Translations under genes and position numbers: made by a program | Shown here: one piece after another, positions 1-64,000 of the stretch | Position numbering within the stretch: the stretch's first letter is position 1 | Layout: every line of letters starts with the position of its first letter | The notes under the pieces: generated by a model | Seen by the model: the letters and a program-made list of their open reading frames with translations, nothing else | What the model was told of the DNA's origin: nothing | Databases searched by the model: none | Source of the DNA: Mesorhizobium sp. 65-26 | GTDB taxonomy: Bacteria > Pseudomonadota > Alphaproteobacteria > Rhizobiales > Rhizobiaceae | Direction: 5' to 3' | Assembly (NCBI GenBank): GCA_001899205.1 | Contig: MKVL01000013.1 | Span: 145,150-209,149, forward strand | DNA: 64,000 nucleotides

Positions 1-93
1 GCGATCCTGCAGAAGCTCGGCGTCGACAGCAGGACCCAGGCGGTGATCCTGCTGTCGAAGATCGGCGGCGATCCGTTGCAGGCCGCCAGCTGA
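1..93 (+). CDS. C-terminal end of a LuxR-type response regulator (partial)
   Basis: The window opens inside a reading frame that stops with TGA at 91-93. The 30 visible residues include AILQKLGVDSRTQAVILLSK, the recognition-helix end of a LuxR/FixJ-type helix-turn-helix, where this family usually reads LGVxSRTQAV. The receiver domain and start lie outside the window, so partner and targets cannot be seen. The dihydroxyacetone kinase downstream is on the other strand and ends only 10 bases away, so the two genes are convergent. Confidence 0.7.
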   Translation, partial: AILQKLGVDSRTQAVILLSKIGGDPLQAAS

Positions 94-103
94 GCCTGGC
101 GCC

Positions 104-1801
104 TCAGGCCCGACTGCTGATCGCCTGGGCGATGGCGCGCATCCAGATCGCAACCGCGACGGCGCCTCCGTCGGGAGTGCCGATAGCCCGGTCGCCGAGA
201 TAACTTGCCCTGCCGAGTCGTGGTGACATCGAGGCGGTGGCCTCGGCCCCTGCCGCCGCGGCGTCCGCCGCCAGGGAGCAGCGTTCCCTGGGCGGCAGGC
301 CGGCGGTCGATTTCAGCGAGCGAACCGCGGGCTCCAGGGCATCCACCATGGTGCGGTCGCCGGGCTTGGCACCGCCGGCTTCGGTAACGGCGGCGACGGC
401 GAGTTCGAATGCTTCCACCCAGTTCTCGGCCGTCAGCGTTCGCTGCTGCGCAAGGTGGCGTCCGGCGCGTGCCAGGGCAATGGCGTAGAATGGCCCAGAA
501 CTGCCGGCGATCGCGCGGCGCAAGGCCGTCGAGATGTCGAGGATTGCCCTTGACGGGCTTGACCAGGCCGATTCCGGCAGGGCGCGAACGGCTTGTGCGC
601 CGCGCACCATGCTCGCGCCCAGATCGCCGTCACCCGCCTTGCTGTCGAGGTCGGTCAGCTGGACCTCGGCTGCCTCCAGAGCGTCCGCCGCTGCCATGAT
701 GATGCCGCGCAGGCTGGAATCGGCCGCATCCAGATGTGTCTCGGCCGGACCGGCGATTGGTGCGGTGGCGGCGATGATCGACCGGCTGGCTGGAATGTGT
801 CCGGAGCCCGGCCACGCACTCGCCTCCGTGGGGGCATCGAGGAACTGCAGCTCGTTGCCGTCGAGCTTCAGCACGGAAAGCGAACAGCCAGGCATTTCGA
901 GGGCCGTCAGCAGGTTGTCGTTCCAGGCGCGTTCGATCGTGATGCCGCGCTGGCGCAGGACAGCCAGCGCATGACGCGCCACGATGGCGAGCTCCAGGGG
1001 CGGCGTCGCGCCGAGGCCGTTGACGAGCAGCGCGACGCGATCTCCCGTCTGGAGCCCGCACTCCTCGGCGATCCTGGCGATCATCTGTTCGACCAGCTCA
1101 TTCGCCGGCCTGATCTCTCCGCGCTCGACACCCTTCTCGCCGTGAATTCCGAGACCCAGCTCGATCTCGCGTTCGCCCAGCGTGAAGCCCGGCTTGCCTG
1201 CGGTGGGGACGGTGCAGGCGCCAAGCGCGACACCCATCGTGCCGATCCGGGCAGCCGCGGATCGCGCCTTTTCCGACACCACGGCCAAGGGGAGGGCAGC
1301 CGCCGCCGCGGCTCCGGCGATCTTGTGGACGAGAACCGTGCCGGCGATGCCGCGCCGCCTTTCCGGGGCGACGACGCCCGCGAGGGCGACGTCGTCGGCC
1401 ACCACGGCTATCTCGACAGGGATTCCCTCCGCTCGCGCGAGTTCCGCGGCAATGCCGAAATTCAGGCGGTCGCCGGTGTAGTTCTTGATGATGAGCAGGG
1501 CGCCGGCCGGTCCGGCGGTCGCGCGGATCGCCGCGAGGACTGCATCCGAGCTGGGCGAGGTGAACACGTCCCCCGTCACCGCCGCGCTCAGCATGCCCGG
1601 TCCGACATAGCCCGCGTGAGCCGGTTCATGCCCGGCGCCGCCGCCGGAGATCACCGCCACGGGCCGCTCCGCGACGGCCGGCAGGCCGGCGCGCAGGGCG
1701 ACATTCTCGGTATCCAGAAGCGCAAGGTGCGGCGTCAGGTCGGCGATGCCCTCGAGCATCTCGCGAACGACGTTACGCGGGTCGTTGATCAATTTCTTCA
1801 T
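104..1801 (-). CDS. Dihydroxyacetone kinase, fused DhaK-DhaL
   Basis: A 565-residue ATP-dependent triose kinase, expected to make dihydroxyacetone phosphate (or a related triose/tetrose phosphate) in the cytoplasm. The DhaK half (about 1-340) carries GGGAGHEP at 53-60 and LGIHGEKG with His220, the residue that binds the substrate carbonyl covalently in this family. The DhaL half (about 360-565) carries D386, D391 and D393 (SKAGDGDLG) for Mg-ATP, plus GSSGPFY and GDRTMVDAL. Length fits the fused, phosphotransferase-independent type. The open frame continues 153 codons upstream, but that part overlaps the aminotransferase and has no homology, so ATG at 1801 is chosen. It lies 5 bases after the aminotransferase stop, so the two are almost certainly co-transcribed. 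Related kinases use erythrulose or glyceraldehyde, so the exact substrate is open. Confidence 0.9.
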   Translation of the reverse strand: MKKLINDPRNVVREMLEGIADLTPHLALLDTENVALRAGLPAVAERPVAVISGGGAGHEPAHAGYVGPGMLSAAVTGDVFTSPSSDAVLAAIRATAGPAGALLIIKNYTGDRLNFGIAAELARAEGIPVEIAVVADDVALAGVVAPERRRGIAGTVLVHKIAGAAAAAALPLAVVSEKARSAAARIGTMGVALGACTVPTAGKPGFTLGEREIELGLGIHGEKGVERGEIRPANELVEQMIARIAEECGLQTGDRVALLVNGLGATPPLELAIVARHALAVLRQRGITIERAWNDNLLTALEMPGCSLSVLKLDGNELQFLDAPTEASAWPGSGHIPASRSIIAATAPIAGPAETHLDAADSSLRGIIMAAADALEAAEVQLTDLDSKAGDGDLGASMVRGAQAVRALPESAWSSPSRAILDISTALRRAIAGSSGPFYAIALARAGRHLAQQRTLTAENWVEAFELAVAAVTEAGGAKPGDRTMVDALEPAVRSLKSTAGLPPRERCSLAADAAAAGAEATASMSPRLGRASYLGDRAIGTPDGGAVAVAIWMRAIAQAISSRA

Positions 1802-1806
1802 GGCGT

Positions 1807-2997
1807 TCAGGCGACCTTCCTGAGGAAATCGACAAGGCGGTGGGCGCCTTCCTGGATGAGCTTTGGATCGACCGCGAAACATACCCGCAGATAGGCCTCG
1901 CCGCCACGGCCGAAGGCCGAGCCTGGAGCCACGCCGACGCCCGCCTCGCGCAGGATGCGCCGCGCCATGTCGTAGCCACTGTTCATGCCGTGGACCGAGA
2001 AGAAGAAGTAGAAGGTTCCCTCCGGCCAGAACACCCGGACATTTGGCAGGCTGTCGAGCGCCGAGCAGATGATTTCCCTGCCCTTGGCCGACCGCGCCAC
2101 CAGCGCCTTGATGAAATCGTCGCCTTGGTCGAGCGCAGCTATCGCGGCGTGCTGGATGAACGTCGCGACGCTGGTCGTGTTGTACTGGCTGAGATTGTCG
2201 AAGATCGTGCTCATGCCGCTCGGGAAGATCACCCAGCCGATGCGCCAGCCGGTCATGCACCAGTTCTTGGAGAAGGTGTTGGTGATCATCAGCCTGTCGG
2301 TGGGCGTCGCGAGTTCCAGGAAAGATGGCGCGATCGTGCCGTCATAGGTGAAATGGGCGTAGACTTCGTCGGAAACGATCCAGATCCCGCGCGAGCGCGC
2401 GAAGTCGAGCACCGCTTTCATCTGTTCGCGTGGCATGATCCAGCCGGTCGGGTTGGACGGTGAGTTGATGGCGATGACGCGGGTGCGAGGGGTGACCGCG
2501 GCGAAGATGTCGTCGAGGTCGAGCCGGAAGCCGCCACCCTCCGCCACCCGGTAGTTCACCGGCACTACCTTGCCGCCGAGGATGCGCACGATCTCGACGA
2601 GGTTGGGCCATGCCGGAACCGGAACGATCACTTCATCGCCCGGGCTGAGTACCGCCTGAAAGGCCTGCATGATCGCCTGCACGCCGCCTGCTGTGACGCT
2701 GAAGCGGTCCGCTCCGATGTCAACGTTCCAGTGGCGCTTGTGATAACGGTCGAGCGCCTCGCGAAGGGCCGGCACGCCATGGGAGTAGGTGTAGCGCGTC
2801 TGGCCGGCCGCCAATGACGCGACGGCCGCTTCGCGGATGAAGTCCGGCGTGGGAAGGTCGCCTTCGCCGATCCAGAGCTTGATGACATCCGGATCCTCGC
2901 GGGCAAGGTCGGCGATGTCGCAGATCTGGTTGAGCTCGATCCCGCTGATCCGGTCGGGACTGCCCGCTACGGGCCATTGCGACATATGCCAATCCAT
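1807..2997 (-). CDS. PLP-dependent aminotransferase, class I/II
   Basis: A 396-residue fold-type I aminotransferase. Visible PLP-site residues are N182 in SPSNPTG, D210 and Y213 in SDEVYAH, and the Schiff-base lysine K244 in NTFSKNW, followed by TGWRIGW with the carboxylate-binding arginine region. ATG at 2997 is chosen because GGAGGAGA lies just upstream; an in-frame start 33 bases further out lacks this. It is the middle gene of a minus-strand operon between a DapA-family aldolase and dihydroxyacetone kinase, facing an amino acid ABC transporter. Inference: it removes the amino group of the imported amino acid to give a 2-oxo acid for the aldolase. It resembles the aminotransferase at 12.5 kb (both have GEGDLPTP and FSKNW), so the two look like paralogues. 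Substrate unknown. Confidence 0.88.
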   Translation of the reverse strand: MDWHMSQWPVAGSPDRISGIELNQICDIADLAREDPDVIKLWIGEGDLPTPDFIREAAVASLAAGQTRYTYSHGVPALREALDRYHKRHWNVDIGADRFSVTAGGVQAIMQAFQAVLSPGDEVIVPVPAWPNLVEIVRILGGKVVPVNYRVAEGGGFRLDLDDIFAAVTPRTRVIAINSPSNPTGWIMPREQMKAVLDFARSRGIWIVSDEVYAHFTYDGTIAPSFLELATPTDRLMITNTFSKNWCMTGWRIGWVIFPSGMSTIFDNLSQYNTTSVATFIQHAAIAALDQGDDFIKALVARSAKGREIICSALDSLPNVRVFWPEGTFYFFFSVHGMNSGYDMARRILREAGVGVAPGSAFGRGGEAYLRVCFAVDPKLIQEGAHRLVDFLRKVA

Positions 2998-3087
2998 GCC
3001 TTCTCCTCCGGGCGGCCTTGCCCGCTTCATTGCATTGTTTCACGACATGGCGGGACGCCATGCGCCCCGCCAACAGCTTGCATCCTA

Positions 3088-3987
3088 CTATGCGAGAAGC
3101 GCCTGCAGCGCCTCGTCGATGCGACCCTTCTGGCTGTCGCTGACAGGCGACATCGGCGCGCGCGGCAGGTGAAGAGCCAGGCCCTGCCGGTGCTGACAGT
3201 ACTTCACGCAGGCCGGGAGGTTGTCGTGCGGCAGCGCGTCCCAAAGGTCGGCCAGGCGATAGTGCAAGGCAAGGGCGGCCTTGTGGTCGCCGGACTGCAC
3301 ATGGTTCCAGAGCTTGGCCGTAACGGCGGGAACCGCCGACGTCAGTGCGCTGATCGCGCCGTGCACGCCAAGTGAAAATGCCGGATAGAGCAGGGCGTCG
3401 GTGCCGGTGAGCACGATGTTCCCAGGCTTGAGGCGATGGAGCAGGTCCGACACGAGTTTCAGATCGCCGGCGCTCTGCTTCATGCCGATGACGCCGGGAA
3501 CCTCGTCCATGATCCGCAGCATCAGGTCGGAGCTCAGATAGTTCCAGGGAACCACGTTGTAGATAATGATCGGGATGCCGGTCTCCTCCCAGATGGTGCG
3601 GAAGTGTTGCACCGTGGCGTCCTCGCTCGGCTTGAAGAGGTAATGCACGGGGGTGACCTGCATCGCGGCGATGTTCAGCCCCTTGAGCATGCGGGCGCGT
3701 TCGATGGCGCTGCGCGTGCTGTTGATGATCAGCCCTGCCAGGAAGGGGACACGGCCGTCGATGGCATCGTGAACGGCCTTCATCGACGCTGTGAAATCGG
3801 CGTCGTTGAGCGTGTGGCCTTCGCCCGTGCTGCCCCCGGCGACCATGCCATCGACGCCTTGCTCGATCATGAAGTCGACCTGCTCACGGATCGCTCCCGG
3901 GACGAGATTGCCGTTGGCGTCGAAAGGCATGGTGATAGGCGGGATGATGCCCGTGAGCTTTTGGCCGGAAACGGATTGTGATGACAT
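3088..3987 (-). CDS. DapA/NAL-family pyruvate-type aldolase or synthase
   Basis: A 299-residue class I (Schiff-base) TIM-barrel enzyme of the dihydrodipicolinate synthase / N-acetylneuraminate lyase family. Visible are the pyruvate-carboxylate loop GGSTGEG (51-57), the catalytic Tyr143 in IIYNVVP and the Schiff-base Lys170 in IGMKQSAGD. Start ATG at 3987 has GGAG about 7 bases upstream. Family members cleave or form C-C bonds with pyruvate: DapA, sialic acid lyase, KDG aldolase, hydroxyproline-pathway enzymes. Here it is first in an operon with an aminotransferase and a triose kinase, which argues for catabolic cleavage to pyruvate plus a triose rather than lysine synthesis. That pathway reading is inference from context. 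Confidence 0.85.
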   Translation of the reverse strand: MSSQSVSGQKLTGIIPPITMPFDANGNLVPGAIREQVDFMIEQGVDGMVAGGSTGEGHTLNDADFTASMKAVHDAIDGRVPFLAGLIINSTRSAIERARMLKGLNIAAMQVTPVHYLFKPSEDATVQHFRTIWEETGIPIIIYNVVPWNYLSSDLMLRIMDEVPGVIGMKQSAGDLKLVSDLLHRLKPGNIVLTGTDALLYPAFSLGVHGAISALTSAVPAVTAKLWNHVQSGDHKAALALHYRLADLWDALPHDNLPACVKYCQHRQGLALHLPRAPMSPVSDSQKGRIDEALQALLA

Positions 3988-4020
3988 GTCTTTCTCCAGG
4001 AACGGAACTTTTCAGTTGCA

Positions 4021-4039
4021 TATTCCGAATTACGGAATA
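4021..4039. promoter_or_regulatory. Inverted repeat, candidate operator for the IclR regulator
   Basis: TATTCCG and its exact reverse complement CGGAATA are separated by 5 bases. The repeat lies 34 bases upstream of the DapA-family start and about 150 bases upstream of the transporter start, in an AT-rich stretch between the divergent operons. IclR proteins bind short palindromes of this size. Assignment to the IclR gene at 7.35 kb is inference from position. Confidence 0.45.
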
Positions 4040-4190
4040 CAATGATATGACAATCCATTTACAGCCCATATTTTATGATTTGGTCAAGGGCCGGACTTGC
4101 GTATTTCAAAAAAATGTGGATGCATCAGGCTGCGAATGCCGTGTATGTTCCGATATGCGGGATTAATAGCTGAATCAATGGGAGTGATTG

Positions 4191-5102
4191 ATGTATTTCA
4201 ACAAACTGGTTCCGTTGGCGCTCGGCCTGCTGGTGGCCGCGGGCGCAACCGCATGGGCGGCGGACGAGAGTCCGACGCTTGCCAAGATCCAAGGCGACAA
4301 GAAGATCGTCATCATGAACGACCTGTCGGCGGCGCCGTGGCAATTCCGTGACGCCAACGGCAATGCGGCAGGGTTCTCGATCGACCTCGACCGCATGATC
4401 GCGGCCAAGCTCGATGTCGACCTTGAACTGAGGAATGTCGAGTGGGCGGGCCTGATACCCGGGTTGCTGACGCGCAAGTCCGATATCCTGGCAACCAGCA
4501 TGACCGTCACCCCGAAACGCGCCGAGCAGATCCTGTTCACCAAGGAAAACTGGTATTCGACGGGCGTTGTCGCGATCGTGCGACCGGATGCTGCGGCCTC
4601 GTCCTGGGAAGATCTGAACCAGCCGGGAAAGAGGATCGCCGTGAAGGCCGGCACCAGCGCGGTCGACATTGCCAAGCAGTTTTTCGCCAATGCCGAGGTT
4701 CAGAGCTACCCGAACGATACCGACACCTATCAGGCGCTGAAGACCAGCCGCGTCGATGCCGCGCTGAACGACCTGGCGGTGCTCGGCGTGGTGCAGCGCG
4801 AATATGGCTTCGTGTCGCTGAAGAAGCCGCGCGAGCTCATCAGCTCGGATAATTGGGCCTTCGCCGTGCGCAAGGACGATACCGGGGCACAGGCCTACCT
4901 CGACAAGCTCCTCGCCGAGATCAAGGCGAACGGCAAGCTCGAGGCGCTGCGCGCCTACTGGGTCGACGGCGAGGCCTGGAAGAAGGATTTCCTCGAGAAG
5001 AACAACGGCGTCTCCGAGGAACGCAAGAAGCTGGTCGAGCAGCTCGGCATTTCGGCCTATGTGCCGGAAAGCGGCAAGGGAACGCGCGCGACCCTGGAGT
5101 AG
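4191..5102 (+). CDS. Amino acid ABC transporter, periplasmic substrate-binding protein
   Basis: A 303-residue family 3 (SBP_bac_3, polar amino acid) solute receptor. The first ~25 residues form a Sec signal peptide (MYFNKL, a hydrophobic core, cut after AWA). The mature part has the family pattern: ANGNAAGFSIDLDRMIAAKL, the VEWAGLIPGLLTRKSDILA lobe, and TPKRAEQILF. ATG at 4191 has GGGAG 6 bases upstream. It is first in a plus-strand operon with ATPase, two permeases and an IclR regulator, divergent from the aminotransferase/aldolase/kinase genes. The ligand is probably the substrate of that pathway; sequence alone does not name it. Confidence 0.88.
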   Translation: MYFNKLVPLALGLLVAAGATAWAADESPTLAKIQGDKKIVIMNDLSAAPWQFRDANGNAAGFSIDLDRMIAAKLDVDLELRNVEWAGLIPGLLTRKSDILATSMTVTPKRAEQILFTKENWYSTGVVAIVRPDAAASSWEDLNQPGKRIAVKAGTSAVDIAKQFFANAEVQSYPNDTDTYQALKTSRVDAALNDLAVLGVVQREYGFVSLKKPRELISSDNWAFAVRKDDTGAQAYLDKLLAEIKANGKLEALRAYWVDGEAWKKDFLEKNNGVSEERKKLVEQLGISAYVPESGKGTRATLE

Positions 5103-5116
5103 CATGGCGACGGTGC

Positions 5117-5149
5117 GGCGCGTCCTCAACAATATCCTGGGGACGCGCC
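5117..5149 (+). other. Intercistronic stem-loop between receptor and ATPase genes
   Basis: GGCGCGTCC and GGACGCGCC form a perfect 9-bp stem around a 15-base loop in the 152-base gap after the binding-protein gene. There is no T-tract, so it is not a clear terminator. Such hairpins often protect the upstream mRNA and let the receptor be made in excess over the membrane parts; that role here is inference. Confidence 0.45.
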
Positions 5150-5254
5150 GGCGCCCTGACCTGGCGCGTGATCTTCTTGACCTTCCCCAGCGGGTCGCGC
5201 CAGCAACGCCGGACACGCTGCAGTGCCAGGCATCTCTCCATCCACGGTGACCGA

Positions 5255-5986
5255 ATGACATTCTTCGAGGCGAAAGACGTCAATTTCCACTTCGGCGGCT
5301 TCCATGCGCTGCGCGACGTTTCGTTCGAATTCGGCAAGGGAGACGTGTTGGTCGTATGCGGCCCTTCCGGGTCGGGAAAGAGCACGCTGATCCGCAGCAT
5401 CAACCGTCTCGCCGGCCCGCTTACCAGCGGTTCGATGTCGATCGAAGGGCGCGATCTCGCCGGTCTGCATGGTCGGGAGCTCTACCGTCGCATTGGCATG
5501 GTCTTCCAGCGCTTCAATCTTTTCCAGCACCTAAGCGTCCTCGACAACATCGCGCTGCCGCAGAGGCGGGTGCTTGGCAAAAGCCGGCGCGAGGCCGCCG
5601 AGCGCGCCCGGGCGCTGCTTGATCGCGTCGGCCTGGCCGACAAGGCCGACAGCTACCCGGTCAGGCTTTCCGGCGGCCAGCAGCAGCGCGTCGCCATATG
5701 CCGGGCGCTGGCGATGGACCCGGAACTGCTGCTGTTCGACGAGCCCACCTCCGCGCTCGATCCGGAAATGGTGGGCGAGGTCCTGCAGGTCATGCGCGGC
5801 CTCGCCGCTGGCGGCATGACGATGATCGTGGTGACCCACGAGATGGGCTTTGCCCGCGAGCTCGCCACCGAAATCCTCTTCATGGAGGCAGGTCAGGTGG
5901 TCGAACGCGCGCCGCCCGCCGCGTTCTTCGCCAATCCAAGGGAGGCGCGCACGCGCGTCTTCCTCGACCAGATACTCCACCACTGA
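5255..5986 (+). CDS. Amino acid ABC transporter, ATP-binding subunit
   Basis: A 243-residue ABC ATPase of the GlnQ/HisP type. It has Walker A GPSGSGKST near residue 36, the Q-loop in VFQRFNLF, signature LSGGQQQR, Walker B LLLFDEPTSALDPEM and the H-loop VTHEMGFA. ATG at 5255 (MTFFEAKDVNF) matches where family members begin; the open frame extends further but that part reads into the intergenic hairpin region. It energises the two permeases that follow at once in the same operon. Confidence 0.9.
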   Translation: MTFFEAKDVNFHFGGFHALRDVSFEFGKGDVLVVCGPSGSGKSTLIRSINRLAGPLTSGSMSIEGRDLAGLHGRELYRRIGMVFQRFNLFQHLSVLDNIALPQRRVLGKSRREAAERARALLDRVGLADKADSYPVRLSGGQQQRVAICRALAMDPELLLFDEPTSALDPEMVGEVLQVMRGLAAGGMTMIVVTHEMGFARELATEILFMEAGQVVERAPPAAFFANPREARTRVFLDQILHH

Positions 5987-5994
5987 GGTCAGTG

Positions 5995-6666
5995 ATGTTC
6001 GCCACAGCCTATGACCTCTTCTGGCAATATCGTGACGTCTATATGCGTGGGCTGGGCAACGCGCTGATGGCGGCCGCCTTCGGCCTGGTGTTGTCCCTTT
6101 TCGTCGGTGTCTTCGCCGGCGTCGTCCGTTTCTCCTCGACCGGCGCCGCGGGACGCGTCGTCGCCATTTACATTTCGATCGTGCGCAACACGCCGATGCT
6201 TGTGCAGGTCTATTTCATCTATTTCGGCTTGCCGGCGCTCGGCGTCACGCTTTCCGCCTTCGCGACCGGGGTCGTCGCGCTCACCTTCAACTCGGGCGCC
6301 TATATCGCCGAGATCACGCGTGGGGGATTGGCTGCCATCCCGCAGGGACAGACGGAGGCGGCCATGGCGCTGGGCCTCAACCGCCGCGTCCTGCTGGGGC
6401 GCGTGCTGGTCCCGCAGGCCGCGCCCACGGTCCTGCCCGCCGTCACCGGCCAGTTTGTCCAGCTGATCAAGGACACCTCGCTTCTCTACACCATCGCGGT
6501 CCTCGAGATCACCAAGGCGGCCGATGACGTCGGCAACGAGACCTACCAGTTCCTGGAGGCCTACCTGGTGAGCTGCGTGATCTACGTCGTCATTTGCGCC
6601 GTGCTCAACCTGCTCGTCGATCTGTACGAGCGCCGTGCCGGCTTTTCCCGGCACCGGAGGGTTTGA
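5995..6666 (+). CDS. Amino acid ABC transporter, permease 1
   Basis: A 223-residue inner-membrane permease of the His/Glu/Gln/Arg/opine family with about five membrane segments. The cytoplasmic EAA loop reads EAAMALGLNRRVLLGRVLVPQA and contacts the ATPase. IVRNTPMLVQVYFIYFGLP is the typical TM2-region block. The start ATG lies 8 bases after the ATPase stop. It pairs with the next permease as a heterodimer. Confidence 0.88.
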   Translation: MFATAYDLFWQYRDVYMRGLGNALMAAAFGLVLSLFVGVFAGVVRFSSTGAAGRVVAIYISIVRNTPMLVQVYFIYFGLPALGVTLSAFATGVVALTFNSGAYIAEITRGGLAAIPQGQTEAAMALGLNRRVLLGRVLVPQAAPTVLPAVTGQFVQLIKDTSLLYTIAVLEITKAADDVGNETYQFLEAYLVSCVIYVVICAVLNLLVDLYERRAGFSRHRRV

Positions 6667-6668
6667 GC

Positions 6669-7331
6669 ATGGCTCTCCTTTCGCTGATCTACGACGCCGC
6701 CACGCTCATCCTGTCGGGGATGCCGATCGTCATCGTGCTGATGGTCTCGGCTTTCTTTCCGGCGCTCGCCCTGGGCATCGTCGGCGGCCTGATGGGCGCC
6801 TCGAAATCCAGGCTGCTGCGCATCGTTGCGGGAATTTACGTCTACATCTTCCGCAGTGTTCCCTTCCTGATGTTCATCTTCCTGGTCTATTACGGCCTGC
6901 CTTACTACGGCATCGACATCGGGCCGGTCACGACGGCGATCATCGCGCTCGCGCTGAGCCATGGCGCGTATATGACCGAGATCATCCGGGGCGGGCTGCT
7001 CGGCTTCGACAAGGGACAGAACGAAGCCGCCGTCGCGCTTGGCTTCACCATCACTCAACGGCTCAGGGATATCGTGCTGCCACAGACGCTGATGGCGATT
7101 ATCCCATCGCTTCTTGGTCAATCGATCCTGATGGTGAAGGATACCTCGCTGGTTTCCGTGGTGGGAATCAGCGAGCTCACGCGGCTGGGTCGGGAAGTCG
7201 TCATCAGGACCAATGAGCCCTTCGTTGTTTTCACAATCGTCGCGGCCGCCTATTTCGTCCTATGTTTCGGTCTCGAAATGGTGGCGCGGCGCCTCGAGGC
7301 GCGTGTGCGCAAGATAACGTCGAGGCAATGA
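6669..7331 (+). CDS. Amino acid ABC transporter, permease 2
   Basis: A 220-residue partner of the preceding permease, starting 2 bases after its stop. FRSVPFLMFIFLVYYGLPYYG and the EAA loop NEAAVALGFTITQRLRDIVLPQ place it in the same His/Glu/Gln/Arg/opine permease family. The stop overlaps an in-frame ATG of the IclR gene (ATGA at 7328-7331), suggesting the regulator is co-transcribed with the transporter. Confidence 0.88.
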   Translation: MALLSLIYDAATLILSGMPIVIVLMVSAFFPALALGIVGGLMGASKSRLLRIVAGIYVYIFRSVPFLMFIFLVYYGLPYYGIDIGPVTTAIIALALSHGAYMTEIIRGGLLGFDKGQNEAAVALGFTITQRLRDIVLPQTLMAIIPSLLGQSILMVKDTSLVSVVGISELTRLGREVVIRTNEPFVVFTIVAAAYFVLCFGLEMVARRLEARVRKITSRQ

Positions 7332-7351
7332 GCGATATGGAAAGGAAAACC

Positions 7352-8179
7352 ATGGGCCAGGCCGAAGTCGTCACGGCGCCTCACATTGAATCCGCCGACG
7401 GGATCGAGGAATCGGCTCGCGAGAGTCGCGATTCCGGGGCGAAGTCACTGCGCAAGATGTCGGTGGTGCTCGACTGTTTCACGCGGTTGCATCCCACGCT
7501 GACGGTGGGCGAGATATCGGAGGCCACGGGCCTGCCTCGTACCACCGTCCATCGCATCGTCGCCTCGCTGCGGGAAGTCGGGATGCTCGATCAGGACGGG
7601 CGCCGCCAGAGCTACAGGCTCGGCTTGAAGATGTTCTATTATGGCAGCAGCGTGCTGGCGAGCCTGGACACGCCGCGGCGGGCGCATCCTCACATCGCCA
7701 AGCTGCAGCTCTTTACCGGCGAGGTCATCCATTTCCACATGTTCGACGGCAGCCAGATGGTCTGCGTCGAACGCGAGGAGATGGGTACTTCGCGGCTCAC
7801 CACATTGACCACGATCGAGGCTGCTCCGACCTATTGCACCAGCGTCGGCAAGGCATTCCTCGCCTTTCAGGACGACGTGCTGGTGCGCCGGATTGCACAG
7901 GAAGAAGGCCTCAAGCGCTATACGCCCAACACCATCACCGATCTCGGCGAACTCCTCGACGAACTGGCGCTTGTTCGGGCTCGGGGCTTCGCGATCGACA
8001 ACGAGGAGAACCAGGTCGGCCTTCGCTGCATAGGCGCGCCCATCAGGGACGCGGCCGGCAGGGTGTTTGCCTCGGTCAGCGTATCGGGCCCGGCCGAGCG
8101 CATGCCGGACATGCGCCTTGAAGGACTTGCGCCGCTCGTCATCCAGACCGCGAACGACATTTCGAAGGCGTTGGCATAG
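7352..8179 (+). CDS. IclR-family transcriptional regulator
   Basis: A 275-residue regulator. An unstructured N-terminus of about 30 residues precedes a winged helix-turn-helix (LTVGEISEATGLPRTTVHRI), then the IclR effector domain from about residue 100 (FHMFDGSQMVCVERE, APTYCTSVGKAFLAF, GLRCIGAPIRDAAG). ATG at 7352 has AAAGGA 5 bases upstream; earlier ATGs at 7328 and 7337 would add 8 or 5 residues and are not excluded. Last gene of the transporter operon and the obvious regulator of this island. The inverted repeat at 4021-4039 is a candidate operator. IclR proteins can activate or repress; the sequence does not tell which. Confidence 0.88.
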   Translation: MGQAEVVTAPHIESADGIEESARESRDSGAKSLRKMSVVLDCFTRLHPTLTVGEISEATGLPRTTVHRIVASLREVGMLDQDGRRQSYRLGLKMFYYGSSVLASLDTPRRAHPHIAKLQLFTGEVIHFHMFDGSQMVCVEREEMGTSRLTTLTTIEAAPTYCTSVGKAFLAFQDDVLVRRIAQEEGLKRYTPNTITDLGELLDELALVRARGFAIDNEENQVGLRCIGAPIRDAAGRVFASVSVSGPAERMPDMRLEGLAPLVIQTANDISKALA

Positions 8180-8208
8180 GGTGGGGAAGGCCACCGACGG
8201 CCCTTGTA

Positions 8209-11200
8209 TTACTGCGCCGCCGGCGCCAGCGGTCGCACCCGTGCCATCGCCGAACGCAATGCCGCCGGCTTGAGCGGCTTGTTGATCACGGGAACGTCGA
8301 GCCGGGTCGCGGCGGCGCGCACTTCGCCGGAGCGGTCGGCGGTGACCAGCACCGCCGGAATGTCCTCGCCATGGCGCGCCCGTAGCCGGACGATCAGGTC
8401 GAGCCCCGTCTCGTCGTCGAGATGATAGTCGGCGAGGATGATGTCCGGCCGCGTGACGACCCTGGCGTCGAGGTCGCGCGAGCCCGATAGCGTCGCCACC
8501 TTGCACCCCCAGCCCTCGAGCAGCAGCCGCATGCCTTCGAGGATGCGCTCGTCATTGTCGATGCAAAGCACGTTCAGGCCCGACAGCGAGGTTGCCGACC
8601 GCGCGGGTGGCCGCGCCTCGACCTCGCGGCGCGGCGCTTCGGCGGCGATCGGCAGCAGGACGGAAAAGCGCGTGCCCTTGCCCGGTGTCGAGAAGATCCG
8701 GATCTCCAGGCGCAGCACACGGGCGATGCGGTCGACGATGGAGAGGCCGAGGCCGAGCCCCTCGGCCTCGCGCGCGCCTTCGTCCAGTCGCGTGAACTCG
8801 CGAAACACCGTGTTCAGCTCGTCTCCCGCGATGCCGATGCCGGTGTCGAGCACCTGGATCTCGACCAGTTCGCCGCGCCGGCGCGCGCCGACGAGGATGC
8901 GACCCTGGCGCGTATACTTGATGGCGTTGGAAACCAGGTTCTGGATCAGGCGTCGCAGCAGGTTGCGGTCCGTCGTCACATTGACCGACGACGCCATGAT
9001 CGTGAGACCGAGCCGCTTCTCGGCGGCGAGCGGCCGGAAGTCGTTGCCGATCTGCAGCAGCAGCCGGTCCAGACTGAACGTGGTGTCCTCCGGCTTCATC
9101 GCGCCGGCGTCGAGCCGGGAGATGTCGAGCACGGCGCCGAGAATGGTTTCGACCGATTCCAGCGAGGATTCGATGTTGATCGCCGCCTTGCCGGCCGGAC
9201 CCTTACCGGCCTTCTCGATCAGCGAGGCGCAATAGAGTCGAGCGGCGTTGAGCGGCTGCAGGATGTCATGGCCCGCGGCCGCCAGGAACCGCGTCTTGCC
9301 GAGATTGGCCTCCTCGGCCAGCATCTGCGCCTGCGCCAGCTCTTCATTGACCCGGGTGAGCTCGGCGGTGCGGCTTTTCACACGCTGCTCCAGCGTCTCG
9401 TTGGCCCGTTTCAGCGCCCGGTCCTGCTCGACGCGGCCGGAGATGTCGGCGTAGGTGGCGACGATGCCGCCATCCGGCATCGGATTGGAGCGAAGCTCCA
9501 GGATGCGGCCGCTGGTCTTCAGCTCCATCTGCCACGGGCTGACGAAGCTGGTCAGCCGGTCAAGCATGGCCACGCGCTGGTCGGCCGGAATGTCGCCGCG
9601 CTCGGCGAGGTGGTGCAGGATGCGATCGAGCGACACGCCCACCTGGCCCATCTCGTCAGGCAGGTCGAACAGCGCCCGGTATTGCCGGTTCCAGCAGATC
9701 AGCCGGAAATCGCGGTCGAAGACGGTGATGCCCTGTTCCATCTGGTCGAGTGCGATCTGCAGCAGGTCGCGATTGTGCTGCAGGGCTTCGGTGGCGTCGT
9801 CGAGCAGGCGGAAGGCATCCCGGGATTCACGGTCGTGGCGCCGGAACAGCAGCGACAGGATCAGCCGCGCCGAAGACGAGCCCACGGCGCTGGCCAGCAA
9901 CTGCTCGGAGAAGCGGATCACGTCCATGCCGGCCTGTTCGTTGCCGTGCAGCGCGAGGCCGCCCGCCTTTTCGAACGACTGGAACGAGCGTTCGGTGCGC
10001 TCGACGCCGAGATACCGCGCGATGGTGTCCTTCAGGTCGTTGACGGTGATGGCGGTACGGAAGCGCCGCAGGCTCGGCATCGGAACCGGTTCGCGCGGCA
10101 CGAAGATCGAGGCCTGGATGCGTTCCAGGGGCACAGATGCCCGCGACAGCGAACCCAGCACGAAGAACAGCGCGTTCACCGACAGGCTCCACAGCACGCC
10201 GTGGTTGAGCGGCTCGGCGACAGTGCCGAACAGCGCCTGCGGGCGCAGCGCCTCGAAGCCGAACAAGCCATGGACGAGGATGTCAGTGTCGGGCGCCAGG
10301 AACGAGGGCAGCAGCAGCGTGTAGCCCCACACGACAATGCCCGTCACCATGCCGAGCGTGGCGCCGCGGCCGTTGGCGCCGCGCCAGATCAGCCCGCCGA
10401 TCAGCGCCGGCGCGAACTGGGCGATCGCGGCGAACGACATCAGGCCGATCGACGACAGGCGGGCGCTGTCAGTGCTGCCGCGATAGTAGAGGAAGGCGAT
10501 GAACAGCATGATGAAGATCGCCGCGCGCCGCACGTTGAGGATCAGCGTCGACCAGTCCTCGCCGGCGGACGTCTTGAGCACGCGGCGCACGAAGAGCGGG
10601 ATGACGAGGTCGTTGGAGATCATGATCGACAGCGCCACGCTCTCGACGATGACCATCGCCGTTGCCGCCGACAGGCCGCCGATGAAGGCGGCCATGGCCA
10701 GCAGGTCGTGGCCGGAGAACAGCGGCAGCGACAGCACGTAGAGGTCGCTGCTGGTCTTCGTGCCGACCAGCGAAAGGCCGGCAAACGCGATCGGCAGCAC
10801 GAAGAGGTTGATCGCCACCAGATAGAGCGGGAACACCCAGGTCGCGGTGCGCAGTTCCGCGACGCCACGGTTCTCGACGATGGTGACGTAGAACTGGCGC
10901 GGCAGCAGGATGACGGCGAAGCCGCTGAGACAGGTCAACACCAGCCAGGTGGCGAGCGATGTCGAGTAGCCCATGGCCTGGCGGACCTGGCTGTTGGCGG
11001 CCAGTTTGCTGAACATGTCACCGGGACCGCTGAAGATCAGGAAAGTCACCATCAGGCCGATGGCCAGGAAGGCGGCAAGCTTGACCACGGTCTCCACCGC
11101 CACCGCCAGAACCAGCCCGTCCTGATGCTCGGTGGCGTCGGCGTGGCGTGTGCCGAACAGCACGGCAAACAGCGCCAGCAGCATGGCGACGACCAGCGAG

Positions 11201-11700
11201 ATATCACTGACGAAGGGATCGAAGGAGGGCGGCGAGCCGGTATAGTGCTCGACCATCAGGCTGACCGATCCGGAGATCGCCTTCAGCTGCAGGGCGATGT
11301 ACGGCACAGCGCCGATGGTGGCGATGAGGGTCGCGATCGCGGCGACGCTGAAGCTCTTGCCATAGCGCGCCCCGAGGAAATCGGCGATCGAGGTGATCTT
11401 CTCGCTCTTGGCCAGCCTGACGATGCGGTTGAGCAGCGGGAAGCCGAAGACGAACATCAGCACCGGGCCTGTGTAGATACCGAGGAATTCCAGCCCGCGT
11501 TCGGACGACAGTCCGACCGAGCCGAAGAAGGTCCATGACGTGCAGTAGATGGCCAGGCTGAGCGCATAGATGAACGGTCGCGAGCGGCCGGGCCCCGCCG
11601 ATGAAGCCGAGCGACGGTCACCCAGGCTGGCGATGGCGAACAGCAGCGTCACATAGGCGATCGCGATGATGACGATGAACCAGCCCTGCACGGTCCGCAT
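8209..11700 (-). CDS. Sodium/solute symporter-hybrid histidine kinase (CbrA-like)
   Basis: A 1163-residue membrane sensor. Residues 1 to about 515 form an SSS/SLC5 transporter-like domain with about 13 membrane spans. A linker is followed by a PAS domain (about 645-760), a coiled coil (about 760-800), HisKA with phospho-acceptor His811 in AAAGHDILQPLNAARLY, HATPase with N924 in NLVSNAIKYT, DTGIGI and GLGLGLSIV, and a C-terminal receiver (about 1042-1155) with Asp1091 in LADYHL and Lys1141 in NKP. ATG at 11700 has GGGAGG very close upstream; TTG at 11721 is the alternative. The transporter half may sense or carry a solute and pass the signal to the kinase, as in CbrA. No cognate regulator lies beside it. 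Confidence 0.9.
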   Translation of the reverse strand: MRTVQGWFIVIIAIAYVTLLFAIASLGDRRSASSAGPGRSRPFIYALSLAIYCTSWTFFGSVGLSSERGLEFLGIYTGPVLMFVFGFPLLNRIVRLAKSEKITSIADFLGARYGKSFSVAAIATLIATIGAVPYIALQLKAISGSVSLMVEHYTGSPPSFDPFVSDISLVVAMLLALFAVLFGTRHADATEHQDGLVLAVAVETVVKLAAFLAIGLMVTFLIFSGPGDMFSKLAANSQVRQAMGYSTSLATWLVLTCLSGFAVILLPRQFYVTIVENRGVAELRTATWVFPLYLVAINLFVLPIAFAGLSLVGTKTSSDLYVLSLPLFSGHDLLAMAAFIGGLSAATAMVIVESVALSIMISNDLVIPLFVRRVLKTSAGEDWSTLILNVRRAAIFIMLFIAFLYYRGSTDSARLSSIGLMSFAAIAQFAPALIGGLIWRGANGRGATLGMVTGIVVWGYTLLLPSFLAPDTDILVHGLFGFEALRPQALFGTVAEPLNHGVLWSLSVNALFFVLGSLSRASVPLERIQASIFVPREPVPMPSLRRFRTAITVNDLKDTIARYLGVERTERSFQSFEKAGGLALHGNEQAGMDVIRFSEQLLASAVGSSSARLILSLLFRRHDRESRDAFRLLDDATEALQHNRDLLQIALDQMEQGITVFDRDFRLICWNRQYRALFDLPDEMGQVGVSLDRILHHLAERGDIPADQRVAMLDRLTSFVSPWQMELKTSGRILELRSNPMPDGGIVATYADISGRVEQDRALKRANETLEQRVKSRTAELTRVNEELAQAQMLAEEANLGKTRFLAAAGHDILQPLNAARLYCASLIEKAGKGPAGKAAINIESSLESVETILGAVLDISRLDAGAMKPEDTTFSLDRLLLQIGNDFRPLAAEKRLGLTIMASSVNVTTDRNLLRRLIQNLVSNAIKYTRQGRILVGARRRGELVEIQVLDTGIGIAGDELNTVFREFTRLDEGAREAEGLGLGLSIVDRIARVLRLEIRIFSTPGKGTRFSVLLPIAAEAPRREVEARPPARSATSLSGLNVLCIDNDERILEGMRLLLEGWGCKVATLSGSRDLDARVVTRPDIILADYHLDDETGLDLIVRLRARHGEDIPAVLVTADRSGEVRAAATRLDVPVINKPLKPAALRSAMARVRPLAPAAQ

Positions 11701-11911
11701 TTCCTCCCTGCGCCGACGCAATCACAGCTAGGGGGCTGAGTCCATCGCGGCTTTCGGCGCATGCCGTGGACGCGCCATCCCACCTCTGCACAAAGCGGTG
11801 GCTTCGTCTTTTTTCCCGTTTTGCAACCGCAGGTTTTTGTTATGTTGGCCGCGGGTCGATGCCGCAGAGGTTGGGAACGGCAGGACGGCTGGTTATGGCA
11901 AGGAGGGTCGA

Positions 11912-12331
11912 ATGCTGAAAGAATTCCAGGAGTTCATCTCCAAGGGCAATGTGATGGACTTGGCCGTCGGCGTCATCATTGGCGCTGCCTTCGGCAGGAT
12001 CGTCACGTCGCTGGTCGACGATATCATCATGCCGTTCATCGGTGCGCTGGGTGGCGTTGATTTCTCCAACTACTTCATCGGTCTTTCGCACAATGTGACG
12101 GCCACCAACCTGGTCGATGCGCGCAAGCAGGGCGCGGTCTTCGCCTATGGCAGCTTCGTCACGCAGGTCATCAATTTCCTGATCATGGCCTTCATCATCT
12201 TCCTCATGGTCAAGGCCGTGAACAATCTGCGCCGGCGCCTTGAGAACCAGAAGCCGGCCCCGGCCCCGGCCGCGCCGCCGGCCGATGTTGCGCTGCTCAC
12301 CGAAATCCGCGACCTGCTCGCGAAAAAGTAG
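11912..12331 (+). CDS. mscL: Large-conductance mechanosensitive channel MscL
   Basis: A 139-residue inner-membrane channel that opens under membrane tension and releases solutes on osmotic downshock. The N-terminal amphipathic helix and first span read [20 protein letters not shown] and [21 protein letters not shown], the family signature. The second span lies near residues 75-100, followed by a charged segment, a Pro/Ala-rich linker and the C-terminal bundle helix ([12 protein letters not shown]). ATG at 11912 has AGGAGGG 4 bases upstream. It is a single gene ending at a strong terminator. Confidence 0.96.
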
Positions 12332-12352
12332 ACAGGAGCCGGTCCCTGGACC

Positions 12353-12390
12353 AAAACCCCGGTCGCTTGCGGCCGGGGTTTTCCTTTTTT
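12353..12390 (+). terminator. Rho-independent terminator of mscL
   Basis: The 10-bp stem AAAACCCCGG / CCGGGGTTTT (12353-12362 with 12373-12382) has a loop that can itself pair, and is followed by TTTTCCTTTTTT. It lies 21 bases after the mscL stop. Confidence 0.9.
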
Positions 12391-12521
12391 GCATCTGATA
12401 AAGAGCTGCCAATCCTTGGAGCGAGCGGGCGTTTCGCCGAAGCGCCGTCTCGCCCCAGGCCTTGCCTTGAATTGTGGTCCCGCGACTTTCCGGGACCATG
12501 TCTTAGGAATACTGGACTGCC

Positions 12522-13688
12522 ATGACCCTGATAGACACGTTGCGCGCCGAAGCGCGCGAGGCGCCGGAAAGCGGCATCGTCGCCGTCATGAACCACGGCC
12601 GTGGGCGCGACGGCATGATCCCGCTCTGGGCCGGCGAGGGTGACCTGCCGACACCGGCCTTCATCACCGATGCCGCGTCGCGCGCGCTCGCCGCCGGTGA
12701 AACCTTCTACACCTGGCAAAGGGGCATACCCGAACTCAGGCAGGCGCTTGCCCGCTACTACGCCAGGCATTTCGGCAAGACCTTCGCGCCGGAAGAATTC
12801 ATCGCCACCGGGTCCGGCATGCACGCCATCCAGCTCGCGCTGGATGCGCTCGCCGGCAAGGGCGACGAGGTGATCTACCTGTCGCCGGCCTGGCCGAATT
12901 TCGCCGCCGCCGCCGGGGTCGCCGGCGCCATTCCCGTGCCGGTCGTGCTCGACCAGTCGAGCAATGGCTGGTCCTGCGACGTCGAGAAGATCGCCGCCGC
13001 GATCACGCCGCGCACCAAGGCGCTGTTCATCAACACGCCGTCCAACCCGACCGGCTGGACCGCCGACCGGGAAACCCTGCGGGCGATCCTCGAACTCGCG
13101 CGGGCCAGGAATCTGTGGCTCGTCGCCGACGAGATCTACTCGCTGTTCCACTATGGCCATGGCCGAGCGCCCTCCTTCCTCGACGTGGCGTCGCCGGAGG
13201 ACCGCATCCTCTTCGTCAACAGCTTCTCCAAGAACTGGGCGATGACCGGCTGGCGCGTGGGTTGGGTCAAGACGCATCCGGAGCTGCAACAGGTGTTCGA
13301 GAACCTGATCCAGTATTCGACCTCGGGCGTCGCCCAGTTCATGCAGCGCGGCGCCGTCGCGGCCCTCGACGAGGGCGACGACTTCATCGCCGGGCAGGTC
13401 GAGAGGGCACGAACAGCGCGCGACCTGGTCTGCCGCATCCTCGGCGAAACCGGCCGCGCCCGCTTCACCGTGCCGCAAGGGGCCTTCTACCTGTTCTTCG
13501 CCATCGACGGCATCACCGATTCCCACGCCGCCGCCTTCGACATCGTCGACCGCGCCAATGTCGGACTGGCCCCCGGCACGGCGTTCGGCCCGGGCGGGGA
13601 GGGGTTCTTCCGGCTGTGCTTCCATCGCCGCCTCGACCAGATCGAGGAAGCCGCGACCCGCATTGCCGACTGGATGCGTCGCATGTAG
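12522..13688 (+). CDS. PLP-dependent aminotransferase, class I/II (second copy)
   Basis: A 388-residue fold-type I aminotransferase with NTPSNPTG, D203 and Y206 (ADEIYSLF), Schiff-base K237 (NSFSKNW) and TGWRVGW. It resembles the enzyme at 1.8-3.0 kb in length and in the diagnostic block GEGDLPTP, so both belong to one subfamily. It lies directly upstream of ilvE, separated by 74 bases, on the same strand. The donor and acceptor are unknown; aspartate/aromatic-type activity is typical of the superfamily. Confidence 0.87.
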   Translation: MTLIDTLRAEAREAPESGIVAVMNHGRGRDGMIPLWAGEGDLPTPAFITDAASRALAAGETFYTWQRGIPELRQALARYYARHFGKTFAPEEFIATGSGMHAIQLALDALAGKGDEVIYLSPAWPNFAAAAGVAGAIPVPVVLDQSSNGWSCDVEKIAAAITPRTKALFINTPSNPTGWTADRETLRAILELARARNLWLVADEIYSLFHYGHGRAPSFLDVASPEDRILFVNSFSKNWAMTGWRVGWVKTHPELQQVFENLIQYSTSGVAQFMQRGAVAALDEGDDFIAGQVERARTARDLVCRILGETGRARFTVPQGAFYLFFAIDGITDSHAAAFDIVDRANVGLAPGTAFGPGGEGFFRLCFHRRLDQIEEAATRIADWMRRM

Positions 13689-13762
13689 TTTGCGCTTGCC
13701 GGATCCGCGCGATTTCGCGCAAATATCCCTACCAATTCCGTTCTTTACGTCAGGAAGCATTG

Positions 13763-14848
13763 ATGACAACCACGCTGCCCATTAGGTCGATCCCCCACGC
13801 CTCGCCGACGCCGCCGGACAAACGCCAGGCGCTGATGCAGAACCCCGGCTTCGGCAAGGTCTTCAGCGACCACATGGTGACGGTGAAGTGGAACGCCGAG
13901 AACGGCTGGCACGATGCCGAGCTCAGGGCGCGGGCGCCGTTCGCGATCGATCCGGCCGCCTCGGTGCTGCACTACGCCCAGGAAATCTTCGAGGGCATGA
14001 AGGCCTACAGGACCGCGCAGGGCATCGCGCTGTTCCGCCCCGAGGAAAATGCGCGGCGCATGGCGCAGTCCGCTGAAAGGATGGCGATGCCGGCGGTGCC
14101 GGAGGAACTCTTCCTGGACGCGGTCCGCACCCTCGTGCGCAAGGATGCCGACTGGGTGCCGCATGATGATGGCAGCCTCTATCTGCGGCCCTTCATGTTC
14201 GCCAGCGAGTCGTTCCTCGGTGTCAGGCCGGCATCGGAGTACATCTTCTGCGTCATCGCGTCGCCGGTCGGCGCCTATTTCAAGGGCGGCTACAAGGCGG
14301 TTTCGGTCTGGGTTTCCAGCGATTACACCCGCGCCGCGCCCGGTGGCACCGGCGCCGCCAAATGCGGCGGCAACTACGCCGCAAGCCTGATCGCGCAGGC
14401 CGAGGCGACCCGTAATGGATGCGACCAGGTGGTTTTCCTCGACGCGGCCGAGCATCGCTGGGTGGAAGAACTCGGCGGCATGAACGTCTGCTTCGTCATG
14501 GATGACGGCAGCCTCGTCACGCCGCCGCTGGGTGGCACCATCCTGCCTGGCATCACCCGCGGCTCCATCCTGACGCTGGCTCGCGAGGCCGGCCTGCGCG
14601 TCGAGGAGCGGCCCTATTCCTTCGAACAGTGGCGCAAGGACGCCGAGAGCGGCAAGCTGCGCGAGGCCTTCGCCTGCGGCACGGCGGCGGTCATTGCCGG
14701 CATCGGCACCGTGCGCTTTGCCGACGGCTCCTTCGCCATCGGCAACAGCGGCGATGGCGAAGTGACGGCACGCCTGCGCGCCCAGCTTCTCGGCATCCAG
14801 CGCGGCACGGCTGCCGACACGCATGGCTGGGTGCGGCCGGTCGCCTGA
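13763..14848 (+). CDS. ilvE: Branched-chain amino acid aminotransferase
   Basis: A 361-residue fold-type IV PLP enzyme that interconverts Leu/Ile/Val and their 2-oxo acids. Typical blocks are LHYAQEIFEGMKAYR, RPEENARRM, LYLRPFMFASE, the lysine-containing GTGAAKCGGNYAASL and EELGGMNVCFV, ending with FACGTAAVI. The length of about 360 fits the longer BCAT II type found in rhizobia. ATG at 13763 has CAGGAAG upstream. It ends before a bidirectional terminator that separates it from convergent hemA. Confidence 0.92.
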   Translation: MTTTLPIRSIPHASPTPPDKRQALMQNPGFGKVFSDHMVTVKWNAENGWHDAELRARAPFAIDPAASVLHYAQEIFEGMKAYRTAQGIALFRPEENARRMAQSAERMAMPAVPEELFLDAVRTLVRKDADWVPHDDGSLYLRPFMFASESFLGVRPASEYIFCVIASPVGAYFKGGYKAVSVWVSSDYTRAAPGGTGAAKCGGNYAASLIAQAEATRNGCDQVVFLDAAEHRWVEELGGMNVCFVMDDGSLVTPPLGGTILPGITRGSILTLAREAGLRVEERPYSFEQWRKDAESGKLREAFACGTAAVIAGIGTVRFADGSFAIGNSGDGEVTARLRAQLLGIQRGTAADTHGWVRPVA

Positions 14849-14927
14849 CCAGCGCGACGCGGCGGCCCGTGGATCGGGCCGGCCGCGTTGATATCTACGC
14901 CTCTGTGTATGGGTGGCGAAAAAATGA

Positions 14928-14961
14928 TGGGCGCGGCCGGAGGCCACGCCCATTTTCATTT
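14928..14961. terminator. Bidirectional terminator between ilvE and hemA
   Basis: TGGGCG (14928-14933) pairs with CGCCCA (14947-14952), with an inner GGCC/GGCC stem and a GGA loop. TTTTCATTT follows on the plus strand and TCATTTTTT on the minus strand. It sits between the convergent ends of ilvE and hemA, and can serve both. Confidence 0.7.
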
Positions 14962-14991
14962 GCTTGAAGATGCGGAGCTGGCCGCCGCCCT

Positions 14992-16269
14992 TCAGCCGCC
15001 GGACTTCGGCACCAGCAGCGGTATGATGCGGTCGCTCTGGGTGACGGCCGGCTTGCCGGCCGAGGCATAGGGGATGCCCAGCGCGTCCCAGGTCTCGACC
15101 AGGGCGTCCTGCAGTTCCGCGATCAATGCATCGGAGTGGAAAGGCGTCGGCGTGATGCGCAGCCGTTCGGTGCCGCGCGGCACCGTCGGATAGTTGATCG
15201 GCTGGATGTAGATGCCATGGACGCCGAGCAGGCGGTCGCTGGCCATCTTGCACAGCTCGGGATCGCCGACCAGAACCGGCACGATATGGGTGGCTGATTC
15301 CATCACCGGCAAGCCGGCGGAAGCCAGGATGTGCTTGGTCCGGGCCGCCTGCTGCTGCTGGGCGTCGCGCTCGGCCTGCGAGCGCTTGAGGTGACGGATC
15401 GAGGTGGTCGACGCCGCGGCGATCGCCGGCGGCAAGGCGGTGGTGAAGATGAAGCCCGGCGCGTAGGAGCGCACCGCGTCGATCACCGCGCTGGTGCCGG
15501 TGATGTAACCGCCCAGCGTGCCGAAGGCCTTGGCCAGCGTGCCCTCGATGATGTCGATGCGCCCGGCCAGTCCCTCGCGCTCGGTGATGCCGCCGCCGCG
15601 CGGTCCGTACATGCCGACGGCGTGGACCTCGTCGATATAGGTCATGGCGTTGTAGCGTTCGGCGAGCTCGACGATCTGCTTGATCGGCGCGATGTCGCCG
15701 TCCATCGAATAGACGCTTTCGAAGACGATCAGCTTGGCGCGCTCGCGGCCGGCCGCCTGCAGCAGGCTTTCCAGATGCGCAACGTCGTTGTGGCGGAAGA
15801 TCTTCTTCTCGGCGCCCGAGCGGCGAACGCCCTCGATCATCGAGGCATGGTTCAATTCGTCCGAGATGATCAGGCAGTTCGGCAGCAGCCGCGCGATCGT
15901 CGAGATCGACGCCTCGTTGGAGACGAAGCCGGAGGTGAAGACCAACGCCGCTTCCTTGCCGTGCAGGTCGGCCAGTTCATGTTCGAGCTCGACCAGCGGG
16001 TTCGAGGTGCCGGAGATGTTGCGCGTGCCACCGGCGCCGGAGCCCATGCGGCTGGCCGCATTCTGGAAGGCGGCGATCACGTCGGGGTGCTGGCCCATGC
16101 CGAGATAGTCGTTGGAGCACCAGACGGTGATCTCCTCGGCGCGGCCGTTGGAACGCCAGATGGCACGCGGAAACTTGCCGGCAATGCGCTCGAGGTCGGC
16201 GAAAACGCGGTATCGGCGCTCCGCGTGGAGCTGATCGATCGCTTCCTCGAAGAACCGCTGATAATTCAT
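14992..16269 (-). CDS. hemA: 5-aminolevulinate synthase
   Basis: A 425-residue PLP enzyme that condenses glycine and succinyl-CoA to 5-aminolevulinate, the first step of haem synthesis by the C4 route typical of alphaproteobacteria. Visible are [38 protein letters not shown], the [12 protein letters not shown] cofactor block and the Schiff-base lysine K247 in [18 protein letters not shown] at 16269 ([10 protein letters not shown]) matches the usual rhizobial start and has GGGAAG upstream; the open frame could extend 18 codons more. A TTGAT-N4-ATCAA box about 130 bases upstream suggests low-oxygen control. Confidence 0.96.
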
Positions 16270-16391
16270 GTCGACTTCCCAATTTTGCGCCGGATCATAA
16301 TCATTGCCCCATTCGGCGTCCACCAGACCGTTCCGGTCAAAATGCCACGCCCAGAGACTGCCCTAACGAACACGATTGGCGGCTTATTTCC

Positions 16392-16405
16392 TTGATGTGG
16401 ATCAA
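16392..16405. promoter_or_regulatory. FNR/FixK-type box upstream of hemA
   Basis: TTGATGTGGATCAA is an exact match to the TTGAT-N4-ATCAA consensus of FNR/FixK proteins. Its centre is about 130 bases upstream of the hemA start and a similar distance from divergent galE. FixK control of hemA under oxygen limitation is known in Bradyrhizobium, so hemA is the likely target. Confidence 0.7.
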
Positions 16406-16532
16406 CTTTGTTTCAGGACGATGCCAAATGTCACAGGAAACGGTAACGAGCAGGGTAGTAGGCTTGGGCGGCGCCTGCCAGTAGGCGGCCGTTGAGACAG
16501 TTTCCGATAAATCTTGATCAGCGAGGAGTTGC

Positions 16533-17528
16533 ATGGCGGTTCTGGTGACGGGCGGTGCCGGCTATATCGGCAGCCATATGGTCTGGGAGTTGCTGGACGC
16601 GGGCGAAAGTGTCGTCGTCCTCGATCGGCTTTCGACCGGATTCGAATGGGCCGTGGCACCCGAGGCGAAACTCGTCGTCGGTGACGTCGCAGATCGGGAA
16701 TTGGTTGGCCAGATCATCCGGGACAATGGCGTCGACGCCATCATCCACTTCGCCGGCTCGATCGTCGTCCCCGAATCGGTGACCGATCCGCTCGGCTACT
16801 ACGAGAACAACACCTGCAAGACGCGCACGCTGATCGAGACCGCCGTTCGCGAGGGCGTGCCGCATTTCATCTTCTCCTCGACGGCCGCCGTCTATGGCGG
16901 CGCCGGGCTGGAGCCGGTGCGCGAGGATGCCCGCCTCGCGCCGGAATCGCCCTACGGCCTGTCCAAGCTGATGAGCGAATGGATGCTGCGCGACGCCGCC
17001 GTCGCGCACCCGCTGCGTTATACGGCCCTGCGCTACTTCAACGTCGCCGGCGCCGACCCCCGTGGCCGCACCGGCCAGTCGACCCCGGGCGCCACGCACC
17101 TGATCAAGGTTGCCTGCGAGACGGCGCTGGGCAAGCGGCCCTTCATGCAGGTCTTCGGCACCGATTATCCGACGCCGGACGGCACCTGCATGCGCGACTA
17201 TATCCACGTCAGCGATCTCGCCGCCGCGCACCGGCTGGCGCTGCAGCGGCTGCGCGGCGGCGGCGGCAGCCTCGTCGCCAATTGCGGCTACAGCCACGGC
17301 TATTCCGTGCTGGAGGTGATCGACAGCGTGCGCCGCGCCTTCGGCCACGACTTCGATGTCCGGATGGGCGATCGCCGTCCGGGCGACGCCGCCGCCGTGG
17401 TGGCCAATTCCGAGCTTGCCCGAAGGGAACTCGGCTGGACGCCGCGGCGCGACGATCTCGACCTGATCGTCACCGACGCGCTGGCCTGGGAGCGGATACT
17501 GACCGGCAAGAATTCCGCCAGAAGCTGA
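16533..17528 (+). CDS. galE: UDP-glucose 4-epimerase
   Basis: A 331-residue extended short-chain dehydrogenase that interconverts UDP-glucose and UDP-galactose using bound NAD. The N-terminus has GGAGYIGSH (Rossmann GxxGxxG), then FAGSIVVPESV, SSTAAVYG and the catalytic YGLSK pair, with LRYFNVAGADP and CMRDYIHVSDLA as typical GalE blocks. ATG at 16533 has GAGGAG 4 bases upstream. In rhizobia the same activity (ExoB) supplies UDP-galactose for exopolysaccharide and LPS; nothing nearby shows which role applies here. Confidence 0.92.
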   Translation: MAVLVTGGAGYIGSHMVWELLDAGESVVVLDRLSTGFEWAVAPEAKLVVGDVADRELVGQIIRDNGVDAIIHFAGSIVVPESVTDPLGYYENNTCKTRTLIETAVREGVPHFIFSSTAAVYGGAGLEPVREDARLAPESPYGLSKLMSEWMLRDAAVAHPLRYTALRYFNVAGADPRGRTGQSTPGATHLIKVACETALGKRPFMQVFGTDYPTPDGTCMRDYIHVSDLAAAHRLALQRLRGGGGSLVANCGYSHGYSVLEVIDSVRRAFGHDFDVRMGDRRPGDAAAVVANSELARRELGWTPRRDDLDLIVTDALAWERILTGKNSARS

Positions 17529-17622
17529 CCTGTTGGGCCAAGGGCTCGTCCGGGGCGTCCTGACGCGGTATTGAGGCTCATTCAGCGATGCGCCGAGGCG
17601 CACGCCGTGATGAGGGGAAGGC

Positions 17623-18879
17623 ATGAAGGTCCTGGTTCTCGGCGCCGGTGTGGTTGGCACGGCGGCCGCCTACTATCTGGCTAAAGACGGTCACGAGGTG
17701 ACGGTGATCGAGCGCCACCCGATGGCGGCGCGGGGCACCAGCTACTCGAATGCCGGCCTGGTCTCACCCGGCGACGCCACGGCCTGGGCCTCGCCGTCGG
17801 CGCTGAAGACCTTCCTGCGCGGGATCTTCAACCACGATCTCGGCATCAAGGTGCGGCTGCGCCTCGATCCCTACTTCTTCGCCTGGAGCATGCGTTTCCT
17901 GCGCCAGTGCACGCAGGAGCGCCTGCGCGCCAACAGCCGGGTCAAGCTGCGGCTGGCGCTTTACGCGCGCGAGTGCATCAACGCGCTCTCGGCCGACACC
18001 GGTGTCGGCTATGACGAGCGCAAGAGAGGCATCCTCTATTTCTTCCGCTCTCAGCAAAGCCTGGATACCGGAACGGACAATTACCGCTTCCTGGCCGAGC
18101 TTGGCCTGCCGATCGAGATCGTCGGCCGCGACCGGCTGGTCGAGCTCGAGCCGGGGCTTGCCGGCGCCAGGGACAAGATCGCGGGCGGCGTCTATTCGCC
18201 CATCGACCAGACAGGCGATTCCCGCCAGTTCACGGAAAGACTGTCGGCCTACTGCACCGAAAAGCTCGGCGTCGAATTCCTGTTCGGCACCACCGTGCAG
18301 GGTCTCGACATCGAGGGCGACCGGGTTCGGGCCGTCATGACCTCGGCCGGTCCCGTCGCCGGCGATGCCATCGTCATTTCCCTGGGCCCGGAAAGCGGCC
18401 TGCTCGGCCGCCGCTACGGCGTCGACCTGCCCGTCTATCCCGTGAAGGGCTACACCGCGACCATTCCGCTGGAGGACGAGAGCAAGGGGCCGACGATGGG
18501 CGGCGCCGACGAGGACCAGCTCATCGCCTATTCCAGGCTCGGCAACCGCATCAGGCTGGCCTCGACCGCCGAATTCACCGGCTTCGACCGCACCTTCCGC
18601 CCCCGCGACTTCGCTGCCATGTTCAGGACCGGTAAGGATCTGTTCCCGGGCGCTTTCGACGAGAGCAAGGCGGAGCTCTGGGCGGGGCTGAGGCCGATGA
18701 TGCCGAGTTCGGTGCCGGTCATCGGCCGCGCGCGCTATCGCAACCTCTACCTCGACACCGGGCACGGGCATCTCGGCTGGACGATCTCCTGCGGGTCCGG
18801 CAAATTGCTCGCCGACATCGTCGCCGGCCGCAAGCCGGAGATCGACACGCAGGGTTTGCTTTACGGGACGGCGCGCTGA
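17623..18879 (+). CDS. dadA: D-amino acid dehydrogenase, DadA family
   Basis: A 418-residue FAD-dependent oxidoreductase that deaminates D-amino acids (chiefly D-alanine) to 2-oxo acids and passes electrons to the respiratory chain. It has the N-terminal dinucleotide fold LGAGVVGTAAAYYLA, the DadA block TSYSNAGLVSPGDATAWASP, and the C-terminal TGHGHLGWTISCGSGKLLADI. The length equals that of DadA. It lies alone between galE and the rhamnose operon, without an adjacent alanine racemase. Substrate range cannot be told from sequence. Confidence 0.88.
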   Translation: MKVLVLGAGVVGTAAAYYLAKDGHEVTVIERHPMAARGTSYSNAGLVSPGDATAWASPSALKTFLRGIFNHDLGIKVRLRLDPYFFAWSMRFLRQCTQERLRANSRVKLRLALYARECINALSADTGVGYDERKRGILYFFRSQQSLDTGTDNYRFLAELGLPIEIVGRDRLVELEPGLAGARDKIAGGVYSPIDQTGDSRQFTERLSAYCTEKLGVEFLFGTTVQGLDIEGDRVRAVMTSAGPVAGDAIVISLGPESGLLGRRYGVDLPVYPVKGYTATIPLEDESKGPTMGGADEDQLIAYSRLGNRIRLASTAEFTGFDRTFRPRDFAAMFRTGKDLFPGAFDESKAELWAGLRPMMPSSVPVIGRARYRNLYLDTGHGHLGWTISCGSGKLLADIVAGRKPEIDTQGLLYGTAR

Positions 18880-18916
18880 CAAGGCGCAGCGCCAGCCTGT
18901 CACATCACCGCGTGGA

Positions 18917-20281
18917 CTAAGTCTCGATGGCTTGCCGCCACGCCCTTGCGTATTCGCCCCAGGCGCGCTCGGGCGGCGGTTCGGTCCGCTCGCCCTTGCT
19001 CGTTGCCTTGACGCCGTCGAACGCCAGCAACGCCGCGCCGATACTGGTGCCGGTCGACGTTTCCGACGCAATGGCCGGTCGTCCCGTCGCCGCCGCCAGC
19101 ATGCGGATGAAAAGCGGGTTCCGGGCGAAAGGCCCCTCTACCGTCGTCGGGCCGTCGCCGCCGATGAGGTCCAGGCAGGTCGCGGTCATCAGCGCCAGAT
19201 AGAACGAGATGACGGCGAAGCGCTGCCCGGGACCCAGGCCCTCGGCATCGACCCATCGCGCCGTGCTGTGCGGGAACGGTCCGGATCCCTGCTGCATGGA
19301 AGGCAGGAGGAGCGATTTTCGCGACAGCACCGCCGCCACATCCTTCTCGCTCCAGTTCGCCGGCAGGCTGTCGGCGAGCTGGGAGAATTCGCGCCCGCCC
19401 ATGAAGCGCGCGGAAGGCACGGGATCGCCGAGGCCGTTGACGTTGACCAGCGTGTCGCGCGCGGGGTCGAGGTCGACCTTGCGGCCGCCGACGGCCATCG
19501 ACACCACCCAGGTTCCGGTCGAAACGACGCAGAAGGGCGGTGAGTCCGACAGGAGATGCGGCAGCAGGGACGCGTTGGAATCGTGAAGGCCGCAAAAGAC
19601 AGGCGTCCGCGGGGCGAGCCCGGTCCGTTGCGCAATTGCCGGAAGGATCGGCCCGAGGCGATCCTTCGCGGGCCGGACGGGCGCCATCAGCCCGCGCCAG
19701 CCCATGCTGTCGACCAGCGAGGAATAGTCGGCCCGCCACGGGTTCCAGAGATCGGTATGGCAGCCGAGCGAGGTCACCTCGTTGGCCGCGACGCCGGTCA
19801 GCCGCAGCGCCCAGTATTGCGGATACATCAGGATCGCGGCCGTGTGGCTGAACTCGACCGGAAAGCGTTTCTGCTGGAAGAACAGCTGGGCGCCGATGTT
19901 CAGGCCGGCGGGCAGACGCGGCGTGCCGGTCTCGGCGAAAGGCGGCCGCGCGGCATCATATGCCTGCGTGAGCTCGTCGATTCCTGAAAACTCGTAGTCG
20001 ATCACGGGCAGCGCCAATCTGCCCGAGGCATCAACCAGCACCGCCGTCGCGCCATGGGTGGTGATGGAGATGGCATCGATCGGCTGTTCGCGGTGCAGGT
20101 CGGCGAGGCTGTCGAGAATAAAGGCCCACAGGCGCTCGACGTCGTGATGCGGGTAGGGGCCGTCCATGGCGACGGTATTGGCCGTGCGGCGCAGCGCGGT
20201 CTCGGCCATGCCGTCCAGGTCGACCAGTGCAACCTTGGCGTTGGTCTTGCCGATATCGATGACGGCGACGCGTCGGATCAT
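18917..20281 (-). CDS. rhaK: Rhamnose kinase RhaK (FGGY family)
   Basis: A 454-residue FGGY carbohydrate kinase with the N-terminal phosphate-binding [13 protein letters not shown] and later [11 protein letters not shown] and GEFSQLAD-type blocks ([11 protein letters not shown]). In Rhizobium leguminosarum the equivalent gene ends the rhaRSTPQUK transcript, and its product is needed both for sugar phosphorylation and for activity of the rhamnose ABC transporter. The start overlaps the rhaU stop as ATGA (20278-20281), showing tight translational coupling. It is last in the operon. Confidence 0.92.
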
Positions 20282-20592
20282 GCCATATGGAACATTGTTT
20301 CCAGTGGCACCGCCACTGGCTCGTTATCGGCTCTGGTTTCCATCACGTCGGCCATTGCAGCCCACCAGCGCCGCATCACCGGGTGCTTCGGAAGATCGGC
20401 CATGCCGTGGTCGTCGTTGCGCCACAGCACGCCGAACAGGATGTTGGTCTCCTCGTCGAGATGGATCGAGTAGTCGGAGACGCCAGCCTGCTTGAGCAGG
20501 GCGACCAGTTCGGGCCAGATCTCGTCATGCCGGCACTTGTACTCGGCTTTCATGCCGGGATTGAGCTTCATCTTGAAGGCGTATTTTTCCAT
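20278..20592 (-). CDS. rhaU: L-rhamnose mutarotase
   Basis: A 104-residue cytoplasmic enzyme that interconverts the alpha and beta anomers of L-rhamnose. The sequence is typical: [26 protein letters not shown] with the catalytic His region, [14 protein letters not shown] and the C-terminal [10 protein letters not shown]. It overlaps both neighbours by ATGA (rhaQ upstream, rhaK downstream). It lies at the end of a much longer open frame, most of which is a shadow of rhaQ. Confidence 0.95.
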
Positions 20593-21593
20593 CAGGCGAA
20601 GCGCCCCTCGCGCAGCCGCCGCCAGACGATCGGCAGCGCGATGACGATGATCAGCAGCAGGCCGATGAAGATCGACATGACGATGCCCGGCACGTTGAGC
20701 AGGCCGAGGCCGAACGTCACCAATCCCATGATGAAAGCGGCAAGCACGACACCCAGGATGCTGCCGGCGCCGCCGAGGATCGAGACGCCGCCCAGCACCA
20801 CCATGGTGATGGCCTCGAGCTCGTAGCCCTGCGCGATCGACGGCCGCGTCGAGCCCAGACGCGAGGTGATCAGCACCGAGGCAACGCCGGACATCAGGCC
20901 GGTGAGGCAAAACAGGATGAACTTGATGCGGTCGACGCGCACCCCGGAAAACTGGCAGGCGACCGGGTTGTTGCCGATGGCGAACACCCGCCGGCCGAAG
21001 CTCGTGCGGTGCAGCACGAACCAGTAGATGAGCGCCGCGACGAGGAAAAGCGTGAGCTCGAACGAGAAGGCCCACCAGACATAGCCCTGCCCGAAGAAGG
21101 CGAAGCTCTCTGGATAGCCCTTGTAGGCCTGGTCGCCGAGGATGATGAAGGCGATGCCGCGAAACAGGCTCATCGTGCCGATGGTGACGACGATGGAGGG
21201 CAGGCCGAGGCGGGTCACCAGTAGCCCGTTGAAGGCGCCGCAGCCGAGGCCGACCACGATGCCGATCGCCACCAGCACCGGTGTGCCGGCGCCGGCCTGC
21301 ACCGCCATGCCCATCATCGTCGAGGCGAGCGCCACGATGGCCGCCACCGACAGGTCGATCTCGCCGGAGATGATCAGCAGCGCCATGGCCAGCGCGATCA
21401 GCCCCTTTTCGGTGAAGTTGAAGGTCAGGTCCGACAGCGACCACGGGTCGAGGAAATAGGGCGAGGCGAAGCTGTTGACGACGAAGATGACGACGGCGAC
21501 GGCGACGAGCAGCGCCTCCCAGGAAAAGATCGCGGAGGTCAGCGGCTTGTCCAGCCGGTCTGGAATATGGCGCGGGGCCGGGGTGTCGCTCAT
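20592..21593 (-). CDS. rhaQ: Rhamnose ABC transporter permease RhaQ
   Basis: A 333-residue inner-membrane permease of the RbsC/AraH type with 8-10 membrane spans. The BPD_transp_2 signatures are visible: [41 protein letters not shown] and [23 protein letters not shown] at 21593 overlaps the rhaP stop by 4 bases. It pairs with RhaP and is powered by RhaT. Confidence 0.94.
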
Positions 21594-22567
21594 GCCGCTT
21601 CGGCCTTTCTGAGGATGATGCGGCCTTGCCGGCGTTCGCCGCGCGCGTTGAGCACCACGGCCAGGATGATGGCGCCGCCCGAGATCGCCATCTGCCAGAA
21701 GGGCGAGATGTTGATGACGGGCAGCGCGTTGGAGATGATGCCGAGGAACAGCGAACCCAGCACGGCGCCGCCGACGGAGCCGATGCCGCCGGCGATCGAG
21801 ATGCCGCCGATGACGCAGGCGGCGATGATGTTGAGCTCGTAGCCGTTGGCGACCTCGACCGACGCGATCACATAGCGCGAGATCCAGAGGTAGCCGGCAA
21901 GCCCGCTGACCATGCCGGAAATGCAGAAGACGACGAACTTGGTGCGGCCGACATCGATGCCTGCGTAGACCGACGCTGTCGGGTTGACGCCGATGGCGTA
22001 GATCGAGCGGCCGATCGCCGTGCGCGTCATCGCCAGGAAGAACAGGGCGATCACCAGCAGAGCGATCCAGGACAGGACCGGGATGCCGAGAAAGGCGACG
22101 CGCTGGAAGTTGATGAAGTCGGCGCTCATCCGGTCGGCATTGACCCAGGCGCCGCCGGACAGGACGAAGGTCGCGCCGCGATAGATGGTGAGCGTGCCGA
22201 GCGTCACCACGATCGACGGGATGTTCAGGCGCCAGACCAGCAAGCCGTTGATCGCGCCGAGCACCAGCCCGACGGCGAGCGCGATGACGATCAGCACCGG
22301 GATCGGGATCGCCGGGTGGGCGGCGTTCAGCATCGCCACCACCATGCCGGTGAAGCAGAGGTTGGAGGCCATCGAGAGATCGATCGAGCGCGTCAGGATC
22401 ACCACCATCTGGCCGAGCGCCAGGATCATCAGTATGGCAGTGTCGTTGAACACTTGGCGCAGGTTGGCCGGATCGGCGAAACCCGGGAAGCGCGTCGAAA
22501 TCAGGCCGATCAGCACGAGGATGCCGGCAAGCAGCCAGATTTCGCGATATTTGAGCAGGCTCTTCAT
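21590..22567 (-). CDS. rhaP: Rhamnose ABC transporter permease RhaP
   Basis: A 325-residue paralogue of RhaQ, with [38 protein letters not shown] and [20 protein letters not shown]. About ten hydrophobic spans are visible. ATG at 22567 ([11 protein letters not shown]) overlaps the rhaT stop by 4 bases; the longer open frame reads into rhaT out of frame. Having two permease genes in tandem is the norm for this transporter. Confidence 0.94.
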
Positions 22568-24123
22568 GCCGCGATCCCCGCTGCCGTCCGAACAAGCGTC
22601 TCGGCGTCCAGCCCCTTGTTGTCGTAGGTGGCCGCGATGCGACCCTCGCGCATCACCACCACGCGATCGGACATGCCGAGGATTTCCGGCAATTCCGACG
22701 ACACCATGATCACCGAGAGGCCTTGCGAGACCAGTTCGGCCATGAAGCCGTGCACCGCGGCCTTGGAGCCGATGTCGATGCCCTTGGTCGGCTCGTCGAG
22801 GATGATGACCTTGGGCGTCGTGGCCAGCCATTTGGCGATCACGACCTTCTGCTGGTTGCCGCCCGAAAGCGTGCCGACGTCCTGGCTGAGCGAGGACGCG
22901 CGCAGGTCCAGCCGCTCCGTGTAGGAGCGGGCGAGCGAGAATTCTTCCGCCAGCTTGAGGACGCCGGATTTCGAGGTTCGCTTCAGCGACGGCAGCGAGA
23001 CATTCTGGAAGATCGGCAGGCCGATGACCACGCCCTGCTTGCCGCGCTCTTCCGGCACATAGACGATGCCCGCGTCGATCGAGTCCGCCGCCGATTTCGG
23101 CGCGATCGTCTTGCCGTCCAGGGAAATCGTGCCCTTGGCTGTGCGCGTGATACCCGATATCGCCTGCATCACCTCGCTGCGACCGGCGCCGACAAGGCCG
23201 TAGAAGCCGAGGATCTCGCCCTTGCGCAATTCGAAGCCGATATCGTCGAACTCGGTCGGATGCGACAGGCCCGAAACCGAAAGCACAGCCGAGCCGATAC
23301 TGGGCTCCCGATGCGGGAAGATATGGTCGACGTTGCGGCCGACCATCATGCGCACGATCTCGTTCTGGCCGGCGTCCTTGAGCAGGCCTTCGCCCACCAT
23401 CTCGCCGTCGCGGAACACGGTATAGCGGTCCGCGATGCGGTAGATCTCGTCGAACTTGTGGCTGATGAAGAGCACGGCCTTGCCTTCGCTCTTCAGGAAT
23501 TCGATCAGGAGAAAGAGCTCCTCGATCTCCTTCATCGAAAGCGCCGCCGTCGGCTCGTCCATAATGACGATGCGCGCATCGATCGACATCGCGCGGGCAA
23601 CGGCGACGAGATGCTTGTTGGCGATGCCGAGGTCCTTCAGCCGCGCGTCGGCGTCGATATGGCCGGCGCGCATCGTCTCCAGCACCTCGCGCGCGTTTTT
23701 GCGCATGGTACGCCAGTCGATGGTGCCGAAGCGGGTGCGCGGCGCGTGGCCGAGAAAGATGTTTTCGGCGACCGAAAGGTCGTCGAACAGTACGGTTTCC
23801 TGATGGATGGCGGTGATGCCGTGGCCGAAGGCCGCGTGCGCGCTGGGCAGCGCCGTGGCCTGCCCGTCGATGCTGATCTCGCCGGCGTCGGGCTGGTAGA
23901 TGCCGGTCATGATCTTGACCAGCGTCGACTTGCCGGCGCCGTTCTCGCCGATCAGGGCGGTCACCTGGCCCGGGTAGAGCGACAGGCTGACATTGTGCAG
24001 GGCGCGAACGCCGGGGAAACTCTTTGAGATGCCGGAGAGCGTCAGACGCGGGTTCGCGCTTGGAGCCGGGCCGGAAGGCGTGAGCCCGTTCGTCTCCGCT
24101 TTGCGCTGGGCTGTCGTGTCCAT
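22564..24123 (-). CDS. rhaT: Rhamnose ABC transporter ATPase RhaT (tandem ABC)
   Basis: A 519-residue protein with two ABC domains, as in RbsA. Domain 1 (about 20-255) has Walker A GENGAGKST and Walker B IVIMDEPTAALS with a weakly conserved signature. Domain 2 (about 265-510) has a degenerate Walker A GLVGAGRSE, signature LSGGNQQK and Walker B VIILDEPTKGID. ATG at 24123 (MDTTAQRK) is chosen; an upstream in-frame start would run into the stem-loop after rhaS. This is the rhizobial RhaT (ATPase), not the E. coli proton symporter of the same name. Confidence 0.93.
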   Translation of the reverse strand: MDTTAQRKAETNGLTPSGPAPSANPRLTLSGISKSFPGVRALHNVSLSLYPGQVTALIGENGAGKSTLVKIMTGIYQPDAGEISIDGQATALPSAHAAFGHGITAIHQETVLFDDLSVAENIFLGHAPRTRFGTIDWRTMRKNAREVLETMRAGHIDADARLKDLGIANKHLVAVARAMSIDARIVIMDEPTAALSMKEIEELFLLIEFLKSEGKAVLFISHKFDEIYRIADRYTVFRDGEMVGEGLLKDAGQNEIVRMMVGRNVDHIFPHREPSIGSAVLSVSGLSHPTEFDDIGFELRKGEILGFYGLVGAGRSEVMQAISGITRTAKGTISLDGKTIAPKSAADSIDAGIVYVPEERGKQGVVIGLPIFQNVSLPSLKRTSKSGVLKLAEEFSLARSYTERLDLRASSLSQDVGTLSGGNQQKVVIAKWLATTPKVIILDEPTKGIDIGSKAAVHGFMAELVSQGLSVIMVSSELPEILGMSDRVVVMREGRIAATYDNKGLDAETLVRTAAGIAA

Positions 24124-24158
24124 ATCCGTATCAGGCCCTGAGAGAAGGTCCGTTGTAT

Positions 24159-24186
24159 GTGCGGCGGGACAGGTGCCCCGCCGCAC
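24159..24186 (-). other. Stem-loop between rhaS and rhaT
   Basis: GTGCGGCGGG (24159-24168) and CCCGCCGCAC (24177-24186) form a perfect 10-bp stem with an 8-base loop in the 80-base rhaS-rhaT gap. No T-run follows. It probably stabilises the rhaS message or attenuates read-through, so that the receptor exceeds the membrane subunits. Confidence 0.55.
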
Positions 24187-24203
24187 GAGCGTGAATCCCC
24201 GGA

Positions 24204-25199
24204 TCAGTAGATCTTGGAGAACTTCTCGATGTTCGTCTTGTCGAACTGGAAGGGCGGAGCCATCGCGGCCGAGTTGGTGTCGTCGAGCGTCACCTTCCCG
24301 ACGCGGCCGATCGACAGCGTGGCGCCGGGCTTGGCCTCTTCCTTCTTCACCGCCAGGTCATGCGCGAGGTAAATAGCGGAATAGCCGAGGTCGATCGGAT
24401 TCCACAGCGCAACCGCCTGGCTGGCGCCGTTGTCGATGAACTTCTTGAACTCCGACGGCAGGGCGAGACCAGTGACGTTGACCTTGCCGATCAGGTTCTC
24501 GTCCGTCACCACCTGCGCGGCTGCGACGACGCCGACGGTGGTCGGCGCGATGATCGCCTTGAGGTTCGGGTAGGACTTCAGCAGGCCCTTGGCCTGGTCC
24601 GTGCTCTTGGCCGAGTCGTCATCGCCATAGACGGTGGCGACCAGCTTGATCTTCGGGAACTTCTCCGGCAGCACCTTCTTGGCCGCTTCGATCCAGGCGT
24701 TCTGGTTGGTGGCGGTCGAGGAAGCCGACAGGATCGCGACGTCGCCGCCTTCCGGCAGGTAGTCGGCGGCGAGCTTGATGATCGTCTCGCCGATCAGGCC
24801 GGTGTCGGACGGGTTGAGGTGAAGCTGGCGGCCTTCCTTGGCGACGCCCGAATCCCACGAGATCACGGTGATGCCGCGTTCCATCGCCTTCTTCAGCACC
24901 GGCACCAGCGCGTCGGGATCATTGGCCGAAATGGCGATCGCGTTGACCTTCTGCGCGATCAGCGAGTTGATGACCTCGATCTGCGCTTCGGCGGTGGCCT
25001 TGGTCGGGCCGGTGTAGATGACGTCGACATCGCCCAGTTCCTTGGCGGCTTCCTCTGCGCCCTTGTTGGCGGCATCGAAGAAGCCGTTACCTAGCGACTT
25101 CACCACCAGCGCGATCTTGACGTTCTCGGCATAGGCGGCATTCACGAACATGGCGGCGGAAAAGGCCGCCGTTACCAGCAATTTCTTCAAAAAGCTCAT
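24204..25199 (-). CDS. rhaS: Rhamnose-binding periplasmic protein RhaS
   Basis: A 331-residue solute receptor of the RbsB type (Peripla_BP_4). The Sec signal peptide MSFLKKLLVTAAFSAAMFV ends near AYA. The mature part starts ENVKIALVVKSLGNGFF, with AEAQIEVINSLIAQKVNAIAIS and VISWDSGV as binding-lobe blocks. ATG at 25199 has GGGAGGAA 7 bases upstream. It is followed by ATPase, two permeases, mutarotase and kinase in one transcript. Confidence 0.94.
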   Translation of the reverse strand: MSFLKKLLVTAAFSAAMFVNAAYAENVKIALVVKSLGNGFFDAANKGAEEAAKELGDVDVIYTGPTKATAEAQIEVINSLIAQKVNAIAISANDPDALVPVLKKAMERGITVISWDSGVAKEGRQLHLNPSDTGLIGETIIKLAADYLPEGGDVAILSASSTATNQNAWIEAAKKVLPEKFPKIKLVATVYGDDDSAKSTDQAKGLLKSYPNLKAIIAPTTVGVVAAAQVVTDENLIGKVNVTGLALPSEFKKFIDNGASQAVALWNPIDLGYSAIYLAHDLAVKKEEAKPGATLSIGRVGKVTLDDTNSAAMAPPFQFDKTNIEKFSKIY

Positions 25200-25253
25200 C
25201 GACTGTTCCTCCCTTGAGCGTTGCATTCCATCGCCGCTGCGGACGCGAATTGG

Positions 25254-26063
25254 TCAGGCCTGCAGCGAAGATCCTTCCTTGTCCTGTGCCGGCCTGCGGG
25301 CGACGATCAGCGTCACGCCGGCAGTCTCGAGCATGTTGGCTTCGCGATCCTCGATGCCGTCGTCGGTGATCACGGTGGCGATGCGTGAAAGCCCGCACAG
25401 GATCAGGCTGGAGCGCATGCGGAATTTCGAGGAATCGACCAGCACCACCAGCTCGTCGGCCTGGTCGATCAGCTTCTGCTCTGCCTGGATCAGCAGCGGG
25501 TCGCCTTCCATAAGGCCAAGCGGCCCGAGCCCTTGCGCGCCCATGAACATGCGGCGCGCATAGAAGTTGCGCGTCACGTCGTTGTCGAAGGGCGACAGGA
25601 TGATGTTCTGCTCGCGGTAGATCGTGCCGCCCGACAGCATCACCGTATTCTTCGAATGTTTCAGCAGGTGCTCGGCGATCGGGAACGAGTTGGTGAAGAT
25701 CGGCATGCGCCGGCCGCTGAGGAAGTGCACCATCTGGAAGGTCGTGGTGCCGCCATTGATGATGATCGGCTCGCCGTCCTTGCAAAGCTCGACCGCCTCC
25801 CGTGCGATCGCTCGCTTCTGCGATGCGTTGATCGTCTCGTTGACGGAGAAAGGCCGGCCGGCCAGGCCGATGAACTGCGGCGGCGAAATGGCTTCGGCGC
25901 CGCCACGCACGCGGCGCAGGCGCTTCTGGACATGCAGCGCCGCGATGTCGCGCCGGATCGTGGCCTCGGAGGAGTCCGTCAGGTCGACCAGTTCCTGCAC
26001 CGTCACCACAGGCTTTTCCTGGACGGCGGACAGAATGATCCTGTGGCGCTCTTTTTCGTGCAT
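25254..26063 (-). CDS. rhaR: Rhamnose operon regulator RhaR (DeoR family)
   Basis: A 269-residue DeoR-type regulator. The N-terminal helix-turn-helix (VQELVDLTDSSEATIRRDIAAL) is followed by the DeoRC sensor domain (INGGTTTFQMVHFL, LSGGTIYREQNI, VLVDSSKFRM), which in this family binds phosphorylated sugars. ATG at 26063 has AGGGAGGA 4 bases upstream; upstream in-frame starts would enter the promoter region. First gene of the rhaRSTPQUK operon and divergent from rhaD. The large inverted repeat at 26106-26178 is its likely operator. Confidence 0.92.
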   Translation of the reverse strand: MHEKERHRIILSAVQEKPVVTVQELVDLTDSSEATIRRDIAALHVQKRLRRVRGGAEAISPPQFIGLAGRPFSVNETINASQKRAIAREAVELCKDGEPIIINGGTTTFQMVHFLSGRRMPIFTNSFPIAEHLLKHSKNTVMLSGGTIYREQNIILSPFDNDVTRNFYARRMFMGAQGLGPLGLMEGDPLLIQAEQKLIDQADELVVLVDSSKFRMRSSLILCGLSRIATVITDDGIEDREANMLETAGVTLIVARRPAQDKEGSSLQA

Positions 26064-26105
26064 GGTTCCTCCCTGCCTGTGCATCAGGCACCAGAAACCG
26101 AGCAG

Positions 26106-26178
26106 TGTCAATCATTTCCGATCATATATTTTCATTGTGCGGTGCAATATGATCGATCTTGATCGTTTATGATTGACA
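26106..26178. promoter_or_regulatory. Divergent rhaR/rhaD promoter region with long inverted half-sites
   Basis: TGTCAATCATnnnCGATCA occurs at 26106-26124 and, exactly inverted, at 26160-26178, so 16 bases match in each arm. The two arms are centred on 26142, with AT-rich DNA in between. An inner pair, GATCATAT (26120-26127) and ATATGATC (26147-26154), is also inverted. The arrangement suits a tetrameric or looping DeoR-type repressor acting on both rha operons. Confidence 0.75.
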
Positions 26179-26250
26179 AAAATGCCGCTTGCGTAGACAT
26201 TCCCGACGAAAAGAGGGGCGCGCCATTCGCGCTCCGAAGGGAGGATACCT

Positions 26251-28353
26251 ATGCTCGACAAGCGCTCCGGCTCGCGCCTCGCCAATCTTTGGGATGACGC
26301 GAAGGCCGAAGGGATGAGCGGGCCCGAGCTTCTGGTCTATCGCTCGAACACGCTCGGCTCCGACAAGCGCGTCACCAACTATGGTGGCGGCAACACCTCG
26401 TCCAAGGTCTGGCAGAAGGACCCGCTGAGCGGGAAGGACGTCGAGGTGCTGTGGGTGAAGGGATCGGGCGGCGACAGCGCCTCGATCAAGCTCGACGGCT
26501 TCGCCACGCTCTACATGGACAAGCTGCGCGCCCTGAAAGGGCTTTATCGCGGCGTCGAGCACGAGGACGAGATGGTGAGCTATCTGCCCCATTGCACCTT
26601 CAACCTCAACCCGCGCGCGGCCTCGATCGACACGCCGCTGCATGCTTTCGTGCCCAAGCCCTGCGTCGACCATATGCATCCCGACGCCATCATCGCGATC
26701 GCCGCCGCCAAGGATTCCAGGGCGATCACAAAGGAGGTCTTCGGCGATGCCATCGGCTGGCTGCCGTGGAAGCGGCCGGGTTTCGAGCTCGGCATGTGGC
26801 TGGAGAAGTTCTGCCAGGAGAATCCCGACGCCAAGGGCGTCGTTCTGGAGAGCCATGGTCTCTTCACCTGGGGCGACACGCCCAAGGAATGCTACGAGAC
26901 GACGATCTCGGTGATCAACCAGGCGATTGACTGGTTCGAGCGCAAGTCGGAAGGCAAGGCCATCTTCGGCGGCGAGGTGGTGAAGTCCCTGGACGCTCCC
27001 GCGCGTCGCGCCATCGCCGCCAGGCTGATGCCGAAGATCCGTGGCCTGATCTCCGAGAAGAGCCACAAGCTCGGCCATTTCGACGACCAGCCCGCCGTGC
27101 TCGAATTCGTCAATTCGAAGGATCTGCGCCCGCTCGCCTCTCTCGGCACGTCCTGCCCGGATCACTTCCTGCGCACCAAGATCAGGCCGCTGGTGATCGA
27201 GTTCGATCCCGGCAATCCCGATGTCGACGCCGTCATCGCCCGTCTCGCCGATGACATCGCCGAGTACCGCGCCGGCTACCGGGCCTACTACGACAGTTGC
27301 AAGCATGCGGATTCGCCCGCCATTCGCGATCCCAACGCCGTCGTCTACCTGATGCCCGGCGTCGGCATGTTCACCTTCGCCGGCGACAAGGCTACCGCCC
27401 GCATCTCCGGCGAATTCTACGTCAACGCCATCAACGTCATGCGCGGCGCCTCGACAGTCTCGTCCTATGTCGGCCTGCCGGCGCAGGAAGCCTTCGATAT
27501 CGAATACTGGCTGCTTGAGGATTTGAAGCTCCAGCGCATGCCGAAGCCGAAGTCGCTGGCCGGCCAGATCGCGCTGGTCACCGGCGGCGCCGGTGGCATC
27601 GGCCGCGCGACGGCCAACCGCCTGCTGCGCGAGGGCGCCTGCGTGGTTCTGGCCGACATAGACGAGGCGGCGCTTGCCAACGCCAATGACGAGCTCTCGA
27701 AGGCCTATGGCAAGGACTTCATCCGCCCGGTGCGCATCGACGTCACCTCGGAGGATCAGGTTGCGTCGGGCTTCGCCGATATGGCGGTCGAATTCGGCGG
27801 CATCGACATCCTGGTTTCCAATGCGGGTCTCGCCTCCTCGGCGCCGATCGAGGAGACGTCGCTGGCGCTGTGGAACAAGAACATGGACATATTGTCGACG
27901 GGCTATTTCCTCGTCTCGCGCGAGGCCTTCCGCCTGTTCCGCGTGCAGAAGATCGGCGGCAATGTCGTCTTCGTCGCCTCCAAGAACGGGCTCGCCGCGT
28001 CGCCCAACGCCTCGGCTTATTGCACCGCCAAGGCGGCCGAGATTCATCTCGCGCGCTGCCTCGCGCTGGAGGGAGCCGAGGCGCAGATCCGGGTCAACGT
28101 CGTCAATCCCGACGCCGTCTTGCGCGGCTCCAAGATCTGGACCGGCGAATGGAAGGAGCAGCGCGCGGCGGCCTACAAGATGTCGACCGACGATCTCGAG
28201 GAGCATTACCGCTCGCGTTCGATGCTGAAGCGTTCGGTGTTCCCGGAGGATATCGCGGAGGCGATCTATTTCTTCGCCTCCGACATGTCCGCCAAGTCGA
28301 CCGGCAACATCGTCAACGTCGACGCAGGCAACGCGCAAAGCTTCACGCGCTAG
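26251..28353 (+). CDS. rhaD: Rhamnulose-1-phosphate aldolase / lactaldehyde dehydrogenase fusion RhaD
   Basis: A 700-residue two-domain enzyme. The N-terminal class II aldolase domain (about 1-430; NYGGGNTSSKV, zinc-site VDHMHPDA with His141 and His143, SHGLFTWG) is expected to cleave rhamnulose 1-phosphate to dihydroxyacetone phosphate and L-lactaldehyde. The C-terminal short-chain dehydrogenase (about 435-700) has VTGGAGGIGRA and the catalytic Tyr near 590 and Lys near 594 in AYCTAKAA, and should oxidise the lactaldehyde. GGAGG lies upstream of ATG at 26251. This fusion is the standard RhaD of rhizobia. It begins the rhaDI operon, divergent from rhaR. Confidence 0.95.
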   Translation: MLDKRSGSRLANLWDDAKAEGMSGPELLVYRSNTLGSDKRVTNYGGGNTSSKVWQKDPLSGKDVEVLWVKGSGGDSASIKLDGFATLYMDKLRALKGLYRGVEHEDEMVSYLPHCTFNLNPRAASIDTPLHAFVPKPCVDHMHPDAIIAIAAAKDSRAITKEVFGDAIGWLPWKRPGFELGMWLEKFCQENPDAKGVVLESHGLFTWGDTPKECYETTISVINQAIDWFERKSEGKAIFGGEVVKSLDAPARRAIAARLMPKIRGLISEKSHKLGHFDDQPAVLEFVNSKDLRPLASLGTSCPDHFLRTKIRPLVIEFDPGNPDVDAVIARLADDIAEYRAGYRAYYDSCKHADSPAIRDPNAVVYLMPGVGMFTFAGDKATARISGEFYVNAINVMRGASTVSSYVGLPAQEAFDIEYWLLEDLKLQRMPKPKSLAGQIALVTGGAGGIGRATANRLLREGACVVLADIDEAALANANDELSKAYGKDFIRPVRIDVTSEDQVASGFADMAVEFGGIDILVSNAGLASSAPIEETSLALWNKNMDILSTGYFLVSREAFRLFRVQKIGGNVVFVASKNGLAASPNASAYCTAKAAEIHLARCLALEGAEAQIRVNVVNPDAVLRGSKIWTGEWKEQRAAAYKMSTDDLEEHYRSRSMLKRSVFPEDIAEAIYFFASDMSAKSTGNIVNVDAGNAQSFTR

Positions 28354-28360
28354 CTTTTTT

Positions 28361-28475
28361 ACCCTTCCCCTTGTGGGGAGGGTCGGCAAGCAGTCGCCGC
28401 GAAGCGGGGAATGCCTGCCGGGGTGGGGGTCCCCCTCCCGGCCCTACGGGCCAACCTCCCCACGAAGGGGAGGGT
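28361..28475. repeat. Palindromic intergenic repeat between rhaD and rhaI
   Basis: A 115-base GC-rich element starts with ACCCTTCCCCTTGTGGGGAGG and ends with CCTCCCCACGAAGGGGAGGGT; 18 of 21 bases are complementary between the ends. Inner segments (GCCTGCCGGGGTGGGGG, GGCCCTACGGGCC) form further hairpins. This is the look of mobile palindromic elements common in rhizobial intergenic DNA. It lies inside the predicted rhaDI transcript, so it would fold in the mRNA. Confidence 0.75.
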
Positions 28476-28502
28476 AAAGCTGCACAATTGGGAGGAATTG
28501 CA

Positions 28503-29795
28503 GTGTCCGAAACCATCATTTCCGCGGACCTCGTCGCCAGGCACAACGCCGCGCGCAAGGCCGACCTGGAGCGCGATTACGCCTCGCTCGGCGAGCGCCT
28601 CGACCGGCGAGGCATCGCCATCGATGCCATCCGCGACAAGGTCGAGAAATTCGGCGTCGCGATCCCCTCCTGGGGCGTCGGCACCGGTGGCACGCGCTTC
28701 GCCCGCTTTCCCGGGGTCGGCGAGCCGCGCGACATCTTCGACAAGATCGAGGACTGCGCCGTTATCAGCCAGCTGACACAGGCCACGCCCACCGTCTCGC
28801 TGCACATACCTTGGGACAAGGCCGATCCGAACCGGCTCAAGCAGGCCGCATCGCGCTTCGGCCTCGGCTTCGACGCCATGAACTCCAACACCTTCTCCGA
28901 CGCCCGGGACCAGAAGCTCTCTTACAAGTTCGGCTCGCTCTCGCATGCCGATGCCGGCACGCGCCGGCAGGCGGTCGAGCACAATCTCGAATGCATCGAG
29001 ATCGGCAGGACGCTCGGCTCCAAGGCGCTGACGGTATGGATCGGCGACGGCTCGAATTTTCCTGGTCAGGTGAATTTCGCAAAGGCCTTCGAGCGCTATC
29101 TCGACGCCATGCGCGAGGTCTATGCCGGCCTGCCGGACGACTGGCGGCTGTTCACCGAGCACAAGATGTACGAGCCCGCCTTTTATTCGACGGTCGTGCA
29201 GGACTGGGGCACCAACTACATCATAGCGAAAGAGCTCGGCGACAAGGCCTTCTGCCTGGTCGACCTTGGCCACCACGCGCCCAACGTCAACATCGAGATG
29301 ATCGTGTCGCGGCTGATCCAGTTCGGCAAGCTCGGCGGCTTTCACTTCAACGATTCCAAATATGGCGACGACGACCTCGACGCCGGCTCGATCGATCCCT
29401 ACCGGCTGTTCCTGGTGTTCAATGAACTGGTCGATGCCGAGCTCAACGGGGCCAAGGGCTTCGACCCCGCGCATATGCTCGACCAGAGCCATAACGTCAC
29501 CGATCCGATCGAAAGCCTGATGCTGTCGGCGGTCGAGGTGCAGCGCGCCTATGCGCAGGCCCTGCTGGTCGATCGCAAGGCGCTGGAGGGCTTTCAGGAG
29601 GCCAATGACGCGCTGATGGCGACGCAGGCGCTGAAGGCGGCCTATCGCACCGACGTCGAGCCGATCCTTGCCATGGCGCGGCTGAGGACCGGTGGCGCGG
29701 CCGACCCGGTTGCCGCCTATCGCGAGGCCGGTTACCGGGCCAAGGTCGCGGCGGAGCGGCCGGCTGTTGCCGGCGGTGGCGGCGGGATTGTGTGA
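28503..29795 (+). CDS. rhaI: L-rhamnose isomerase RhaI
   Basis: A 430-residue TIM-barrel isomerase that converts L-rhamnose to L-rhamnulose. It is of the rhizobial/Pseudomonas stutzeri type. Recognisable blocks are IPSWGVGTGGTRFARFPG, SLHIPWD, TVWIGDGSNFPGQ, the metal-site region EHKMYEPAFYSTVVQDWG and DLGHHAPNVNIE, and GGFHFNDSKYGDDDLDAGS. The start is GTG at 28503, with GGAGGA 6 bases upstream; earlier in-frame starts lie in rhaD. Residues after 410 are Ala/Gly-rich and poorly conserved. Second gene of rhaDI. Confidence 0.94.
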   Translation: MSETIISADLVARHNAARKADLERDYASLGERLDRRGIAIDAIRDKVEKFGVAIPSWGVGTGGTRFARFPGVGEPRDIFDKIEDCAVISQLTQATPTVSLHIPWDKADPNRLKQAASRFGLGFDAMNSNTFSDARDQKLSYKFGSLSHADAGTRRQAVEHNLECIEIGRTLGSKALTVWIGDGSNFPGQVNFAKAFERYLDAMREVYAGLPDDWRLFTEHKMYEPAFYSTVVQDWGTNYIIAKELGDKAFCLVDLGHHAPNVNIEMIVSRLIQFGKLGGFHFNDSKYGDDDLDAGSIDPYRLFLVFNELVDAELNGAKGFDPAHMLDQSHNVTDPIESLMLSAVEVQRAYAQALLVDRKALEGFQEANDALMATQALKAAYRTDVEPILAMARLRTGGAADPVAAYREAGYRAKVAAERPAVAGGGGGIV

Positions 29796-30106
29796 GGCCA
29801 GGATCACCTCAGACATCAGCGCCGCCCCTCATCCGCTTGCCTGCACCTTCTCCTGTATGGTGACGGGGAGAAGGCGGCTGGCAGCAACGCCTGTGCCCTT
29901 CTAAGCAACGCCGGCAATTGGCTAAATCGGCGATGAGAGTGCCCCTCTCCCCGTCACTATACGGGGAGAGGATGCCGGCAGGCAGGTGAGGGGCGGCGCC
30001 TGCCCTGAAAATAGAATCGTGCGAAGCGCCCACTTTATTCAATTGTTATTGGACTAACGCCCCGCGACGGTCTTTCTTACGGCACCCAACGCCAGGAGAG
30101 CCCGCC
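29796..30106. repeat. Non-coding gap with nested palindromic element
   Basis: The 311-base gap between rhaI and ggt holds no gene. GCCGCCCCTCA (29821-29831) is exactly inverted at 29987-29997. Inside are two hairpins, CCTTCTCC/GGAGAAGG (29846-29874) and CCTCTCCCCG/CGGGGAGAGG (29944-29971), which are near-identical inverted copies of one another (GTATGGTGACGGGGAGA against GTATAGTGACGGGGAGA). This fits a pair of inverted short mobile palindromic units. They may also end the rhaDI transcript. From 30000 to 30106 nothing but a presumed ggt promoter is seen. Confidence 0.75.
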
Positions 30107-31846
<1,740 letters not shown>

Positions 31847-31878
31847 TGGTCGCTCGATAAGGCGGGCTAACGAATGTC

Positions 31879-31904
31879 GGGGGAAATGCGCCGCATTTTC
31901 CCCC
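31879..31904. other. Stem-loop between convergent ggt and a small membrane protein gene
   Basis: GGGGGAAATGCG pairs with CGCATTTTCCCCC, with one bulged T. There is no T-tract on either side. It may act as a weak shared terminator or mRNA 3' stabiliser for the convergent genes. Confidence 0.4.
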
Positions 31905-31930
31905 GTAGAACGCCTAATTACCTCTCGGGG

Positions 31931-32275
31931 TCAGACGACCAGGGTGATGGTCGACGCGATCAGCATGATCGCGGCGATGCCGACGAAAAGTGCGTAAAGG
32001 CGGGGCCGGTCGAGCAGCAGCGCGTTGCCCGCAATCCAGGCGGATGTGGCGCCACCGAGGGCGAACAGGAAGCCGTTACGGTGGCCGAACACCAGCGAGG
32101 CGGCCATCAGGCCGCCGATGATGAGCGCGCCGAAGACGATGATCACGGCAACCGCGTATTTCTCGAAGTCGTTGGCGCCGATGCCCGGGCCGAACTGATT
32201 CAAGGCAGACAGGTCGTTCGGGTCGTAGGGGTTTGCCGACCCGTAGTCGTCTTGGCGGATTGGTTCTGGCATCAT
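31931..32275 (-). CDS. Small membrane protein of unknown function
   Basis: A 114-residue protein that I do not recognise. The first ~38 residues are polar (MPEPIRQDDYGSANPYDPND). Three hydrophobic stretches follow: around 43-62 (AVAVIIVFGALIIGGLMAAS), 65-85 and 90-112, with a Arg-Pro-Arg turn between the last two. The double ATG at 32272-32275 has GGAG 5 bases upstream; the open frame extends further but the added part is a shadow without hydrophobic pattern. The gene faces ggt convergently and has no operon partner. No catalytic motif is visible. Confidence 0.6.
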   Translation of the reverse strand: MMPEPIRQDDYGSANPYDPNDLSALNQFGPGIGANDFEKYAVAVIIVFGALIIGGLMAASLVFGHRNGFLFALGGATSAWIAGNALLLDRPRLYALFVGIAAIMLIASTITLVV

Positions 32276-32559
32276 TTGCACTCCATGAAGCGGCAACAAA
32301 TCATCAAGCCTCGCCGAGCGCAACCGGATCGCGCGTCCGGCAAGGTGTTCGTGGCGATCATATGTGATGGATGATGATTGCGTGCCACAGCTTCTGACAT
32401 TTCCGTCGGTACAAGGCGGTTGCTGAAGGCTCGCCTCCTGTCGCGGTTCCCCGCCAAGGCGCTTCCTGGGCTGTGCCGCCTCCCATGCATCACGCGCCAT
32501 TTTACGTGAAGTAAATCTTCTTCCGGTAGTGCATTTTCGTGTTCCGGTGGTGGGTTTCC

Positions 32560-34416
32560 ATGCCGCTGAGTGTTCCGGTCGATGGTCAAGACAGCGTGAA
32601 GGCCTCCACGTCGATGGTCGTTCGCGCCGCCTCTTTTCCCGCATTCGTCTGCTTTCTTTGCCTGGCGCCCGTCCTGAGCGGGTTCTGGCTGGCCGGGCTC
32701 CAGCTCAATTACGATGCCGACGACTTCCTGAAGCTGCACGAGATTCGGACGCTGCTTGCGAACGGCGACATCTTCGACCGGACGCTGCCGGGTATCGTCC
32801 AGCCGGAGCCATACGTCACGCATTGGCCGTGGATCGTCGATCTGCCCTATGCCGCCATGACGCTTCTGCTGTCGCCATTACTTGCCCGCGAAAGCGCGTT
32901 GGGCGTGGCCTGTTTCCTCGTCCCGTTGCTCCTGCTGGCGCCGGCCCTCGGCCTCTATCGCAGGATCATCGACGCGCTCGGCTTTACCGGCCCGCTGGCA
33001 CTGCCTGTCGCATGCCTGTTCGCGATGCGGGCGTTTTTCGAATTCGCGCCCTGGCGCATCGACTATCACAGCCTGCAGATCGTGCTGCTGCTTGCCAGCA
33101 TGACGCTGGTTCTCTCGACGGGCAGGGGCGCCGCCTTCGCCAACGGGTTGCTGACGGCGCTTGCCCAGGCGGTCAGCGTTGAGTTCGCGCCCTTCTATCT
33201 CGTGATCTTCGCCATCTACGTCTTCGAATGGGCCAGCGGCGGGGACCGGCGGCGACTGGCGACCTTCGGCGGCGCGCTGATGCTCGGCGCACTGGCGATG
33301 TTCGTCGCCGTCGTGCCGCCCTCCCGCTACGCAAGGCCGGTATGCGACAGCTATTCCCTGCCGCATATGCTCGGGCTGGCCGTAGCGGGGCTTGCTTTCG
33401 CCGCCATGCCGCTCCTGCTCGGGAAGGGCACCGGCCGGTCGGTGCGACTGCTAGCCATCCTGGCGGCGGGCGTGTTTGCCGGCGCAGCGCTCATCCATGT
33501 CTTCCCGCAATGCCGGGGCGGGCCTTACGCGCTGATCGATCCCTATGTGCGACAGAACACAATCAATATCTTCCCGCAGGAAGTGAGCTTGTGGCGACGG
33601 CCCGATGTCGTGCTGTCGCCCGGCATGCCGGGCGTCGCACTGCTCTTCATCGGCGCGCTGGCGCCCGCCATGCTTTGCCTTTTTCGCGGCACCCGCGATC
33701 GGGCGATGCTGATTTTCGCGACGCTCTCTGTGCTCTCCGTGGTGCTTGGCGTCTGCTATTTCCGTTACATGCGCTACATCGCGCTGTTCTCGGGCATCGG
33801 CATGTTGCCTGTCCTGGCCGTTCTTCTTCCCGAAGCATCCCGCCTTGGGACGGCGCTCGGTCGACGCATCACGGCCATTCCGGCCATTGCCCTGATCGCT
33901 CCCGGCACATTCCTCTCCATCGTCCTGGTGCTGGTCGAGACCATCATCCCGGCTCGGGCGCTGAGCATGCCTGGTGCGGAACTGGCGGACATCTGCGGCC
34001 TGGACAATACCCATGATGCCTATCAGTGGCCTGCCGGTACCGTCCTGCTGGCGCCTCCTGTCCTGTCCTCCCGTCTCCTGGCGAGGACACCCGACATCCG
34101 GGTCGTTGCAATCACCAACCATCCCGCCGCGCTCGGGCAGGGGCGTGTCTATCGCTTTTTCGATCCGGCCACCACCGATCCACGCGTCATGCTCGACCAG
34201 TCGCGGGCAACCCATGTCGTGGTCTGCGATTGGCGGGAAGCTCCCTCACCAATCGCCGACAAAGCCTATCCTCTGGCGTCGTCTTTGATGACGGGGCGGG
34301 CTCCTTCCTGGCTGTCCGCCTGTCCGTTCGACGCCGCCTCGGGGCTTCGCGTGTACAGCTACCCGGCGAGCGCCGCAGGCGCTACGGCCTGTCCCGGTGA
34401 CCTGTCGGGCCGCTGA
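32560..34416 (+). CDS. Polytopic membrane protein, possible GT-C (STT3/PMT-like) glycosyltransferase
   Basis: A 618-residue protein with about 10-12 membrane spans and a soluble C-terminal part (about 480-618). Features that recall GT-C lipid-linked-sugar transferases are an acidic pair in the first periplasmic loop (LNYDADDFLKLHEI), HWPWIVD, APWRIDYHSLQIVLLL (similar in position and pattern to the RxDHH block of STT3) and CRGGPYALIDPYV. The STT3 WWDYG motif is not seen, so an oligosaccharyltransferase cannot be claimed. The start is uncertain: ATG 32560 is chosen, with GTG 32539 or ATG 32614 possible; none has a strong ribosome site. It stands alone. Confidence 0.6.
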   Translation: MPLSVPVDGQDSVKASTSMVVRAASFPAFVCFLCLAPVLSGFWLAGLQLNYDADDFLKLHEIRTLLANGDIFDRTLPGIVQPEPYVTHWPWIVDLPYAAMTLLLSPLLARESALGVACFLVPLLLLAPALGLYRRIIDALGFTGPLALPVACLFAMRAFFEFAPWRIDYHSLQIVLLLASMTLVLSTGRGAAFANGLLTALAQAVSVEFAPFYLVIFAIYVFEWASGGDRRRLATFGGALMLGALAMFVAVVPPSRYARPVCDSYSLPHMLGLAVAGLAFAAMPLLLGKGTGRSVRLLAILAAGVFAGAALIHVFPQCRGGPYALIDPYVRQNTINIFPQEVSLWRRPDVVLSPGMPGVALLFIGALAPAMLCLFRGTRDRAMLIFATLSVLSVVLGVCYFRYMRYIALFSGIGMLPVLAVLLPEASRLGTALGRRITAIPAIALIAPGTFLSIVLVLVETIIPARALSMPGAELADICGLDNTHDAYQWPAGTVLLAPPVLSSRLLARTPDIRVVAITNHPAALGQGRVYRFFDPATTDPRVMLDQSRATHVVVCDWREAPSPIADKAYPLASSLMTGRAPSWLSACPFDAASGLRVYSYPASAAGATACPGDLSGR

Positions 34417-34687
34417 GCACAAAGGGCAGTAACCGGGCTCGGCCGCTCGTCACATGTCTGCGGCCCAACCCCGTTAAGCTGCGTCCGGGGAGTAGAGCGC
34501 GGCTTCCGCTCGTCTCGGCGCTCCATTTGAGATGGATCAAGGCGGCGTCGGGACAATCGAGCATAGTTGCGCCGGCCCGCGGTTTGGTGCGGGCAGATGA
34601 ACTGAATTCGACGCTCAGCGTTGGGGCAGTCCGGTGGCCGGTTGGTCAGCCGCGGCGTCCCACAGACGAGGCAAAGGAGCCAGGCAG

Positions 34688-37078
34688 ATGAACAAGCAGG
34701 CGAATACCGCCCAGGCGGCCAAACGCTTGTCCGAGCAGGAACTGAGCGACATCGACGCCTATTGGCGCGCCGCGAATTACCTGACGATCGGGCAGATATA
34801 CCTTCTCGACAATCCGCTGCTTCGTGAGCCGCTCCGGCTGGAGCATGTCAAGCCGCGGCTGCTGGGCCATTGGGGGACGTCCCCCGGCCTGAGCTTCATC
34901 TACGCGCATATGAACCGCGCGATCCGGCTTCGCGACGCCGACGCCATCTATATCTGCGGGCCCGGCCATGGCGGGCCGGCCATGGTTGCGAATACCTATC
35001 TCGAAGGCACCTACAGCGAGATCAATCCGGATATTCCGCTGAGCGAGGAGGGGATGAGGAAGCTCTTCCGGCAGTTTTCCTTCCCGGGCGGCATCCCCAG
35101 CCACGCCGCCCCCGATGTGCCGGGCTCTATCCATGAAGGCGGGGAACTCGGCTACGCGCTCTCCCACGCCTATGGCGCGGCCTTCGACAATCCGGACCTC
35201 ATCGTCGTGTGCGTCGTCGGCGATGGTGAAGCCGAGACGGGGCCGCTGGCCACCGCCTGGCATTCCAACAAATTCCTCAATCCGGTGCACGACGGCGCGG
35301 TGCTGCCGATACTGCATCTCAATGGCTACAAGATCGCCAATCCGACGATCCTTGCCCGGATACCCGAGGAGGAATTGCGCGCGCTGTTCGTCGGCTACGG
35401 CTACGAGCCGCTGTTCGTCGAAGGCGATGAGCCGACCGCGATGCACGAGCGGATGGCGCTGGTGCTCGACGACGCGCTCGACCGTATCAAGGTGATCCAG
35501 GAAGCGGCTCGCGGTGGCGCGGCCATGCTGGACCGGCCGAAATGGCCGATGATCGTGTTTCGCAGCCCCAAGGGCTGGACCGGTCCCAAGGAGGTCGACG
35601 GACTGAAGACGGAAGGCTTCTGGCGCGCCCATCAGGTCCCGCTGTCGGGCCTCGCTGAAAATCCCGCGCATCTGAGGATGCTGGAGGAATGGCTGAGAAG
35701 CTATCGGCCCGAGGAGCTGTTCGACGCTTCGGGCGCGCCTGTGTCAGCCATCCGTGCCACCGCTCCGAATGGCGCCAGACGCATGAGCGCCAACCCGCAT
35801 GCCAATGGCGGCCTGTTGCGGAAATCGCTCGAACTGCCCGGCCTGCGCGACGACGCTGTCGCGCTCGATCGGCCGGGAAGCGTCAAGGCCGAGGCGACCC
35901 GCGTGATGGGCGGCTTCCTGCGCGACGTGATGGCGATGAATCGCGACGCCGCGAACTTCCGCATCGTCGGTCCCGACGAAACCGCGTCGAACCGGCTTCA
36001 GGATGTCTTCGAGGTGACCGAGCGCGCCTGGATGGAGAAGATCCTGCCCGAGGATGTGCATCTCGCGCGGGATGGCAGGGTGCTCGAAATTCTGTCAGAG
36101 CACACCTGCCAAGGCTGGCTGGAAGGCTATCTGCTGACGGGCCGGCACGGCCTGTTCTCTTGCTACGAGGCCTTCACGCACATTGTCGATTCGATGTTCA
36201 ACCAGCATGCGAAATGGCTTGACGCCTGCCGCAAACTGCCCTGGCGGCGCCCGATCGCATCGCTGAACTATCTCTTGTCGAGCCATGTCTGGCAGCAGGA
36301 GCACAATGGCTTCAGCCATCAGGATCCGGGCTTCATCGACGTGGCCCTGAACAAGAAGGCCGATGTCGTGCGGGTCTACCTCCCGGCGGACGCCAACAGC
36401 CTGCTTTGCGTGACGGATCATGTGTTGCAGACCTGGAACCGCATCAACGTCATTGTGGCCGGTAAGGCGCCGTCCTGGCAGTGGTTGTCGATCGAGGAAG
36501 CGATCGTGCATTGCCATGCCGGGATCGGCATATGGCCATGGGCCTCGACCGACCATGGCGCCGAGCCGGACGTGGTCATGGCCTGCGCCGGCGACGTGCC
36601 GACGCTGGAGACGCTGGCCGCCGTGCAGATCCTGAAACAGAACATGCCGGAGCTCAGGATCAGGGTGGTCAACATCGTCGACCTGATGACCTTGCAGCCG
36701 AAGGAGAACCATCCGCACGGCCTGTCGGATCACGCGTTCGACGCGCTGTTCACCCGGGATAAGCCCGTCATCTTCGCCTATCACGGCTATCCCTGGACCA
36801 TCCATCGGCTGACATACCGGCGAACCAATCACGACAACATCCATGTGCGCGGCTACAATGAGGAAGGCACCACGACCACGCCCTTCGACATGACCGTGAT
36901 GAACGGCCTCGACCGGTATCATCTCGTGCTGGGCGTGCTCGATCGTATTCCCGAGCCGACGGGCGCGCATATCGCCCTGAGGCAGGCCATGGAGGGCAAG
37001 CTGATCGAGCACAATGCCTACATCCGCGCCCATGGCCAGGACATGCCGGAGATCCTCGGCTGGAAGTGGGAGCAGTAG
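34688..37078 (+). CDS. xfp: Xylulose-5-phosphate/fructose-6-phosphate phosphoketolase
   Basis: A 796-residue thiamine-diphosphate enzyme that cleaves xylulose 5-phosphate (or fructose 6-phosphate) with phosphate to acetyl phosphate and glyceraldehyde 3-phosphate (or erythrose 4-phosphate). Typical blocks are [60 protein letters not shown], the ThDP site [11 protein letters not shown] and HLNGYKI, and late [19 protein letters not shown] at 34688 has AAGGAG 8 bases upstream. It is followed after 62 bases by acetate kinase, which can turn the acetyl phosphate into ATP and acetate. Phosphotransacetylase is not in the window. Confidence 0.96.
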
Positions 37079-37140
37079 CCAATGCCGAAACGTCGAGCCG
37101 GACGGTCCGGCGGTCGCGGACAAACGGCGGCCGGGCGGTC

Positions 37141-38316
37141 ATGAACAGCGCCATTCTCGTTCTCAATGGCGGCTCGTCGAGCCTGAAGTTCGCGGCGTTC
37201 GAGGCCCGCGACGAGCTCCCCTTGCTGCTGCGCGGCGGCGTGTCGTCGATAGGCGGCCGGCCCCGGCTACGGGTCGACGCCACGGCGACGTCGCCGCGAC
37301 AGGACAGGAGCCTGGGCGAGGGGCCGATCACCATCGCCAGGGCGTTCGAGGCGGTCGCGGCGGTGCTTGCCGAGCGCGGGCTGCCGGCGCAGGTCGGCAA
37401 GGTCGGGCATCGCATCGTTCATGGCGGGCGGGACTTTACCGGGGCGGCCCCGCTTGATGAGCGCGCGCTGAGCGCCCTGCGCAAGCTCGAGGTGCTTGCC
37501 CCGATCCATCAGGCGATCAACCTGGAAATCGTCGACCTGGCCGGCCGGCTCCTGCCCGCGGCAACGCAGTTCGGCTGCTTCGACACCGCCTTTCACGCGG
37601 GGCGGCCTGAACTCGCGAGGATCTATGGCCTGCCTCGGGAGATGACCGAACAGGGCATCGTCTCCTATGGCTTCCATGGTCTTTCCTACGCTCATATCGC
37701 AGCGTCGCTCCGCGAGCGCCGGGGCGCCCGTGCCGGCGGTCGCGCGATCGTCGCACATCTCGGCAGCGGGGCGAGCCTCTGCGCCATGAAGGCCGGGCAA
37801 AGCGTCGCGACCACGATGGGGTTCTCGACGCTCGACGGCCTTGTCATGAGCACGCGTTGCGGCGCCATCGACCCCGGCGTGCTCCTGCACCTCATGCAGG
37901 AGCGCAAGCTCTCGTCGGCCGAACTGACCGATCTTCTTTACGAGCAATCGGGGCTGCTCGGCGTGTCCGGCATCTCCGGCGACATGCAGGTGCTGCTCGC
38001 ATCCAAGGAGGCGTCGGCCGCGCGCGCGATCGATCTCTTCATCTATCGCATCGGGCGTGAGATCGGTTCGCTCGTCGCCGCGCTCGGAGGGCTCGACACG
38101 CTCGTGTTCACCGCCGGCATCGGCGAGCATGCGCCCGAGATCCGGCGCAGGATATGCGAGGCAGCCGGCTGGCTGGGGGTAGCGCTCGACGAGGGCTCGA
38201 ACCTCGTCGGCGCGGAACTGATCAGTGGCCGCAATTCAGCCGTCGAGGTTCTGGTCATACCGGCCGACGAGGAGCGTACCGTGGCACGGGAGCTGCTTGG
38301 CTTCGAGCCGGTTTGA
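37141..38316 (+). CDS. ackA: Acetate kinase
   Basis: A 391-residue cytoplasmic kinase that converts acetyl phosphate and ADP to acetate and ATP. It has LVLNGGSSSLKF at the N-terminus, VGHRIVHGG, the FDTAFHA block with catalytic Asp, YGFHGLSY, HLGSGASLCAMK, MSTRCGAIDPG with the catalytic Arg, and FTAGIGEHAPEIR near the end. ATG at 37141 aligns with the family start; a short in-frame extension overlaps the xfp stop. It forms an xfp-ackA operon, a known ATP-yielding branch from pentose phosphates. Confidence 0.95.
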   Translation: MNSAILVLNGGSSSLKFAAFEARDELPLLLRGGVSSIGGRPRLRVDATATSPRQDRSLGEGPITIARAFEAVAAVLAERGLPAQVGKVGHRIVHGGRDFTGAAPLDERALSALRKLEVLAPIHQAINLEIVDLAGRLLPAATQFGCFDTAFHAGRPELARIYGLPREMTEQGIVSYGFHGLSYAHIAASLRERRGARAGGRAIVAHLGSGASLCAMKAGQSVATTMGFSTLDGLVMSTRCGAIDPGVLLHLMQERKLSSAELTDLLYEQSGLLGVSGISGDMQVLLASKEASAARAIDLFIYRIGREIGSLVAALGGLDTLVFTAGIGEHAPEIRRRICEAAGWLGVALDEGSNLVGAELISGRNSAVEVLVIPADEERTVARELLGFEPV

Positions 38317-38339
38317 TCGCACCGCCGTCGACCGAAGTC

Positions 38340-39473
38340 TCACACGGTCGCGGCCCCGCCCTCGGCAACCTTGCGGGCGCTGTTATCGTGCAGTGGCGCC
38401 AGTCCGGCATGGCGGGTGAAATCCACATCGGACAGCGCCGTAACGCCGTGCCGTGGCAGTTCCGACAGCAATTTCGTGACGCGCTGGTGGGATTGCTCGA
38501 GCACTGTTTCCGCGACGCTGCCATCGCGGATGCCGGCGATGATGTTGTCGATAATGCGCAGGATGAGGCCGGTGTCGGCCCAATAGGCGCACATGCAAAG
38601 CAGGTCGCAGCCGGCATTGGCCAGCTTGATCGACGTCTCCGGCTGGTCGAGCATGGACGAAATCGCCTTCATGCCGAGGTCGTCCGAAACGACGACCCCA
38701 CCAAAACCCAGTTCGTTGCGCAATATGTCCTGCAGGATCGTTCTCGACATCGTCGCCGGCGTGCCGGGATCGATTTGCGGAAAGACGATATGGGCGGTCA
38801 TGACCATGCGCGCCTCGCCATTGGCAAGCTCGCGGAACGGCGCCAGCTCGCGCTGGCGAAACGTCTTGGCGTCGACATCCACGACCGGCAGGCCGTAATG
38901 GGAATCGACGCTCGTGTCGCCGTGTCCAGGAAAATGCTTGAGGCAGCCCATCACGCCTTCGGCCTGCATGGCATGCAGGAACGGCCGCGCGGCCTCCGTC
39001 ACCTCCTGGGGCGTGGCGCCGAAGGAACGGCGGCCGATCACCGGATTGTCCGGATTGGAATTGACGTCCAGAACCGGCGCAAAATTGACGTTGAAGCCAA
39101 GCGATGCCAACTCCCGGCCCATGGCGTGGCCGACATCCGCCGCGTTTTCGCGCCAGCGCCGGGCATAGGCGAAAGGCGTTATCGGCGCCGGCGGGCGCAG
39201 CACCCCGCCGCCTTCATGGTCGATGCTGAAGATCACTTCGTCGCGGCCGATATGCTCGCGAATGTCGGCGACGAGTTGCCGGTGCGTGCCGAGCCATTCC
39301 TCGTAAGGCACGCCGGCCTGGAAATTGGCGCGGAAGAAGACGACCCCGGCAGGCCGCAAAAGAGAAAGCAGCCGCTTGTCATGGTCGCCCAGCACATGGC
39401 CTGGCTGCAAGCCGATCAGAAAGCGATGTCCGAGCGAAGCGGCGCCAGCGCCAAGGTCAAAGGGCAGATCCAT
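38340..39473 (-). CDS. nagZ: Glycoside hydrolase family 3 beta-N-acetylhexosaminidase (NagZ type)
   Basis: A 377-residue single-domain GH3 enzyme, without signal peptide, expected to release N-acetylglucosamine from beta-glycosides such as muropeptides. The NagZ catalytic loop is intact, KHFPGHGDTSVDSHYGLP at 179-196, with the Asp190/His192 general acid/base dyad, and the nucleophile Asp264 in VVVSDDLGMKAI. One oddity: the usual DQEGGR block reads DHEGGG (85-90), so the canonical Arg is replaced by Gly. ATG at 39473 has GAGG 6 bases upstream and lies inside the end of the amidase gene, suggesting translational coupling. It is last in a minus-strand operon with amidase, RidA, aldolase, propeller and cupin genes. 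This argues for a catabolic rather than a recycling role. Confidence 0.87.
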   Translation of the reverse strand: MDLPFDLGAGAASLGHRFLIGLQPGHVLGDHDKRLLSLLRPAGVVFFRANFQAGVPYEEWLGTHRQLVADIREHIGRDEVIFSIDHEGGGVLRPPAPITPFAYARRWRENAADVGHAMGRELASLGFNVNFAPVLDVNSNPDNPVIGRRSFGATPQEVTEAARPFLHAMQAEGVMGCLKHFPGHGDTSVDSHYGLPVVDVDAKTFRQRELAPFRELANGEARMVMTAHIVFPQIDPGTPATMSRTILQDILRNELGFGGVVVSDDLGMKAISSMLDQPETSIKLANAGCDLLCMCAYWADTGLILRIIDNIIAGIRDGSVAETVLEQSHQRVTKLLSELPRHGVTALSDVDFTRHAGLAPLHDNSARKVAEGGAATV

Positions 39474-40992
39474 GCATAGCCTCATTCTCGCCGGCGCTTC
39501 CCGTGGCACCGGCTGCCGGGAGATTGTGGCAGATTCGGTATGTGCTTGCCCACGGGCGAAGTTGTTCGAATGCCGCGCTGGCGGCGAGGACGTCGGCGTC
39601 GGCCCTGCCGCGGCCGATAAGCTGCAAGCCCACCGGCAGCCCGTCGGGCGAGAGGCCGGCGGGCACCGACGCGGCCGGGTGTCCGGTCAGGTTGAACAAG
39701 AACGTCATACACCAGCCGATTAGCGGATCGGCGGGGCGCCCGGCCACGCTGGAGGGACCGACGGTGTTGCCATCGACGGCGTTGGCGACAGGCATCGCCG
39801 CGACCGTCGGACAGGCGAGAAGGTCGTAGCGCTCGAACAGCTCCTGGAATGTCGCGAAGACCTCGGAGCGCATTGTCTGGTCCTCCAGATGCTGCAGGAT
39901 CGTCATTGATCTGCAGCATTCCAGCCATTCGCGAAACTGCAACGGCAGGTCCTCAGGGTGGTCGCGTAGCAGGTCATGGCCTTCGGCCTGGAGCAGCTTC
40001 AGCGTCAGCAGGCTGTTGGGCACGATCAACCTGCACCACAGATCGGAAAGCTCCCGCAGCGTGTAACGCAGGTCGAGATCGACCTGCTCCACGATTGCGC
40101 CCGCCTCCTCGAAGGCCCTGACAGCATCGGCGACGCGCTCCGCGATGATCGGGTCGACGCCATGAATGCCGAGGTTCGGGCTATAGGCGATGCGCATGCC
40201 GCGGATCGAGCGCCGTGTGGCGGGCATGAAGTCGCCGTGCGAGGGATAGCTCAGCGGATCGGCGGGGTCTTCTCCGGCAAGCGCGCCAAGGATGTAGGCC
40301 GTGTCGGCGACGCTGCGCGTCAGCGAGCCTTCGAAGATGAAGGGGTTGATGCCCGAGAACCTGTTGGCCCCCGCATGCAGCGGGAGCCGCCCGAAGGATT
40401 GCTTGAAGCCGTAGACGCCGCACCATGCCGCGGGAATGCGGATCGAGCCGCCGCCGTCGCCGCCCTCGGCGAAAGGCAGCAGCCCGGCAGCAACCGCGGC
40501 GGCCGCGCCGCCCGATGAGCCGCCGGAATTCAGCGCCAGGTTGAACGGATTGCGCGTCGGGCCGAACAGGAAATTGTCGCATGTGCCCCGGAACCCGAAG
40601 CTGGGGCTGTTGGTCTTGCCCACGGCGATCGCGCCCGCGCGGTCGGCGCGTTGCGGGGAGAGCGAATAGGCGCCGCTGACATAGTCCTTCAAGGCCGGGA
40701 CGCCGCCGAACGTATTGCGCCAGCCCGGCTTGAAGTCGAAACAGTCCTTCAGCGCATAGGGGATACCGTGAAGCGGGCCGATCTTGTCGCCCGCCATCAG
40801 CGCGCGCTCGGCCGCGCGTGCAGTGTCGAGCGCTTCCTCGAAGGCGAAGACCACAAGGGCGTTCAAGGCGTCGTTGCGGTCTTCGATCCCCTTGATGATG
40901 TCCATGGTGAGTTCGACGGGCGACAGTTCCTTCGCGGCGATCATGCGCGCGAGTTCAACGACACCTTTCGAGCCGAGTTCGTCCAACAGCAT
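39457..40992 (-). CDS. Amidase, amidase-signature family
   Basis: A 511-residue serine hydrolase of the amidase signature family, cleaving amides to acid plus ammonia or amine. The Ser-cisSer-Lys triad region is visible: the Lys in HGIPYALKDCFD and the glycine/serine-rich stretch NSGGSSGGAAAAVAAGLLPF, with GGDGGGSIRIPAAWCGVYGFK following. ATG at 40992 has GGAGG 7 bases upstream; the longer frame adds 9 residues. Its substrate is not evident; the operon context suggests an amide or N-acyl bond in the compound handled by the island. Its 3' end overlaps nagZ by 17 bases. Confidence 0.9.
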   Translation of the reverse strand: MLLDELGSKGVVELARMIAAKELSPVELTMDIIKGIEDRNDALNALVVFAFEEALDTARAAERALMAGDKIGPLHGIPYALKDCFDFKPGWRNTFGGVPALKDYVSGAYSLSPQRADRAGAIAVGKTNSPSFGFRGTCDNFLFGPTRNPFNLALNSGGSSGGAAAAVAAGLLPFAEGGDGGGSIRIPAAWCGVYGFKQSFGRLPLHAGANRFSGINPFIFEGSLTRSVADTAYILGALAGEDPADPLSYPSHGDFMPATRRSIRGMRIAYSPNLGIHGVDPIIAERVADAVRAFEEAGAIVEQVDLDLRYTLRELSDLWCRLIVPNSLLTLKLLQAEGHDLLRDHPEDLPLQFREWLECCRSMTILQHLEDQTMRSEVFATFQELFERYDLLACPTVAAMPVANAVDGNTVGPSSVAGRPADPLIGWCMTFLFNLTGHPAASVPAGLSPDGLPVGLQLIGRGRADADVLAASAAFEQLRPWASTYRICHNLPAAGATGSAGENEAMHGSAL

Positions 40993-41015
40993 CAGAACAC
41001 CTCCGGCGCCAGCGC

Positions 41016-41366
41016 TCAATCGCGCGCTGCGATGATGCCGATCTCGACCAGATTGGGCGTGCGCGCCAACAGCGCCTCGACCGTCGCGCGCGCCGGCGTG
41101 CTGTCAGGCGTGACCCAGGCATCCCACACTTCGTTCATCTCCTCGAAGCGGCGGATATCGCTCAGCCAGATCGTCGCGGACAGGATCTTCGATTTGTCGG
41201 TCCCTGCCTCCGCCAGCAGCGCATCGATCTTGGCAAGAATCTGCCGCGTCTGTTCGGGCACCGAGGGCACCGGGTCGTTCGCGGTCTGGCCCGCCAGGTA
41301 GACCGTGTCGTTGTGGATCACGATCTGGCTCATTCGAGGGCCCGTGCGCAGGCGTGTGATCGGCAT
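41016..41366 (-). CDS. RidA/YjgF-family protein
   Basis: A 116-residue member of the Rid family, which hydrolyses reactive enamine/imine intermediates or acts on related adducts. It has VYLAGQTANDP, EQTRQILAKIDALLAEAGTD and PARATVEALLARTPNLVEIG; the Arg in PARATVE is the conserved carboxylate-binding residue of Rid proteins. ATG at 41366 has AAGGAG upstream. It lies between an aldolase (6 bases away) and amidase. Catabolic operons that make 2-imino acids often carry such a gene, so an imine or aminoacrylate-like intermediate is possible here. Confidence 0.88.
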   Translation of the reverse strand: MPITRLRTGPRMSQIVIHNDTVYLAGQTANDPVPSVPEQTRQILAKIDALLAEAGTDKSKILSATIWLSDIRRFEEMNEVWDAWVTPDSTPARATVEALLARTPNLVEIGIIAARD

Positions 41367-41372
41367 GTTCTT

Positions 41373-42062
41373 CTAGCTCCTTGCTGACAGCTGCCGGCGG
41401 AACGAGGCCGTCCCGGCGGCAAGAAAATTGTTGGCGTGCTCGTAGAGGTAGGAAAAACCGGCCGCGACGAATTCGGTGGCCGTTTCCTGGACCACGAGAG
41501 TGCCCGGAATCCGGCCCGCCGCCCTGATCCTCGCGCCGAGCGACTTGACCATCGCCTTGACGTCCCGGCTGTGCATCTGCCCCGGCAGCCCCATCGACTG
41601 CGACAGGTCATTCGGCCCGACGAAGAAGACGTCGATCCCCTCGACGGCCAGGATGGCGTCGAGCCGCTCCACCGCCTGCAGGGATTCGATCATGGCGATG
41701 ACCACCTTGTCGCCGTGGTCCCTCGGGCGCGCGTAGCGCACCGTCTCGACCAGTCGCGTGGCCATGGCCTCGTCGTCGATATGCGGGACCATGACGCCGT
41801 CGCCGCCGGCGTCGAGATAGCGGGTGACGAGCCACGGCGCATCGCATTCGGGGCGCACCACCGTGGGCACGCCGGCGACGCGCGCGGCGCGGCACATGTC
41901 CGAGACGCGCTCTATGCCGGCCATGCCGTGCTCACAGTCGATGAAGATGCCGTCGACGCCGAGCTTGGCGACGAACTCCGTCAGGGACGGCGAGGGATGA
42001 TCGGGATTGACGACCAGGACGGTCTCATTGCGCAGCAGTTTCTGCTTCAGGGGATTGGCCAT
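41373..42062 (-). CDS. HpcH/HpaI-family class II aldolase
   Basis: A 229-residue metal-dependent pyruvate aldolase of the HpcH/HpaI/GarL type, which cleaves 2-oxo-3-deoxy (or 4-hydroxy-2-oxo) acids to pyruvate and an aldehyde. Visible are GIFIDCEHGMAGIERV, VRPECDAPW, YLDAGGDGVMVPHID, and the metal and catalytic regions ending VFFVGPNDLSQSMGLPGQ. ATG at 42062 is supported by homology (MANPLKQKLL); the open frame extends upstream without similarity. The natural substrate here is unknown. It is downstream of a BNR propeller and cupin gene. Confidence 0.9.
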   Translation of the reverse strand: MANPLKQKLLRNETVLVVNPDHPSPSLTEFVAKLGVDGIFIDCEHGMAGIERVSDMCRAARVAGVPTVVRPECDAPWLVTRYLDAGGDGVMVPHIDDEAMATRLVETVRYARPRDHGDKVVIAMIESLQAVERLDAILAVEGIDVFFVGPNDLSQSMGLPGQMHSRDVKAMVKSLGARIRAAGRIPGTLVVQETATEFVAAGFSYLYEHANNFLAAGTASFRRQLSARS

Positions 42063-42096
42063 GGCCTTTGATCCGTGTTTGCGAGGGAATTCGTGA

Positions 42097-43119
42097 TCAG
42101 CCGACGGCCAGCGCGAAAACGTGGCCCGCTCCCGCCGGAAGTTTGCCCATGCGCCAGCTTGCGCCGGCATCGGCCGAGGCGAAGACGTGGCCGTACTTGG
42201 TTGCGCAGGCGATTCCGGCCGGCGCGCGCGGATCGATCGCCAGGGCGAAGACCGTGGTCTTGAGCGGGCAGGGCAGCGACACGGGGCGCCAGGAGCCGCC
42301 GCCATCGCCTGAGGTGATCAGCGCGCCGACATCGCCGTCGAAATCGTTGCCGACGCCCATGTAGATGCGGTCGGGGTCGTCCGCCGCCCGCGCTATGGCG
42401 CGGCAATAGGTGCCGCGCGGCCGCAGCATCGGGATGTCGAGCGTGCGCCAGCGCCGGCCCTCGTCCTCACTTTGGAAGGCGCCGACGCGGGTGGCGACTG
42501 TGAGCAGGCTGTCCTTGCCGCTCACCGAGACGGCGTGCAGGTCGACGCTGTCCTCGTTGACATAGACGCCTTCGGTCACGCAGCCCCAGGTCTCGCCGTC
42601 ATCCTCGCTGCGCAGCAGGCCGCCGATCTCTATGCTGGCGTAGATCGTCCGCGGCCGCCGCGGATCGATGGCGATGCCGGTGACCCGTTTGGGCATTTCC
42701 GGCCCTTCGGTGACCGCCGGAAAGCGAGTGTCGAAAGACAAGGCCTGCCATGTCTGGCCGTCGTCGCGGCTGCGCAGCATGGCGGCTGGTTCCAGGCCGG
42801 CCAGCAGGGTATCCGGCTCGCTCGGATGGTTGAAGAGCGACCATACGGCGATCCCCGGGTCCGGCGCCGGCAGTTGACGCCAGCTCTCGCCATGATCTTC
42901 GCTGCGAAAGACGCCGCGCTGCGTGCCCACCGTCACCCGGCCGGTGCGGCCGGCATCCGTGACGATGGCGCGGACCTCGGGCTGCGGGTGAATGCGGTCG
43001 CCGATCGGCTCCCAGGGCCCTTCGACCGTGGCCGACCGATAGAGGCCGTGGCTGATGAAGCGGCCGGCATCGCTGTCGCCGGCAAGGCCGGCATAGAGGA
43101 AGCGTTTTTCCATCGTCAT
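42097..43119 (-). CDS. BNR/sialidase-like beta-propeller protein
   Basis: A 340-residue protein made of about six to seven BNR-type repeats. Asp-box-like units are seen at regular spacing (SEDHGESW, SRDDGQTW, SEDDGETW, SEDEGRRW, SGDGGGSW, SADAGASW). This predicts a sialidase-like or VPS10/WD-type propeller. No signal peptide is visible, so it appears cytoplasmic, and the sialidase FRIP and Arg-triad residues are not clear. A hydrolase or lyase active site therefore cannot be claimed. Start is ATG at 43119 or, two codons later, 43113. It lies in the operon between the cupin and aldolase genes and may bind or process a carbohydrate. Confidence 0.8.
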   Translation of the reverse strand: MTMEKRFLYAGLAGDSDAGRFISHGLYRSATVEGPWEPIGDRIHPQPEVRAIVTDAGRTGRVTVGTQRGVFRSEDHGESWRQLPAPDPGIAVWSLFNHPSEPDTLLAGLEPAAMLRSRDDGQTWQALSFDTRFPAVTEGPEMPKRVTGIAIDPRRPRTIYASIEIGGLLRSEDDGETWGCVTEGVYVNEDSVDLHAVSVSGKDSLLTVATRVGAFQSEDEGRRWRTLDIPMLRPRGTYCRAIARAADDPDRIYMGVGNDFDGDVGALITSGDGGGSWRPVSLPCPLKTTVFALAIDPRAPAGIACATKYGHVFASADAGASWRMGKLPAGAGHVFALAVG

Positions 43120-43132
43120 GCTCCGCTTGCCG

Positions 43133-43516
43133 TCATTCGGCCGAGTAGTCGATGGTCGGGGCGCCAGGCACCGCCACGGCGAAGGCCAGGCAGCGGATCG
43201 AGGCGTTGCCGCTGACCGGGCGCAGGCTGTGGACTGCTTCCGGTGGGATCTTCACCAGGTCTCCCTGGCGGATCTCGCGGGTTTCCTCTTCGATGGTCAT
43301 CAAGCCCCGGCCGGAAAGCACATAGTAGAACTCGAAAGTGGGATGGCTGTGCGGATGGACCTCGCCGCCACCGAGCACCTCGAACTCGCTGACCAGCTCC
43401 AGATGACCGCCCAGCGTCTCTGCTCGCATCTCGCGCGGCTTGAACAGCCACCACACCGGCACGGTGCCCTGATGCTCCGGGCTCGCGGCCACCTGTTCGA
43501 TCGATCTTACATCCAT
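43133..43516 (-). CDS. Cupin-domain protein
   Basis: A 127-residue single-domain cupin. Motif 1 reads HPHSHPTFEFYYVLSGRG with His/His/Glu metal ligands, and motif 2 reads GDLVKIPPEAVHSL with the last His. Cupins of this size may be isomerases, dioxygenases or simple sensors; none can be chosen here. First gene of the minus-strand arm of the 38-51 kb island and divergent from the ABC transporter. Confidence 0.87.
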   Translation of the reverse strand: MDVRSIEQVAASPEHQGTVPVWWLFKPREMRAETLGGHLELVSEFEVLGGGEVHPHSHPTFEFYYVLSGRGLMTIEEETREIRQGDLVKIPPEAVHSLRPVSGNASIRCLAFAVAVPGAPTIDYSAE

Positions 43517-43630
43517 GTCGGGGCTCCCATCCGTGCGCTCGAACCGGCGCTGCGGCTCGCGCTTTCATCGCCCTGGCCGCTCTACGGGGACCATGTCTAG
43601 CGACGATCCGCCGCCGCCCAAATCGGCTGA

Positions 43631-43662
43631 ATTATCAATAATTTTCTCGATGATCGGATCGA
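43631..43662. promoter_or_regulatory. Candidate operators in the divergent cupin/transporter promoter region
   Basis: ATTATCAATAAT (43631-43642) is a 12-base dyad with 5-base arms, the size and form of GntR/FadR-type operators. TCGATGATCGGATCGA (43647-43662) is a second dyad, TCGAT/ATCGA. Both lie about 90 bases upstream of the transporter start, in the only AT-rich stretch between the divergent arms. The linked GH3-GntR protein is the obvious candidate ligand-responsive binder; that is inference. Confidence 0.4.
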
Positions 43663-43730
43663 TAATCCCTCTGTTGCGAGGGGCGGCGGATGCGTCAGAT
43701 TTGGGCGCATCCAAATGGGAGAATGAAAAA

Positions 43731-44786
43731 ATGATTGGTGCGGGAACGAACATATTCGGCTGTGGCGTGCTGGTGCTCGGCTTGCTGGGGCCGGGCGCGG
43801 CATTCGCCCAGGAAGTGACCATCGCGACGTCCGGCGGCGTGGTGCAGGAGGCGGGCGCCAAGTATCTCTGGAACCCGGCCGCCAAGTCGCTCGGCCTGAC
43901 GGTCCGGGAGGAAACTTTCGACGACGGCTACCAGGCACTGCGCCTGCAGAAGGATGCCGGCGCCGTCACCTACGACATCGTCCAGGTGCCGACCTTCCAG
44001 GCCGAGATCGGCTTCAAGGAGGGCCTGTTCGGGCCGCTCGACTATTCAGTCATCGACGCCAGCGAATTTCCCAAGGCCGCCGCAGGCCCCGCCTGCATCG
44101 GCTTCCTCGCCTCCTCCTGGGTGCTGGCCTGGAACACCAAGGTCTACAAGGACAATCCGCCCAAGAGCTGGGCCGATTTCTGGGACGTGAAGAAATTCCC
44201 CGGACGTCGCGCTATGCACAACGATTCCGAAGCGCAGCTCGAGATGGCTTTGATGGCCGATGGCGTGGCGCCGAAGGATGTCTATTCGGTGCTGTCCTCG
44301 CCCGAAGGGTTGAAGCGCGCCATCGACAAGCTTGCCGAATTGAAGCCCAATATCGCGGTCTGGTGGTCATCCGGCTCGCAGAGCCAGCAGATCATGAAGG
44401 ACAACGAGGTCGACATGGCCGTGATGTGGAACGGCCGCTCCGAAGGTCTCAAGGCCGGCGGCGCGCCGGTGGACTACACCTTCAACGAAGGCATTCTGAG
44501 CCAGGATTGCTGGGCGGTTCCGGCCGATGCCCCGCACAAGGCGGCGGCGATGAAGCTGCTCAACGAGATGTCGAAGCCGGAGCCGCAGGCAAACTTCTCC
44601 GTCATGGTGAAGTACGGCCCGCTCAACATGAAGGCCTACGCGACCGGTCTGATTTCGGACGCGACGGCGGCCAAGTTCCCCAGCTTCCCGGCCAACGCCG
44701 AAAAGATGGTGGTGCAGAGCGGTTCCTGGTGGGCTGAAAACACCGCCAAGGCGGACGCCGCCTTCGACGACATGATGAACAACTGA
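43731..44786 (+). CDS. ABC transporter substrate-binding protein, spermidine/putrescine type
   Basis: A 351-residue periplasmic receptor. The signal peptide of about 26 residues (MIGAGTNIFGCGVLVLGLL, cut near AFA) leads into QEVTIATSGGVVQEAGAKYL. Other SBP_bac_8/PotD-like blocks are YDIVQVP, SSWVLAWNTKVY, PKSWADFWDVKKFPGRRA and DNEVDMAVMWNGR. ATG at 43731 is preferred because it starts the signal peptide directly; GGGAG lies about 10 bases upstream. It is followed by ATPase and two permeases. Receptors of this family also bind opines, phosphonates, thiamine and sugars, so the ligand is unknown. Confidence 0.87.
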   Translation: MIGAGTNIFGCGVLVLGLLGPGAAFAQEVTIATSGGVVQEAGAKYLWNPAAKSLGLTVREETFDDGYQALRLQKDAGAVTYDIVQVPTFQAEIGFKEGLFGPLDYSVIDASEFPKAAAGPACIGFLASSWVLAWNTKVYKDNPPKSWADFWDVKKFPGRRAMHNDSEAQLEMALMADGVAPKDVYSVLSSPEGLKRAIDKLAELKPNIAVWWSSGSQSQQIMKDNEVDMAVMWNGRSEGLKAGGAPVDYTFNEGILSQDCWAVPADAPHKAAAMKLLNEMSKPEPQANFSVMVKYGPLNMKAYATGLISDATAAKFPSFPANAEKMVVQSGSWWAENTAKADAAFDDMMNN

Positions 44787-44806
44787 AGCGGGGAACGGGT
44801 TACGTC

Positions 44807-45880
44807 ATGGCAGCGGTTACGGGCACGCCCTTGCTCGAGATCACGGATTTGAGCAAGCAGTACCACGGGTTCACGGCCTTGCGGGCCGTGAGCCTGACGG
44901 TCCGCGATGGCGAGTTCCTCACATTGCTCGGCCCTTCCGGGTCGGGCAAGTCGACCCTGCTGATGGCGATCGCCGGCTTCGTGCAGCCGACCGGCGGTTC
45001 GATCCTGCTGGCCGGCCGCGACATCTCCGCGCTGCCGGCGAACAAACGCGACCTGGGCGTCGTGTTCCAGAACTACGCCTTGTTCCCGCATATGAGCGTG
45101 CTGGCCAATGTGATGTTCCCCATGCGTGTCCGCCGTGTTGCTCGCTCCGAAGCGCGGCGGCAGGCGCTCGACGCGCTCGACCGGGTCGGTCTTGCCGGGT
45201 TCGAGGATCGCAACCCGGCCAATCTGTCCGGCGGCCAGCGCCAGCGTGTGGCGCTGGCGCGCGCCGTCGTGTGCAAGCCCCGGCTCATGCTCATGGACGA
45301 ACCGCTGTCGGCCCTGGACAAGAACCTGCGCGAACGCATGCAGGTCGAGATCCGTGGCCTGCACGAGCGGCTGGGCCTCACCACCATCTACGTCACCCAC
45401 GACCAGCGCGAGGCGATGGCGATGTCCGACCGCATCGCCGTGATGGAGCGCGGCCGCATCGTTCAGGCCGAGACGCCGCAGGCGATCTACAGGGCACCCA
45501 ACAGCCGTTTCACCGCCACCTTCATCGGCCATGCGAACCTGCTGCGACTGGACGCGCTGGAGCCGCGCGGGGCAGGGGCGGAGGCCATGGCGACGGAACG
45601 CGGCGCGGCCGACGAACTCGCCGTGCTGCGCGCCGAGCACATAAGCCTGGACCCGGACGCCAACGGTGGCGATGGTTTCATCTTCGCGGCGGAAGTGGTG
45701 CGTACGCTGTTCCAGGGCGATGGCTGGTTGGTCCTGCTTTCGACAACGGACGGCGCCAGCGTGGAGGCCAGGATAAGCGTGGCCGAGGAAGCAAGGCTTG
45801 GCGGCATCGCCGCCGGCTCCACGGTGCGCGCCTTCGTGCCCTGCGGGCAGCTTTCCTTCGTGCCGGCGGCATCGCAATGA
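44807..45880 (+). CDS. ABC transporter ATP-binding protein, PotA type
   Basis: A 357-residue ABC ATPase with Walker A GPSGSGKST, signature LSGGQRQR, Walker B LMLMDEPLSALDKNLRE, the H-loop YVTHDQREAM, and a C-terminal TOBE-type regulatory region (about 285-350). The stop overlaps the next start (ATGA at 45877-45880). It energises the two permeases that follow. Confidence 0.92.
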   Translation: MAAVTGTPLLEITDLSKQYHGFTALRAVSLTVRDGEFLTLLGPSGSGKSTLLMAIAGFVQPTGGSILLAGRDISALPANKRDLGVVFQNYALFPHMSVLANVMFPMRVRRVARSEARRQALDALDRVGLAGFEDRNPANLSGGQRQRVALARAVVCKPRLMLMDEPLSALDKNLRERMQVEIRGLHERLGLTTIYVTHDQREAMAMSDRIAVMERGRIVQAETPQAIYRAPNSRFTATFIGHANLLRLDALEPRGAGAEAMATERGAADELAVLRAEHISLDPDANGGDGFIFAAEVVRTLFQGDGWLVLLSTTDGASVEARISVAEEARLGGIAAGSTVRAFVPCGQLSFVPAASQ

Positions 45881-46779
45881 GCCCGATATCGCCCAGCCTC
45901 GGCGCCGCGGCCGGTCACGCGGACGGACGTCCCGCGAAAATGCGCGCGTTCGAAGGCATGCTGGCGGTGCCGGCGCTCCTGCTGGTGATCGCCGCCCTCG
46001 TCGTCCCGACGGGTTGGTTCTTCGCCCAGTCGTTCGTCGGCGCCGACGGGCACCTGTCGCTGGAGAACTACAGCCGCATCGTGGAGTCGCCGGCCTACTA
46101 CCGCACATTCCTGACCACCTTCCAGCTCAGCGCGGTCACGGTGCTGGTCTGCGTGCTGGTCGGCACGCCGCTCGCCTTCGTCATGGCAACCGCGAGAGGA
46201 CGGCCGGCGGCGCTGCTGTTCCTGGCGATCCTGCTGCCCTTCTGGACGGCGCTTCTGGTGCGCACCTACACCTGGCTGGTGGTGCTGCAGCGCTTCGGCC
46301 TGGTCAATTCCTTCCTGATGTGGACCGGCCTCACGAGCGAACCCTTGCCGCTCATCAACAATTTCGCCGGCACCGTCGTCGGCATGGTCCACATCATGCT
46401 GCCCGTCTTCGTGCTGCCGACCTACGCTGCCATGAAGCAGATGGACGTCAACGTGGTGCGGGCCGCGCTTAGCCTCGGCGCCAGCCGCACGCGCACCTTC
46501 TTCGGCGTCATCCTTCCGCTCTCGGCGTCCGGCATACTGGCCGGGACCGTGCTCGTCTTCGTCACGACGCTGGGCTTCTTCGTCACCCCGGCGATCCTCG
46601 GCGGCGGCAACGTCACCGTCGTGTCGATGCGCATCGAAAAGAACATCTCCTCCTTCTCCAACTGGGGAGCGGCCAGTTCGCTGGGCGTGGTGTTGCTGGC
46701 CATGGTCGCCGCCGCGCTTGCCGTCGGATACTGGGCGGTCGCCCGGTCGCGCCGTTCGACGGGGGCAGCCAATGGATAA
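45877..46779 (+). CDS. ABC transporter permease, PotB type
   Basis: A 300-residue inner-membrane permease with six spans. It has LPFWTALLVRTYTWLVVLQ, the EAA loop VRAALSLGASRTRTFFGVILP and TLGFFVTPAILGGG, typical of the spermidine/putrescine branch. ATG at 45877 overlaps the ATPase stop. Its end overlaps the second permease by 8 bases. Confidence 0.9.
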   Translation: MSPISPSLGAAAGHADGRPAKMRAFEGMLAVPALLLVIAALVVPTGWFFAQSFVGADGHLSLENYSRIVESPAYYRTFLTTFQLSAVTVLVCVLVGTPLAFVMATARGRPAALLFLAILLPFWTALLVRTYTWLVVLQRFGLVNSFLMWTGLTSEPLPLINNFAGTVVGMVHIMLPVFVLPTYAAMKQMDVNVVRAALSLGASRTRTFFGVILPLSASGILAGTVLVFVTTLGFFVTPAILGGGNVTVVSMRIEKNISSFSNWGAASSLGVVLLAMVAAALAVGYWAVARSRRSTGAANG

Positions 46780-47614
46780 TCTCCTGCAACTGGGGCGCGC
46801 CGGCCGTCTGGCCTTCGGCGTCTTCGCGGGCGTGGTTGCCGTGTTCCTGCTTATTCCGACGCTCCTTGTCATCCCGATGTCGCTGTCGGGGTCGGAACTC
46901 CTGGAGTTCCCCCCGAGCAGCTGGTCGCTGCGCTGGTGGCACGAATTCTGGCAATCCAACGTCTGGATGTCGGCCACGCGCACCAGCCTGCTGCTCGCGC
47001 TTTCGACATCCTTCTGCGCCATGCCGATCGCGCTTCTGGCAGCCTATGCCGCGCGCTCTCTCAGCGGCCGCCGCTCGCTGGCGATCAGCGGCATCGTGCT
47101 GTTACCGGTGGCTGTGCCGCCGGTGCTGATCGGCATCGGCCTGTTCTTCGCCTTTGCCAAGCTGCGGCTCAACGGAACATTCCCCGGTCTCCTTATCGGC
47201 CACACGCTGATGGCCGCGCCGGTCGCCTTCGTCATCCTGCGCGCCGCGCTCGCCACCTTCGACACCGACCAGCTCCGCGTCGCGCGCAGCCTCGGCGCCA
47301 ACGGCCCGCAATCCTTCTTCATGGTGCTGGTGCCGCAGATAAAGGGCCCGATCCTGACCGCCCTGCTGTTGTCGTTCCTGACGTCGCTGGACGAGGTCAT
47401 CATTTCGATGTTCGTCGGCAGCGGCCCCAACACGACGCTGACCAAGGTGATGTTCCTGTCGCTTCGCGACCGGATCGACCCGCAGACAGCGGTGATCTCG
47501 ACGGTGTGGACGCTGCTGGTGTTCGTGATCGTGATCGCGATCTACCGGCGCGAGCTGACCTCCGGTTCGCGCGATTCCGCCCCTCCCGTACCATCCAACG
47601 ACACCGGCCGCTGA
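46772..47614 (+). CDS. ABC transporter permease, PotC type
   Basis: A 280-residue partner permease with six spans. It carries WWHEFWQSNVWMSATRTSLLLAL, the EAA loop LRVARSLGANGPQSFFMVLVP and SFLTSLDEVIISMFVGSG, all typical of PotC-type subunits. It completes the four-gene transporter. Confidence 0.9.
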   Translation: MDNLLQLGRAGRLAFGVFAGVVAVFLLIPTLLVIPMSLSGSELLEFPPSSWSLRWWHEFWQSNVWMSATRTSLLLALSTSFCAMPIALLAAYAARSLSGRRSLAISGIVLLPVAVPPVLIGIGLFFAFAKLRLNGTFPGLLIGHTLMAAPVAFVILRAALATFDTDQLRVARSLGANGPQSFFMVLVPQIKGPILTALLLSFLTSLDEVIISMFVGSGPNTTLTKVMFLSLRDRIDPQTAVISTVWTLLVFVIVIAIYRRELTSGSRDSAPPVPSNDTGR

Positions 47615-47647
47615 TCGCGAGCGGACCGCAGAGCAAAAGGTGAATCC

Positions 47648-48775
47648 ATGGACAAAGTAGGCATCGGCATCCTCGGCGCTGGCAGCATCGCCCACTATCA
47701 TGCGCCGGCGGTCGGCAAGACGGCCAATGCGCGCCTGGTCGCCATTTGCGATCCCGACCGCAAGCGGGCCGGCCAGGTGGCCGAGCAGTACGGCGCCGAG
47801 AAGATCTACACCTCGCTGGACGAGATGCTGCGCGATCCGGCCGTGGAAGGCGTGGTGGTGTGCACGCCGAACTTCATGCACCGTGAACATGCCGAGGTTT
47901 GCGCGAAGGCAGGCCGGGGCGTGCTGTGCGAGAAGCCGATCTCGATCACGCTCGATGAGGCCCTGTCGATGCAGAAGGCGGCCGACGAAGCCGGCGTGCC
48001 TTTGCGCACCGGCTTCAACCAGCGCTTCCTCAACCAGGTCAAGCTGGCCAAATTCGCCATCGAGCAAGGCGTGATCGGCGAGATCCATGCCTTCCGCAGC
48101 GTCTTTTCCGGCAAGTGGAACAACTATTTCGACGAGACCAACTTCCGCTACCTGCCCGAGCAGTCCGGCGGCACCACCATCAACGACAATCTGGTCCACC
48201 GCTACGACATGATCCGGCATCTGCTGGACGACGATTTCGAGAGCGTGGTGGCCGATCTCCACCACTCCGTGATCCCGCCGGTGGTGGATGACAACGTGCA
48301 TATGATCGTTCGCACCAGGAAGGGCGCGCGCGGCACTTTCGCGGCCGACCGCTTCTCCTCCGTGATCGCCGATTCGACCGACATCTACGGCACCAAGGGT
48401 TCGATCCATCTGGTCACCAACGCGGTTTCGCCTTTCCACGCGGTGCCGCTGGCGATCAACACGACGGTCGCGCCGGAGGAATTGCCGAAGCGCCTGACCG
48501 GGGCGGTCTATCCGTTCGCCAAGGCGCGCGCCAATCCGGCCTGGACCGGCTGGATGTCGTTCTGGCCGGAGTTCAACGACGCCTACGCAGAGCAGGTCTC
48601 CGAATTCGCCGATGCGCTGAGAGGCCGCCAGGCGACCCATGTCGGCGCCACCGGCATCGATGGCATCCGCAGCCAGGAGCTGATCCAGGCAGCCTACGAC
48701 TCGCAGATCGACAGCTGCTGGATATCGCTGCCGCTGACGCAGGGCACGCCTTATCGCATGCCGAGCTACAGCTGA
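47648..48775 (+). CDS. Gfo/Idh/MocA-family oxidoreductase
   Basis: A 375-residue NAD(P)-dependent dehydrogenase. The N-terminal Rossmann fold has ILGAGSIAHYHAPAV and the family motif CEKPIS, and the C-terminal domain starts about residue 125 with TGFNQRFLNQ and carries the catalytic His region NLVHRYDMIRHLL. Family members oxidise sugars, inositols, amino sugars and related polyols. It lies 33 bases after the transporter and 11 bases before an isomerase-like gene, so it is part of the same operon. It probably oxidises the imported compound; the exact substrate is unknown. Confidence 0.9.
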   Translation: MDKVGIGILGAGSIAHYHAPAVGKTANARLVAICDPDRKRAGQVAEQYGAEKIYTSLDEMLRDPAVEGVVVCTPNFMHREHAEVCAKAGRGVLCEKPISITLDEALSMQKAADEAGVPLRTGFNQRFLNQVKLAKFAIEQGVIGEIHAFRSVFSGKWNNYFDETNFRYLPEQSGGTTINDNLVHRYDMIRHLLDDDFESVVADLHHSVIPPVVDDNVHMIVRTRKGARGTFAADRFSSVIADSTDIYGTKGSIHLVTNAVSPFHAVPLAINTTVAPEELPKRLTGAVYPFAKARANPAWTGWMSFWPEFNDAYAEQVSEFADALRGRQATHVGATGIDGIRSQELIQAAYDSQIDSCWISLPLTQGTPYRMPSYS

Positions 48776-48786
48776 GGACGGCAAGG

Positions 48787-49614
48787 GTGTCGCGCGTCGC
48801 ATATTGTACCGGCCATCTCCACGACCAGCCGCTGGCGACGGTCGCCGAGATGGCGCGGCTGGCCGGCTACGAAGGCCTCGACATCAACGGCGACGGCTTC
48901 GAGAAGTCGCCGCCGCCGCATCTGACGCCGCGTCTGGATGCCCACCACCGCGAGCAGGCGAGGGCCGATCTGCGCGACATCGACAAAGCGGCGTCGGCGC
49001 TTGGGGCCAACGTTTACTTGGTCCCCGACGATGACAGGCGAGGCCAGGAGAACCTGGCCTACGCCATGGCCTCGATCGATCTGGCGGCGGAACTCGGCAT
49101 CCCCCTCGTCCACTGCTTCACGGGCCGGCAGGCACAATCGCTTTCGCGCGCCGAGGCGTTCAGCCGGCTGAGCGACGCACTCGCCCGGCTTTGCGATCAT
49201 GGCGCGGGGCGTGGCGTGAAGGTGGCGGTAGAGGGCTGCGTGCCGCATTTCATCCGCTCGACCGCCGATTATCTCGAGCTGATCGGCAACCTGCCTGGCG
49301 CGGACCTGCGTGTCTGCTTCGATCCATCGCACATCTTCCTGCACGGCGAATCCGAATTCGAGGCGGCCGAAAAGCTGATCGATCGCATCAGCATCGTGCA
49401 TGTGAAGGACGCCGCCGGTCGTTTCCCGGATTTTTCCTGCCCGCCCCTCGGCGCGGGCGAGATGGATTGGCCCGGCCTGCTGTCGCTGCTGCGCGGCCTC
49501 GGTTATGGCGGTCAACTGGCGGTGGAATACGAGGCGGACCAGTTCGGCTGGAAGCAGGATCGCATGGCGGCCATGCTCGATGCGCGGCGGTTCCTGCGCG
49601 ATCAGGGTTTTTAA
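48787..49614 (+). CDS. Sugar phosphate isomerase/epimerase-like TIM-barrel protein
   Basis: A 275-residue xylose-isomerase-like TIM barrel (AP_endonuc_2 family). The likely metal ligands fall in VAVEGCVPHF, VCFDPSHIFLHGE, IVHVKDAAGRF and LAVEYEAD, giving the usual Glu/Asp/His/Glu set. The start is GTG at 48787, with an AGGACGG-like stretch upstream. Members are sugar isomerases, epimerases, inosose dehydratases or hydroxypyruvate isomerases. Pairing with a Gfo/Idh/MocA dehydrogenase is common in inositol and sugar-acid pathways. Last gene of the plus arm, convergent with the GH3-GntR gene. Confidence 0.85.
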   Translation: MSRVAYCTGHLHDQPLATVAEMARLAGYEGLDINGDGFEKSPPPHLTPRLDAHHREQARADLRDIDKAASALGANVYLVPDDDRRGQENLAYAMASIDLAAELGIPLVHCFTGRQAQSLSRAEAFSRLSDALARLCDHGAGRGVKVAVEGCVPHFIRSTADYLELIGNLPGADLRVCFDPSHIFLHGESEFEAAEKLIDRISIVHVKDAAGRFPDFSCPPLGAGEMDWPGLLSLLRGLGYGGQLAVEYEADQFGWKQDRMAAMLDARRFLRDQGF

Positions 49615-49695
49615 GCCGGCTAAGCAAGGCGCTTTTGAACGTGATGCCTGAAGCGCGCCGCGTGGCTCTTTCAGGGCCGGCCCGCTTCGGCGATT

Positions 49696-51420
49696 TCAAT
49701 GCGGCCGCAGCGCCGCCTTGGGTTCCAGGCCGAGCACGCTTTCCCGGTAGAACTCAAACGCCATCGCGATGTGTTCCGCACACAGATGCGCAAGCAGGTT
49801 CGCATCTTCGCGGCGCACCGCCTCGATGATTGCTTCATGCTCATGGCAGGTGAGCGCGAGCCGCTCCACCGACCGCAGATTCTGGACATAGACGTTTCGC
49901 ACCAGCGCATCGCAGTTGCCGATGGCGGCGGAGAGGAACTCGTTTCCGGATCCCTCGCACAGCACCTGATGGAAGACGATGTCGGCGTGGAGGATCTGCT
50001 GCAGGTCACGTCGCTCGACGGCTTCGCAAAACTGGTTCTGCACCTCCTCGAGCCGGAAGAGCAGGGAAGGGGCGGGGCGCTGCAGGCGGTTCGCGGCCGC
50101 GACGTGGAGCGTGGTCTGCAGATCCTGCAGCTTGGCCAGTTCATCCTGGGTGAAGTGGCGGATGGTGGCGCCGCGATAGGCCTCGAAGCTGACGATGCCC
50201 TTGCGCGCCAGTTCCTGGAAGGCCGCGCGCGCGACATGCCGCTTGACGCCCATTCCATAGACCAGTTCGTCTTCCATCAGCCTTTGGCGCGGCAGGAGCC
50301 GCCCGAAAACGATGTCGCGTTCGATGCTGTCGACCACGCTGGCGACGACGCGACCGCTGCGCGTGTCCCCGGCGTTGTCGTTCGACCGGCCGGTGCGCAG
50401 CAGGATGTCGAGACGAGCGGTCGCCCGCTCCATGTCGATCGGCGCCGGCTCGTGCCGTGCTGCCTCGGCGCGTTCCAGCCGCAGCGCCGTATCCTCGCCG
50501 ACGCCTTCCAGGGCCGCGGCCACCGCCTGCATCTGGTCCATGTCGCCATTGCCATGCACGACGAGATCGCAACCCGCCTCCAGCGTCTCGCGAACGTGGC
50601 GGTCCAGTTCGTGGGCTGGCCCGAGCGTCGCGACGTCGTCGCTGATCAGCACGCCGCCGAAGCCTATGTTCGAGCGTATGATGCCTTCTATGACCGGCAC
50701 CGACGCGGTGGCGCGTATTTCGGGGTCGAGCTTGCGGTAGAGGACATGCGCGACCATGGCGCAAGGCATGTCGTGCAAGGCCCGGAAGGGGACGAAGTCG
50801 AAATTGTCCATCTCCTTGAGGGATGCGTCCACCACCAGCAACGGCTCGTTGCGGTCGACCGCGGCGCGGCCGTGGCCGACAATGTGCTTGATGACAGGCA
50901 GCACACCGCCGCAAAGCAGGCCTTCGCAGGCGGCGCGGCCGAGCAGCGAGACCGTCTCGGGCGTGTCGCCGAAAGCGCGCCCGCCGATGATTTTGTGGGC
51001 ATTCGGCGCGGGCAGGTCGAGCACCGGCGCGATGTTGACGGTGATGCCGAGCTGGCGCAGTTCCGCCGCCACCAGGCGGGCGTTGAGGTGGACGGCCTCG
51101 GCCGCGCGCCTGGGGTCGGTGCGGGCGACGTCGAGGAACTGCACGGCGGAAGGCACCGCCCGCCAATGCGGTGGCGCCAGCCGGCTGATGCGTCCGCCTT
51201 CCTGGTCGATGAAGATGTTGACGTGCTTCCTGCCGACCGCTTCCTTCAACTCGCGGACCAGCTCGCCGAGTTGCTTCGGGTCACGGCAGTTGCGGCTGTG
51301 GAGGATGAAGCCGTAGGGATTGGTCTCGCGGAAGAAGCGGAATTCCGAGGCGCTGAGCGTGTGGCTCGCGCAACCGAATATCGCCGCCGATGGTCGCCGC
51401 GAAGCGTGCAGGCCCGTCAT
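49696..51420 (-). CDS. GH3 (NagZ-like) domain fused to a GntR/FCD transcriptional regulator
   Basis: A 574-residue protein with an unusual architecture. Residues 1 to about 325 are a NagZ-like GH3 barrel: IDQEGGRISRL (71-81), NIAPVLDLPAPN (129-140), a catalytic-loop equivalent KHIVGHGRAAVDRNEP (178-193), and GGVLISDDVATLG with nucleophile-equivalent Asp261. The Asp of the Asp-His dyad remains (Asp189), but the His is Asn191, so hydrolysis is doubtful. After a linker (325-354), residues 355-420 are a GntR winged helix (LMEDELVYGMGVKRHVARAA) and 428-560 an FCD effector domain with possible metal ligands Asp480, His484, His528 and His550. The frame is open throughout. ATG at 51420 is preferred over TTG 51435. 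Inference: the GH3 part binds an amino-sugar glycoside and controls the island through DNA binding. Confidence 0.88.
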   Translation of the reverse strand: MTGLHASRRPSAAIFGCASHTLSASEFRFFRETNPYGFILHSRNCRDPKQLGELVRELKEAVGRKHVNIFIDQEGGRISRLAPPHWRAVPSAVQFLDVARTDPRRAAEAVHLNARLVAAELRQLGITVNIAPVLDLPAPNAHKIIGGRAFGDTPETVSLLGRAACEGLLCGGVLPVIKHIVGHGRAAVDRNEPLLVVDASLKEMDNFDFVPFRALHDMPCAMVAHVLYRKLDPEIRATASVPVIEGIIRSNIGFGGVLISDDVATLGPAHELDRHVRETLEAGCDLVVHGNGDMDQMQAVAAALEGVGEDTALRLERAEAARHEPAPIDMERATARLDILLRTGRSNDNAGDTRSGRVVASVVDSIERDIVFGRLLPRQRLMEDELVYGMGVKRHVARAAFQELARKGIVSFEAYRGATIRHFTQDELAKLQDLQTTLHVAAANRLQRPAPSLLFRLEEVQNQFCEAVERRDLQQILHADIVFHQVLCEGSGNEFLSAAIGNCDALVRNVYVQNLRSVERLALTCHEHEAIIEAVRREDANLLAHLCAEHIAMAFEFYRESVLGLEPKAALRPH

Positions 51421-51646
51421 GTGCGCATACCCCAAAACACCCGCCTGTTCCCTTATGATGCGGGACCGACAGGATAGTCGGGAAACGTCACTTGCAAAAG
51501 GTCTGATGTGTCGCGCGCGGTGCCGGGCAAGTCACCGAAGAGGGCCGGCAGATCCTCGCGGACCGGGCTTCAATGGCGGAGGGAGTGCCAGCCTTGGGCC
51601 GCGCCGCCACGCGTCCGATACGTCCACGCGGCGTGCGAATCCTCGG

Positions 51647-52424
51647 TCACAGCTGGCTTTCCGTCATCGGCCTCTCGCCGCGACGCAAGGTCAGCACTTC
51701 GACCCCGGACCTTGTGACGGCGACCGTGTGCTCGAACTGGGCGGAGAGCTTGCGGTCATTGGTTACCACCGTCCATCCGTCCCGCTCGGTCGAAACCTTG
51801 CTGGTGCCCTGGTTGAGCATCGGCTCGATGGTGAAGATCATGCCTTCGCGCAGTTTCATGCCGGTTCCCGGTCGGCCGAAATTGAGCACTTGCGGTTCCT
51901 CGTGCATCTCGCGGCCGATGCCGTGTCCGCAATACTCCCGCACGATCGAATAGCCGTTCCTCTTGGCATGCCGTTCGATCGCGAAGCCGATGTCTCCCAG
52001 GTGCGCCGGGCCGGACCTGGCCTATGCCTTTCCACATCGCCTCCTGGGCGACACGCACCAGCCGCCTCGCGGCCGGCGAGGCATTGCCGACCAGGTAGGT
52101 CTTGCTCGAATCGGCGATGAAGCCGTTCTTCTCCAGCGTGATGTCGAAGTTGACGATGTCGCCGTCGCGGATGATGTCGGCCGGGCTGGGCACGCCGTGG
52201 CAGACGACATGGTTGATCGAACAGTTCAGGACATATTTGAAGCCGTACTGGCCCTTGCTGGCGGGGCGCGCGGCGAGATCCACCGTGATGAAACGGTCGA
52301 CCAGGTCGTTCACCTCCAGCGTCGACATGCCGGCGAGTTCCTGCCCGTCCAGCATTTCGAAGACGGACGCCAGCATCCGTCCCGACAGGCGCATGAGCGC
52401 CAGTTCGTCCGGGGTCTTTACCAT
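51647..52424 (-). pseudogene. map: Type I methionine aminopeptidase, frameshifted
   Basis: Two frames together make one methionine aminopeptidase of about 258 residues. Frame 1 (from ATG 52424) gives HVVCHGVPS and NFDITLEKNGFIADSSKTYLVG with the two metal Asp residues. Near 52010 the frame changes: after GQVRPGA the expected HLGDIGFAIERHAK is found in another frame, continuing YCGHGIGREMHEEP, IFTIEPML and AQFEHTVAV with the remaining His and two Glu ligands. The break fits loss of two bases in a GCGC run. All metal ligands survive across the two frames, so this is either a recent inactivation or a sequencing error. It is coupled to the ParD-like gene upstream. Probably a second, non-housekeeping copy. 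Confidence 0.85.
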
Positions 52425-52425
52425 C

Positions 52426-52632
52426 TCAGGCGACCGCGAGCTTTGGCAGATGCCCCTGCGCGGCCGCGAATTGCGTCTTCACGATCTCGTTGAAGGACAG
52501 GGTCGGATTGGCTTCGGCCAGCATGCCGATCTTCATCCAGAACTCGGCCTGCGCATTGATGGACCGGCACATCACCGTGCTGGCCCGGCGGGCCTCTTCA
52601 TGCAACTCGTCGTCGATCTTCACAATGCCCAT
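52426..52632 (-). CDS. ParD-like antitoxin-family protein
   Basis: A 68-residue protein resembling the ParD-like family: MGIVKIDDELHEEARRAS is a ribbon-helix-helix start, then MCRSINAQAEFWMKIGMLAEANPTLSF. Its stop is one base before the map start, so the two are one transcript. Such ParD-like genes are often found just before a second methionine aminopeptidase gene; whether the pair is a real toxin-antitoxin system is not established. ATG at 52632. Confidence 0.8.
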   Translation of the reverse strand: MGIVKIDDELHEEARRASTVMCRSINAQAEFWMKIGMLAEANPTLSFNEIVKTQFAAAQGHLPKLAVA

Positions 52633-52784
52633 GGATGTCTCTCGAAACTGGCGAACATCCGAACCGTATACGTTTCATATATGATTGGGTCAATCGCATG
52701 CTCGCTGGGCGCGTATGGCGATCACACGCGCCCCGGCTGTCAGTTGGGGATCTCGATCCGGCTGAGGTCGCCGTCCGCCGCTGC

Positions 52785-53285
52785 TCAGCGCGGATGCCGG
52801 TCCGACAAGCGTCGCAGCAGTTCCCAGGATACGGTCGTGGCGGAAAAGAGAAGAACCAGCGTCGATGCCGCGATCCAGTTGAATGCGTCGTCCCGTTTGA
52901 TCGCCATCAACAATGCCGAGACCAGCAACATGGCGAAACCCGCCAGCGAGGCCAGATGGCGACGAAACGCATAGGTCGACGCCCCGAATTCCCTGGATTG
53001 CGTGACCGTCTGGTAGAACCGGATCACGACCCATACCGACCAGCTCGCCGTGGCAAGCAGCGTCACCAGACCGAACGTCGATGCCTGGATCCCCGGGAAA
53101 AGTCCCACGAGCGAGACCATCATGACGGTAAGATAGTTGTGAAACGCCTGCTCGGCGAGGCGACGGGACATGGGGTCCTTGCCGAGAGCCGACTCCGCGT
53201 TGACCGACACGGCGACGAAGAGCAAGCCGAGCAAGGCCGCGGAAGCCGTGCCAATGGTGGCATAGAATTGCGACCAGCTTCCCAT
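52785..53285 (-). CDS. Membrane protein of unknown function
   Basis: A 166-residue protein with four predicted spans: about 5-27 (FYATIGTASAALLGLLFVAV), 55-75, 76-95 and 115-155 in two parts. It has no recognised catalytic motif. The first span carries a small-residue pattern (TASAALLGLLF). ATG at 53285 is the only good start; no clear ribosome site is seen. It stands alone between the antitoxin and the zinc-finger gene. Function unknown. Confidence 0.6.
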   Translation of the reverse strand: MGSWSQFYATIGTASAALLGLLFVAVSVNAESALGKDPMSRRLAEQAFHNYLTVMMVSLVGLFPGIQASTFGLVTLLATASWSVWVVIRFYQTVTQSREFGASTYAFRRHLASLAGFAMLLVSALLMAIKRDDAFNWIAASTLVLLFSATTVSWELLRRLSDRHPR

Positions 53286-53336
53286 GCCGCGCTCCGTCCG
53301 GGCTCTTGCTATAACGGTGATTTCTCTTTGTCGGAT

Positions 53337-53642
53337 CTAGTAGAAGCGCGGGATGGGGCCGTTCTGCGGCGTGGTGCGGTCACCGAGGTCGATAAACACC
53401 TCGTCGACATAGCACCAGCCCCAGCCTTCGGGCGGGTCATATCCCTCTATGACGGGATGGCCGCTGGCGTGGAAATGCTTCGTGGCGTGGCGGTTGGGCG
53501 AGTCGTCGCAGCAGCCGACATGGCCGCATGTCCGGCAGAGCCTGAGATGCACCCACCAGGATCCGCTCTTCAGGCATTCCTCGCAGCCCAACGCGCTCGG
53601 CGTGACGTCCCTGATGTCTTTCGTATGCCCGCATTCATCCAT
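53337..53642 (-). CDS. UBP-type zinc-finger protein
   Basis: A 101-residue protein with the zinc-binding pattern of the ubiquitin-hydrolase zinc finger: CxxC in LGCEECLKSG, then CRTCGHVGCCDDSPNRHATKH and HASGHP. All the Cys/His ligands are present. In eukaryotes the fold binds the free C-terminus of ubiquitin; the bacterial role is unknown. ATG at 53642 has a GAGGAGAG stretch upstream. It is 52 bases downstream of a thioredoxin-reductase-like gene on the same strand, suggesting a functional pair. Confidence 0.87.
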   Translation of the reverse strand: MDECGHTKDIRDVTPSALGCEECLKSGSWWVHLRLCRTCGHVGCCDDSPNRHATKHFHASGHPVIEGYDPPEGWGWCYVDEVFIDLGDRTTPQNGPIPRFY

Positions 53643-53694
53643 ATTTCGCTCTCCTCGCCTGTTCCGACTGTTCCTTTCGCAGGACTGAAAACCA

Positions 53695-55389
53695 TCACGC
53701 GCTCTTCCGGGAACTGGCCTCGGCGGCGCGGCCGCCATTGCGCGCGAGATAGGCGTGCAATGCCGCGACCACCTGGGCGCCTTCGCCGACGGCGGCCGCG
53801 ACCCGTTTGGTAGAGCCGCAGCGAACATCGCCTATGGCGAAGACGCCGTCGCGGCTGGTTTCCATCAAGCCATGTCCTGGCGCGACGTCAGGCCCGGTTC
53901 GGACGAAGCCCTTGGAGTCGAGCGCCACGTCGCAGTCCGCCAGCCAGTCCGTGTTCGGATCGGCGCCGATGAACAGAAAGACATGGTGGATTCCACGCGT
54001 CGTTTCCGCGCCGGTTGCGCGGTTGCGCCAGCGTACCTGCTCGAGATTGCCTTCGCGGCCTTCCAGGGCCTCGATCTCCGTCTCGGCCAGCACCTCGATG
54101 TTCGGCTGTGCCTTGATGCGCTCGACCAGGTAGCGCGACATGGTGGCATCCAGATTGTCGCGCCGCGCGAGCAGCGAGACCTTGCGCACGTGGCTCGCCA
54201 GGAAGACCGCCGCCTGGCCGGCCGAATTGCCGGCGCCGACGAGCGCCACCTCCTGGTCCCGGCAAAGTCGCGCCTCGATCGGCGAGGCCCAATAATGGAT
54301 GGAGGTTCCTTCGAACTGCGTCAGGTTCGCCAGGTCGAGACGGCGGTAGCGCGCGCCGCTGGCGATCACGACGGTGCGTGTATGCACTGTCTCGCCATCG
54401 CCGACGGCCACCGCATAGCCAGCGCCCGCCAGGCTGGTGGCGCCGAGCAGCTTCGCCTCGTCGGGGATAACCACCTCGACGCCGAATTTCTGTGCCTGAT
54501 TGTAGGCACGCGCCATCAAGGCCATTCCCGAAATGCCGGTCGGAAAGCCGAGATAGTTTTCGATGCGCGAGGAGGCGCCTGCCTGTCCGCCGAAGGCGCG
54601 GCAATCGAGAACGATCGTCGAAAGCCCTTCCGAGGCGGCATAGACCGCGGCGGCCAGACCCGCCGGGCCGGCGCCGATGATGGCCACGTCGTAGACTTTG
54701 TTCGCGTCCACTGGCCGCAGCAGGCCGACACAGCGGGCGAGTTCGTTCTCGCCCGGATTGTGGAGCAGCTTGCCGTTTGGGCAAAGGACGATCGGCAGAT
54801 GGTGCGGGTCGACGTGGAAGCGCTCGATCAGGGTCCTGGCGCAGGGGTCGGTGTCGGAATCGAGGGCGCGGTGCGGCATGCCACTGCGGGCTAGAAAGCC
54901 TTGCAGCCGCAGGACGTCACCATTGTCGGGCGGGCCGATGATGACCGGTCCGCTGATACCGCTCTCCAGGAGGCCGACGCGGCGCAGGATCAACGCCCGC
55001 ATGACGCGTTCGCCGAGGCTCGCCTCTTGCACCATCAGGTCGCGCAGACGCTGCGAGGGGATGACGATGGCTTCGACCGGTTCGACCGCCGCGGCATTGA
55101 TCAGAGCAGGTCGGCTCGAAAGCTGCGCCAGTTCGCCGATGAAATTGCCGGAGCCATAGCTGATGATGGGCTCGCTCCGGCCGAGGCCGCCGGCCTGCGT
55201 GATGTCGACCTTGCCCGAAAGGATCACGACCAGCCCGGGCGACACTTCGCCCGCGGTGACGATGCGTTCGCCGGCGGTATAGGACCTGGCCGTGCCAAAC
55301 CGGCGCATGCGCTCGATGTCCGCATCGGTCAGGACCGGAAACATCTGGTCGTGGCGAGCGGCGATTGTCGGACTGACGGTGGGTGCCAT
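53695..55389 (-). CDS. Cyclic-nucleotide-domain / thioredoxin-reductase-like flavoprotein
   Basis: A 564-residue fusion. Residues about 15-140 form a cyclic-nucleotide-binding-like domain (YTAGERIVTAGEVSPGLVVI, GSGNFIGELAQLSSRPAL); 150-235 are a thioredoxin-fold-like linker; about 245-555 form a thioredoxin-reductase-like FAD/NAD(P)H domain (VAIIGAGPAGLAAAVYAA, FGGQAGASSRIENYLGFP, VALVGAGNSAGQAA, FAIGDVRCG). The redox CxxC is absent: the region reads YWASPIEARLCRD. Dithiol reduction by the usual route is therefore unlikely. ATG at 55389 opens a well-conserved start; the earlier frame adds a Pro-rich shadow. It is paired with the UBP zinc finger. Confidence 0.9.
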   Translation of the reverse strand: MAPTVSPTIAARHDQMFPVLTDADIERMRRFGTARSYTAGERIVTAGEVSPGLVVILSGKVDITQAGGLGRSEPIISYGSGNFIGELAQLSSRPALINAAAVEPVEAIVIPSQRLRDLMVQEASLGERVMRALILRRVGLLESGISGPVIIGPPDNGDVLRLQGFLARSGMPHRALDSDTDPCARTLIERFHVDPHHLPIVLCPNGKLLHNPGENELARCVGLLRPVDANKVYDVAIIGAGPAGLAAAVYAASEGLSTIVLDCRAFGGQAGASSRIENYLGFPTGISGMALMARAYNQAQKFGVEVVIPDEAKLLGATSLAGAGYAVAVGDGETVHTRTVVIASGARYRRLDLANLTQFEGTSIHYWASPIEARLCRDQEVALVGAGNSAGQAAVFLASHVRKVSLLARRDNLDATMSRYLVERIKAQPNIEVLAETEIEALEGREGNLEQVRWRNRATGAETTRGIHHVFLFIGADPNTDWLADCDVALDSKGFVRTGPDVAPGHGLMETSRDGVFAIGDVRCGSTKRVAAAVGEGAQVVAALHAYLARNGGRAAEASSRKSA

Positions 55390-55515
55390 GGCTTGATCGT
55401 AGCGCTGTGGCGGAGCGGTTTGAAGCGGTTTGTTGGGCTCTCCGAGAAGAGGGAAGGGAAGGGCAAGGCGAGCGTCGGTTCGTGGCGCCAACTCCTTACG
55501 CGGCGCGAGATCTCC

Positions 55516-56775
55516 TCATTCGGAAATCTGTCGGTCGAGCGCCCGAACGGTTTCCAGCAGCACCGCGGCTCCGAATGCGATGTCGTCATTCTCCGCGAAT
55601 TCCTCTGGCGCATGGCTTCTGCCACCGAGGCATGGGATGAAGATCATCGCCGCGCGCGAAATCCTGGCCATGAACGCGGCATCGTGTCCCGCGCCCGATG
55701 CGAGTTGCCGATGCGATCCGCCAAGGCTTTCGGTTGCGTTGGCAAGCATGCCGCCGATGCCGTCGTCCATCCGCACTGCCGGTGCGTCCGATATTCGCCG
55801 TGGCGAGACATCGACGTGATCCTTCTCGGCCACGGAAATGCAAAGGTCGTTCAGCGCCGCCGCGAACCTGTCCAGGTCGTCGCGCTGCTCCGAGCGGATG
55901 TCGACCAGCATGCGAACGTTGGACGGCACGACATTGGCGGCATTGGGCAACATCGCGAACTCGCCGACCGTTGCGGCGAAATGCCGGGGCTGCCGCGAAA
56001 GATCGGTCGCGAGATGCTCGATGCCGAGCACCAGTTTCGATGCCGCCACCAGCGCATCGCGGCGCGCGCCCATTGGTGTCGTACCGGCGTGATCGGCCCG
56101 CCCCTCGATCACGATCTCGATGCGGGCGATGCCCGCGATTGCGCTCACAATGCCGATGTCGCGCTTTTCCGTTTCGAGAACCGGCCCCTGCTCGATATGC
56201 AGTTCCAGGAAGGCCTTGATGTCCTGGCGGGCCGGATCGGGAGCCTCGCGGCCGCCGGTCGCGACCAGCCCCTGGGCCAGCGTCATGCCCTCGGCCTGCC
56301 GCCCGAGCCATTCCGGTGGCCGCACCCCCGCCATGCCCCGGCTGCCGATGCAGGAGACGCCGAAGATGGAGACTTCCTCGGCAAGGAAATCGACGATCTC
56401 CAGATCATGGTCCAGCTGGATCCCGGCATCGGCGAGCGATCTCGCGACTTCGAGCGCGGCTATCACACCCGCAATGCCATCGAACCGCCCGCCGTCGGGC
56501 ACGGTGTCCGAATGCGAGCCGAGCATCAGTGTTCCCGATCCCGGCAACCGGCCAGCGCGGCGTCCGATCAGATTGCCCGACGCGTCGATCCGCGTCTCCA
56601 GTCCCGCCGCCTGGAAGCGGTCGGCAAGCCAGGCACGGCCTTCGCGATGGAGTGGGCTGAAGGCGCGGCGTGTCCACGGCCGACCCGGTTCGGTGATCTC
56701 GGCCAGCTTGTCGATATCCGCTGCAATGCGTGACGCTGAAACCGGCAGGTTTGGCCTTTCACCGGGGTGGCTCAT
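55516..56775 (-). CDS. M20-family amidohydrolase (N-carbamoyl-amino acid / allantoate hydrolase type)
   Basis: A 419-residue metal-dependent hydrolase of the hydantoinase/carbamoylase (AmaB/AllC) type. Visible metal and catalytic blocks are GSHSDTVPDGGRFDGIAGV, LAEEVSIFGVSCIGSRGMAG, ELHIEQGPVLE and SGAGHDAAFMAR, with the dimerisation segment around ADHAGTTPMGARRDAL. It should remove a carbamoyl group, releasing ammonia and CO2. Its ATG overlaps the stop of the amidohydrolase upstream (56772-56775), so they are translated together. Context suggests that it opens the N-carbamoyl product of that enzyme. Confidence 0.9.
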   Translation of the reverse strand: MSHPGERPNLPVSASRIAADIDKLAEITEPGRPWTRRAFSPLHREGRAWLADRFQAAGLETRIDASGNLIGRRAGRLPGSGTLMLGSHSDTVPDGGRFDGIAGVIAALEVARSLADAGIQLDHDLEIVDFLAEEVSIFGVSCIGSRGMAGVRPPEWLGRQAEGMTLAQGLVATGGREAPDPARQDIKAFLELHIEQGPVLETEKRDIGIVSAIAGIARIEIVIEGRADHAGTTPMGARRDALVAASKLVLGIEHLATDLSRQPRHFAATVGEFAMLPNAANVVPSNVRMLVDIRSEQRDDLDRFAAALNDLCISVAEKDHVDVSPRRISDAPAVRMDDGIGGMLANATESLGGSHRQLASGAGHDAAFMARISRAAMIFIPCLGGRSHAPEEFAENDDIAFGAAVLLETVRALDRQISE

Positions 56776-58154
56776 GCCAGCGGCCTCGACAACGGCAGCG
56801 ACGCGGGAGGGCGCACGAAGCTGCCCCTGCCTGGATCTGCGATAACCGTCGCGCCGTCATAGACCAGCTCGCCACGGCTGTAGGTGGCGGCGACACGATA
56901 GGGCAGCGTCATGCCGTCATAGGGCGACCAGCCGGCAACGTTGTTGCCGGTCTTGCCGGCATCGTAGGTGAAGGCCTCCGGTGTCAGCACCGCGATGTCA
57001 GCGTGCTTGCCGGGCTCCAGCGCGCCCTTCACGTGGTCGATCCGGAAATGGCGCGCCGGATTGAGCGTCATCAGCCGCGCGCCCCAGCTCAGCGGCACGC
57101 CACGCTCCAGCGCGCCCTTGACGAAAAGCGGTATCAGCATCTCCAGCCCCGGCAGTCCCGATGCATTGGACAGCATGTCCGGGTTGGTCTTGCGGTCGAG
57201 CGACCAACTGACGTGGTCCGTCGAAAGAAGCGTGACATTGCCGGCCGTAAGCTGGCGCCAGAGCGCTTCCACCTCGGCCCGTGGACGGATCGGCGGATTG
57301 CATTTGGACCGCCCGCCGAGCCGCCTGGCATCGTTCTCCTCATCCAGCGTCAGATAATGGATCAGGCATTCGACCGTCGCGGCGTGGCCTTGTGCGCGGT
57401 AGGACGCGGCGATCTCGTAGCCGCGCGCGAGGGAGCAGTGCACGACATGCGCCGGACAGCCCGTCTGCGCGCCGATCTCGTAGATCTCGTGCATCGCGAG
57501 AAGCTCCGTCAGCGGCGGTCGCGAAAGACCATGCGCCGTATAGTCGGTGATGCCGGCGGCCCGGACCTTGGCCATGGCGGCGCGGATATACTCGTCGCTC
57601 TCATTGTGCACGCCGGCGCACAGGCCGGTCCTGGCGACCTCGGCGAAGCACTGGGCAAGCAAGGCGGGCGGTATGCGCGGAAAGCGTTTCGGGTCGGTGC
57701 CGAACGTCGAGAACTTGAAGGCCGCCACGCCGGCTTCCGCCTGCTCGGCGATGCGGGCTGCTCCCTCTTCCGGATCGACCGTGCCGTAGAGCGCGAAGTC
57801 GACGCGCGCCTGCGTCTCGGCATGCGCGATCTTTCCCTGGACCGCCTCGGCGGAACACACGAGGCTGCCCTCGTCATAGGGCATGTCGACGATGGTGGTC
57901 ACCCCGCCGGCGGCGGCCGAGCGGGTCGACCAGATGAAATCCTCCTGGTTCTTCTGGCTCAGCGAATGCACCTGGGCATCGATCGCCCCCGGCATGATCA
58001 GCGCGTCGCCCAGATCGTGCCGCTCCCGGCTGGCGGGCATCGCGCCCTGGCCGAGCATGGCCACCACACCGTCCCGAACGGCGACGAAGCCCGACGGCAC
58101 CACCCGGTCAGCGAGCACCAGCGTGCCTTTGAGCACGAGATCGAAATCGGACAT
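56772..58154 (-). CDS. Hydantoinase/dihydropyrimidinase-like amidohydrolase
   Basis: A 460-residue amidohydrolase-superfamily enzyme that should open a cyclic amide ring (hydantoin, dihydropyrimidine or allantoin type) to an N-carbamoyl acid. The metal site is unusual: the normal HxH after beta-strand 1 reads DAQVH (Gln61 in place of the first His, His63 kept). The carboxylated lysine Lys147 (FKFSTFG), His183 (GVHNESDEY), His239 (HVVHCSL) and Asp313 (STDHVSWS) are all present. Length and fold fit the family. It is coupled by ATGA to the carbamoylase, giving a classic hydantoinase/carbamoylase pair. Confidence 0.88.
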   Translation of the reverse strand: MSDFDLVLKGTLVLADRVVPSGFVAVRDGVVAMLGQGAMPASRERHDLGDALIMPGAIDAQVHSLSQKNQEDFIWSTRSAAAGGVTTIVDMPYDEGSLVCSAEAVQGKIAHAETQARVDFALYGTVDPEEGAARIAEQAEAGVAAFKFSTFGTDPKRFPRIPPALLAQCFAEVARTGLCAGVHNESDEYIRAAMAKVRAAGITDYTAHGLSRPPLTELLAMHEIYEIGAQTGCPAHVVHCSLARGYEIAASYRAQGHAATVECLIHYLTLDEENDARRLGGRSKCNPPIRPRAEVEALWRQLTAGNVTLLSTDHVSWSLDRKTNPDMLSNASGLPGLEMLIPLFVKGALERGVPLSWGARLMTLNPARHFRIDHVKGALEPGKHADIAVLTPEAFTYDAGKTGNNVAGWSPYDGMTLPYRVAATYSRGELVYDGATVIADPGRGSFVRPPASLPLSRPLA

Positions 58155-58236
58155 CGAAGGTCCCCTGTGGCGGATACGATGGCCAGCACTCTATGGCCGG
58201 CTGGCTCTCGAGGGGATATGCCGAACCATGGACAGC

Positions 58237-59454
58237 CTATGCGTCCGTGATCGATTGCGCGATCTGCATGGCGATGCGTCGCGAGGCCTGCGTCCGTCGC
58301 CAGACAAGGTGAAAGCCGACCCGCTGCGCATCTGGCAGGCGGACGATGCCGACCGGCCTGTCGAGCGCCGCGACCGCCTCCAGCGGAAGCACGGTGAGAT
58401 AGCCGTGGTCGAGGACGAGGTTGATGACGATCGGCAGCGCGTCGACCTCTACCAGTCGGGTCGCGGCCTGGCCTTCGCCGCCGAGGAACGGTTCGAGCGC
58501 TTCGCTGACCGATTGGCGCAGCCCGCTCCGCAGGCTCGGAACCGCGATCAGATGCCGGTTGACCAGCGGCTGGATCGCGGCGTCGGGCGGCACCGCATCG
58601 GCCGCACCAACGATCACGAGTTCGCCGGAAAAGATCTCACGGCTCTCGAAGCGCTTGTTGCGCAGGGCGATGTCGGTCAGCGCCACGTCGAAGCGCCCCG
58701 ACCGCAGCCCCTCGGCAAGATCCTCCGCGGTCGTGCTGCTGACGAAGAGGTCGGGCTTGCCGTCGTCGGCGCGCCATTCGGCGACGAGAGACGCCAGCCG
58801 CGCCGCCAGCCGGCTTTCGTGGCCAACCGGAATGATGGTGCCGAGCCTGACGGTGTGAAGCGCGCGGGCGAAGCGCTTCCTCGCCGGCCCGGCAAGGCTG
58901 GCGAGCTTGCTGGCGAGCGCCATCGCCGCCTCGCCGAATTCGAGCCCCTCGGCGGTCGGTTCGCAGCCATGCATTTCACGAATGAGCAGCTTTTGTCCGA
59001 GCACCTTTTCGAGTGTCGCCATCTGCCGCGAGAGGTTGGGCTGGCCAACGCCGAGCTCACGTGCCGCGCGCCGGATCGAGCCGGCCCGGATCACCACGCC
59101 GAAATTGCCGAGCGCGGTCACGGGAATGGCGTTCCGCGCCGCCCACGCAAGCACGTGGCCCTCATCAGCAGACCCTTGACCGGCGACGGCGGCGATATGG
59201 GCGAGGGTTTCAGTGAGGGCGGGAATGGATCGCGCCAGGTTTTCCCCGGCGAGTGTAAGCGACAGGCCGCCATCGCGGCGAGACGCCAGCTTCAGCGCCA
59301 GTTCGCTCTCGAACCGTTCGAACGCGTCGGCGACGCTCGACGGCGGCCGGCCGAGCAGGGCCGCGGCGCCGCGCACCGAGCTTTCCCGCATCACCGCAAG
59401 TGCCGTCGCCAGCGTGGCCGTGTCCATTTCGCGGCTGCCTTCGATGCTTCCCAT
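58237..59454 (-). CDS. LysR-type regulator with duplicated helix-turn-helix
   Basis: A 405-residue regulator, about 100 residues longer than usual. Two LysR-type HTH segments are visible: residues about 11-70 (VRGAAALLGRPPSSVADAFE, FERFESELALKLASRR) and about 112-170 (IRRAARELGVGQPNLSRQMA, LEKVLGQKLLIREMHGCEPT). The effector-binding domain occupies about 195-395. The second HTH is the better conserved. Start is ATG 59454; ATG 59427 is possible and would still keep both HTHs. It is divergent from the lyase-UbiD-UbiX operon (81 bases) and upstream of the amidohydrolase pair, so it likely controls both arms. Confidence 0.87.
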   Translation of the reverse strand: MGSIEGSREMDTATLATALAVMRESSVRGAAALLGRPPSSVADAFERFESELALKLASRRDGGLSLTLAGENLARSIPALTETLAHIAAVAGQGSADEGHVLAWAARNAIPVTALGNFGVVIRAGSIRRAARELGVGQPNLSRQMATLEKVLGQKLLIREMHGCEPTAEGLEFGEAAMALASKLASLAGPARKRFARALHTVRLGTIIPVGHESRLAARLASLVAEWRADDGKPDLFVSSTTAEDLAEGLRSGRFDVALTDIALRNKRFESREIFSGELVIVGAADAVPPDAAIQPLVNRHLIAVPSLRSGLRQSVSEALEPFLGGEGQAATRLVEVDALPIVINLVLDHGYLTVLPLEAVAALDRPVGIVRLPDAQRVGFHLVWRRTQASRRIAMQIAQSITDA

Positions 59455-59535
59455 GGCATCTGTTGTCCGGGTTTTAGCATATCATGTTCGGCCGGCAAGC
59501 TGACTAAGCTCGGCGGGCAACGAGGGGAGCCGTCG

Positions 59536-61032
59536 ATGACGCCGATGACCGTATCCGTGGGCACGAAGCCGCTGACGATCGACGATGTCGGCGCCATTGC
59601 CGAGCGCAGGGCGATCGTCACCCTTTCGCCGGATGGGCGCGAGGCGGTCCGCAAGGCGCGCGCCGTCGTCGACCGGCTTGTGGATGAGAAGATTCCCGCC
59701 TACGGCATCACGACTGGCGTCGGCAGCCAGAAGGATTTCTCCGTCGATCCCGAGGCGATCGCCCGCTACAACGACCTCATGATCACCGCGCATGCGACGC
59801 TCGCGCCTGGCCGTAATGCGTCGCCGCAGGTGGTGCGCGCGGCGCTGGCCATCCAGCTTTCGCTCTTTGCCCGCGGACGGTCCGGCGTCCGTCTCGAACT
59901 CGTCGAGAGCCTCGTGGCGCGGCTGCGGGTGGACGATCTCCCCGGAGCACGGCTCGGCATGTCCGTCGGCGCCTCGGACATCGTGGCGATGAGCCAGATG
60001 GCGGTGCCGCTGATCGGCCGTGCCGGCGCCCAGCCCGGCGGCCATGGCCCCGCGCCTCTCGAGGGCCTCACCGCCAAGGAGGCGGTGTCGCTGCTCAATT
60101 CCAACAGCCTGATGCTTGCCGAGGGCGTTCTGGCGATCCGCGAACAGCGCGCCCTGCTCGACGCGGCCACCCTTGCGGGCGCGATGTCGATGGAGGGCCT
60201 TCGCGGCAACCTGAGGTCCTGGGGCGAGAAGGTCGACCAGGCGCGCGGCCAGCCGGGCCAGATCCGCGCCGGCAAGGCACTGCGGGCGGCTCTCGCCAAC
60301 AGCCGGCTCTGGCAGCCGGGAGAGGCGCGCTTCCTGCAGGACCCGTTGAGCTTCCGGTGCATCCCGCAGATCCATGGCGCCGCCGAGGCGGCCTATGATT
60401 TTGCCCATTCGATCTTCGAAACGGAGTTGGGCGCGGCCTGCGACAATCCGATGATCGACACGGCCACCGGCGACTTCATCTCGCACGGGAACATGGAAAC
60501 CACCGCCTGCGCGCTCGCCATGGACACGCTTCGTCAGGCGATCGCCAAGGTGATCGAGGCTTCCGGGCAGCGCATTCACAAGATCCAGTGGCCCGGATTC
60601 ACCGGCCTGCCGACGAGCCTCGCCGCCGAACCCGGCGCGATCGGCGGCGTGCAGTTCCTGAATTTCGGCCACATCGCCGGAGCCACCGTCGGCGCGGTGC
60701 GCCAGGCGGCTCATCCCGCCATGCTGAGCTACTCCGGCCAGCTTGACGACGGCGTCGAGGATGTCGCCGGCAACGCGCCGCAATCTGTCGCCGAGACGGT
60801 GCGCATGCTGGAGCCTGCCTGGACGGTGGTTGCCATCGAGGCGGCCTGCGCGGTCTGGGCCATTCACCGCCGCTCCCTCGACATCGCCAACCTCGGCGAC
60901 GGCTTGAGACCATTGGTGGCGCGCATCATGCCCGTGCTGCCGATCGGCACGGAAGGCCAGAAGGTCTTCGATCTCGGCCAGATCGTCGACATGCTGAAGG
61001 CCGAGTTCGGCGTCGCCGACTCGTTGGCATAG
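59536..61032 (+). CDS. Aromatic amino acid lyase (HAL/PAL) family protein with atypical MIO triad
   Basis: A 498-residue member of the histidine/phenylalanine ammonia-lyase family, which removes the alpha-amino group to give an enoic acid. Tyr56 (YGITTGVG), Asn188 (LLNSNS), QDPLSFRCIPQIHG and DNPMI match the family. The prosthetic-group motif is odd: usual ASG-DLAPL reads ASDIVAM (146-152), so the Ala-Ser-Gly that cyclises to MIO is Ala146-Ser147-Asp148. Whether MIO forms is unclear. ATG at 59536 has GAGGGGAG 6 bases upstream; the much longer open frame is a shadow. It starts an operon with UbiD and UbiX genes. An ammonia-lyase, aminomutase or non-MIO activity is possible. Confidence 0.87.
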   Translation: MTPMTVSVGTKPLTIDDVGAIAERRAIVTLSPDGREAVRKARAVVDRLVDEKIPAYGITTGVGSQKDFSVDPEAIARYNDLMITAHATLAPGRNASPQVVRAALAIQLSLFARGRSGVRLELVESLVARLRVDDLPGARLGMSVGASDIVAMSQMAVPLIGRAGAQPGGHGPAPLEGLTAKEAVSLLNSNSLMLAEGVLAIREQRALLDAATLAGAMSMEGLRGNLRSWGEKVDQARGQPGQIRAGKALRAALANSRLWQPGEARFLQDPLSFRCIPQIHGAAEAAYDFAHSIFETELGAACDNPMIDTATGDFISHGNMETTACALAMDTLRQAIAKVIEASGQRIHKIQWPGFTGLPTSLAAEPGAIGGVQFLNFGHIAGATVGAVRQAAHPAMLSYSGQLDDGVEDVAGNAPQSVAETVRMLEPAWTVVAIEAACAVWAIHRRSLDIANLGDGLRPLVARIMPVLPIGTEGQKVFDLGQIVDMLKAEFGVADSLA

Positions 61033-61041
61033 GGGAGGCCG

Positions 61042-62409
61042 ATGGCGGCAACGGACCAGAGCTTTCGCGGCGTGGTCGAACGGCTCGAGGCCGTGGGCGA
61101 CCTGCACCGCGTGGAGCGCGGCGTCAATCCGCGCTTCGAGCTTGGCGCGGTGCTTGCCCTGCGCGACAGGGAAAAGCCGCAGCTTTTCAGCGTCGTGGCA
61201 GGACATGCCATGCCGGTTATCGGCAATCTCATGAATTCCCGCGATCGCGTCGCGCGGCTGCTGGGCGTTGAGAAGCCACGCCTGCATCAGCTGATCCTCG
61301 AAGCCCTGGGCAAGCCTATCCAGCCCGTGCTCGTGGAGCAGGCGCCGTTGCAGGAGGTGGTGCACGGGAACGACATCGATCTCGGCCGCATCCTTCCGGT
61401 GCCGACATGGTTCGAGCACGAAGGCGGCCCCTACATCACCGCCGGCGTGATCGTGGCCAAGGACCCCGAGACCGGGCGCCGGAACGTCTCGATCGCCCGG
61501 CTGCGGCTCGAGGGCGGCGATCGTGTCATGGTCGGCATCGCCAAGAACCATCATCTCAACCTGCTGGCCGAGAAGGCGCGCAAGCTTGGGCGCAAGCTGC
61601 CGATCGCGGTCGCGATCGGCAATCATCCGGCCGTCCTGCTCGGCTCCCAGATGTATCTTGGGCTGGGCGACGACGAATATGACGTCGTTGGCGGTTTGCT
61701 TGGCGAACCGCTCGAACTCGTGCGCTGCAGGACGGTGCCTCTCGAAGTGCCCGCTGGCGCCGAGATCGTCCTGGAAGGCCATATCGACAATGCCGACCCG
61801 ATCGAGGAAGGCGACGTTTCCGAGTTCCACGGCTTCTATGTCCGCTACGGGGCCGGCACCGGCGGTACCATCACCTGCGTCACCCATCGTCGTGACGCCA
61901 TGTACCAGGCCATTCTGCCCGGATATGCCGCTGAGCACTGCCTGCTCGGCGCGCTGGCGATCGAGGCCGTGACCTGCCAGGCTTTGCAGCGCGTCATCCC
62001 GTCCGTCCGACGCGTGCTGGTCACGGATGGCGGCATGGGCCGCCTGCACGCCATCATCAGTATGCATCGGCCCCGGCTTGGCGAAGGCAAGCGCGCCGCC
62101 ATCCTCGCCATGGGCCAGGTCAATCTGTTCAAGCTGGTGACCGTCGTGGAGGACGACATCGATCCCGAGGATCCGGTCGCCGTCGAATGGTCTCTCGCCG
62201 CGCGCTTCCGCGGGCATGAGGACATGGTAGTGCTTCCGGGCATGAAGGCCGACCGTTGCGATCCCGTGCACGAACGCCTGACCGTCACCAAGATCGGCCT
62301 GGTCGCCTGTACCCGCCCCGGCGACGGCGAGCGGAGTTCGCTTTCCGAATTCGCCCGCGCCCCGGGGGACATCCTGGCCTCGGTCCGCGCGCGGCTTGCG
62401 GAGTACTGA
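61042..62409 (+). CDS. UbiD-family prenyl-FMN-dependent decarboxylase
   Basis: A 455-residue reversible (de)carboxylase. It has the prFMN/metal region RRNVSIARLR (Asn148, Arg153) and the acidic pair EEGDVSEF (Glu256, Glu261), whose spacing matches the catalytic Arg-Glu-Glu set of ferulic acid decarboxylase. MPVIGNLMNSR and LPVPTWFEHEGGPYIT are typical family blocks. Family members act on alpha,beta-unsaturated or aromatic acids, such as cinnamates and hydroxybenzoates. It lies 9 bases after the lyase-like gene and is followed by UbiX, which makes its cofactor. The likely substrate is therefore the enoic acid from the lyase; this is inference. Confidence 0.93.
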   Translation: MAATDQSFRGVVERLEAVGDLHRVERGVNPRFELGAVLALRDREKPQLFSVVAGHAMPVIGNLMNSRDRVARLLGVEKPRLHQLILEALGKPIQPVLVEQAPLQEVVHGNDIDLGRILPVPTWFEHEGGPYITAGVIVAKDPETGRRNVSIARLRLEGGDRVMVGIAKNHHLNLLAEKARKLGRKLPIAVAIGNHPAVLLGSQMYLGLGDDEYDVVGGLLGEPLELVRCRTVPLEVPAGAEIVLEGHIDNADPIEEGDVSEFHGFYVRYGAGTGGTITCVTHRRDAMYQAILPGYAAEHCLLGALAIEAVTCQALQRVIPSVRRVLVTDGGMGRLHAIISMHRPRLGEGKRAAILAMGQVNLFKLVTVVEDDIDPEDPVAVEWSLAARFRGHEDMVVLPGMKADRCDPVHERLTVTKIGLVACTRPGDGERSSLSEFARAPGDILASVRARLAEY

Positions 62410-62411
62410 TT

Positions 62412-62993
62412 GTGGCCGCTCCGAAACGCGTCATCGTCGGCGTCACCGGTGCATCGGGCTTCGACTACGCGGTCTGCCTCCTGAAGATGCTGCGTGAACA
62501 CGAGATCGAGACCCACCTCGTCGTGTCGCGCGCGGCTATAACGGCCATGGCGCATGAGACCGACATGACCTTCGGCCAGATGAAGGCGCTGGCCGACCAT
62601 TGTCACGATAACAGGGATATAGCCGCACCCATCGCCAGCGGCAGTTTCCGCACCATGGGCATGATCGTCGCCCCTTGTTCGGCCAAGAGCCTCGCCGAGA
62701 TCGCCATGGGCACGGGCGGCACGCTGGTCGCGCGGGCGGCCGATGTCGTGCTCAAGGAGCGGCGTCGCCTCGTCGTGCTGTTTCGCGAAACGCCGCTGCA
62801 TCTCGGCCATTGCCACAACATGCTGCGGCTGACCGAGATGGGCGGCATTGTCATGCCGCCGGTTCCTGCCTTCTATCCCCGCCCGAAATCCATCGACGAA
62901 ATGGTCACCTATACGGCCGCCCGCACGCTCGATCTCTTCGACATAGAGGTCGAGATCGAGGGGCGGTGGAAGGACCAGCAGGTTGGGAAATAG
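62412..62993 (+). CDS. ubiX: UbiX-family flavin prenyltransferase
   Basis: A 193-residue flavin prenyltransferase, which joins dimethylallyl phosphate to FMN to give the prenyl-FMN cofactor used by UbiD. VIVGVTGASGFDYAVCLL is the FMN-binding N-terminus, with MGMIVAPCSAKSLAEIAMGTGG and ADVVLKERRRLVVLFRETPLH following. The start is GTG at 62412, two bases after the UbiD stop. The position next to UbiD shows that this copy serves the local decarboxylase. It ends base-to-base with the convergent DUF5996 gene. Confidence 0.94.
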   Translation: MAAPKRVIVGVTGASGFDYAVCLLKMLREHEIETHLVVSRAAITAMAHETDMTFGQMKALADHCHDNRDIAAPIASGSFRTMGMIVAPCSAKSLAEIAMGTGGTLVARAADVVLKERRRLVVLFRETPLHLGHCHNMLRLTEMGGIVMPPVPAFYPRPKSIDEMVTYTAARTLDLFDIEVEIEGRWKDQQVGK

Positions 62994-63944
62994 CTAGAGC
63001 GGCCTGGGCCGGGACGGCGCGCCGACGGGGCATTCGAGAGCGTCGCGATCCCATTTGCCGAGAGCGGCGGCGGCGTCATAGGTGCTCTGCAGGAACGCCA
63101 TGAGCGTTGCTTCGGGATCCGCCGCCGTGCGCACCGCTTCGTAAGGCAGCAGGAATTCGCCGAACTCCGGCGAGAAGAATGCCTGCGGCGGCTGGACAGG
63201 CGCCGACGCGAAGCCATCAGGCGCCGGATAGGCGTAGGAATAGAAGGCCGGGTAATCGATCGGTCCGCCGCCTGGCCAGAAACCGGCGCTGCTGACTTCA
63301 TGCGAATAGGCCTCGCGGGTCACTGTGTCGGACAGGCGTGGGATGCCGCCCGGGTGCAGCGGCGCCCGCCTGCCGGAAAAGCGCGTCACCGCCAGGTCGA
63401 AGCCGCCCCAGAAGAAGTGAACGGGGCTGACTTTGCCGAGGAAGCCCGTCCGGAATCGCGAAAGCACGCCATGCGTGGCAAGCAGGATGCGCCAGAAGCG
63501 ATTGGCAAGATCGCGATCGTAGGAGGCGTGGAGGCTGTCCTGGCCGAAGGGGACGCCTCCGGCGATCTCGCTGGGCAACGGGTTGATCGGCGTGTCGAGC
63601 CCGAGTTCGGCGAGCGTCGCCATCACCTCACTGTAGAATTCGGCCACCGATTTCGGTGCGAGCATGACTTGGCGGGAATGGTCGTCGCTCGTCTTCACCC
63701 ACAAGAGGTGATCGACGAAGTCGAAATCGATCTGGAAGGCGCGGTTGCCGGCGGGCATGGGCGAGGTCGTCAGGCCGCGAGCGGTCACGTAGAGAGGCAC
63801 GTGCCAGGAGTGGTTGAGCCAGGGCTCGCGCGCCAGGCGGATCTTGCCGACGATCTGGGTCCACAGATGCAACGTCTCGTAGGTAGGCTTCCACGCCGCA
63901 TAAGGCAGGTCGGGCCAGCGCTCGGGGACTAGGGCAGGCGACAT
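62994..63944 (-). CDS. DUF5996-family protein
   Basis: A 316-residue protein of the DUF5996 type: WPDLPYAAWKPTYETLHLWTQ, then IVGKIRLAREPWLNHSWHVPLY, FQIDFDFVDH, PVHFFWGGFDLAVTRFSGR and FYSYAYPAPDGF. Aromatic and His/Trp-rich conserved blocks are frequent, but no known catalytic motif is recognised. ATG at 63944 has GGAGG 6 bases upstream. It is convergent with ubiX and not clearly linked to it. Function unknown. Confidence 0.8.
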   Translation of the reverse strand: MSPALVPERWPDLPYAAWKPTYETLHLWTQIVGKIRLAREPWLNHSWHVPLYVTARGLTTSPMPAGNRAFQIDFDFVDHLLWVKTSDDHSRQVMLAPKSVAEFYSEVMATLAELGLDTPINPLPSEIAGGVPFGQDSLHASYDRDLANRFWRILLATHGVLSRFRTGFLGKVSPVHFFWGGFDLAVTRFSGRRAPLHPGGIPRLSDTVTREAYSHEVSSAGFWPGGGPIDYPAFYSYAYPAPDGFASAPVQPPQAFFSPEFGEFLLPYEAVRTAADPEATLMAFLQSTYDAAAALGKWDRDALECPVGAPSRPRPL

Positions 63945-64000
63945 GGCATTCCTCCTTCATCGTGGACCGGTCGGCGAACTCTACCGATACACAGTGCTGC

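What the first reader, a model, noticed from the sequence alone, without database searches (positions are those of the whole stretch)
49696..51420. GH3 (NagZ-like) domain fused to a GntR/FCD regulator
One uninterrupted frame of 574 codons joins a hexosaminidase-like barrel to a GntR winged helix and FCD domain. The barrel keeps the family's IDQEGGR block, the KH pair and the nucleophile-equivalent Asp261, but the catalytic loop reads VDRNEP, so the His of the Asp-His acid/base dyad is Asn191. This fits an enzyme converted into a ligand-binding sensor on a transcription factor, which I do not know as a described regulator class. If it still cleaves slowly, it could be a sensor that destroys its signal.
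Basis: partly seen in the sequence, partly recalled or inferred. Interest (0 to 1): 0.88.

Follow-up and report, generated by a model that had tools for sequence, protein, structure and literature searches.

The report
Retired enzyme fused to gene regulator
A soil-type bacterium carries a gene switch whose extra front part is a sugar-cutting enzyme that has lost a key catalytic residue but kept its sugar-binding residues, and it probably senses a sugar compound and controls the neighbouring uptake and breakdown genes.

Summary
ORF 49696-51420 (-) encodes 574 residues: NagZ-like GH3 barrel + GntR winged helix + FCD, all above Pfam cut-offs. It is no assembly artefact: three genomes of one other genus (Aminobacter) carry the same fusion (52-53% identity) in the same gene neighbourhood. 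No other full-length match was listed in the family, order, class and phylum samples. The dyad His is replaced in 4 of 4 fusions (Asn or Ser) and present in 44 of 44 other NagZ-like loci fetched, while 58 of 75 NagZ-invariant columns, nucleophile and sugar-contact residues included, are kept. The barrel is under strong purifying selection (dN/dS 0 to 0.04). New here: a paired motif, TTATCRATAA with a second copy 12 bp on, lies in front of the transporter and catabolic operons in all four genomes; exact matches were listed nowhere else in them. I conclude: a one-component regulator with a retired glycosidase as probable effector domain. Ligand binding, DNA binding and loss of catalysis are untested. 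The principle has precedents (MocR, RsgI6); the architecture was not found described: a new variant of a known kind.

The parts
49696..51420 (-). GH3-GntR-FCD fusion gene, 574 codons
   Evidence: homologues L005, L049, L050
50506..51312 (-). NagZ-like GH3 barrel (residues 37-305)
   Evidence: PF00933 2.7e-39; NCBIfam NagZ model 179.4 bits, below its 207-bit cut-off; Foldseek to solved NagZ, TMt about 0.80-0.86
50848..50850 (-). codon of Asn191 in place of the dyad His
50164..50340 (-). GntR winged helix (residues 361-419)
   Evidence: PF00392
49765..50085 (-). FCD domain (residues 446-552); probable metal ligands D480, H484, H528, H550
   Evidence: PF07729; identical in both rows of A1 and in the four fusions of A3; same spacing as N137/H141/H192/H214 of Atu1419
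43632..43665 (.). candidate operator: three 12-bp-spaced copies TTATCAATAA / TTCTCGATGA / GGATCGATAA (only the first is a full match to TTATCRATAA)
43731..44786 (+). solute-binding protein; nearest solved relatives 4i1d and MotA
44807..45880 (+). ABC transporter ATPase
45877..46779 (+). ABC permease 1 (PotB/PotH type)
   Evidence: below the equivalog cut-offs
46772..47614 (+). ABC permease 2
   Evidence: named by position and by me, no family call
47648..48775 (+). Gfo/Idh/MocA dehydrogenase
48787..49614 (+). xylose-isomerase-like TIM barrel
43133..43516 (-). cupin, first gene of the divergent operon
42097..43119 (-). BNR/Asp-box protein
41373..42230 (-). HpcH/HpaI aldolase (start chosen by me)
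39457..41019 (-). amidase
   Evidence: about 32% identical to the Aminobacter cluster amidases
38340..39509 (-). second GH3 with an intact D-S-H dyad in the same cluster; no counterpart besides the fusion itself in the Aminobacter stretches read

Best explanation
It is a cytosolic one-component transcription regulator of the GntR/FCD family that has captured a NagZ barrel as an extra N-terminal effector domain. The barrel kept the residues that hold GlcNAc in NagZ and the nucleophile Asp, but lost the His of the acid/base dyad, so it should hold a beta-GlcNAc-type glycoside (or a related amino-sugar compound brought in by the adjacent ABC transporter) rather than cleave it quickly. Without ligand the dimer sits on TTATCRATAA repeats in front of the transporter and catabolic operons and represses them; ligand in the barrel, possibly together with an effector in the metal site of the FCD domain, releases it. 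Shown by sequence: architecture, recurrence, His loss, kept residues, selection, synteny, motif and its genome-wide rarity. Inferred: ligand class, DNA binding by this protein, repression and induction, dimer state.
For: Domains above cut-off. Fusion in four genomes of two genera. Dyad His replaced in 4 of 4 fusions, present in 44 of 44 other NagZ-like loci fetched (these are the best-scoring hits of capped lists). Of 75 columns at least 97% invariant in 31 NagZ rows, 58 are kept in all four fusions (among them D72, R80, R148, K178, H179, D189, D261), 12 are changed in all four, 5 in some; the changed ones include the catalytic loop (P181, H191, P195) and the loop after the nucleophile (M265, A267, L268, G270). 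Fusion barrels form one clade, 100/100. Among the three Aminobacter genes dN/dS is 0, 0.036 and 0.040 for the barrel against 0.09, 0.11 and 0.13 for FCD; the first pair has 35 synonymous and 0 non-synonymous changes in the barrel. Cupin, BNR, HpcH, Gfo/Idh, TIM barrel, SBP, ATPase and both permeases accompany the fusion at 40-63% identity in all three. TTATCRATAA-N5-KCGATRA: exact at two places in each of G207, G771 and G772, both at this cluster, and at one in the window genome. Core within one mismatch upstream of 8 of 28 stand-alone relatives of the GntR/FCD part, 0 of 27 downstream, 0.97 expected from dinucleotide shuffles, 0-3 of 28 for six scrambled words.
Against: No binding or activity data. 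The three Aminobacter proteins are near-identical, so there are only two independent lineages. The motif pattern was drawn from the sites it was then counted with; with up to 3 mismatches it has 24-47 matches per strand per genome, more than its reversed control (3-7). 20 of 28 relatives lack the core. The loops around the active site have low model confidence (residues 75-82 below pLDDT 50; blocks 141-150 and 261-270 at 62 and 68; pTM 0.59). The cluster shows no clear peptidoglycan or chitin link and its SBP resembles opine and polyamine binders, so a GlcNAc ligand is not obvious. FCD keeps a probable metal site and may be the main sensor.
Confidence: 0.6

Rival explanations
1. The FCD domain is the only effector site, as in other GntR/FCD regulators; the barrel is a structural or oligomerisation module that happened to be fused.
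For: FCD metal-site residues D480, H484, H528, H550 are kept in the four fusions; stand-alone relatives without a barrel exist, the best at 41% identity and about 4.4 kb from a related transporter.
Against: The barrel is more constrained than FCD (dN/dS 0-0.04 against 0.09-0.13) and keeps the pocket residues, which a mere spacer would not need.
Confidence: 0.2
2. The barrel is still an enzyme: Glu192, invariant next to the lost His, or another group serves as acid/base, and the protein is a bifunctional enzyme-regulator that removes its own signal.
For: Nucleophile D261 and D189 kept; E192 present in 4 of 4 fusions while that column is variable in 31 NagZ rows, 1 of which has E.
Against: Two prolines of the catalytic loop and the loop after the nucleophile are changed; no assay; two lineages only.
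Confidence: 0.12
3. The TTATCRATAA sites belong to another FCD regulator such as BioR, not to the fusion.
For: BioR is reported to bind TTATMKATAA (PMC4494728, passages); the Aminobacter SBP site TTATCGATAA fits that consensus.
Against: The window genome has a GntR/FCD gene beside a BioY gene (Pfam) with TTATAGATAA in front of each, a different core; exact paired TTATCRATAA sites were listed only at this cluster; 8 of 28 relatives of the fusion's regulator part carry the core upstream.
Confidence: 0.1
4. Assembly or annotation artefact joining two genes.
For: None found.
Against: Same junction in four genomes, one of them on a 5.0 Mb contig.
Confidence: 0.01

Closest known systems
NagZ (GH3 beta-N-acetylglucosaminidase of cell-wall recycling)
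   Same: Barrel fold, IDQEGGR, KH, the D of the dyad, nucleophile; listed NagZ hits of the family are 40-49% identical; solved NagZ are among the top structural matches
   Different: Dyad His absent, loop prolines and post-nucleophile loop changed, fused to a DNA-binding module, 179.4 bits against the 207-bit NagZ cut-off
GntR/FCD regulators (FadR/VanR group, e.g. Atu1419, BioR, NanR)
   Same: Winged helix + FCD with Asn/Asp-His-His-His metal site; short palindromic site near the regulated promoters
   Different: Extra N-terminal glycosidase-derived domain of about 335 residues; candidate operator copies repeated every 12 bp
MocR-type GntR regulators (subfamily named in PMC4494728, passages; the aminotransferase fold is recalled)
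   Same: An enzyme fold used as effector domain on a GntR winged helix
   Different: MocR has an aminotransferase fold C-terminal to the helix; here a glycosidase fold lies N-terminal and FCD is kept as well
RsgI6 of Clostridium thermocellum (PMC4711584, passages)
   Same: A glycoside hydrolase domain (GH10) of very low activity that keeps carbohydrate binding and serves as sensor in gene regulation
   Different: Extracytoplasmic, on an anti-sigma factor; here presumably cytosolic, GH3, on a one-component DNA-binding regulator

Membership tests
GntR/FCD transcription regulators | GntR winged-helix domain above cut-off | tested here: met
   35.2 bits against 27
GntR/FCD transcription regulators | FCD domain above cut-off | tested here: met
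   64.2 bits against 24.3
GntR/FCD transcription regulators | metal site of one Asn/Asp and three His (metal-binding subgroup) | tested here: met
   D480, H484, H528, H550 by alignment; spacing as in Atu1419; metal itself not tested
GntR/FCD transcription regulators | palindromic site near regulated promoters | tested here: inconclusive
   sequence motif only; binding not tested; the common GntR form NyGT..ACNy was not found shared
GntR/FCD transcription regulators | dimer or tetramer that binds DNA | not testable with these tools
   needs purified protein
NagZ | Glyco_hydro_3 domain | tested here: met
   135.9 bits against 27
NagZ | Asp-His catalytic dyad | tested here: not met
   DRN/DKS in 4 of 4 fusions; D-x-H in 44 of 44 other NagZ-like loci
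NagZ | nucleophile Asp and GlcNAc-contact residues | tested here: met
   D261, D72, R80, R148, K178, H179; their roles are recalled
NagZ | score above the NCBIfam NagZ equivalog cut-off | tested here: not met
   179.4 against 207 bits
NagZ | beta-N-acetylglucosaminidase activity | not testable with these tools
   needs an assay
BioR regulon | site TTATMKATAA at biotin genes | tested here: not met
   window sites are not full matches to TTATMKATAA and the cluster has no biotin gene; a BioR-like gene beside BioY with TTATAGATAA sits elsewhere

The most novel reading that the evidence does not exclude
A two-input one-component regulator in which a NagZ-derived pocket, with its acid/base moved from His to Glu192 or turning over very slowly through a covalent glycosyl-enzyme, acts as a self-timing sensor: it is induced by a hexosaminide, clears it slowly, and integrates this with a metal-bound effector in FCD.
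Probability: 0.12. Interest if true: 0.9.

Novelty: new variant of a known kind. Interest (0 to 1): 0.74.

Why it matters
It would be a clear case of an enzyme of cell-wall recycling turned into the effector domain of a transcription factor, with the catalytic loss visible at one residue of an otherwise kept pocket. It offers a testable ligand class, an operator sequence and target operons, so enzyme-to-sensor evolution can be studied with simple assays, and it could serve as a scaffold for hexosaminide biosensors.

Tried and rejected
Rejected: assembly artefact (fusion in four genomes). Not favoured: origin from the GH3 enzyme of the same cluster (38340-39509); in the tree the fusion barrels group with NagZ of the same order and the cluster enzyme lies on a very long branch, whose place the program calls unsure. 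Tried: viral-contig scan with the linker/GntR part, 19 pattern matches, no relative. Tried: plasmid collection with the whole protein, 768 records match, 0 over at least 80% of the query. Tried: classical GntR palindrome search in the eight upstream regions; one perfect hit (A. ciceronei SBP region, 10 of 12 in G207), one in the A. anthyllidis cupin region, weak ones elsewhere, none shared with the window. Tried: promoter/terminator scan of 43500-43760, none found. Tried: paralogous transporter clusters of the own genome and genus (L071-L074): no fusion; the C-terminal query gave one hit, E 0.18. Tried: surroundings of four other C-terminal relatives (G067, G010, G148, G041): no SBP or permease match, though three have an ABC ATPase match. 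Redone: the upstream-motif test mis-oriented some loci and took a wrong ORF in some loci (8 of 29 upstream there); one search places each gene by tblastn and is the version used; L090 dropped there (no hit). A script could not open the locus files and was redone. VIA structural comparison was not available.

Limits of the taxonomic scan: drawn, partly overlapping samples of 394 family, 397 order, 10 genus-of-G207, 289 class and 398 phylum genomes, three or four candidates scored per genome in most. Searches admitted hundreds of NagZ matches and their match lists were cut, best first. The one genome-contig scan used two peptide patterns from the winged helix, so diverged fusions would be missed.

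Full report
The observation. The minus-strand ORF 49696-51420 is open for 574 codons and scores above Pfam cut-offs for Glyco_hydro_3 (residues 37-305), GntR (361-419) and FCD (446-552). It misses the NCBIfam NagZ cut-off (179.4 of 207 bits). In the alignment with solved P. aeruginosa NagZ the N191 column is the His of the DSH motif; I equate it with His174 by assuming a 20-residue tag. An H174A structure of that enzyme is in the PDB (title).

Not an artefact. They are 52-53% identical to the window protein. 3 of 10 genomes of that genus have it. It is rare: among the listed matches, only the window genome and G207 are full-length in 394 family genomes (list cut, best first); only the window genome in 397 order genomes (list cut, best first); only the window genome reaches E 1e-130 in 289 class genomes; the window genome and one other reach 1e-120 in 398 phylum genomes, and that other is a NagZ with DSH and no regulator domain. 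The scan of one genome per 84,980 species with two winged-helix peptides gave the two Aminobacter species only. No plasmid record of 72,556 covers 80% of it.

What happened to the barrel. All 44 other NagZ-like loci fetched (the best hits of capped lists) carry D-x-H; the four fusions carry DRN or DKS. Seven of these loci with long stop-to-stop frames were checked and have at most 18 residues after the barrel. I gave 33 of the 43 such loci then held to the tree; 31 were usable. The fusion barrels form one clade (100/100) that lies among NagZ of the same order (96/99 for the group without L038 and L040), so one capture of a NagZ is the simplest history; the distant cluster GH3 that roots the picture has a very long branch. 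Of 75 columns at least 97% invariant in those 31 rows, 58 are kept in all four fusions, 12 changed in all four, 5 in some. Kept: D72, R80, R148, K178, H179, D189, D261, which in NagZ hold GlcNAc or act in catalysis (roles recalled). Changed: F41, C130, P181, H191, P195, L204, T223, M265, A267, L268, G270, C290 (letters of NagZ, numbers of the window protein), several of them in the catalytic loop and the loop after the nucleophile. Glu192 is present in 4 of 4 fusions and 1 of 31 NagZ rows. Among the three Aminobacter genes the barrel has dN/dS 0 (35 synonymous, 0 non-synonymous changes), 0.040 and 0.036; the winged helix has no non-synonymous change in any pair; FCD has 0.09, 0.11 and 0.13. 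The barrel is therefore maintained, more strictly than the FCD domain.

Structure. AlphaFold2 with a 24-row alignment gives mean pLDDT 82.2 and pTM 0.59; residues 75-82 and 344-352 are below 50 and the blocks 141-150 and 261-270 are at 62 and 68, so pocket geometry and domain arrangement are not settled. Foldseek's 50 listed matches are GH3 enzymes, mostly NagZ, with TMt about 0.80-0.86 for most NagZ chains; no GntR/FCD chain is within those 50, so the fold of that half rests on Pfam and the model.

Neighbourhood. Cupin, BNR protein, HpcH aldolase, Gfo/Idh dehydrogenase, TIM barrel, SBP, ATPase and two permeases are conserved in all three Aminobacter clusters at 40-63% identity. There the fusion follows the transporter genes on the same strand; in the window it lies convergent to them. 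An amidase is present in both (about 32% identity). The window cluster also holds a GH3 with an intact DSH dyad (38340-39509); in the Aminobacter stretches read its only match is the fusion itself. The SBP is closest among solved structures to 4i1d and MotA. The real substrate is unknown; the Gfo/Idh scores include levoglucosan and UDP-GlcNAc dehydrogenases, all below cut-off.

Operator. Comparing upstream regions shows TTATCRATAA followed by a second copy 12 bp on, in front of both the SBP and the cupin operon in Aminobacter and in the divergent region of the window, where three copies follow at 12-bp spacing (43632-43641, 43644-43653, 43656-43665), about 65 bp before the SBP ATG. Exact matches to TTATCRATAA-N5-KCGATRA occur at two places in each of G207, G771 and G772, both at this cluster (list cut, exact matches first within each genome), and at one in the window genome. 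The pattern was drawn from these sites, so what counts is its rarity, not the match itself; with up to 3 mismatches it has 24-47 matches per strand per genome against 3-7 for the reversed control. In the stretch from 400 bases before to 20 after the start of 28 stand-alone GntR/FCD relatives, 8 have TTRTCRATAA within one mismatch; 0 of 27 downstream stretches do; 0.97 are expected from dinucleotide shuffles; six scrambled words give 1, 2, 3, 0, 2 and 2 of 28. One of the 29 relatives fetched was dropped (no tblastn hit). The three best-scoring relatives all have it; 20 of 28 do not. BioR, another GntR/FCD regulator, is reported to read TTATMKATAA (PMC4494728, passages). The window genome holds a GntR/FCD gene beside a BioY gene (Pfam) with TTATAGATAA in front of each, a different core; I call it BioR-like from this context. 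This argues that the cluster sites are read by a different protein, most simply the fusion.

Mechanism. FCD keeps D480, H484, H528, H550, with the spacing of the zinc site in Atu1419 (PMC7797058, passages). The molecule thus has two candidate effector sites. The best-supported model is a repressor released by a glycoside bound in the barrel, perhaps with an FCD effector; that the barrel senses is inferred from selection and kept residues, not shown.

What is known. Full-text searches for GntR with GH3, NagZ or Glyco_hydro_3 found no description of such a fusion: searches returned nothing, one paper each, seen as listings and unrelated (open-licence PMC only). The principle has precedents: MocR regulators (GntR with an enzyme fold; fold recalled) and RsgI6, a weakly active GH10 used as a sensor on an anti-sigma factor (PMC4711584, passages). 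NagZ enzymes are stated to use a conserved Asp-His dyad (PMC6572805, passages).

Noticed in passing
window 51647-52424 (-): Methionine-aminopeptidase-like gene appears split over two frames: a 222-aa ORF matching the first part of the model and a 98-aa ORF that by eye carries the C-terminal part. Pseudogene or sequence error; not examined further.
   Followed up: no
window 38340-39509 (-): A second NagZ-like GH3 with intact DSH dyad, overlapping the end of an amidase ORF, in the same cluster; it could be the enzyme whose substrate the fusion senses.
   Followed up: partly
L105 10843-11499 (-): Best-scoring stand-alone relative of the GntR/FCD part (41%), with ATATCGATAA 25 bp before its start and a related SBP-ABC operon about 4.4 kb away.
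   Followed up: partly
L106 11404-11425; L107 10802-10823: 22-bp inverted-repeat-like sites TTGTCAATAATATTATTGATAG and TTGTCAATAAAAATATTGATAA upstream of two further relatives, perhaps a subfamily operator type.
   Followed up: partly
L111 (G000:C10:84500-89500): GntR/FCD (BioR-like) gene next to a BioY gene with two TTATAGATAA boxes, in a genome where the bioB model finds nothing above cut-off: probably a biotin importer under BioR.
   Followed up: partly
G000:C10:350656-351687: A paralogous SBP-ABC cluster (SBP about 50% identical) in the same genome, without the fusion.
   Followed up: no
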